From a virus, in the IMG/VR virus record IMGVR_UViG_3300017763_000162, positions 1 to 25,749 of that record: DNA of 25,749 nucleotides, one strand, 5' to 3'. The translations under genes were made by a program, and so were the position numbers. How positions within the stretch are numbered: the stretch's first letter is position 1; each line of letters starts with the position of its first letter. The notes under the pieces were generated by a model. That model did not search any database. It saw only the letters and a list, made by a program, of their open reading frames with translations, and was not told the DNA's origin. Shown piece by piece: positions 1 to 25,749 of the stretch.

Positions 1-1
1 A

Positions 2-49
2 GTCAGCTTGATGACGGCAGTTTTTGAGTCTCGTAAGATAGAGCCATAA
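2..49 (+). CDS. possible 3' end of an upstream gene (partial)
   Basis: Reading from base 2, the frame is open to a TAA at 47-49 and ends in ESRKIEP. A second frame from base 1 closes at base 27. With so little sequence I cannot say which is the real C-terminus. The tail fibre follows on the same strand, so the end of another late tail gene is the natural expectation. No function can be assigned. Confidence 0.25.
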   Translation, partial: VSLMTAVFESRKIEP

Positions 50-76
50 TTTCCGGCCTGGCGACAGGTATTAAGG

Positions 77-3000
77 ATGGCTCTACAGCACCTGCGTTCT
101 GGCACAGCAAATAAGCGTCCTATTCCAACCGCAATGTCGGATGGGCAGCTTGCTGTTAACACTAATTTGGCTAGTCCTGGTCTGTTCTTTAAGGACAGCA
201 ACGGTGATCTAGTTAAAGCAGGTCCGGTTCATGTTGGAACGACTGCGCCAAATGCTTCGCCAGCTAGTACGGCTGCAACGGCGTTAGTTGCTAATACTGT
301 TTATCAGATCCTGACGGTTGGAACGTCAGATTTTACAGCTGTTGGGGCGTCTGCAAATACGGTCGGCGTTGTCTTTACTGCAACTGGCACAACAACTGGC
401 ACAGGCACGGTTAGTGGTCAGCAAGGAGTTGAGAAAGGAGAGCAGTGGCTAGATACGACAAATAGCCTTTATGTAATGAAGGTGTATGACGGGACGGGTT
501 GGCGCGTAACTGATTCTATTTCGTTGGCGAATGGTAGTGCTGCCGCACCAAGTTTGCACTTTGGGAGTGATACGAATACTGGATTGTTTAGAAGTGCAGC
601 AGATTCGTTAGCGATCACGACTGCTGGAACGCAGCGCGTTGTTGTTGGGGCAGCCGGAGGTGTGGGCATTGGGGTGGTTCCACCTAGTTATGGCACTGGC
701 AGAAATTCGCTAGACATCCATTCGTCAGGGGCAACAGTAACTCACTTAGGACTAACTAACAGCACTACTGGCAGCAATGGTGCGTCTAACGGTTTTAACA
801 TCATTCAAAACGGTTTGAATACGTTGCTGTATTTAAGAGAAAGTGGCTTTATGTCATTTTCTACAGCGAATACCGAGCGCCTAAGAATCGACAGCTCTGG
901 ACGGTTGGGTCTGGGCACGTCAAGCCCTGGAGCAGGCATACATATCGCTACGGCAGGTCAAACAACATCTGCATTAAATACTGCAGGAGACATCAATCTT
1001 CTTGTTTCAGATACAGGTGCAAGCGCAGGGAATGGAGGCTCAGTTGTATTTGGTTTTAATAGTGGTAGTGGCAGATTTGCGGCGATTAAAGGACAAGTTG
1101 CTACAGGTGGCGGTAACAGCATTGGCGATCTAGCCTTTAGCACTAGAAACGCAACGAGTGACGCCACTCTTACTGAGCGTCTACGCATTTTAAGTAATGG
1201 AAATATTGGAATTGGCACTTCGTCGCCTTCACAGTTGCTAACTGTTGCAGGCGTGGCACGCTTTGAAAACTTTATTGAATTTGCCGGGTCGATCTCAACA
1301 CCAGGCACAGCAGCAGCTATCTATCGCCCTGCTGATAACAATCTTGCATTTAGTACGGCGAGCAGCGAGCGTATGAGAATCGACAGCTCGGGCAGGGTTG
1401 GGATTGGAACTACTTCGCCTGAGGAGATTTTACACATTGCAGCAGCAAGTGAAACAGTAGGTAGTCGAGATGGTGTGATTCTCCAATCAACATCAAGTGC
1501 TGCTGCTGATACGGGATTACCTCTTGTATTTACAGCTGACATCGGAGGTGGATTTACAAGCTATGGATTAGCGTCTATTGCTGGACGAAAAGAAACTGGA
1601 ACCGTTAACGGTTCAGACGCTGCTGGTTATTTACAGTTTGCAACCGGAAGCACTGGAGGCAGTATCAGCGAAAAGATGCGAATCGACAGCTCGGGCAATC
1701 TCTTGGTTGGCCTTACGACAGCCGTTGGGATAGGAGGAACGCCTGCTGACCTTAACAGTGTTGAAATTGGCAGAGGCTTTCTTAACATTAGTCGTGATGA
1801 TACAGTGGCTGCTGATCATATTTTATTTGGGAAGAATGGAAGCATTGCCAGCTCTATTGGTACGAGTACAACTAACTCTCTAGTTTTTAAGACAGGTACA
1901 GCCGAGAAAATGCGAATCGACAGCTCGGGCAGGGTTTTAATAAATGAAACAGCGGCTGCAACTTCAGATTCGTATTTAACAGTAAAAAATGCGTCTGCTC
2001 ATTGTGAAGTAAATATAATGTCAGGCCCTTCCCATGGAAGTGTTATAAACATGGGAGATACTGGTGATTATAATATTGGTCGAATTAAATACGACAACAG
2101 CACTAACTCTTTTCAGTTTCAGACTGATAACGCCGAGCGCTTACGAATCGACAGCTCGGGCAACGTATTTATCGGCGGCACAACTGCAAGCTCTGCAGAT
2201 ATTGCGCTGAATGCAAATGGCAGGGTTGAATCCGGCTTTAATGACAACACAACAGAAGGAGTCAGACTTGACCCTGCCGGAATAGTTAACATCCGTAGAG
2301 ATTCAGGAACTAGTACCGCTATTGGTGTTTTCTCCGGTGGTGTTGCTAGTGCTAGCACTCAGACGGTCGAAATCAAAGCAAACGGCAGCATCACTGCGGC
2401 TGGTAATATCGTCACTGGTAATGATCCAGGTGTTGCTGGCAGACCTGCTGGAATACGTGCTGGGTTCAACGGCACACTGCAAATTGCCAAAGCCTCTGGA
2501 GAACAGGGTGTTGTTATTTACAAAACAGGTACTGATTCAGCTCAAATAGAACTTAAGACGGACGGATCCGCCACATTTGCGAGTTCAGTTAATTTGGCTC
2601 TTCTGAGAGTTGTTGCCAGCGGTACTACTTATCCAAGAATTATTGGAACACCTGACGGCACGTTATATTCGGAATCCTCCGCAGGAGTATATCCGTGGCA
2701 ATTGTTTCCATCAGGAGCCGCCACATTTGCTGCAGACGCATCCATCAACTCGCTAACAATTGGTCGTGGTGCGGGTAATGTTAACGGTAATTCGGCGTTT
2801 GGATATCAAGCACTTAATTCAAACACCACTGGCTATAACAACGTAGCTAACGGATATCAAGCACTTAATTTAAATACCACTGGCAGTAACAATGTAGCTA
2901 CCGGACTCAGAGCACTTTATTCCAACACAACCGCCGCCGACAATGTAGCTAGCGGATACGAAGCTCTCCGTAATAACACCACTGGATACAGCAACGTAGC

Positions 3001-4666
3001 TACCGGACGAGAAGCTCTCCGCAATAACACCACTGGTTTTAACAATGTAGCTGTTGGACCAAATACCCTAAAAAGCAACACTACTGCTGCTTATAACACA
3101 GCTATTGGAAGTTCATCTCTCCAATCTAACACTACTGGGACTGGTAACACAGCCAATGGTTTACAAGCTTTATATTCAAATACCACTGCTAGTTATAACG
3201 TAGCGGTTGGATACCAAGCCCTGCGTTCAAATACTACTGGTGCTAGCAACGTAGCTAGTGGTTATACAACTCTTTATGCCAATACAACTGGTAATTACAA
3301 CACAGCTTACGGGCATCAAAGTATGCGTTTTAACACCACTGGTACTAACAACGTAGCTAACGGATACGCAGCTCTCTATAACAACACCACTGGTAATTAC
3401 AACGTAGCTACCGGATATGAAGCTCTTAAATCCGTCACCACTGGAATTGAAAATACAGGCTTAGGAACATTTGCGCTTAAGCTCAACACTGGCAATAGCA
3501 ACACAGCCGTTGGGTACCAAAGCCTTGCACAAAACACTACTGCTACTAACAATACAGCCGTTGGTACTTATTCTCTTTATACTAATTCCACTGGCGGCAA
3601 CAACGTAGCTACCGGATATGGTGCTCTACAAAGCAACACCACTGGTAGTAGCAACGTAGCTAATGGATATTATGCCCTTAATTCAAACACCACTGGACAT
3701 AGCAACTTAGCTATCGGAGCCTCAGCTCTCCAGAGCAATACAACTGGAGTTAACAACATATCAAGTGGGAGTAGCTCTCTATATAACAACACTACTGGCT
3801 CAAATAACATAGCCTACGGAAATACTGCTCTTTTAAGCAACACCACAGGCCAACAAAATGTAGCCATTAGTAATGACGCTCTTCGTTCCAACACCACTGG
3901 TAATTACAACATAGCGATTGGCCTTACTGCGTTAAATGCCAACACCACAGCAAGCAACAACGTTGCTATTGGAAGGCTTGCTGGTCGTTTAAACACTACT
4001 GGTTCTAGCAACACTGCTGTCGGAAGTGAAGCTCTCTATTACACCACCACTGGTTCTAATAACGTAGCTATCGGAAGACAAGCTCTCTTTGAAAACTCCA
4101 CTGGTGCGGAAAGTACGGCTAGTGGATATAAGGCCCTTTATTTTAATACCACCGGAGGATCAAACGTTGCTTTTGGTGCTTATGCTCTTTACAATTGTTC
4201 GACTGGTAGTGGCAACATTGGTATTGGAGCTAAAACAAGCTCTAACATTTTTTCACCAGTATTTAACGTAACAACAGAAAGCAACCGCCTAGTCTTAGGC
4301 CATACATCTATCACCAATGCCTACGTCAAAGTATCTTGGACCGTTACATCAGACGAGCGCGATAAGATGAACTTTGCTCCAGTACCTTATGGTCTGGACT
4401 TTGTTAATCAACTCAAACCGACTGCCTATCAATTCAAGGTAGATCGTGACACTGAAGAGCCAAACGGTGATGTACGTTATGGCTTCAAAGCGCAAGACAT
4501 CCTTGCCTTAGAAGGTGACAACCCCGTCATTATTGACACCGAAGATGCTGACCACCTTAAGTACAAAGGTGAGCATCTTGTTCCTGTACTGGTTAATGCA
4601 GTACAAGAGTTGACGGCTATGGTTAAGGAGCTGCAAGATGAGGTCGCTGCGCTGAAGAGCGCGTAG
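77..4666 (+). CDS. giant tail fibre with S74 intramolecular chaperone domain
   Basis: This 1529-residue virion fibre is a probable receptor-binding protein. The N-terminus (MALQHLRSGTANKRP, then SDGQLAVNTN) resembles, from memory, a virion-attachment module common in marine cyanophage fibres. Residues ~80-115 are a Gly/Thr-rich segment. Residues ~150-890 are beta-rich modules punctuated by (E)RLRIDSSGxxxxG repeats. Residues ~895-1385 hold 28 near-perfect 17-residue units of the type NVATGYxALxSNTTGxx, reminiscent of YadA-like trimeric heads. The C-terminus is a Peptidase_S74/endosialidase-type chaperone: S1425-D1426-E-R begins the domain at base 4349, YGFKAQDI follows, and a terminal coiled coil (AVQELTAMVKELQDEVAALK) closes it. 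In this family the chaperone trimerises the fibre and cleaves itself off before the conserved Ser; cleavage here is inferred. The ATG at 77 has AGG at 66-68 as a weak ribosome site. Confidence 0.93.
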   Translation: MALQHLRSGTANKRPIPTAMSDGQLAVNTNLASPGLFFKDSNGDLVKAGPVHVGTTAPNASPASTAATALVANTVYQILTVGTSDFTAVGASANTVGVVFTATGTTTGTGTVSGQQGVEKGEQWLDTTNSLYVMKVYDGTGWRVTDSISLANGSAAAPSLHFGSDTNTGLFRSAADSLAITTAGTQRVVVGAAGGVGIGVVPPSYGTGRNSLDIHSSGATVTHLGLTNSTTGSNGASNGFNIIQNGLNTLLYLRESGFMSFSTANTERLRIDSSGRLGLGTSSPGAGIHIATAGQTTSALNTAGDINLLVSDTGASAGNGGSVVFGFNSGSGRFAAIKGQVATGGGNSIGDLAFSTRNATSDATLTERLRILSNGNIGIGTSSPSQLLTVAGVARFENFIEFAGSISTPGTAAAIYRPADNNLAFSTASSERMRIDSSGRVGIGTTSPEEILHIAAASETVGSRDGVILQSTSSAAADTGLPLVFTADIGGGFTSYGLASIAGRKETGTVNGSDAAGYLQFATGSTGGSISEKMRIDSSGNLLVGLTTAVGIGGTPADLNSVEIGRGFLNISRDDTVAADHILFGKNGSIASSIGTSTTNSLVFKTGTAEKMRIDSSGRVLINETAAATSDSYLTVKNASAHCEVNIMSGPSHGSVINMGDTGDYNIGRIKYDNSTNSFQFQTDNAERLRIDSSGNVFIGGTTASSADIALNANGRVESGFNDNTTEGVRLDPAGIVNIRRDSGTSTAIGVFSGGVASASTQTVEIKANGSITAAGNIVTGNDPGVAGRPAGIRAGFNGTLQIAKASGEQGVVIYKTGTDSAQIELKTDGSATFASSVNLALLRVVASGTTYPRIIGTPDGTLYSESSAGVYPWQLFPSGAATFAADASINSLTIGRGAGNVNGNSAFGYQALNSNTTGYNNVANGYQALNLNTTGSNNVATGLRALYSNTTAADNVASGYEALRNNTTGYSNVATGREALRNNTTGFNNVAVGPNTLKSNTTAAYNTAIGSSSLQSNTTGTGNTANGLQALYSNTTASYNVAVGYQALRSNTTGASNVASGYTTLYANTTGNYNTAYGHQSMRFNTTGTNNVANGYAALYNNTTGNYNVATGYEALKSVTTGIENTGLGTFALKLNTGNSNTAVGYQSLAQNTTATNNTAVGTYSLYTNSTGGNNVATGYGALQSNTTGSSNVANGYYALNSNTTGHSNLAIGASALQSNTTGVNNISSGSSSLYNNTTGSNNIAYGNTALLSNTTGQQNVAISNDALRSNTTGNYNIAIGLTALNANTTASNNVAIGRLAGRLNTTGSSNTAVGSEALYYTTTGSNNVAIGRQALFENSTGAESTASGYKALYFNTTGGSNVAFGAYALYNCSTGSGNIGIGAKTSSNIFSPVFNVTTESNRLVLGHTSITNAYVKVSWTVTSDERDKMNFAPVPYGLDFVNQLKPTAYQFKVDRDTEEPNGDVRYGFKAQDILALEGDNPVIIDTEDADHLKYKGEHLVPVLVNAVQELTAMVKELQDEVAALKSA
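885..2162 (+). repeat. dispersed direct repeat coding for RIDSSG within the tail fibre
   Basis: An 18-mer, GAATCGACAGCTCGGGCA, is exact at 1377-1394, 1680-1697, 1914-1931 and 2145-2162, with a variant copy at 885-902. Each copy encodes RIDSSG and follows a (E/A)(R/K)(L/M)R stretch. The sequence between copies is strongly diverged, so the copies mark module boundaries. Identical use of AGC-TCG for the two serines suggests recent exchange between copies rather than protein-level conservation alone. Confidence 0.8.
2775..4230 (+). repeat. 51-bp / 17-residue tandem array in the tail fibre (about 28 units)
   Basis: Consecutive units start 51 nt apart (for example AAC at 2840, AAT at 2891, AAT at 2942). 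The unit consensus is N-(V/T/I)-A-x-G-Y-x-A-L-x-x-N-T-T-G-x-x. I count 28 units; one is a residue short (NTGLGTFALKLNTGNS). The (N)TTG core and the glycine at unit position 5 hardly vary, while the residues after them do. This suits a trimeric left-handed beta-roll in which variable positions sit on the surface. Confidence 0.9.
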
Positions 4667-4692
4667 AATCTCATCATTCTCCTAGACCTGTT

Positions 4693-4920
4693 ATGTCTGT
4701 TGAAACTCCCACCGCTGCAGAAATTGCCCAAAGCTATTCTGCAGCTCTTGATTCCGTCACTGTCATTACTGACTTAATGGCGCTTGACGCTCGTGACGCT
4801 GATGAAACAGCAACAGTTGCTCGCAATGTCGAGCACCTAGAGCTGATGGTTGCCAAGGACTACTGGACAACAGAAGACCTTGCGCCTTTAAATTCCGCAA
4901 TTACCGCAGGCAACGCTTAA
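4693..4920 (+). CDS. small acidic phage protein next to the tail fibre, unknown function
   Basis: This 75-residue, Ala/Asp/Glu-rich, probably helical protein starts MSVETPTAAEIAQSYSAAL and has no signal peptide, membrane segment or known motif. It lies 26 bp after the tail fibre and 2 bp before the next gene, so it is probably cotranscribed with the late tail genes. No Shine-Dalgarno sequence precedes the ATG. A virion or assembly role is only a guess from position. Confidence 0.7.
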   Translation: MSVETPTAAEIAQSYSAALDSVTVITDLMALDARDADETATVARNVEHLELMVAKDYWTTEDLAPLNSAITAGNA

Positions 4921-4922
4921 TC

Positions 4923-5237
4923 ATGGCTACAACTTTTACTTGGGCGATCGCCAACCTGGATCGTGAAACATCCGATGGCTTCGTTTTCACTGCTCACTAC
5001 ACCGTTTCAGCTGCAGACGACACCTACTCTGCTGGTGCGTACGGAAGCATTGGTTTCGAGCGTCCTGACACGCTGGTTGCTTTTGCCGACCTGACTTCTG
5101 AAATTGTTGTCGGCTGGGTCAAGGCTGCTCTAACTGCAGAAAAAGTCACTGAAGTTGAAGCCGCTTTGCAGGCTCAGCTTGATGAGCAACGCGCTCCAAC
5201 CAAAGCTGCAGGTCTTCCATGGGTTGACTCTGAGTAA
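4923..5237 (+). CDS. conserved small phage protein (DUF7936-like)
   Basis: This 104-residue protein starts MATTFTWAIANLDRETSDGF and continues with a short beta-rich half and a helical half ending in a Gln/Ala-rich segment and AAGLPW. From memory it looks like a small family found next to tail fibre genes of marine phages (DUF7936-type); the family name is recollection, not a search result. It lies 2 bp after the preceding gene and overlaps the next start by one base (TAATG). Function unknown; a tail accessory or fibre-assembly role is an inference from position. Confidence 0.75.
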   Translation: MATTFTWAIANLDRETSDGFVFTAHYTVSAADDTYSAGAYGSIGFERPDTLVAFADLTSEIVVGWVKAALTAEKVTEVEAALQAQLDEQRAPTKAAGLPWVDSE

Positions 5238-5431
5238 TGCAAAGACCTGATCCAATGATCCCCTGCAAGCCAGGGGCAGAGGATCTTCAAGCCATGGAAA
5301 ATCGTACAAAATGGTTAACCATGCTCTATATGCTTGAGGGTCGCGACAAGCCAGATCATCCACAACGCGGTCTTTACACCGGACTGCATAAGCGTCACTT
5401 CTCAACGTTCCCTGGAACGGATGAGAATTAA
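5237..5431 (+). CDS. small phage protein, unknown function
   Basis: This 64-residue protein has the sequence pattern MQRPDPMIPCKPGAEDLQAM, then a KWLTMLYMLEGRDKPDH core. Its ATG shares one base with the stop of the upstream gene (TAATG), a strong sign of translational coupling. No membrane segment or catalytic motif is visible. The protein is basic and partly amphipathic. An overlapping plus-strand frame at 5334-5591 looks like a shadow frame. Confidence 0.65.
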   Translation: MQRPDPMIPCKPGAEDLQAMENRTKWLTMLYMLEGRDKPDHPQRGLYTGLHKRHFSTFPGTDEN

Positions 5432-5502
5432 GGAACAGATTCAAAACTGTCCATTGACTGGGCTAGCTAATCTGGCTCAAGAAAACACAACCCCTTCTAA
5501 AA

Positions 5503-5865
5503 ATGATCAAGTCTCTTGTTTTTGGTGCAGCCGCTGGCGCACTTGCCTTGGCCCCCCTCTCTGCAATCGCAGGACCGTATCTCAATCCTGAGTTCAACGG
5601 CGCAACTGTTGGCGACGACTACCTGGGTGGTGCGCTAAATCTGGACATTGGCTACGAAGGCGGCGAAGGCGCTTATTCGTACTTCGTTCAGGGCGGTCCT
5701 GCCATTTTGATGCCTAACGGTTCAGAAAACGAAGTTGAGTTTGCCGGTAAATTCGGTGGCTCAGTCGCTGTTGCTGAAAACGTTTCCGTATATGGAGAAC
5801 TCAGCGGTGTAACTGGCGACGACTTCAGCTGGGGATCTAAACTCGGGTTGAAGTACGGCTTCTGA
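5503..5865 (+). CDS. secreted outer-membrane beta-barrel-like protein
   Basis: This 120-residue protein has a clear Sec signal peptide (lysine at position 3, hydrophobic core, LSAIA|G cleavage near residue 23). The ~97-residue mature part has alternating aromatic and polar strands (YSYFVQGGP, VSVYGELSGV, SKLGLKYGF) and ends in phenylalanine, the usual last residue of outer-membrane barrel proteins. Its size suits four to six strands, as in small OmpX/Ail-like barrels. Similar small secreted proteins occur, from memory, in cyanophages. The gene stands alone, has no Shine-Dalgarno sequence (leader AACACAACCCCTTCTAAAA) and is closed by a terminator. Possible roles are host surface change or lysis; neither is shown. 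Confidence 0.75.
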   Translation: MIKSLVFGAAAGALALAPLSAIAGPYLNPEFNGATVGDDYLGGALNLDIGYEGGEGAYSYFVQGGPAILMPNGSENEVEFAGKFGGSVAVAENVSVYGELSGVTGDDFSWGSKLGLKYGF

Positions 5866-5890
5866 GCTAGTCTTTAACAGAGCAACTGCA

Positions 5891-5926
5891 ACCTTCCCTG
5901 GTCTCACACAGCAGGGGAGGTTTTTT
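5891..5926 (+). terminator. rho-independent terminator after the barrel-like gene
   Basis: A 10-bp stem, ACCTTCCCTG at 5891-5900 with CAGGGGAGGT at 5912-5921 (one G-U pair), has an 11-nt loop and is followed by a T6 run. It lies 25 bp after the stop of the barrel gene, on the plus strand. Confidence 0.85.
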
Positions 5927-5941
5927 CTTTGCAATCTGATC

Positions 5942-6181
5942 ATGCAAAAAGTTTTTAATCTGGCTGGAGCCCTTGGGTTCTTGATGTCTGGAACGATGGT
6001 TGTTGGATCGGTAGTGCTCTACACCCGTATCCCATCAATCACCAAGCACTACATGAGTGAGCTAAAGCTTGAGCTAACCAAGGTTGTGACTGACATGGTG
6101 CCGGGGAAGATTGATGATGTGATGCCTGAACTGCCATCAGCAACAGGGCCAGCAATCGAAACGCCTAAATTAGTATTCTGA
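5942..6181 (+). CDS. small single-pass membrane protein
   Basis: This 79-residue protein has a hydrophobic segment at residues ~6-28 (AGALGFLMSGTMVVGSVVLY), then a helical segment (MSELKLELTKVVTDMVPGKIDDVMP) and a Pro-rich end. I recognise the layout from small proteins in T4-like cyanophages but know no function. It lies just after a terminator and 4 bp before the next gene, with which it is probably cotranscribed. No strong ribosome site is visible. With only one membrane segment, it could be a holin-like or virion-associated protein. Confidence 0.7.
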   Translation: MQKVFNLAGALGFLMSGTMVVGSVVLYTRIPSITKHYMSELKLELTKVVTDMVPGKIDDVMPELPSATGPAIETPKLVF

Positions 6182-6185
6182 TTCG

Positions 6186-6944
6186 GTGCCTGAAATACCT
6201 GAGATTGGTGTGGGGCGTATTGGCGTTCCAGAAATACCAACTTGGAAAGGTATCCCGCCGCAAAGCATTCCGTCTGAGCCACCAATTACATTGATGCTTG
6301 GCTTTCCGGTTGGGGATATACCTGGCTGCGTCGAGACGCGTAATACTCAGCCTGGGAATGCAGACGCTTACACAACAGATCCGAAGGGCAACTTCACGGT
6401 TTGCGATGGAACGATGCCATCGTTTCCTGCCGCATTGGACTTTACACCTGGAACGTTGACTTATGGGTCAGCTAAGCCGCCAGCAATAGACCCAAAAGAA
6501 AAACCGGCTACCTCCCAGCAACCGGCTAAGTCCCCTTCACCGGAGGCGTCCAACCCAACCGGCATTCCAAATGTAGACACAGATTTGCCATGTCCGCCAC
6601 CAGACGCAATACCTATAGGAGCTAAAAACAAGCTTCAGACTGCTGTCATAACTGGCTATAAGCGTGTTGATGGAGAATGTCAAACCCAGTTCAAGCCGTT
6701 GGACATACCAGCGATTCTCGGCAACCATTTACCTGGCTCGCCTGTTGTGGTCACGACTGCAACGATTGCGGTTGTCGCAACAACAGCGGCAGTCCTAGCC
6801 AAACCATTAGGCGATATTTTGCTTAAAACGATTAAGCCAACCGTCAAAAAGACGATCAAGAAAATTAAGGAGAAGCTTGGGAAGACGACTGTTATTGAGT
6901 CTGCTTGGCAGCGTCGGAAGTTTCAGCGGTCGTTGAAGAAGTAG
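6186..6944 (+). CDS. proline-rich membrane-anchored phage protein
   Basis: This 252-residue protein starts with GTG. Residues 1-180 are Pro-rich and low in charge with four cysteines (C48, C73, C136, C165). Residues ~186-206 are a strongly hydrophobic segment (VVVTTATIAVVATTAAVLA). The last ~45 residues are very basic (IKPTVKKTIKKIKEK and WQRRKFQRSLKK). This predicts an N-out, C-in anchor, since positive residues favour the cytoplasm. From memory, similar proteins sit beside the preceding gene in cyanophages. The 3' end overlaps the convergent minus-strand gene by 53 bp. Function unknown. Confidence 0.75.
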   Translation: MPEIPEIGVGRIGVPEIPTWKGIPPQSIPSEPPITLMLGFPVGDIPGCVETRNTQPGNADAYTTDPKGNFTVCDGTMPSFPAALDFTPGTLTYGSAKPPAIDPKEKPATSQQPAKSPSPEASNPTGIPNVDTDLPCPPPDAIPIGAKNKLQTAVITGYKRVDGECQTQFKPLDIPAILGNHLPGSPVVVTTATIAVVATTAAVLAKPLGDILLKTIKPTVKKTIKKIKEKLGKTTVIESAWQRRKFQRSLKK

Positions 6945-7596
6945 GAATTGAATGTGTGTGGGGCGGTAAGACGCCTGGCGGATTTACCAGGATTACATCA
7001 GCACAGATCGACGCATAAGGGGAGCTGGGTCGAAAAATCACGCCTTCTTTCATCAGGGTTCCGCAGTTTCGCAACCTAGCTATTTCGTAATTCAGGCGTT
7101 TATCAGCAAGGTTGGCTTCCATAAGCTGCACTTGTTTTTCTGCTGCAGCGCGGCAAGTGCGAATATGACTGCGATCTAACGGAATTGAGATCTGTGCAGT
7201 GATGCCACCATTGACTGAGAAGTTAGTCTTCTGCCCAGTTCTGATTGGTTTTCTGAACAAGACGTTGCCTGGGTTGTCAGGTCTGCCATCTGGAACGGGA
7301 TTACCTTCTGGATCAAACGCACCAACTAAATCCAGGGTGTCGTAGACAGGTTCGTTGTAATAGCGTTCATACGGGTCAGACCAGCCAGTGGTTGAACTAA
7401 TAAAAGGATTGATCGTCAGGGTTGCGCCTTGGCATTGAACATTGTTAATGACTGATGCAAATGTCTTTGACGGAACGACCTGCACAGCCTGGTTCGTGAC
7501 TGATCCTGAGCTGTTTGCAACTGGGGCGGCGGTGCTTGAAATCTGAGCGTTAACTGGCTCAGCCAATAACAGCAGGGCTGCTAAGACACGCTTCAT
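6892..7596 (-). CDS. secreted phage protein, fourth gene of the minus-strand operon
   Basis: This 234-residue protein has a signal peptide (MKRVLAALLLLAEPVNA|Q). The mature part contains GATLTINPF, a YNEPVYDTLDLVGAF segment, FRKPIRTGQKTNFSVNGG, then a helical region with CRAAAEKQ, LADKRLNYEIARLRNCG and a SPYASICADV motif. I recognise the KPIRTGQ...CxAA...LNxELARLxxCG...SPYAxICADV pattern from cyanophage proteins of unknown function. Five cysteines in the exported part suggest disulfides. Its ATG overlaps the stop of the upstream gene by 4 bp. The tail is Ser/Thr-rich. Confidence 0.8.
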   Translation of the reverse strand: MKRVLAALLLLAEPVNAQISSTAAPVANSSGSVTNQAVQVVPSKTFASVINNVQCQGATLTINPFISSTTGWSDPYERYYNEPVYDTLDLVGAFDPEGNPVPDGRPDNPGNVLFRKPIRTGQKTNFSVNGGITAQISIPLDRSHIRTCRAAAEKQVQLMEANLADKRLNYEIARLRNCGTLMKEGVIFRPSSPYASICADVILVNPPGVLPPHTHSIPTSSTTAETSDAAKQTQ

Positions 7597-8012
7597 TGGG
7601 TAAACGTGCTGGTGGTTTCGGTAAGTGATTCGATGTCAGTCTCTCTATTTATTATCGTGTGATTTGTAAGCCCTGGTCCAGACAAAGTCTCAACGATGGA
7701 GAAAGCAGCACCTGGCTTAACGATGCTCCAAGTTGGCCTTGATGCAGGGTCAAGTCCAGTCCATTTGCTTGAGACACCGTTCAATGTATTGGTGGTCGTG
7801 GTCAAGCTTTGTGGAGCGAGACCTGCAGAGGGTTTGATATTTGTGCCACTAGCTGTGTATTCATAACCCGTACGATATTCGTAGGAGTTAATGACTTCAA
7901 CAACCTTAGATGTTGTTTTTGTCGTGCTTGAAAGTGTTCCTTGCTGAAAGTTAGGAACGATTGGTACGGCTGCCGCTGGGGCAGCCAAAAGCAACAACAG
8001 CAGGATTCTCAC
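7593..8012 (-). CDS. secreted phage protein, third gene of the minus-strand operon
   Basis: This 139-residue protein has a short signal peptide (MRILLLLLLAAPAAA|V) and a mature part rich in Thr/Ser beta-strands: FQQGTLSSTTKTT, YEYRTGYEYTASGTN, WTGLDPASRPTWSIVKPG and a TESTSTFTQ-like end. There are no cysteines. From memory it resembles a T4-like cyanophage protein (TGYxYTxSGTN...RPxWxIVxPGxAF). It overlaps both neighbours by 4 bp. The fold is probably all-beta; function unknown. Confidence 0.78.
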   Translation of the reverse strand: MRILLLLLLAAPAAAVPIVPNFQQGTLSSTTKTTSKVVEVINSYEYRTGYEYTASGTNIKPSAGLAPQSLTTTTNTLNGVSSKWTGLDPASRPTWSIVKPGAAFSIVETLSGPGLTNHTIINRETDIESLTETTSTFTQ

Positions 8013-8506
8013 TTGATAGTTAACTCCTGAATAACTTGTCCGATTGCAGTAGTACCAGCCGACCCTGCTGTAATCGCTATTGCACCATCTGTAGCAATCG
8101 TTCCAGCTAAAGTGCCAGCAACACCGCCTGCAGTTGTTGTTGTGTTCCCGAATATTGGCAAGGCAGGGACTACACCAGCAGTGACAGTTGTTGAAAGTAC
8201 GGTTGGAACGTCGTCACCTTCTAAGTACGTCTCTGAATAACTAAAGCTGTCACCAGCAGTAGTAATACTGTAAGCACCAGGAGTATACCCAAGAGCAGTC
8301 CCGGAAGTAAGTGTCCCCAACACAGGAGTAGTGTCCAAAGTGACGTTAGAGCCAGATACTGCCATATTGGAGCCGAGTCGAATTGATTGGGACGCTGCTC
8401 CATCAACAGTTAGTGAGATTGAGGATTTAATAGCGTGCGTAATATCCGCCGAAGCAGGACTTATCGCAAAAAACGTTAGGCACGATACAAAGAGAAAACG
8501 TCTCAT
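8009..8506 (-). CDS. secreted phage protein, second gene of the minus-strand operon
   Basis: This 165-residue protein has a signal peptide (MRRFLFVSCLTFFAISPASA|D) and then DITHAIKSSISLTVDGAA, Gly/Thr/Ala-rich beta repeats, a FSYSETYLEGD motif and a long TAG/AGTLAGT-rich end. The start motif DITHxxxSSxxLTVDxA is familiar to me from cyanophages. Stops and starts overlap by 4 bp on both sides, so it is translated together with its neighbours. The product is probably exported to the periplasm or the cell surface; activity unknown. Confidence 0.78.
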   Translation of the reverse strand: MRRFLFVSCLTFFAISPASADITHAIKSSISLTVDGAASQSIRLGSNMAVSGSNVTLDTTPVLGTLTSGTALGYTPGAYSITTAGDSFSYSETYLEGDDVPTVLSTTVTAGVVPALPIFGNTTTTAGGVAGTLAGTIATDGAIAITAGSAGTTAIGQVIQELTIK

Positions 8507-8769
8507 TTGGGTTTGGACGTAGAGGACTGTTCCTTGATTGTAGGCTCTTCTTTTTTTGATTTTTTGTTGCCCCCAACAGCTAAGCCAAAGGAGGCTGCCG
8601 TTCCACTCAATATGGAAGCTGGGTAGGTGGGATCAAGCGACTGCTTAAAGACGCCTAGGTAATTTGCGGTCAGGATTGCCATTGCCCACGCAAGCAGCAC
8701 AACCTTGATTACATCTCCTAAACGTGAGTTGTCTTGTTCTTGCTCTTGCTTAGCCTGTTCTTCTGCCAT
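8503..8769 (-). CDS. small membrane protein, first gene of the minus-strand operon
   Basis: This 88-residue protein starts with a charged segment (EEQAKQEQEQDNSRLGD), has one membrane segment at ~19-38 (VIKVVLLAWAMAILTANYLG), a second weakly hydrophobic part (ASILSGTAASFGLAVGG) and a Lys/Glu/Ser-rich tail. The size and hairpin-like topology are compatible with a holin, but nothing proves that. It heads the four-gene operon and lies 23 bp from the divergent plus-strand gene at 8793, so both promoters must be in or near that short gap. From memory, similar proteins occur in cyanophages. Confidence 0.75.
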   Translation of the reverse strand: MAEEQAKQEQEQDNSRLGDVIKVVLLAWAMAILTANYLGVFKQSLDPTYPASILSGTAASFGLAVGGNKKSKKEEPTIKEQSSTSKPK

Positions 8770-8792
8770 GATGAGTTCACGCTAGAGGTCGA

Positions 8793-9047
8793 ATGGTGGT
8801 TGAAATCTGGGCTGCTGTTGCTGGTGCGTCAATAGGCGTAGCTGCCTCTGGTATCAAAGGTGCCAACCGTGAGACACAGCATGGAAGGGATTCGTTGGTG
8901 CGTCTGACTTCAGCTGTCGATAATTTAGCGTCACGAATGGATGTGCTCCACGCTGATCTGCGCGTAAGGGATCAGGAGCTATTCGCTCGAATCTCAGATC
9001 TAGAGCAGAATGTCGCCAGGCTTGAGGGTCATCAAAACCGCGTTTAG
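8793..9047 (+). CDS. small membrane/coiled-coil protein (lysis or holin-like candidate)
   Basis: This 84-residue protein has a hydrophobic N-terminus (MVVEIWAAVAGASIGVAASG) followed by a long helical region with heptad character (DSLVRLTSAVDNLASRM and ISDLEQNVARLEGHQ). This layout is seen in XhlA-like or spanin-like accessory lysis proteins and in unrelated membrane-tethered coiled coils. A GAGG ribosome site precedes the ATG by about 4 nt. It is followed by a 57-aa gene and a membrane-anchored peptidase, which supports a lysis cassette but does not prove it. Confidence 0.7.
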   Translation: MVVEIWAAVAGASIGVAASGIKGANRETQHGRDSLVRLTSAVDNLASRMDVLHADLRVRDQELFARISDLEQNVARLEGHQNRV

Positions 9048-9071
9048 AATTTTGGGAAATGCAGGTTTCTG

Positions 9072-9245
9072 ATGCTTCTGCTTATCCGGCCAATCTTGTT
9101 TCGTTTCTTGCAATCAGATGGCGTCAAGAAATTAGTCGTTGATCTTTTGACTGCATACTGCAAGACCACTGACAACACTGTTGACGACAAGGTGGTGGAT
9201 TTCGTCAAAGTCAATTTATTTCCAGGTATGCGAGTTGAAAAATAA
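9072..9245 (+). CDS. 57-aa protein in the lysis-like cassette
   Basis: Found by translating the gap: ATG at 9072, TAA at 9243-9245, directly abutting the ATG of the peptidase gene. The product starts MLLLIRPILFRFLQSDGVKK, continues with LVVDLLTAYCKTTDN and ends PGMRVEK. The first third is amphipathic and hydrophobic, the rest helical and acidic. AGG lies 7 nt upstream of the start. From memory, similar 50-60-residue proteins with RPILF...VKKLVVDLL occur in cyanophages and marine cyanobacteria. Close packing between two expressed genes supports it. Confidence 0.7.
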   Translation: MLLLIRPILFRFLQSDGVKKLVVDLLTAYCKTTDNTVDDKVVDFVKVNLFPGMRVEK

Positions 9246-9965
9246 ATGTGGGTTTGGTTCGTAATCGTGGCCTTATCGTTACTGCCCTTCTTCCATTGGT
9301 TTCGTGGCACTCCTCACCAACTTGCCGCTATTAAAGAGCTTGAAGAGTCCCTGCCTCAGGAGTTACTTGAGGACGATGCCGCTTGGTTTGATGCGTGGAA
9401 AGCATCAGGCATTGATCAAGAGGTCTATACCCCTTATTTCAGCCAGCTCGACAATGCCAGTGGTCAAGGGTATCGAGAGTGCTTCAGCTCAGCAGCAGCA
9501 ATGGTCGCCGCAGCCTATCGGCGTGTTGAAACGGATGATGAATACAATCAAATCCGTGAAAAGTTTGGCCCGTCAACAGCTGTTGGAGCGCAAATTGAAA
9601 CGTTAAAGAGCTTGGGTTTGAATGTTGAGTTTCGGATTGATGGTGATGCCGAAATGATTGAGATGGAGATCGAAATGGGAAGGCCGGTTTTGGCGGGTTG
9701 GTTGCATAAAGGCAGTATTGACAAACCACAATGCGACAGTGGCGACTGTGGTCACTGGTCTTTGATTACTGGTTATAAGGGCAAGAACAGTAATGATCCA
9801 CGCTGGGTTATGCAAGATCCGCGTGGCAAGCCTGATTTACTGCAAGGTGGTCATTTCAGCCCTGCAGGAGGAGAGCAAGTCGAAGTAAGGCAGTCTGAAT
9901 TTAGTCCGCGTTGGGAAGTTGACGGACCTGGAACGGGCTGGGTGATTCTTGTTGATGAGAGCTAA
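9246..9965 (+). CDS. membrane-anchored C39-like cysteine peptidase, possible endolysin
   Basis: This 239-residue protein has an N-terminal signal anchor at residues 1-18 (WVWFVIVALSLLPFF) and a papain-like peptidase_C39_2-type domain from ~60. The visible catalytic set is Q67 of SQLDN (oxyanion), C79 in GYRECFSSAAAM, H170 in CGHWSLITGY, and D191 in QDPRG. In this fold the Cys/His/Asp set cleaves peptide bonds; in a phage the likely target is a peptidoglycan cross-link or a phage or host protein. The TAA of the 57-aa gene abuts its ATG, and a membrane/coiled-coil gene lies upstream, which fits lysis. C163 and C168 flank the His and may be structural. Confidence 0.75.
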   Translation: MWVWFVIVALSLLPFFHWFRGTPHQLAAIKELEESLPQELLEDDAAWFDAWKASGIDQEVYTPYFSQLDNASGQGYRECFSSAAAMVAAAYRRVETDDEYNQIREKFGPSTAVGAQIETLKSLGLNVEFRIDGDAEMIEMEIEMGRPVLAGWLHKGSIDKPQCDSGDCGHWSLITGYKGKNSNDPRWVMQDPRGKPDLLQGGHFSPAGGEQVEVRQSEFSPRWEVDGPGTGWVILVDES

Positions 9966-9987
9966 GGTACGTTTTTGCCTGTAGGGC

Positions 9988-10506
9988 GTGGCAGTTCTGT
10001 GTGATTGGGAGATCCGTTCTCATTGTGAGGGCGGTCGGATGGTGTGTCCTTTTGACCCAGAGCTAGTCAATCCAGCAAGCCTTGACGTGCTTTTGGGTGA
10101 TTACCTGATGTGTGAGTCACCAACGCATAAGGAGTTGTTTCGGGTAGACATTGCGAAAGCAACAAAGGATGATCCGTACTGGCTATCGCCCGGCAGCTTT
10201 TGCCTGGCTGAGACACGTGAGCAATTTAATCTCCCTAACGACATCTCCGCTCAGTTTGTACTCAAGTCAAGCCGTGCCAGAGAGGGCCTTAATCATCTTC
10301 TTGCTGGTTGGTGCGATCCAGGCTGGCATGGAAGCAAGCTCACGCTCGAATTAAAAAATGAGCGTCGTTACCATGATTTGCCTTTGTATCCAGGATTAAA
10401 AATTGGTCAGATGGTGTTTCACGTAATGAACAGCGTTCCAGTGCGTAGTTATTCGGTAACAGGCAATTACAACAATCATTTAACGGTGATGCCGAGCGTT
10501 GCATGA
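9988..10506 (+). CDS. dcd: dCTP deaminase / dUTPase-family enzyme
   Basis: This 172-residue protein belongs to the trimeric dCTP deaminase/dUTPase fold. Visible motifs: NPASLDVLLG at 28-37; KSSRAREG at 93-100; the substrate-site AGWCDPGWHG at 106-115; LTLELKN with the catalytic-type glutamate E121; and PGLKIGQMVF at 135-144. The T(L/V)E(L/F) glutamate points to deamination of dCTP to dUTP, the first step in thymidylate supply, rather than a pure dUTPase. The start is GTG at 9988, giving the usual MAVLCDWEI beginning; GTAGGG lies almost on the start, so the ribosome site is poor. The next gene overlaps by 4 bp. Phages use such enzymes to shift nucleotide pools towards dTTP. Confidence 0.85.
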   Translation: MAVLCDWEIRSHCEGGRMVCPFDPELVNPASLDVLLGDYLMCESPTHKELFRVDIAKATKDDPYWLSPGSFCLAETREQFNLPNDISAQFVLKSSRAREGLNHLLAGWCDPGWHGSKLTLELKNERRYHDLPLYPGLKIGQMVFHVMNSVPVRSYSVTGNYNNHLTVMPSVA

Positions 10507-10697
10507 ACTGGGGATATATCAGTGCGTTTTGGACAACAGTTGTGATGAACTGTGTTCAACCTGTGAATTGGGAAGCCTGTCTGCCAGTGCAGGACTGGTT
10601 ATTCCCCGCTATAGGTGATTACATACGATTTAAGACGGAGGAACCTTATGCTTCCGAAAAGCGAGCCTTACGAGAGTTTCGACTGGATGGTGGTTGA
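10503..10697 (+). CDS. possible small hydrophobic protein, weakly supported
   Basis: This 64-residue frame starts MNWGYISAFWTTVVMNCVQP and ends in a charged tail. In favour: its ATG overlaps the stop of the dCTP deaminase by 4 bp (ATGA). Against: its last 50 bp overlap the next gene, which has an excellent ribosome site of its own, and it has no known motif. The tail (ASEKRALREFRLDGG) is likely just the overlap read in another frame. Confidence 0.4.
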   Translation: MNWGYISAFWTTVVMNCVQPVNWEACLPVQDWLFPAIGDYIRFKTEEPYASEKRALREFRLDGG

Positions 10698-10875
10698 ACA
10701 GAGCCTTGAAGAAGAGCTTTCGTTGGAACGGAGCATTAGGGAGATTGAGGACTGCGAGAACATTGATGTGTTGTCTCGGTTATGCGTTGCTATGGCGCGT
10801 CAACAGTGGCATCAAGGCAAGTTGCTTAAGCAAGCAGTGATGCGTGTTACTGAGTTGGAATCAGTTATGTTCTAG
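10648..10875 (+). CDS. small helical phage/cyanobacterial-type protein
   Basis: This 75-residue protein starts MLPKSEPYESFDWMVVEQSL. I chose the ATG at 10648 because GGAGG at 10637-10641 lies 6 nt before it; an ATG 33 bp upstream has no such site. The sequence is acidic and helical (EEELSLERSIREIEDCENIDVLSRL), ending in LLKQAVMRVTELE. The type is familiar to me from marine Synechococcus and its phages, without known function. It converges on the minus-strand frame ending at 10861 and overlaps it by 15 bp. Confidence 0.7.
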   Translation: MLPKSEPYESFDWMVVEQSLEEELSLERSIREIEDCENIDVLSRLCVAMARQQWHQGKLLKQAVMRVTELESVMF

Positions 10876-11196
10876 CTCTTTAAGGATGGTGTGAGCTGTC
10901 GATTCAAGGGCAACCTTGTACTGCACGTGCTCGTAAACAAGATCTCTTATAAAAGAAGATGGTTTTTGATTTAAAGAGTTTGCCTCTTCGATTAAGAGTT
11001 GGGCGTAATCTTCAGCCAGTAGCACGCTAAAGCGAATACGATCTCCGTGCCTATTGGCCATTCCTAAGTGCAACAATGTATTAACATTACCATGATATTG
11101 AATCGTCAATTTTTTTCTTCCAAGCACTTGCTTGTGCTGATCGAGCAGAAGAGCGTTGGCGACTTGAGCCTGATCTAATTTTTTTAGCCCCTTCAA
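10861..11196 (-). CDS. ribbon-helix-helix-like protein, C-terminal part of a possibly frameshifted gene
   Basis: The convincing part is RIRFSVLLAEDYAQLLIEEA followed by SLNQKPSSFIRDLVYEHVQ, a beta-strand plus two helices as in MetJ/Arc/CopG DNA-binding proteins. The frame starts formally at a TTG (11196) and stays open even further upstream without an ATG; an internal ATG at 11061 (66 aa) has AGGA right against it, which is poorly spaced. The sequence before that ATG (DQAQVANALLLDQHKQVLG) looks coding. I therefore think this is the continuation of the 11296 frame after a shift at an A7 run, giving one 144-residue protein. Confidence 0.55.
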   Translation of the reverse strand: MKGLKKLDQAQVANALLLDQHKQVLGRKKLTIQYHGNVNTLLHLGMANRHGDRIRFSVLLAEDYAQLLIEEANSLNQKPSSFIRDLVYEHVQYKVALESTAHTILKELEHN

Positions 11197-11296
11197 GAAG
11201 CATTGCGGCCCTTTGAATATCAGCTGTTGTTGCTGACCTAACCGCTAGGTAAAGACGATCCAACATCAATTGCCGTCCTGATTTTGGAAAAGGCAT
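11087..11296 (-). CDS. N-terminal part of the same gene, broken at an A7 run
   Basis: The ATG at 11296 has GGAG 9 nt upstream on the minus strand. The first 39 residues (MPFPKSGRQLMLDRLYLAVR, then TTADIQRAAMLLEGAKK) look coding. After the A7 run (T7 on the plus strand, 11179-11185) the frame turns into a Ser/Arg-rich stretch (IRSGSSRQRSSARSAQ) typical of out-of-frame reading and stops at 11087. The +1 frame after the run continues with helical coding-like sequence. Either an indel in this genome or assembly, or slippage at the run, joins the two parts. Confidence 0.5.
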   Translation of the reverse strand: MPFPKSGRQLMLDRLYLAVRSATTADIQRAAMLLEGAKKIRSGSSRQRSSARSAQASAWKKKIDDSISW

Positions 11297-11334
11297 GAGT
11301 TATCGCTCCAACCAGTGTTTTGTGGAACGTTATC

Positions 11335-11592
11335 TCAAGCGTACCTAGCAAGCTTGCTAATCCAGGCAAAATCTTCCATTGGAGTGGCAGTTATTATGCT
11401 TACGTCTACCCCGCAAGATAAAGCTGCAGAAACTTGTTCTTGAAAATAATGAGGGTTGCTTTCGTAAGTAACTTGCTCTACTGACAGTGGCCTATGGTCA
11501 TCGTCATAGGCGGTAAATCGAGCAATGGCAAGCGGAAAATGGTTGTCTTCGTCTTCAACTTGGCAATAGTAAAAATTAATTTTTTGCTGCAC
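11335..11592 (-). CDS. small phage protein, unknown function
   Basis: An open frame extends to 11709, but the start is probably the GTG at 11592: AGGAG at 11602-11606 lies 9 nt upstream, and the longer form would overlap the ribbon-helix-helix gene by 134 bp. The 85-residue product begins MQQKINFYYCQVEDEDNHFP, continues LAIARFTAYDDD and ends WISKLARYA. It is a mixed alpha/beta protein with no known motif. With this start it overlaps the upstream gene by only 17 bp. Confidence 0.6.
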   Translation of the reverse strand: MQQKINFYYCQVEDEDNHFPLAIARFTAYDDDHRPLSVEQVTYESNPHYFQEQVSAALSCGVDVSIITATPMEDFAWISKLARYA

Positions 11593-11848
11593 GAAGACTT
11601 GCTCCTGAAAACTCTGTGAACACTGATGCCACAAGGCTTTCAGCCTGATGACGCCCCAGCAAATTGCCACAACGCTTGCGAACTCTAACAACAGCTCTGT
11701 TGTAATCATCAGGCGTAATGTTGAAGCTTGTTTGTGAATTGGTGAGAAGCTCGCGAATCAGTTCTGACCGCTTAACGCCAATACTTTCTGCTTGTTCAGA
11801 AAGACGTTTGGCGATGTCTTCCGGGAGGTAGGTTTCGACTCTTTTCAT
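11576..11848 (-). CDS. ribbon-helix-helix (CopG/Arc-like) DNA-binding protein
   Basis: This 90-residue protein begins MKRVETYLPEDIAKRLSEQA, then IGVKRSELIRELL: a beta-strand followed by two helices, the classic ribbon-helix-helix DNA-binding fold. The C-terminal half (DYNRAVVRVRKRCGNLLGRH) is helical and may be an oligomerisation part. Such small proteins usually act as dimeric autorepressors or as antitoxins; no toxin is recognisable next to it. A short inverted sequence, CCGTGATTTTACGG at 11850-11863, touches its start codon and could be its own operator. The upstream Lys-rich gene overlaps it by 53 bp. Confidence 0.7.
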   Translation of the reverse strand: MKRVETYLPEDIAKRLSEQAESIGVKRSELIRELLTNSQTSFNITPDDYNRAVVRVRKRCGNLLGRHQAESLVASVFTEFSGASLRAAKN

Positions 11849-12077
11849 TCCGTGATTTTACGGGTTTCTTTTTGGGTTTCTTGGATTTGTTGGACGATTT
11901 AACTCTTGGTTTGGAGCGTACTAGAGCAACGGTTTCAAGGTAGCCCGGAGGATTAGGGATGCCAGCGTTGCTAAGGATTTCGCTCCAATTCACAAAAGTG
12001 CTCTCGCGCGTATAGATGCCGTATATGTCCCAACCGTGCCAAAAGCCAGTAATAGCAATTAAAGAGGGTTGGGACAA
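11796..12077 (-). CDS. small protein with basic Lys-rich tail, downstream of the helicase
   Basis: The frame is open from a TTG at 12131, but that start overlaps the helicase gene by 41 bp. I prefer the TTG at 12077 (93 aa, MSQPSLIAITGFWHGWDIYG), 13 bp after the helicase stop; no ATG is available. The core (YTRESTFVNWSEILSNAGIP then NPPGYLETVALVR) resembles, from memory, a small cyanobacterial/cyanophage family with GHWHGWxIYG. The tail is strongly basic (KSSNKSKKPKKKPVKSR) and could bind nucleic acid. Its first part lies over the repeat cluster at 12026-12230. Confidence 0.6.
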   Translation of the reverse strand: MSQPSLIAITGFWHGWDIYGIYTRESTFVNWSEILSNAGIPNPPGYLETVALVRSKPRVKSSNKSKKPKKKPVKSRNEKSRNLPPGRHRQTSF

Positions 12078-12230
12078 GGGGTTGGGACAGCTAGATATGT
12101 CCCAGGTCTTCCGCTCCAATATCAATCTCAACAGAACCCTCTAAAAGGGTGGGACAAGTAAGCGATGTCTCAGGCTGTTGTCCCAGGGTAGAACCCGCTC
12201 CAGCACAAGAAAGTCCTATTGGTTGGGACA
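12026..12230. repeat. cluster of TGGGACA/TGTCCCA repeats, candidate iteron origin
   Basis: Seven copies in 205 bp. TGGGACA lies at 12070-12076, 12083-12089, 12150-12156 and 12224-12230. TGTCCCA lies at 12026-12032, 12098-12104 and 12179-12185. Four extend to the 10-mer GGTTGGGACA (12067-12076, 12080-12089, 12221-12230, and inverted at 12026-12035). By hand I find about five isolated copies of the 7-mer and none of the 10-mer in the other 25.5 kb. The copies span the 3' end of the prim-pol/helicase gene and the start of the next, and fall in different strands and frames (VSQP, LGQQ, CPT, LGH), so they are not a protein repeat. Confidence 0.75.
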
Positions 12231-14349
12231 CTTCTTTTATCTCTCCACGCGCAAGAACAGCCTTATAACTCTTGGTTTGAGAGTTTGCTGGGACGGAAGA
12301 GACTACGAGCCCTTTCTTTTCAAGCCTTTGGAGCGTTTTGCGAATAGCGTCATTTGAGCCTTTGATCAAAGAGTCGTAGAAAAGTTCTTCCCTGGTGCGT
12401 GTCTCTGGGTGACAGGCACGAAGGCGTTGCAAGACTCGATCAACAACAGAAGCAGGCGAGCTGCCGCTGTTTCCCCCTGTTGGAACGAAATCTCTGATGC
12501 TGAAGGAAAGATCTTCTTCCATACGCATTTCGAGCTGAGTGCCTGAGCGCCCTGAGCGAGACTTCTCAACGGTTATAAGGCGGCTATTAGGGCCGACAAG
12601 GCGTTTCTCTTCATCTGTCGGCTTCTTCAGTGCCCAAGTCTCGTCAACAGCGTCACGAATGGCTGTAGTGCCTCTGAAGCCTCCATTCTTGTTTGCGTGA
12701 TGAATGATCAGAATTGTCGAAGGAGGGAACAGCTCTTTGCCTTCCTTGTTCTTGACCCCATTGTTTCGAGTAAGCCAGTAGAGAGGAGATGCAAAATCTG
12801 ACTTGTTTTCATCGAAGGCTTTGCCTCCACTACAGCCAATCAAAGAATCAATGATCACTAGGGTCGGTTTTACTTCCTGCATCAGTATTTGGAACTGAGC
12901 ATAATTTTGCAGCTGCCAGTCAGTCTGAATAATTGTGTTTTCATCCATTGGATAATCAATTTCTTCTAACTGCTCTTTGATCTGCATCAATGGCTGGTCT
13001 CCATTCAAGATGAGGACTTTGCCCTGTTTGACTGGGACGTGAGCACCACGAACCTCAAAAGACTCTCCCGTAACAATTTTCTTAGCTATAGCCCAAGCTG
13101 ACATTGACTTACCGTCGCCACCTGCCCCGTAGACAAGGACAACAGAAGGATGAGGTAAAACATCTGGGATAATGTAATCGCGCTTGTAATCAGTTTCTTT
13201 TAATTCTGCTGCTGTCATTTTTTTAGTGTCAAGGATAAAGGCTTGATGATCGACCCACATTTTTTCTAAGGCCATGCCATCTCTGAAGCCGCAGCTAAGA
13301 GCAAGCTGATGCAATTTGAACTGCACTTCAGCTGGATTTTTAAGCTGAAAAATTATGGCAAGGTCTTCCATACACTTCTCGTAAGTAGTTCTTGAGTCTT
13401 TGAACTCTTGAATTACTTTGTCTTCTGCTTTTTTGACAGCTTGGGCCAAGTCGTCTGAGAACCTGAGCCGTTTGGGATCCTCGATGTCAGCTAAATGGAT
13501 CAATGTCCCAATGCCTACGCCATTGCCCTTGAAAGTGTTCCAAGCGTCAGCACAAGGGTTGGAGTCTTCCCATTCAGAGGCGTAATCAGGATCTTCTGCG
13601 GACCATGCTGACCAAAGCATGAAGCCCATTTCATTAGGCAAAGCAGAATTAATTGCCATACCAATTCTGACCCAGTGGTCTCTAGAGCCAGCGCCTTTAC
13701 ATGGGATAACGCCTAAGCAGTCACGAATGATCTCAAAAATTTCGTCTTGAGTGCGATCAGTAAAATCTAGATCGCGTTTGTTGATTGTTTTTGGCGATTG
13801 CTTCATCTCAGCAAGCAACCAATCTGGAGCGACAGGAATACTGGAAAGATCACCAGAGAATTTGTACTGACCAGGCTCTGAGTTTTTGCCGCCAGGGTAT
13901 TCACCAAAAATTACGCCTTGACGTTTGGAGCTCCAAAGGATCTCGTAGTCAGGGCAGTCCTTAGTCCGACCATGTCCGCTTACTTGATTCCAGAGGTCTT
14001 CTGGTACGCGAAAAAGGTATTTGGCTGCATTGCTCCTAGTTGATGTGACTGTTGGAGCGCCTTCAAGGGAGGAGCCCCAGACCTTGAGATGCTTTTTTAA
14101 GCCAAGGTCAACGTCAAGGATGACGATGCCATTGCCGCGAATACCAGTAAAAACGCCTACGGCTTTAAGGTCTGGATTCCGCTGAATAGCCAAGGCAGTA
14201 TCGGCAGCATCAAGCTTGCGATCAAAGCTTTCCTGCGTGGGGTTTTTGCCGCCTGCAAGCTTGCCTGAGGGCATTTGTGCCCCTTTGCGGTATATCGGCG
14301 CATACACCAATCCAGCTGGAAGTGACTGGACAAAGTCAAGAAGTTTCAT
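12091..14349 (-). CDS. bifunctional DNA primase-polymerase / RepA-like helicase
   Basis: This is the phage replication protein. I chose the ATG at 14349 (752 aa, MKLLDFVQSLPAGLVYAPIY); the frame is open to 14472, but that extension looks non-coding. N-terminal ~1-180: prim-pol domain with the metal-binding pair in VILDVDLG (D79, D81). ~200-290: PriCT-2-type domain (IIRDCLGVIPCKGAGSRDHW, ending GIGTLIHLAD). ~400-580: RecA-like helicase of the RepA/AAA_25 type with Walker A GAGGDGKS at 408-415, Walker B LVIID at 497-501 and a sensor-like IIHHANK. C-terminal ~630-690: winged-helix-like (RTREELFYDSLIKGSNDAIR). It would prime and unwind phage DNA. No good ribosome site is seen. The gene's end carries the TGGGACA repeats. 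Confidence 0.9.
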   Translation of the reverse strand: MKLLDFVQSLPAGLVYAPIYRKGAQMPSGKLAGGKNPTQESFDRKLDAADTALAIQRNPDLKAVGVFTGIRGNGIVILDVDLGLKKHLKVWGSSLEGAPTVTSTRSNAAKYLFRVPEDLWNQVSGHGRTKDCPDYEILWSSKRQGVIFGEYPGGKNSEPGQYKFSGDLSSIPVAPDWLLAEMKQSPKTINKRDLDFTDRTQDEIFEIIRDCLGVIPCKGAGSRDHWVRIGMAINSALPNEMGFMLWSAWSAEDPDYASEWEDSNPCADAWNTFKGNGVGIGTLIHLADIEDPKRLRFSDDLAQAVKKAEDKVIQEFKDSRTTYEKCMEDLAIIFQLKNPAEVQFKLHQLALSCGFRDGMALEKMWVDHQAFILDTKKMTAAELKETDYKRDYIIPDVLPHPSVVLVYGAGGDGKSMSAWAIAKKIVTGESFEVRGAHVPVKQGKVLILNGDQPLMQIKEQLEEIDYPMDENTIIQTDWQLQNYAQFQILMQEVKPTLVIIDSLIGCSGGKAFDENKSDFASPLYWLTRNNGVKNKEGKELFPPSTILIIHHANKNGGFRGTTAIRDAVDETWALKKPTDEEKRLVGPNSRLITVEKSRSGRSGTQLEMRMEEDLSFSIRDFVPTGGNSGSSPASVVDRVLQRLRACHPETRTREELFYDSLIKGSNDAIRKTLQRLEKKGLVVSSVPANSQTKSYKAVLARGEIKEVSQPIGLSCAGAGSTLGQQPETSLTCPTLLEGSVEIDIGAEDLGHI

Positions 14350-14379
14350 GTAGAGTGTCAATTGAACAGATAAACATCT

Positions 14380-14413
14380 CCGGTCAGCTAGCGGTAGTTG
14401 GCCGGATTTTTTT
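14380..14413 (+). terminator. terminator-like hairpin between divergent helicase and SSB genes
   Basis: CCGGTCAGC at 14380-14388 pairs with GTTGGCCGG at 14397-14405 (9 bp, two G-U pairs, 8-nt loop), followed by A and T7. It works only on the plus strand, where it lies before the SSB-like gene rather than after a plus-strand gene. It may be an attenuator in the SSB leader or stop transcription running antisense through the helicase gene. Confidence 0.7.
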
Positions 14414-14503
14414 ATCTTAGCCCATATTGACAAGGGGCAGCAATGTCTGTAGTTTGTTGGGGCGTCAGGCAACTGACCGAAATTCCAAACAACACATTTT
14501 CCC

Positions 14504-15115
14504 GTGAAAATTTCAGACGATTTCGTTTCAGCTTTTCAATCAGAGCCAGAAAATTCTTCTTCTTCAGCAACAGATTACTTTCGGCCAAAGACCGTAGAAC
14601 CTGGTAAGCCAGCGGTTTTTGCTTTACTTGAAGAAGATCCATGTGAGTGGTACTTGGTTTGGGGCACACCAGTCGCAGGTGGCAATAATAAGCCTTTCCG
14701 TTTTTTGGAAAAGCCAAGCGATGAAGACATTGAGTTGGAGCTTGGCAAGGCTTTTACCCGTGCTTTGAACTATGAAAAGACAGATACCGACAAGATTTAC
14801 AAGTGCTTGACGTTCCCAATTTTTAACTGGGAGTTGGGCGCTGTTCAGGTTTTTGAAATTCCACAGATTTCAATTGCAAAGCAGTTTTACACCTATGGGA
14901 CTGAAAAAGCTTATAGGAATAAATTGCTTGATTATGATTTCAAGCTTGAAAAAGAAATTACAGGTGGCAAGACTAAGTACAACTTGCGTGTTATCCCTCG
15001 TGACGAAGAGGAGCATGACGATCTGGTCATGCAGAAGGAATGGAAGCGTGTCCAAAAAGCAGGTTTTGATTTAAACCGGCTTTTGACTGATGGCAATCCG
15101 TTTAGCGAGGGTTGA
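14504..15115 (+). CDS. ssDNA-binding-like protein (gp32/OB-fold type)
   Basis: This 203-residue protein starts with GTG. The pattern KPFRFLEKPSDED, then KCLTFPIFNWELGAVQVFEI and PQISIAKQFYTYG, then YDFKLEKEITGGKTKYNLRV, matches my memory of phage single-strand-binding proteins (xFxVWNYxxxxVQVLEITQxSI...YDIxIxRxGxxxxTxYxVxP). Residues 1-25 are disordered and Ser-rich. Family members coat ssDNA in replication and recombination. The gene lies divergent from the helicase and in line with a recombination-type exonuclease. The leader (CCAAACAACACATTTTCCC) has no Shine-Dalgarno sequence. The assignment rests on pattern memory. Confidence 0.65.
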   Translation: MKISDDFVSAFQSEPENSSSSATDYFRPKTVEPGKPAVFALLEEDPCEWYLVWGTPVAGGNNKPFRFLEKPSDEDIELELGKAFTRALNYEKTDTDKIYKCLTFPIFNWELGAVQVFEIPQISIAKQFYTYGTEKAYRNKLLDYDFKLEKEITGGKTKYNLRVIPRDEEEHDDLVMQKEWKRVQKAGFDLNRLLTDGNPFSEG

Positions 15116-15121
15116 ACCAAA

Positions 15122-15355
15122 ATGCACGATCTTGTTACTAATGAAAACGGTGACATCCTTTGCCCTATATGCGGTTTTAATTATCTGCATTTAGCTAAGG
15201 TCAACAGTCACGATGAGAGTGCCTCTTTGACTTTTTGGTGTGAAGGCTGTCACATGCACGGAGATCAAAGGTTAACTTTCGATAATTACAAGGGGCATAC
15301 AAGAGTCTTCTGGCAAGAGGGCAAGAATCTTGGTCCTGTCCCATTCAACACTTAG
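15122..15355 (+). CDS. small zinc-ribbon protein
   Basis: This 77-residue protein has two CxxC knuckles, C14-P-I-C17 and C40-E-G-C43, about 22 residues apart, which predicts a four-cysteine zinc ribbon; H44 and H46 follow the second pair. The rest is polar (LTFDNYKGHTRVFWQEGKN). It starts 6 bp after the SSB-like gene and is probably cotranscribed with it. Possible roles are DNA or RNA binding in replication or transcription; the sequence does not decide. Confidence 0.75.
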   Translation: MHDLVTNENGDILCPICGFNYLHLAKVNSHDESASLTFWCEGCHMHGDQRLTFDNYKGHTRVFWQEGKNLGPVPFNT

Positions 15356-15449
15356 CGTTAGTTCTTCATCTCAGGCGTCAAACATCAACTGCTGGCATGT
15401 TGTTGTTTGTGTAAGTCCTGAAAACTCCACCAGTTTCACCAGTTTCACC

Positions 15450-15953
15450 ATGCAACAACCAAACGTAAATCTCTTAAAGAGAAAAGGATTAGGACGCATT
15501 CTGCGAAAAGCAGAGCACAAGAACATGTTTGTAGTCGAGGTCAGTTATGACCCTGACAACGAAGAAACAGGCAGAGATTCACTTTGTTTTTTGCACAACA
15601 AAACAAAGCAAGCTTGGATGCTTGAAGCTTTGGATGAAGGTGACGTGATTGGCATTGAATTGCCATTAAAGCCAGGTCGTGGCAGCGATCCGCTGACTAC
15701 ACTTTTGCAAAACATGGATCAGCCTGAAGACATTCAGGCAAGAGGCCCTGCCATTGCGATAACAGGAGTTGAGACCAAGCTTGCTTCTGAGCAATTTTCT
15801 GCTGATAAATGCAAGAAATTATCAGGCAAGTTAAGAGATCCAAGAACAGAGCAGGCTTTTAACAAGTTCCAAGAAGAACGTGGCCTGACAATGTCTGAGA
15901 CCTTAGAGATCTTGGTGCGAGACAGCCTTATCGCTAAAGGCTTTAGTGCATGA
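15450..15953 (+). CDS. phage protein of unknown function with RHH-like C-terminus
   Basis: I start this at the ATG 15450 (167 aa, MQQPNVNLLKRKGLGRILRK); the open frame upstream to 15330 reads as Ser-rich low-complexity sequence overlapping the zinc-ribbon gene. The N-terminal two thirds look like a mixed beta domain (NMFVVEVSYDPDNEETGRDS, DEGDVIGIELPLKPGRGSDP). The C-terminal FNKFQEERGLTMSETLEIL and VRDSLIAKGF resemble the two helices of a ribbon-helix-helix domain. The leader repeats CCAGTTTCA twice, is C/T/A-rich, and has no Shine-Dalgarno sequence. Its position between SSB and exonuclease suggests a role in DNA metabolism. Confidence 0.65.
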   Translation: MQQPNVNLLKRKGLGRILRKAEHKNMFVVEVSYDPDNEETGRDSLCFLHNKTKQAWMLEALDEGDVIGIELPLKPGRGSDPLTTLLQNMDQPEDIQARGPAIAITGVETKLASEQFSADKCKKLSGKLRDPRTEQAFNKFQEERGLTMSETLEILVRDSLIAKGFSA

Positions 15954-15977
15954 TTTGGAGCCGGAGCCTTGCGCTCC

Positions 15978-16005
15978 TCCTCTTTTCATGTAAAGTAAAT
16001 TTGGG
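15978..16005 (+). promoter_or_regulatory. weak sigma70-like promoter candidate
   Basis: TTGCGC (about 15969) and TAAAGT (about 15991) are spaced 16 nt in the 64-bp gap before the gene at 16018. Each hexamer has two mismatches to consensus. A short GC-rich hairpin (GGAGC/GCTCC) lies just upstream. Low confidence. Confidence 0.2.
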
Positions 16006-16017
16006 AAAGAGCGTCTA

Positions 16018-16215
16018 ATGACCGGTACAACGGAACTACCCGAGACAGTGACAGTGTTTTTAGAGGATGGTTCGGTTGCTGTTACGGTCGGCCATCTAAC
16101 AGGATGGGTATCGAGCGCCCATTTGGTTGAGCCAAAAGCAAACCAGCTGATGCGTGCATGGCTGGAACAAAAATCAGAAGCTCTATTAAATGAGGACTAT
16201 GACGGAGCAGCTTGA
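16018..16215 (+). CDS. small phage protein, unknown function
   Basis: This 65-residue protein starts MTGTTELPETVTVFLEDGSV and continues VAVTVGHLTGWVSSAHLVEP, a compact beta-rich half, then a helix (NQLMRAWLEQKSEALL). The ATG at 16018 follows GGGAAAGAGCG. Its end overlaps the exonuclease start by 26 bp or 17 bp, depending on which ATG is used there. No motif is recognised. Confidence 0.6.
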   Translation: MTGTTELPETVTVFLEDGSVAVTVGHLTGWVSSAHLVEPKANQLMRAWLEQKSEALLNEDYDGAA

Positions 16216-17020
16216 CGCCCAAGACATATTGGCGTCACTGCGTCGATGGCAACTGGAGCAGGATAATTCTGGTCCATTTAGGGTTTACAGAGATCAAGAA
16301 GGGCAGATTTATCACTCTGTCACCCATATCCTGAAGCACACAGCCCCTCAAGCACAGAAGGATGCACTGGAACAATGGTCTAAGCGGCCTGGCAGTTCAT
16401 TGGAACGTGATCTTGCCTGTAACAGGGGTACTATTGCCCATGAGCATTGCGAGTATGTACTCAAGACCGCAGCCAAGCTGGCCCGTCAAAGTGCCAACAA
16501 GAAGGGAGCGTGGAAGGTTTGGGATGATGGTTTGGCACGTCCTCCAAAAGCCATCACCACCTGGGCACTTAAGAAGTCGCAAAAAGGCTCGCCAAAAGTT
16601 CCATGGCCCGCCCGTAAGTACGCCAGAGGTTTATCCGACTGGTTGGTGAGTGGATCAGTAAAAGCCATTCATGCCTCAGAGTTCAGTGTGAGCCATTCAT
16701 CTGGCTTTGCTGGAACGGCAGATGCGTTGCTGGATACAGAGCTAGGGCTAACGATCTGCGACTTCAAGACCAGCGGCAGGGACACAGACAAGCCAGAAGC
16801 GTGGTTAAAGGACCATCAGGACCAGCTAGGCGCTTATAGCCTTGCGTTACACGAGAGAGCAGGCATTCGTGTTGCTGGTGGAGCGGTAATCATTGGCAAG
16901 CCTGACGGTTCGATCCAATTAAGAATGCTGAGCGAGCTTGAGATGCGTGGATGCGAAGTTAGGTGGCAAGAGCGTATGGACCGTTATATGGCGATGGTTG
17001 CTGTTGGAGCGGTGGGATGA
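16190..17020 (+). CDS. PD-(D/E)XK (RecB/Cas4-like) exonuclease
   Basis: This 276-residue protein is in the RecB-type nuclease family (counted from the ATG at 16190; an ATG at 16199 is equally possible, with AGGA just before it). Visible motifs: G80-TIAH84-EHCE88, the H motif; GFAGTADALLD with D178; ICDFKTSG with D191 and K193, the metal-binding D-x-K; and Q212-LGAY216. Before the nuclease core is a helical part with SVTHILK. Such phage enzymes resect DNA ends and can act with an SSB or annealing protein in recombination, repair or host DNA breakdown. Here it is in line with the SSB-like gene. The next gene overlaps by 4 bp. Confidence 0.85.
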   Translation: MRTMTEQLDAQDILASLRRWQLEQDNSGPFRVYRDQEGQIYHSVTHILKHTAPQAQKDALEQWSKRPGSSLERDLACNRGTIAHEHCEYVLKTAAKLARQSANKKGAWKVWDDGLARPPKAITTWALKKSQKGSPKVPWPARKYARGLSDWLVSGSVKAIHASEFSVSHSSGFAGTADALLDTELGLTICDFKTSGRDTDKPEAWLKDHQDQLGAYSLALHERAGIRVAGGAVIIGKPDGSIQLRMLSELEMRGCEVRWQERMDRYMAMVAVGAVG

Positions 17021-17199
17021 AGCTTGAAGAAGCGTTAGATCTTTGTTATCGGGGCAAGAAGAATGTGGCGAAAGCAGCCGCAGAGGTAGAAATCCCATTC
17101 ATAGAGATGAAACGTCTGCTGACTGCTTACATTGAAGAACGACCAATAAGCGGCCATTCATGGGAAGAAGAGCTAGAAGTTAGCTGGCCTTATTGTTAA
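17017..17199 (+). CDS. 60-aa protein, cyanophage type, HTH-like
   Basis: The ATG at 17017 overlaps the exonuclease stop (ATGA), and GGAG at 17006-17009 lies 7 nt upstream, so I reject the longer frame from 16963. The product reads MKLEEALDLCYRGKKNVAKA, then AAEVEIPFIEMKRLL, ending ELEVSWPYC. The KNVAKAAAEVEIPFIEMKRL segment looks like a short helix-turn-helix. From memory, proteins with EALDLCYRGKKNVAKAAAE...ELSWP(F/Y) are common in marine cyanophages. The stop overlaps the convergent minus-strand gene by 3 bp. Confidence 0.75.
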   Translation: MKLEEALDLCYRGKKNVAKAAAEVEIPFIEMKRLLTAYIEERPISGHSWEEELEVSWPYC

Positions 17200-17360
17200 T
17201 CATTAGGATCAACGCGACCAGTCTTTAGGGCATGAAGGTAAGCACGTTCAAGGGTTGTAAGTCCTTTACTGTGTTTATGGTGGAGCGCAGCAAGTGCCCT
17301 AGTTTTGGCGGCTGCTATGACTTCATGCGGTCGATTATTCCAGTTAATATCACCACTCAT
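17196..17360 (-). CDS. 54-aa protein, last gene of the minus-strand small-gene operon
   Basis: Found by translating the gap on the minus strand: ATG at 17360, TAA at 17196-17198. It starts MSGDINWNNRPHEVIAAAKT and continues RALAALHHKHSKGLTTLERA, a helical basic protein. The start overlaps the stop of the upstream gene by 4 bp, which strongly supports it. There is no recognised family. Confidence 0.7.
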   Translation of the reverse strand: MSGDINWNNRPHEVIAAAKTRALAALHHKHSKGLTTLERAYLHALKTGRVDPND

Positions 17361-17644
17361 GACCATTCAACCTCATTAATTAAGGACGATAAAACCTTTA
17401 ATGATTGAACGCTAGATAGTTTGCGTTGAGATCTACTCAAGGCAGCGCCAACCATATCAGGATCGCCTAATTTTATGTCGTTCTCCATCTCTTGAGCTAT
17501 CAATTTAAGACTAAATTCCAAACGTTCTGGAATATAGTTTTCAAGATGATTTGAGGCTATAGCTTGTTTCCTGCCAATGATGACAGATAACAATTGGTTG
17601 ATGGCGCGGTCGGCTTGTTGGCGTGAGATTAATTCTTTAGTCAT
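17357..17644 (-). CDS. helical phage protein in the small-gene operon
   Basis: This 95-residue protein starts MTKELISRQQADRAINQLLS and is predicted to be all helical (RLEFSLKLIAQEMENDIKLG, ALSRSQRKLSSVQSLKVLSS). It has no known motif. Its start touches the stop of the upstream gene by one base (TAATG), and its stop overlaps the next start by 4 bp. It is clearly part of a translationally coupled set. Confidence 0.7.
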   Translation of the reverse strand: MTKELISRQQADRAINQLLSVIIGRKQAIASNHLENYIPERLEFSLKLIAQEMENDIKLGDPDMVGAALSRSQRKLSSVQSLKVLSSLINEVEWS

Positions 17645-17868
17645 TAGTGAAAGAAGTCGTAAGAGGTTTGTGGTGTTGGATCGTAATTTACTTCGGCTTC
17701 CAGCAATGGGATGATTTCGTATTCAAGAAGATCCCGCATTGAATGCGTAAGGTGTTCATCCATCATATGGCGCTTGTTTTCACGCTCAATGATGGCTTGA
17801 AGTTCTTTGAGGATCCTCTCAAGCTTGGCTGATTCGTACTCTTGTTCTGGTTGGTAGTGGTACGTCAT
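17644..17868 (-). CDS. small coiled-coil-like protein in the small-gene operon
   Basis: This 74-residue protein starts MTYHYQPEQEYESAKLERIL and has a charged helical stretch (KELQAIIERENKRHMMDEHL) followed by LLEYEIIPLLEAEV and an aromatic end. Heptad-like spacing suggests a coiled coil. It overlaps the upstream gene by 4 bp (ATGA) and the downstream gene by one base. Function unknown. Confidence 0.7.
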   Translation of the reverse strand: MTYHYQPEQEYESAKLERILKELQAIIERENKRHMMDEHLTHSMRDLLEYEIIPLLEAEVNYDPTPQTSYDFFH

Positions 17869-18110
17869 GAGTGATTACGGATAAAAGTTTTACATTTAGC
17901 GACTTGATCAGCATCGATAACTTGATCAGGATCGCAAGAGTTAGACAGCATCAAACCATCACCATCTTTAATCGAGTTAAAGGTGCTGATGTAATAGCTG
18001 CTAACCAGGGACCCAGCCCTGGTTTTAAAGAAGATAATCTTCTCGGTTTTGCTGGTGTAACGTCCCAAGCTTGCGATTAGGAAGTCACCGGATTTGGTGT
18101 TGATGTTCAT
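17865..18110 (-). CDS. small protein in the small-gene operon, unknown function
   Basis: I place the start at the ATG 18110, which shares one base with the stop of the upstream gene (TAATG). The longer frame to 18158 would overlap that gene by 49 bp. The 81-residue product, MNINTKSGDFLIASLGRYTS and then KIIFFKTRAGSLVSSYYIST, looks like a small beta-rich protein with a C-terminal helix (DADQVAKCKTFIRNH). A hairpin with a short T run on the plus strand lies inside it (18003-18026). Confidence 0.65.
   Translation of the reverse strand: MNINTKSGDFLIASLGRYTSKTEKIIFFKTRAGSLVSSYYISTFNSIKDGDGLMLSNSCDPDQVIDADQVAKCKTFIRNHS
18003..18026 (+). terminator. terminator-like hairpin on the strand opposite to the small-gene operon
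   Basis: AACCAGGG at 18003-18010 and CCCTGGTT at 18017-18024 form a perfect 8-bp stem with a 6-nt loop, followed by a short T run (18023-18026). It could stop plus-strand transcripts that run past the convergent gene ending at 17199. The short T run and its place inside a coding region lower confidence. Confidence 0.4.
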
Positions 18111-18475
18111 TAGACGAAGGTGGTTGGTGATGTGCTTTGTGGTGCGTAGCCATTCCATTGTTTGGCCTGGTTTATGGCCTTAATTAGGCCACAGGTCATT
18201 TTGTCGTCACCAGTGGCCACAGTCACCTCCAAACGGTGCTGAAGCATCGCAAGGATAGTGTCTGTATCCATTGGCTCAGAGGCTTCTTCTTGGCTTGGTC
18301 CGTCATCACTCAGCTGTATCTCAGCATGAACCGCTTTGATGTCGTCATAGGCTGTGGTGCGTGACACCCCATACTTTGCTGAAATCATGGTTGCAATGGT
18401 CTGGACTTTGGCATTCCTTTCAAGAAAGGACCTGGCAAAGCTATGGCGAGCTTTGACTTCAAGATGAGTTGACAT
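18110..18475 (-). CDS. helix-turn-helix protein, regulator or second small-terminase-like
   Basis: This 121-residue protein starts MSTHLEVKARHSFARSFLER. Residues ~22-50 (AKVQTIATMISAKYGVSRTT then AYDDIKAVHAEI) are a textbook helix-turn-helix. An acidic linker (SDDGPSQEEASEPMDTD) leads to a helical part (ILAMLQHRLEVTVATGDDK and CGLIKAINQAKQWNGY). N-terminal HTH plus helical oligomer part is the layout of phage small terminases, but a better candidate lies at 21169 next to TerL, so a regulatory role is equally likely. Just upstream is a tandem 9-bp repeat (GGAAAAGTC, 18485-18502). The downstream gene is coupled by TAATG. Confidence 0.7.
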   Translation of the reverse strand: MSTHLEVKARHSFARSFLERNAKVQTIATMISAKYGVSRTTAYDDIKAVHAEIQLSDDGPSQEEASEPMDTDTILAMLQHRLEVTVATGDDKMTCGLIKAINQAKQWNGYAPQSTSPTTFV

Positions 18476-18509
18476 TGAAAAACAGGAAAAGTCGGAAAAG
18501 TCGGATTAA

Positions 18510-18674
18510 TCAGAAATTTTTTGTTTTCATAAGTGTTGCAAGTTTTGCCAAACACAAATGCAAGTCTGCGATTTCATGTTCAAACCCAACAAACCCATCA
18601 CAAATACATTTATCCAATTTTTCAGAGAGGACCGAATAGATATAATCTAATTCGTGAGCCGTGAGTTTTTTCAT
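18510..18674 (-). CDS. 54-aa helical protein in the small-gene operon
   Basis: The ATG at 18674 overlaps the upstream stop by 4 bp, so I prefer it over the frame start at 18731. The product MKKLTAHELDYIYSVLSEKL, then DKCICDGFVGFEHEIADLHL, ends LATLMKTKNF. It is a mostly helical protein with three cysteines. No known family. Confidence 0.65.
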   Translation of the reverse strand: MKKLTAHELDYIYSVLSEKLDKCICDGFVGFEHEIADLHLCLAKLATLMKTKNF

Positions 18675-18880
18675 TTGAGATTTGGGTTGAGTTCTGCTGG
18701 GGATGGGATACTTGTTACTTCTTCTCGCCAAAGTTCCTCGGCTATGAGATCGTCTAATTTTTGCTTTTGGTAATAGTCGATTTCGTTAGCCTCAAGCATT
18801 GCCTGGATATCTGCTTCGCTAGGTGGCCATTTAGGCTCCAATTCACTAGGAAGCATGAACTCGTCAGAATAGTGATTCAT
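18671..18880 (-). CDS. 69-aa acidic protein in the small-gene operon
   Basis: It starts MNHYSDEFMLPSELEPKWPP and continues with a charged helical part (SEADIQAMLEANEIDYYQKQ, KLDDLIAEELWREEV). It is strongly acidic, without membrane segments. It lies 3 bp after the 58-aa gene and overlaps the next start by 4 bp. Small acidic phage proteins often act on host nucleic-acid-binding proteins; here that is only a possibility. Confidence 0.65.
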   Translation of the reverse strand: MNHYSDEFMLPSELEPKWPPSEADIQAMLEANEIDYYQKQKLDDLIAEELWREEVTSIPSPAELNPNLK

Positions 18881-18883
18881 TGA

Positions 18884-19060
18884 TTAGAAAAATTCAGGGT
18901 TAAGATGTGGAACGCTTAGAATCAGTCCAGTGTCAGTGTCTAACACTTTCTCTCTTGCCAGTTCGTCGCCTTCATGTTCTTTCCATCCGTCATAATCTCC
19001 GCTGTCGGATAAGATTTTGCGGATGCGTTTAAAATGGCGATCATATTCTTTGTCTGTCAC
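18884..19060 (-). CDS. 58-aa protein in the small-gene operon (GTG start)
   Basis: Found by translating the gap on the minus strand: GTG at 19060, TAA at 18884-18886. The product MTDKEYDRHFKRIRKILSDS, then GDYDGWKEHEGDELAREKVL, ends SVPHLNPEFF. The GTG shares one base with the upstream TAG (TAGTG), and the stop lies 3 bp before the next ATG. The continuous coupling and coding-like sequence make it convincing. Unknown function. Confidence 0.7.
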   Translation of the reverse strand: MTDKEYDRHFKRIRKILSDSGDYDGWKEHEGDELAREKVLDTDTGLILSVPHLNPEFF

Positions 19061-19275
19061 TAGTTAAACCGTGTTGTGTTTTGGTGCGGTCCAGTGATAT
19101 ACCAGCTGCACACACTGCCCGGAATCCCGCGATTAGCCAGTGATTGGTTGTATTGGTCAGCCAGATAGTCAGCGTCCCACTGATTTGTAGTTAAGTGATG
19201 GATGACTTGATGGCCGTGTCGCTCTGTGTACTGGCAAAGATGAAAGACTTCAGAATCTTGGTTTGATTTGTTCAT
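19060..19275 (-). CDS. first gene of the minus-strand small-gene operon
   Basis: I start this at the ATG 19275 (71 aa, MNKSNQDSEVFHLCQYTERH), not at the in-frame ATG 19335. The CA-rich leader ACCAACAACAACCACA, shared with the gene at 20093, lies 5 nt upstream, and the TTGACA promoter candidate at 19346-19351 would start transcription between the two ATGs. The product has HGHQVIHHLTTNQWDADYLA followed by YNQSLANRGIPGSVCSWYIT. It looks like a small mixed-fold protein without a recognised motif. Confidence 0.6.
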   Translation of the reverse strand: MNKSNQDSEVFHLCQYTERHGHQVIHHLTTNQWDADYLADQYNQSLANRGIPGSVCSWYITGPHQNTTRFN

Positions 19276-19280
19276 AGGCT

Positions 19281-19296
19281 TGTGGTTGTTGTTGGT
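19281..19296 (-). promoter_or_regulatory. CA-rich leader element, copy 1
   Basis: The minus-strand sequence ACCAACAACAACCACA lies 5 nt before the ATG at 19275. An exact 16-base copy lies before the gene at 20093. No Shine-Dalgarno sequence is present. Unstructured CA-rich leaders can bind ribosomal protein S1 and raise initiation; this role is inferred. Confidence 0.6.
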
Positions 19297-19315
19297 ACGG
19301 GAGACTGAACTCCCT

Positions 19316-19351
19316 TGTGGCACATTAGTCGACATTTCAGAGTTCTGTCAA
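19316..19351 (-). promoter_or_regulatory. promoter candidate with overlapping TGTGGCACA inverted repeat
   Basis: On the minus strand, a perfect -35 TTGACA (19351-19346), an 18-nt spacer and TAATGT (19327-19322) form a sigma70-like promoter with a weak -10. TGTGGCACA (19316-19324), an imperfect palindrome TGTG-N-CACA, overlaps the -10. Transcription would start near 19315 and give a ~40-nt leader for the gene at 19275. A repressor bound there could block the promoter. Confidence 0.45.
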
Positions 19352-19356
19352 CAGGC

Positions 19357-19380
19357 AAAAAAATAAGCCCTTACGGGCTT
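19357..19380 (-). terminator. rho-independent terminator after the Cys-rich gene
   Basis: On the minus strand, AAGCCC-GTAA-GGGCTT is followed by A and T7 (A7 on the plus strand at 19357-19363). It lies 6 bp after the stop of the gene ending at 19386 and before the next promoter. Confidence 0.85.
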
Positions 19381-19385
19381 GGTTT

Positions 19386-20093
19386 TCATTGTGGCTTGAA
19401 ATGTCGCGATCCTGTCCCATGGACCTCAACAAAGATGTCCGCTTTGTCTCCATCACATAAGGAACAGGTTTGGCATTGCGCTTGGGATGCCTCAACAGTC
19501 GCAGGGCACTGACGGCCTGAGAATCCCTTGCTTCCCTTAGGCACCACTGCGAAGGTCTTCCAGCCATGGCTTGAGGCTTCCAGGTAATCCCTTAAGCCAT
19601 CACAGGAGGCTTGCAAGCTACCCTTAGACCATTGTGCGAAGGGTTCCCGCCACTGGTGCGTGTAACCTGTGTGCCCTGCTGCGGCACCGTTGACAGCATG
19701 AAAGATCACAGGATCGATGACTGCTGGATCGCCATAAGCTCCCCACCTAATCTTTTTGTGGCTTAGGTAACGCTCGCCATCTGCAACCGTTAAATCCGTT
19801 TCGTAGCCTCCCTTCTTGTAAGTTCTCCACACTGCTAATGGTGCTTGCCCTGCGTTGACGTAACAGGTCCGGGAGCCATCAGCCTGTTTCCTGTGTCTGC
19901 AGTTGCCGCAGATTGACAAGTCCTGTCCTGTTGCAATGGCTGTCACTGGGTCAACGTCAGACCTGAGAATCCAGGCCTGACACATCGGGCCGGTTTTCCT
20001 GTTGCTACTCTCGAGCGTTAAGACAACAACGAAGGGTTTGCCATCGATAGGTGATAACCCTTCTTGCAAGACGAATCCCTTAGGTTTTTTCAT
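19386..20093 (-). CDS. cysteine-rich phage/plasmid family protein of unknown function
   Basis: This 235-residue protein has no signal peptide. Conserved-looking blocks: FVVVLTLESSNRKTGPMCQA, SICGNCRHR with a CxxC pair at ~62-65, TCYVNAGQAPLAVW, KKIRWGAYGDPAVI, GHTGYTHQW, then RQCPATVEASQAQCQTCSLC near the end. I recognise SSNxKTG...ICGxCPHR...CYVNxGQAPxxVW...WGAYGDPAxVP...GHTGYTHQW from phages and plasmids of many bacteria (possibly DUF7227; name from memory). Seven or so cysteines in CxxC-type pairs suggest zinc or an Fe-S cluster. It is monocistronic: it has its own CA-rich leader and a terminator on each side. No activity is known to me. Confidence 0.8.
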   Translation of the reverse strand: MKKPKGFVLQEGLSPIDGKPFVVVLTLESSNRKTGPMCQAWILRSDVDPVTAIATGQDLSICGNCRHRKQADGSRTCYVNAGQAPLAVWRTYKKGGYETDLTVADGERYLSHKKIRWGAYGDPAVIDPVIFHAVNGAAAGHTGYTHQWREPFAQWSKGSLQASCDGLRDYLEASSHGWKTFAVVPKGSKGFSGRQCPATVEASQAQCQTCSLCDGDKADIFVEVHGTGSRHFKPQ

Positions 20094-20104
20094 TGTGGTT
20101 TAAG

Positions 20105-20148
20105 TGTGGTTGTTGTTGGTGCGGTTGGTTGTGTGTGGTTGTGGCACA
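20105..20148 (-). promoter_or_regulatory. CA-rich leader element, copy 2, with TGTGGCACA
   Basis: On the minus strand, ACCAACAACAACCACA (20120-20105) lies 11 nt before the ATG at 20093, preceded by more CA-rich sequence (CACACACAACCAACCG). TGTGGCACA lies at 20140-20148, 47 nt from the start codon, close to the 41-nt spacing seen for the gene at 19275. There is no Shine-Dalgarno sequence. Confidence 0.55.
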
Positions 20149-20157
20149 GCGTACCAT

Positions 20158-20181
20158 AAAAAAGACCCGGCAGATGCCGGG
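20158..20181 (-). terminator. rho-independent terminator after the small membrane protein gene
   Basis: On the minus strand, CCCGGC-ATCT-GCCGGG is followed by TCTTTTTT. It lies 7 bp after the stop at 20188 and upstream of the leader of the next gene. Confidence 0.85.
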
Positions 20182-20187
20182 GTGTTG

Positions 20188-20379
20188 TTATCTTCCATAA
20201 ACTGTCAACATGCACAAGTCCGCTTGTTGACTATTCTTTGCCATGCATCTTCTCATCGCTTGTTCATTTTCTGCTCCGAAAATACATGCGACAAATGTCA
20301 AACAGAACAGAAATGTTGAGAGTGCTGTGGTGATCCTCAGAGCGTCAATTGTTGACTCCTGAACGTATCTTAAGGCCAT
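20188..20379 (-). CDS. small membrane protein with exported Cys-containing tail
   Basis: This 63-residue protein starts MALRYVQESTIDALRITTAL, has a hydrophobic segment at ~18-36 (TALSTFLFCLTFVACIFGA) and a polar tail (ENEQAMRRCMAKNSQQADLC). It has its own terminator and a CA-rich leader (ACTCAACCACACCAACCACC directly before the ATG), which supports a real gene. It could be a small inner-membrane or superinfection-exclusion type protein; that is only a guess from topology. Confidence 0.6.
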   Translation of the reverse strand: MALRYVQESTIDALRITTALSTFLFCLTFVACIFGAENEQAMRRCMAKNSQQADLCMLTVYGR

Positions 20380-20685
20380 GGTGGTTGGTGTGGTTGAGTG
20401 GTTAAAGGGTTACTTACAGGCTTGTGTACCATGCCTTTAGGGTGGTTTTCCTATGCATTGCCTGAGAGCGGCTCAAGACCGGCTTAGGCTGCGAGGATGC
20501 AGCTGTAACGCTGCGAGTTGTGCAAGTGCTGAGAGAGAATAAAGTGTTTTTGCTCTCAGTTCCTAAATATTAGTCGATTTGTGCCACATTTGGAAGACCC
20601 AAAGCAAAAAGAAATGTTAAGCCTGTGAGCGACAGCTGGCGACTGGCACAGGGGGAAGGGTTGCAGATCGCTAGAGCGCATAGCG

Positions 20686-20783
20686 AGCCCCCACACCCCA
20701 GATATATATTGCCCATTTTGTTGGTTCTCAATAAAAAACCCCTTCTTGCGAAGAGGCAATTAAGTCATGGGGGGGTGGGGGCT
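20686..20783. repeat. long-range inverted repeat of C-run and G-run
   Basis: AGCCCCCACACCCC at 20686-20699 pairs with GGGGGGTGGGGGCT at 20770-20783: 13 of 14 positions match, including nine in a row. The ~70-nt loop contains the terminator of the small-terminase-like gene. The G7-T-G5 run (20769-20781) is the strongest G tract in the window. Confidence 0.6.
20733..20757 (-). terminator. probable terminator after the small-terminase-like gene
   Basis: On the minus strand, CCTCTTCGCAAGAAGGGG, a TCTT/AAGA stem extended past a bulged A, is followed by T6 (A6 on the plus strand at 20733-20738). It lies about 30 bp after the stop at 20786. The stem is imperfect. Confidence 0.55.
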
Positions 20784-20785
20784 GA

Positions 20786-21169
20786 TTAATCCTGCTTGTC
20801 TTCAATCTTGATGGTCAAATCAGGAGCCTGAATATTGACGGTTTCAACGGACTCACCGATAACACGTCCAATGGAATCCAACACCTGGCTTGCCGTCTGC
20901 AATTGTCCCTTTTTGATCGCCTGATTAAAGAGTTTGGTACGCATGTGCTGCAAACGCGCCAACATATTTTCGCGATCAGACTTCCAGTCTTCATCAACGA
21001 GAAGCTTTACTTCTGCCCAATCGCGCCAAGCTGTTGCATCGCTAACTTGTTCGCGCTCTACGTGTTCATAAACAAGAGCCCTAGCGGAAAGACCTTCAAG
21101 CTGCCTGCGATATAAACGCCGCACGCGGTCTTCTTTTGCGTTATTGGAGCGGCGCTCTTCTTGAGACAT
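20786..21169 (-). CDS. probable small terminase subunit (TerS-like)
   Basis: This 127-residue protein starts MSQEERRSNNAKEDRVRRLY. Its N-terminal half (LYRRQLEGLSARALVYEHVE and VSDATAWRDWAEVKLLVDED) fits a helix-turn-helix; the second half is helical (MLARLQHMRTKLFNQAIKKG and TASQVLDSIGRVIGE), followed by a beta-like tail (NIQAPDLTIKIEDKQD). HTH plus oligomerisation helices plus an extended tail is the TerS plan, and TerL lies 97 bp away. It is, however, divergent from TerL, which is uncommon. TerS binds the packaging site and feeds DNA to TerL. A regulator with the same fold cannot be excluded. Confidence 0.6.
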   Translation of the reverse strand: MSQEERRSNNAKEDRVRRLYRRQLEGLSARALVYEHVEREQVSDATAWRDWAEVKLLVDEDWKSDRENMLARLQHMRTKLFNQAIKKGQLQTASQVLDSIGRVIGESVETVNIQAPDLTIKIEDKQD

Positions 21170-21265
21170 GTAGATCCGACCTTTTCCAAGATCTTAACTG
21201 CTAAAGCGTCTTATAGCCTTGAAACAGGGGGGTAAGGGGTTGAAAAGCTGTGTAATGTGGCATTT

Positions 21266-22519
21266 ATGAGCCAAAAAACAGAACCAATCCAACTTCGCTG
21301 GGCGCAAGGCCAAGTATTTTCATGCGACAAACGCTTTCGAGTCCTTGTAGCAGGCCGTCGCTTCGGCAAATCGTATTTGTCTTGCGTTGAATTATTGCGT
21401 GGAGCGATAAACCGTCCTGGGGAGACGTTTTTTTATTGTGCGCCAACGTATCGAATGGCAAAAGACATTGCGTGGCGAGCATTAAAGAAGCTTGTACCAA
21501 AAATCTGGATCAAGACCAAGAATGAGACGGACCTAAGACTTGAGTTAATAAACGGTTCAACGATTGAGTTAAAGGGAACAGAAAATGCAATGGCATTGAG
21601 GGGCCGCAGTTTATCCGGAGTCGTATTGGATGAGGCTGCCTTTATGGGTTCGGACGTATGGTTTGAGGTTATTCGGCCTGCGTTAGCGGATAAGGAGGGG
21701 TGGGCATTATTTATTTCAACACCAGACGGCACAGCTAGTTGGTTTTATGACTTGTGGTGTTATGTGCCAGAAGACGTTACAGGTTTATGGCAACGCTGGA
21801 GCTATACAACAATTGACGGGGGCAATGTTAGTAAACATGAAGTCGAAGCAGCCCGCGCTCAACTTGACATAAGAACCTTCCGTCAAGAATTTGAAGCTAG
21901 CTTCGAGAATCTTACGGGTCTAGTGGCGGTCAGTTTTTCAGACGACAACATATCTACTGAAGCCAAAGACATCAAAGTCTTGCCATTGCTGTTGGGCGTT
22001 GACTTTAACGTTGATCCAATGAGCGGCATTTGTGCCGTCAAAGATGACGACACGCTATATGTCTTTGATGAGATTATGTTGCGTGGTGGAGCGACAACAT
22101 GGGATTTTGCGGAAGAGGTTACGCGACGATATGGGGTTGATAGGCGAATTATTGCGTGTCCAGACCCTACGGGCGGTGCCAGAAAGACATCTGGTGTAGG
22201 CGTAACGGACCACACGATTTTGCGTCGTAGCGGCTTTACAGTCCAATCACCAAGAGCACCATGGAAAATCCGCGACAAGATCACAGCAGTCAACACTGCC
22301 CTGCTCGATGCTTCTGGAGCGCGAAGGACAGTAATTCATCCACGCTGTAAGCAGTTAATTAAGGACTTAAGAACGTTGACTTATACACCAAATACGGGTC
22401 TACCAAATAAGAATTTAGGAGTGGACCACGCATTTGACGCATTTGGTTATTTAGTTTTACAACAGTTTAATTTAGCGAAGCCAGAGACGCTGGGCGCTAC
22501 GTCTTATCGGTTGTATTGA
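21266..22519 (+). CDS. terL: terminase large subunit
   Basis: This is the packaging motor, an ATPase plus nuclease. Numbering is from a GTG at 21257; the ATG at 21266 is the more likely start (417 aa). Motifs: Walker A AGRRFGKS at 32-39; Walker B VVLDEAAF at 122-129 with catalytic glutamate E126; coupling motif FISTPDG at 152-158; nuclease acidic residues in LLGVDFN (D249), CPDPTGG (D303) and GVDHAFDAFGYL (D390, D394). The order and size fit the Terminase_6N/6C type. The ribosome site is weak. It cuts and translocates phage DNA through the portal encoded at 23275. Confidence 0.93.
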   Translation: MSQKTEPIQLRWAQGQVFSCDKRFRVLVAGRRFGKSYLSCVELLRGAINRPGETFFYCAPTYRMAKDIAWRALKKLVPKIWIKTKNETDLRLELINGSTIELKGTENAMALRGRSLSGVVLDEAAFMGSDVWFEVIRPALADKEGWALFISTPDGTASWFYDLWCYVPEDVTGLWQRWSYTTIDGGNVSKHEVEAARAQLDIRTFRQEFEASFENLTGLVAVSFSDDNISTEAKDIKVLPLLLGVDFNVDPMSGICAVKDDDTLYVFDEIMLRGGATTWDFAEEVTRRYGVDRRIIACPDPTGGARKTSGVGVTDHTILRRSGFTVQSPRAPWKIRDKITAVNTALLDASGARRTVIHPRCKQLIKDLRTLTYTPNTGLPNKNLGVDHAFDAFGYLVLQQFNLAKPETLGATSYRLY

Positions 22520-22525
22520 GGGAGG

Positions 22526-22720
22526 TCAGGTCGGAACTCTGACTTGGTCTCCAATCCAGTGCAGATAGGGGCCAATGTTTACTTCTGGCTTCTGAGCTGT
22601 GTACCACCTGTACTCACAGGAGTGACAGACACGACGACGCACTTTTTCGTAGGGGCCTTCAACAGTGGTTTTTGTTGTGACAACACGCACGCGAAACGAT
22701 CCGCATTTTGGGCACTTCAA
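22526..22720 (-). CDS. antisense zinc-ribbon protein (NrdR/Ogr-like)
   Basis: On the opposite strand to its neighbours, this short protein has C3-P-K-C6-G and, after RRRV, C32-H-S-C35, a four-cysteine ribbon like the N-terminal part of NrdR or the Ogr/Delta-type phage activators. I prefer the TTG at 22720 (64 aa, MKCPKCGSFRVRVVTTK): the CA-rich CCAACGAACAACCACA lies directly before it, as in other minus-strand genes here. An ATG at 22759 would give 77 aa. It may be a transcription regulator; the zinc site is visible, the role is inferred. Confidence 0.6.
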   Translation of the reverse strand: MKCPKCGSFRVRVVTTKTTVEGPYEKVRRRVCHSCEYRWYTAQKPEVNIGPYLHWIGDQVRVPT

Positions 22721-22773
22721 TGTGGTTGTTCGTTGGCATGAAAGGCTAGAATAGGGCAAAGCTAGTCGTTGTC

Positions 22774-22989
22774 ATGCCCCAAGGAGCTGGAACCTACGGT
22801 AGTAAAAAGGGTCGTCCCGCCAAGAAAAAAAAGGGGTTGTACGACAATATTGCGGCAAAGAAGAAGCGTATTGCGGCTGGATCCGGCGAAAAGATGAGGA
22901 AGGCTGGTGATCCTGGCGCACCAACCGCAAAAGATTTCAAAAAAGCAGCTAAAACGGCCAAAAAACCCGCCAAGAAGAAGAAAAAGTAA
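22774..22989 (+). CDS. small very basic phage protein (Lys-rich)
   Basis: This 71-residue protein starts MPQGAGTYGSKKGRPAKKKK, has a core GLYDNIAAKKKRIAAGSGEK then MRKAGDPGAPTAKDF, and ends in a Lys/Ala-rich tail. The GLYxNIxAKxxRIAAGSGEKMRKxGxxGAPT core is familiar to me from many phage head gene regions. About a third of residues are lysine, so it probably binds DNA or a negatively charged virion part. Its stop overlaps the next ATG by one base (TAATG). Confidence 0.75.
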   Translation: MPQGAGTYGSKKGRPAKKKKGLYDNIAAKKKRIAAGSGEKMRKAGDPGAPTAKDFKKAAKTAKKPAKKKKK

Positions 22990-23273
22990 TGCCTGAGATC
23001 ACACGCGGCGGCCATAAGTTTGCTGGTTACAGCAAGCCAATCAAGACACCCGGTCATTCGAGTGGGAAATCTCATGCTGTTGTGGTGAAAGATGGCGATA
23101 CAGTGCGTTTAATTAGGTTTGGCCAGCAAGGTGCAAGCACTGCAGGTAAGCCAAAAGCAGGCGAAAGCGAAGCGATGAAGGCCAAGCGCAAAAGCTTCAA
23201 AGCGCGTCATGCGAAAAACATCGCAAAAGGCAAGATGAGTGCCGCATATTGGGCAGACAAAGTAAAATGGTGA
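22989..23273 (+). CDS. small basic phage protein, head region
   Basis: This 94-residue protein starts MPEITRGGHKFAGYSKPIKT. The second half, TVRLIRFGQQGASTAGKPKA followed by RKSFKARHAKNIAKGKMSAA and YWADKVKW, matches a pattern I know from many phages (VRFGxxG...RxSFxARH...AxYWxxKVKW). It has an Ala/Lys-rich basic character. It is coupled to the preceding gene by TAATG and lies 1 bp before the portal gene. A head-assembly or DNA-binding role is inferred from position. Confidence 0.75.
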   Translation: MPEITRGGHKFAGYSKPIKTPGHSSGKSHAVVVKDGDTVRLIRFGQQGASTAGKPKAGESEAMKAKRKSFKARHAKNIAKGKMSAAYWADKVKW

Positions 23274-23274
23274 C

Positions 23275-24726
23275 ATGACTTATTCAGTTCCCGGACCAGT
23301 GCGGACCCATCAGGTCAGCTCTTCCCGTCTGGGGAGTGTAGACAGTCCTTTTGTCCGCACTCGCGCAGTGTTGGACCAGATGAAGGGCTGGGAAATAATG
23401 AAAGCCGTTACGACCGGTACAGAGTACCTGCGAGAGAACAGCGAAACATTCCTGCCAATTGAACCACGCGAAGACTACACAGCGTATCTATCCCGAGTAA
23501 ATAGAGCTGTCTTCACGCCATATACGCAACGATTAGTGCGTTCAGCAGCCGGTCTAATTTTACGCAAACCTATCAATATTGAAGGCGATCCCTATTGGAC
23601 AGAAATCTTCAATAAGGATGTTGATGGTTGTGGGTCGGATCTAGATGAATACGCACGACGCCTTCTGATTTGTGCCTTGACGTATGGGCATTGTCATACG
23701 TTGGTTGATTTCCCAGCGCCTTCGGGTGCCAGGAGTTTGGCAGAAGAGCGTGCATTAAATCGCCGCCCATATTGGATTGAAGTTGATCCAACCAATGTGT
23801 ATGGCTGGCGTCTGGATCGCGAGTCAAATTATGGCACTTTGACGCAAGTGCGTATTGGAGAGAAAGCGGTTGTTGCTGACGGAGATTTTGGCGAAAAAGT
23901 ATTTGATCAAATTAGGGTGATCGAGCCTGGTCGTTATCGAGTCTTCCGGCAGGAGCAGCAAAAGCAGGAGATGCAGGGGCAATTCCCATATCCTGCTTCG
24001 TTCCAACAAACAGAGGCTGGCGGTGAGTATGAGCTGGTGGAATCTGGCCCTTACTCGTTAAATCAGATCCCTTTAGTAACGATTTATGCCAATAAAACGG
24101 ATGTAATGGCAAGCAGGCCGCCGTTATTGGACATTGCCTATCTGAATCTGGCTCATTTCCAGCGTCAAGCTGATCTGATCCATAGCTTGCATATTGCTTC
24201 GCAGCCCATGTTGGTGCTTGAGGGCTGGGATGACCAGACAAAGGATATGGCGATTGGCGTTAATTATGCGATGGCAACGCAGCCTGGCAATCAGGTTTAT
24301 TACGTGCAGCCAGCCGCAACTGCATTTGAAGCGCAATCAGCTGAGATCCAAGAGCTACAACAGCAAATGGCTTCGCTTGGAATTAGCACGCTAAGCCAAC
24401 AGAAGTTTGTTGCCGAATCTGCCGACGCACGACGGCTAGATCGTATTGACACAAACTCAATGCTGTCAATGGTTTCAATGGATCTTGAGTCAGGGCTGCA
24501 AAAGTCATACAACCTAGCCGCTGATTATCTAGGCATTGAGCCACCCAAGGTGTCTATTAGCCGCGACTTTGACCTGCAACGTCTTATCGGCCAGGATATT
24601 ACGGCAATGGCTCAGCTATTTGAGGGCAACATTATTGATCGTGAAGAGTTCAGGCAGATGCTTGTTCAAGGTGAAATCCTTCCTATGGCTGCAGAGTCGC
24701 AAGATGGGACACCAGTTGTAGAGTAA
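23275..24726 (+). CDS. portal protein (DUF4055 type)
   Basis: This 483-residue protein has the family's usual length. N-terminal region: GWEIMKAVTTGTEYLRENSE then FLPIEPREDYTAYLSRVNRA, followed by FTPYTQRLVRSAAGLILRKP. Central: YWIEVDPTNVYGWR and a IPLVTIYANKTD segment. Then DIAYLNLAHFQRQADLIHSL and the C-terminal helical part with ESADARRLDRIDTNSMLSMV. In the family this dodecamer forms the head entry channel and docks TerL. It is followed by a 38-aa gene and the scaffold, the usual head order. The C-terminal tail is acidic. Confidence 0.88.
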   Translation: MTYSVPGPVRTHQVSSSRLGSVDSPFVRTRAVLDQMKGWEIMKAVTTGTEYLRENSETFLPIEPREDYTAYLSRVNRAVFTPYTQRLVRSAAGLILRKPINIEGDPYWTEIFNKDVDGCGSDLDEYARRLLICALTYGHCHTLVDFPAPSGARSLAEERALNRRPYWIEVDPTNVYGWRLDRESNYGTLTQVRIGEKAVVADGDFGEKVFDQIRVIEPGRYRVFRQEQQKQEMQGQFPYPASFQQTEAGGEYELVESGPYSLNQIPLVTIYANKTDVMASRPPLLDIAYLNLAHFQRQADLIHSLHIASQPMLVLEGWDDQTKDMAIGVNYAMATQPGNQVYYVQPAATAFEAQSAEIQELQQQMASLGISTLSQQKFVAESADARRLDRIDTNSMLSMVSMDLESGLQKSYNLAADYLGIEPPKVSISRDFDLQRLIGQDITAMAQLFEGNIIDREEFRQMLVQGEILPMAAESQDGTPVVE

Positions 24727-24748
24727 GCGCGTAGCTACTTCCCAAACA

Positions 24749-24865
24749 ATGGCTGGAATGCGTTTTGAGGAGATCAATCCTCCCAAGAAAGAAGCATCTT
24801 CTCCTGCTAGAAAGACAAACAAAAAAGAAAAGGCTACTAAGGTAGAAGAGTCCACTAACTCTTAA
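24749..24865 (+). CDS. 38-aa basic protein between portal and scaffold
   Basis: Found by translating the gap: ATG at 24749, TAA at 24863-24865. It reads MAGMRFEEINPPKKEASSPA then RKTNKKEKATKVEESTNS. It is disordered, Lys/Ser/Glu-rich, and lies 22 bp after the portal and 2 bp before the scaffold. Its composition and packing look coding, but no ribosome site is strong. It could be a very small head accessory protein or non-coding. Confidence 0.5.
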   Translation: MAGMRFEEINPPKKEASSPARKTNKKEKATKVEESTNS

Positions 24866-24867
24866 AA

Positions 24868-25572
24868 ATGGAAGAACAAGTCATCCAGGAGACGCCTGTG
24901 GCAACTCCTGAACAGCCTGTGGCTGAACAAAGTGACCTGTCTGCACAGCTTGAAGCTCTTAAAGCTCAGAATTTTAAGTTGATCGGTGAGAACCGAAAGA
25001 ACACGGAAAGTAAAGAGCAACTGGAACGCAGATTGGATGAGATTTCGCGTTCTCAGAAAAAAGCCTTGACTGAAAAAATGGCTGAATCAGGAGAGTTTAA
25101 AGCTCTTTGGGAGGAAGCTAACAAAACTGGTCAAGACAAGGATCAACGTATTGGCGAGTTAGAGCGTCAAATTTCTGAGTTGCGGTCTTCTAATGAGACT
25201 GCGGCAATGAAAACTACTGCTCTTTCTGCAATTAGCCAAGCTGGTGCTGTCAACGCCAATCAAGTGCTGCAACTTGTTCAAAGTAATCTGAAAAAATCAG
25301 AGTCTGGTCAAGTTGTCGTCCTAGACGGCGGTATTGAGCAAGATTTGAATGTTTATCTAGCCAAATTAAAGAACCCAGGCTCTGGTTGGGAGCATCAATT
25401 CAAGCCTAGTGCTCAAGCTGGAATGGGCGCTAAACCTGCAACTGGAACTGCAGGCGCTTCAGGCGTCGCAAATCCTTGGCTAGAAGGTAGTATTAACTTA
25501 ACAAAGCAAATGGCTTTGGATGCTACTGACCCTGATCTTGCAGCTGTGCTGAGGAGAGAGGCCGGTAAATAG
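24868..25572 (+). CDS. capsid scaffolding protein
   Basis: This 234-residue protein starts MEEQVIQETPVATPEQPVAE (disordered, acidic), followed by a long coiled coil at ~25-105 (LSAQLEALKAQNFKLIGENR, DQRIGELERQISELRSSNET), a helical part (ALSAISQAGAVNANQVLQLV), a beta-like DGGIEQDLNVYLAKLKN, a Gly/Ala-rich linker and a short end helix. Coiled coil plus small C-terminal capsid-binding part, placed between portal and capsid, is the standard scaffold plan. It lies 2 bp after the 38-aa gene. The stop is TAG at 25570. Confidence 0.8.
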   Translation: MEEQVIQETPVATPEQPVAEQSDLSAQLEALKAQNFKLIGENRKNTESKEQLERRLDEISRSQKKALTEKMAESGEFKALWEEANKTGQDKDQRIGELERQISELRSSNETAAMKTTALSAISQAGAVNANQVLQLVQSNLKKSESGQVVVLDGGIEQDLNVYLAKLKNPGSGWEHQFKPSAQAGMGAKPATGTAGASGVANPWLEGSINLTKQMALDATDPDLAAVLRREAGK

Positions 25573-25608
25573 TCCCTGTGGGACACCATTTCAAGTCTGT
25601 GACTTGAA
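25572..25608 (+). other. twin perfect hairpins with TGT loops before the capsid gene
   Basis: GTCCC-TGT-GGGAC (25572-25584) and TTCAAGTC-TGT-GACTTGAA (25590-25608) are perfect stem-loops of 5 and 8 bp sharing the same 3-nt loop. No T run follows, so they are not normal terminators. They lie in the 65-bp gap between the scaffold stop and the capsid start, where an RNA processing or stability element could set the higher capsid level. Confidence 0.6.
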
Positions 25609-25637
25609 CCACCGCAAACATTATCCCTGAATTAGAA

Positions 25638-25749
25638 ATGGCCGCACCATTTCAGAATTATTCCGGCGGTGTCCTACTCGCGGACATCGTAAAAAGGAAT
25701 AATCTCAGCACCTATGTGTCTGAGGCCATCAAAGAGCGCAGCTTGTTTA
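25638..25749 (+). CDS. major capsid protein, N-terminus only (partial)
   Basis: The ATG at 25638 begins MAAPFQNYSGGVLLADIVKR, then NNLSTYVSEAIKERSLF, and is open to the window edge (37 codons). Position after portal and scaffold, and a start typical of phage coat proteins (VLLADIV...AIKERSLF), support the call. The fold (HK97-type is universal in tailed phages) cannot be read from this fragment. GAATTAGAAATGG before the start has no strong ribosome site. Confidence 0.75.
   Translation, partial: MAAPFQNYSGGVLLADIVKRNNLSTYVSEAIKERSLF

Follow-up and report, generated by a model that had tools for sequence, protein, structure and literature searches.

The SaPI/PICI pri-rep-ori system (PMC6092414, PMC7581432) features short iterons that immediately follow the 3' end of the gene for a primase-linked initiator helicase, the VapE-like Rep (PDB 7pds), with two sets of iterons arranged around a center. 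The C-terminal domain of SaPI Rep is reported to recognize the iteron origin directly downstream of the rep gene (PMC7581432), and the words of these elements are lineage-specific. In phage lambda, the iterons of ori-lambda are contained in the initiator gene O (PMC7466680), and because of this placement the binding domain and its sites travel together. The O protein is not a helicase but recruits a loader and the host helicase, and its origin occupies the middle of the gene, with an AT-rich region beside the iterons. The NrS-1 phage polymerase, a PrimPol-helicase (PMC8775771), unites primase/polymerase and ring-helicase parts in a single phage protein and recognizes an 8-nucleotide priming sequence via its N-terminal part (Y261).

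The locus described here lies in a window of 25,749 bp that comprises the entire linear IMG/VR record IMGVR_UViG_3300017763_000162, probably a fragment. It shares with the SaPI/PICI system the short iterons directly 3' of a primase-linked helicase, the two sets of sites around a center, the lineage-specific words, and a helicase C-terminal domain that probably reads them. In contrast to the VapE/D5/DUF927-type AAA+ Rep, the helicase of this phage combines an AAA_25 domain (RecA type) with PriCT_2; its array overlaps the coding region and shows no AT-rich center such as is found in PICI origins. Satellites carry no structural genes of their own, whereas this record contains terminase, portal, and tail protein genes (family matches) and is therefore not a satellite. 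As in lambda, iterons lie within the initiator gene (five of the eight sites), the precedent named in the preliminary description; unlike in lambda, the sites are located at the 3' end in a mirror arrangement, an AT-rich region is absent within the array, and the protein is itself an AAA_25 ATPase and the likely reader. NrS-1 resembles the phage in the union of both activities in one protein, but covariation points here to the C-terminal winged helix, and no PDB sequence match connects the window protein to NrS-1.

Within annotated phage and plasmid collections, the helicase is closest to helicases of cyanobacterial plasmids (AAA family, CyRepA1, DUF3987) and to the RecA-family ATPase of cyanophage S-CBS4, at 24 to 30% identity, which makes a marine cyanobacterium the likely host. 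A comparable strong array is absent 3' of the nine homologous genes tested, two of which (L178 and L179) show weak TGTTAG repeats only. A literature search for the iteron word itself matched only unrelated papers among the 40 listed. On the best reading, the phage array would function in the manner of SaPI/PICI rep-ori and lambda O-ori, although its helicase belongs to an unrelated class.

Gene neighborhood

The primase-helicase (Table 1) is listed from the first TTG, and its true start may lie closer to the conserved YMKLLDFV motif at residue 41. The protein is composed of a primase-like N terminus (PHROG DNA primase), PriCT_2 (residues 249 to 328), the RecA-type ATPase AAA_25 (residues 418 to 597), and a predicted C-terminal winged helix. 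The 97-bp gap between its stop codon and the gene of a 65-aa basic protein holds sites 1 to 3, with sites 4 to 8 contained in the last codons of the helicase. The 65-aa protein begins with VNWSEILSNAGIPNPPGYLETVA, has a lysine-rich tail, and immediately follows the array in every relative compared; it has no PHROG match.

A 203-aa protein of no assigned function (14504-15115, +) is encoded divergently from the helicase gene and shows an abrupt allele difference, with 99% identity in L005 and ∼47% in the other relatives compared. The 1529-aa tail protein (77-4666, +) contains many short NTTGxxNVAxGYxAL-type repeats in its middle and ends in an SDERDK-type (chaperone-like) C-terminal domain (family matches).

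Table 1. Coordinates of the iterons and neighboring features in the window
Feature	Position	Strand	Remarks
RHH (CopG-like) protein, 90 aa	11576..11848	-	comes after the 65-aa protein
65-aa basic protein	11796..11993	-	GTG start at 11993; neighbor of the array
Candidate specificity cassette (helicase residues 611-793 plus array)	12026..12642	.	block of divergence between L008 type and L014 type
Iteron 1	12026..12032	-	TGGGACA on -; leftmost, intergenic
Iteron 2	12070..12076	+	intergenic
Iteron 3	12083..12089	+	intergenic, immediately past the helicase stop codon
Primase-helicase gene	12091..14472	-	793 aa as listed
Iteron 4	12098..12104	-	helicase CDS, encodes LGH
Iteron 5	12150..12156	+	helicase CDS
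Iteron 6	12166..12172	-	degenerate TGAGACA (TGTCTCA on +)
Iteron 7	12179..12185	-	helicase CDS
Iteron 8	12224..12230	+	rightmost, helicase CDS
Predicted winged-helix domain	12259..12447	-	residues about 676-738
Codon of R711	12340..12342	-	candidate specificity residue

Architecture of the array

The preliminary description reported seven TGGGACA/TGTCCCA copies in 205 bp, far above chance, with about five scattered copies elsewhere, and recounting agrees in each respect. Seven exact copies (iterons 1 to 5, 7, and 8) stand against 0.024 expected in 205 bp (P for at least seven, ∼1e-15), and five more are found in the rest of the window. The total of 12 compares with a mean of 3.2 in shuffled sequences, none of which reached 12. 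The extended 10-mer GGTTGGGACA, which covers iteron 1 at 12026-12035, occurs in four exact copies, all inside the cluster as described and none elsewhere in the 25.7-kb record.

An eighth, degenerate site (iteron 6) had been overlooked. At its position most relatives carry TGGGACA or the word of their own lineage, and most of those at ∼70% protein identity have an exact site. Counting in this site reveals a mirror-symmetric array with the orientations - + + - / + - - + and spacings of about 44, 13, 15, 52, 16, 13, and 45. Mirror symmetry at ±1 bp was found in 0 of 15,274 random placements of eight sites. Neither the array nor its close surroundings contain a strongly AT-rich 50-bp block. A G-quadruplex was considered and dropped as a matter of judgement, as the invariant part is TGTC/GACA with an orientation fixed by position.

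Conservation and lineage-specific words

An alignment-based scan yielded 80 viral loci, and the 8-site layout persists in most of those having an intact 3' end; overall, a majority of about 60 viral relatives share it. Relatives at ∼70% protein identity agree in all eight positions and orientations and usually have eight exact sites. The word takes at least five lineage-specific forms (TGTCCCA, TGTCCCC, TGTCCAG, TGTCGCA, and TGTC(C/T)CC, those of several relatives being assigned from arrays containing decayed sites) and consists of a constant TGTC followed by three variable bases, which change jointly across the array. The expectation that the repeats persist while codons drift holds among the TGTCCCA-type relatives, with 34 of 35 core bases in the coding tail invariant, compared to 75 of 137 other bases (p=3e-7). 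The gap shows the same in these relatives, with 21 of 21 core bases invariant versus 55 of 73 others (p=0.006). Neither an even spread of copies nor a loss of the repeats in relatives, both named beforehand as evidence against an origin, is seen: a single array per record is found in all nine relatives examined, and the eight positions are kept with another word substituted. The disappearance of TGGGACA from L014, L017, and L020 was rejected as a refutation on the same ground, the sites being retained with a new word.

Most sites overlap codons, as would be the case if chance, protein repeats, or low complexity had produced the array. This explanation is barely conceivable and is counted as already refuted: only 0.02 copies are expected, the words change jointly in relatives, and the copies occupy several frames and both strands and reach into noncoding DNA, which bears out the earlier argument against protein repeats.

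Two functional halves are suggested by L355 and L358, where the central gap of 52 bp is reduced to 21 and 9 bp, respectively, but both half-arrays remain largely intact. The helicase gene continues beyond the array in four relatives (L354, L358, L365, and L371), so what fixes the place of the array is where the winged-helix coding region ends, not the stop codon.

Probable recognition of the word by the helicase

The helicases of L008 (TGTCCCA) and L014 (TGTCCCC) are 93 to 98% identical over residues 40 to 350 and 78 to 91% identical over residues 350 to 600. Upstream of residue 611, the DNA of the two shows 70 to 100% identity except for two 60-bp blocks; from residue 611 through the outermost site it falls to 32 to 65%, followed by a return to ∼90% immediately beyond. 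Elsewhere the two relatives are mostly 75 to 98% alike. L012 and L017 show an identity drop and recovery of the same kind. Because identity falls across exactly both elements in these pairs, the part of the helicase after the ATPase and the array form one cassette. Between the window and the L008/L014 types, positions 13240-13440 (helicase residues about 350 to 410) show 42 to 55% DNA identity with well-conserved flanks, suggesting that a second segment, separating PriCT_2 from AAA_25, has been exchanged.

Of the C-terminal columns tested, residue 711 alone predicts base 7 of the word without error (34 of 34 nonredundant sequences): arginine occurs with A (17 sequences), lysine with C (13), and histidine or glutamine with G (4). 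The runner-up column is wrong in four of the 34 sequences; columns were also ranked by mutual information. In a tree of the C-terminal domain, lysine with C is found in two separate clades and histidine or glutamine with G in a third; the covariation rests on about three independent changes among phylogenetically related sequences.

Residue 711 is contained in the recognition helix (residues 707 to 719), the third helix of the predicted winged helix. A first AF2 model from 13 close sequences was poor (pLDDT 45), while a broader alignment led to a model with a mean pLDDT of 77 and ∼90 in the recognition helix. Foldseek relates the winged helix to MarR/ArsR-type DNA-binding domains (best E value 0.007, probability 1.00), with superpositions often at 1.5 to 2 Å over about 64 residues, and the weak Pfam and PDB profile matches of the C-terminal domain are mostly to winged-helix regulators. 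As one part of the overall explanation given below, R711 of this helix probably helps to read the last base of the word.

The RHH protein is 83 to 94% identical across relatives (86 to 90% in TGTCCCC types) and the 65-aa protein 86 to 91%, whatever the word; since neither changes with the word, these proteins are not its readers. The preliminary description had left the binder open between the helicase and a partner. Cassette and residue 711 favor the C-terminal winged helix of the helicase, and the missing covariation speaks against the RHH protein. Binding of the helicase to the sites is strongly supported, as far as comparative sequence evidence can indicate it.

RHH proteins commonly bind repeated short operators, and sites 1 to 3 lie directly upstream of the 65-aa/RHH operon, so that the array could be the operator or promoter of this operon, bound by the RHH protein for autoregulation. 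That is quite unlikely, as the helicase C terminus tracks the word while the RHH protein does not, the majority of sites lie inside the helicase gene, and comparable arrays are found 3' of VapE helicases; a sigma-70-like promoter was not found at the array, though this is a weak test. Heptad-sized sites in both orientations adjoining an RHH gene also recall a centromere-like partition site to which the RHH protein would bind, in the manner of ParG/omega-type heptad repeats. Here the word follows the helicase and not the RHH protein, arrays of the same kind lie 3' of other helicases in unrelated elements, and no ParA-like partner was recognized among the window proteins scanned, which leaves a partition site very improbable. 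Operator and ParG/omega-type parS were both rejected for the lack of covariation between word and RHH protein.

Proposed origin function

There is a high probability that the array serves the phage as its replication origin, located in the 3' end of its own initiator gene, with the winged helix of the helicase binding the eight TGTCCCA iterons and R711 helping in the reading of the last base. The earlier proposal that the prim-pol/helicase gene ends in an iteron origin gains support from an array that is conserved, single, and tracks the helicase; from the sequences we infer origin function, and with it physical binding, ring loading, a melting site, and initiation in vivo. In the proposed mechanism, the C-terminal winged helix of the primase-AAA_25 helicase would bind the eight iterons, and each mirror half-array of four sites would collect one helicase assembly, the two in opposite orientations. 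Two self-loaded, opposed rings would then unwind the DNA bidirectionally, and the N-terminal primase part would prime both forks. As in iteron origins in general, copies of a short word form a cluster beside the initiator gene, the only such cluster in the record, with covariation serving as a proxy for recognition of the word by the initiator; an adjacent AT-rich unwinding element is not found within or close to the array. Cumulative GC skew, put forward earlier as a check, shows no turn at the array, but this test is uninformative.

In iteron plasmids, initiators are known to autoregulate at their iterons. The helicase C terminus could likewise bind the array as a control site for autoregulation, incompatibility, or copy number while replication starts elsewhere, a reading that is equally compatible with all the binding evidence and would suit an array without an AT-rich element. 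It is nevertheless unlikely, given that characterized PICI origins have a like placement 3' of the helicase and a like mirror layout, that the promoter of the helicase gene is not nearby, and that a second array was not found in the records of nine relatives (possibly fragments).

The plan of an initiator helicase with its origin at the 3' end has been known mainly from satellites; an origin at this site would add a RecA-type primase-helicase, one that belongs to a phage with its own structural genes. The origins of most environmental phages are unknown; the candidate here is readable from sequence because dozens of genomes provide natural variants of the binding domain, its sites, and a candidate specificity residue. 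The family thereby offers natural helicase-origin pairs that differ in specificity and lend themselves to work on helicase loading and replicon compatibility. Mirror TGTC arrays 3' of replicative helicase genes may also serve as an annotation rule for origins of metagenomic viruses.

Arrays beside other helicases

A survey of IMG/VR loci not selected by word shows 3' arrays at many genes for VapE-like helicases (close to the solved chain 7pds) and none at others, with words such as TGTCCCA, TGTCACC, TGTCCAA, TGTACCC, and TGTCCAC. The lineage words at the VapE 3' ends of L093-L172 mostly start with TGT and also include TGTGGCA and TGTCCCG; this range of words could be searched for another recognition code. 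GGTTGGGACA occurs twice within 30 bp in 66 viral stretches, compared to 5 for a control word of reversed order; roughly a third of the 66 belong to this phage family, and some of the rest are VapE-like. In Aeromicrobium (L025/L194), GGTTGGGACA also follows the 3' end of a DnaB_N-AAA_25 helicase gene. Profile comparison found no homology between the C-terminal domain of the window protein and VapE C termini, and the TGTC-type words of unrelated helicases are for this reason left as probable convergence, as a working assumption.

The evidence as a whole leans toward a swappable "lock and key" cassette in this marine phage family that would be exchanged as a unit, comprising a mirror origin of eight sites together with the portion of a RecA-type primase-helicase that comes after the ATPase, whose codons the origin partly overlaps. 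Residue 711 (R, K, or H/Q) would determine the base (A, C, or G) with which the iteron ends, and the unrelated VapE and DnaB_N-AAA_25 helicases would have reached the same TGTC-type words and 3' position.

Three types of replicative helicase have mirror arrays of GGTTGGGACA beside them, in phages, prophages, and other elements from several bacterial phyla (L025-L087, L182-L300). In a Synechococcus single-cell genome contig, AG-679-A04 (L215:3190-5776), a GGTTGGGACA array is located at the 3' end of a VapE-type helicase gene. Rhodobacterales show recurring GGTTGGGACA layouts (18-11-74-101-46-20-21; e.g., L189, L200, and L261). Some clusters fetched by word alone were set aside as other things, being located beside integrase genes (L032 and L084) or consisting of regular tandem repeats in coding frames (L198 and L258).

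A second overrepresented motif

TGGAGCG is strongly overrepresented in the window, with 18 copies compared to about 3 expected, and in relatives of 36 to 43 kb (G001, G002, G003, and G005), with 30 to 42 copies versus 0 to 4 for the reversed word. The copies show a strand bias of about 2-3 to 1 and occur in several frames, also antisense to genes. TGGAACG (23 copies) and TGGTGCG (19 copies) are enriched as well, and the motif may be TGGNRCG. Several copies of this type interleave with the iterons.
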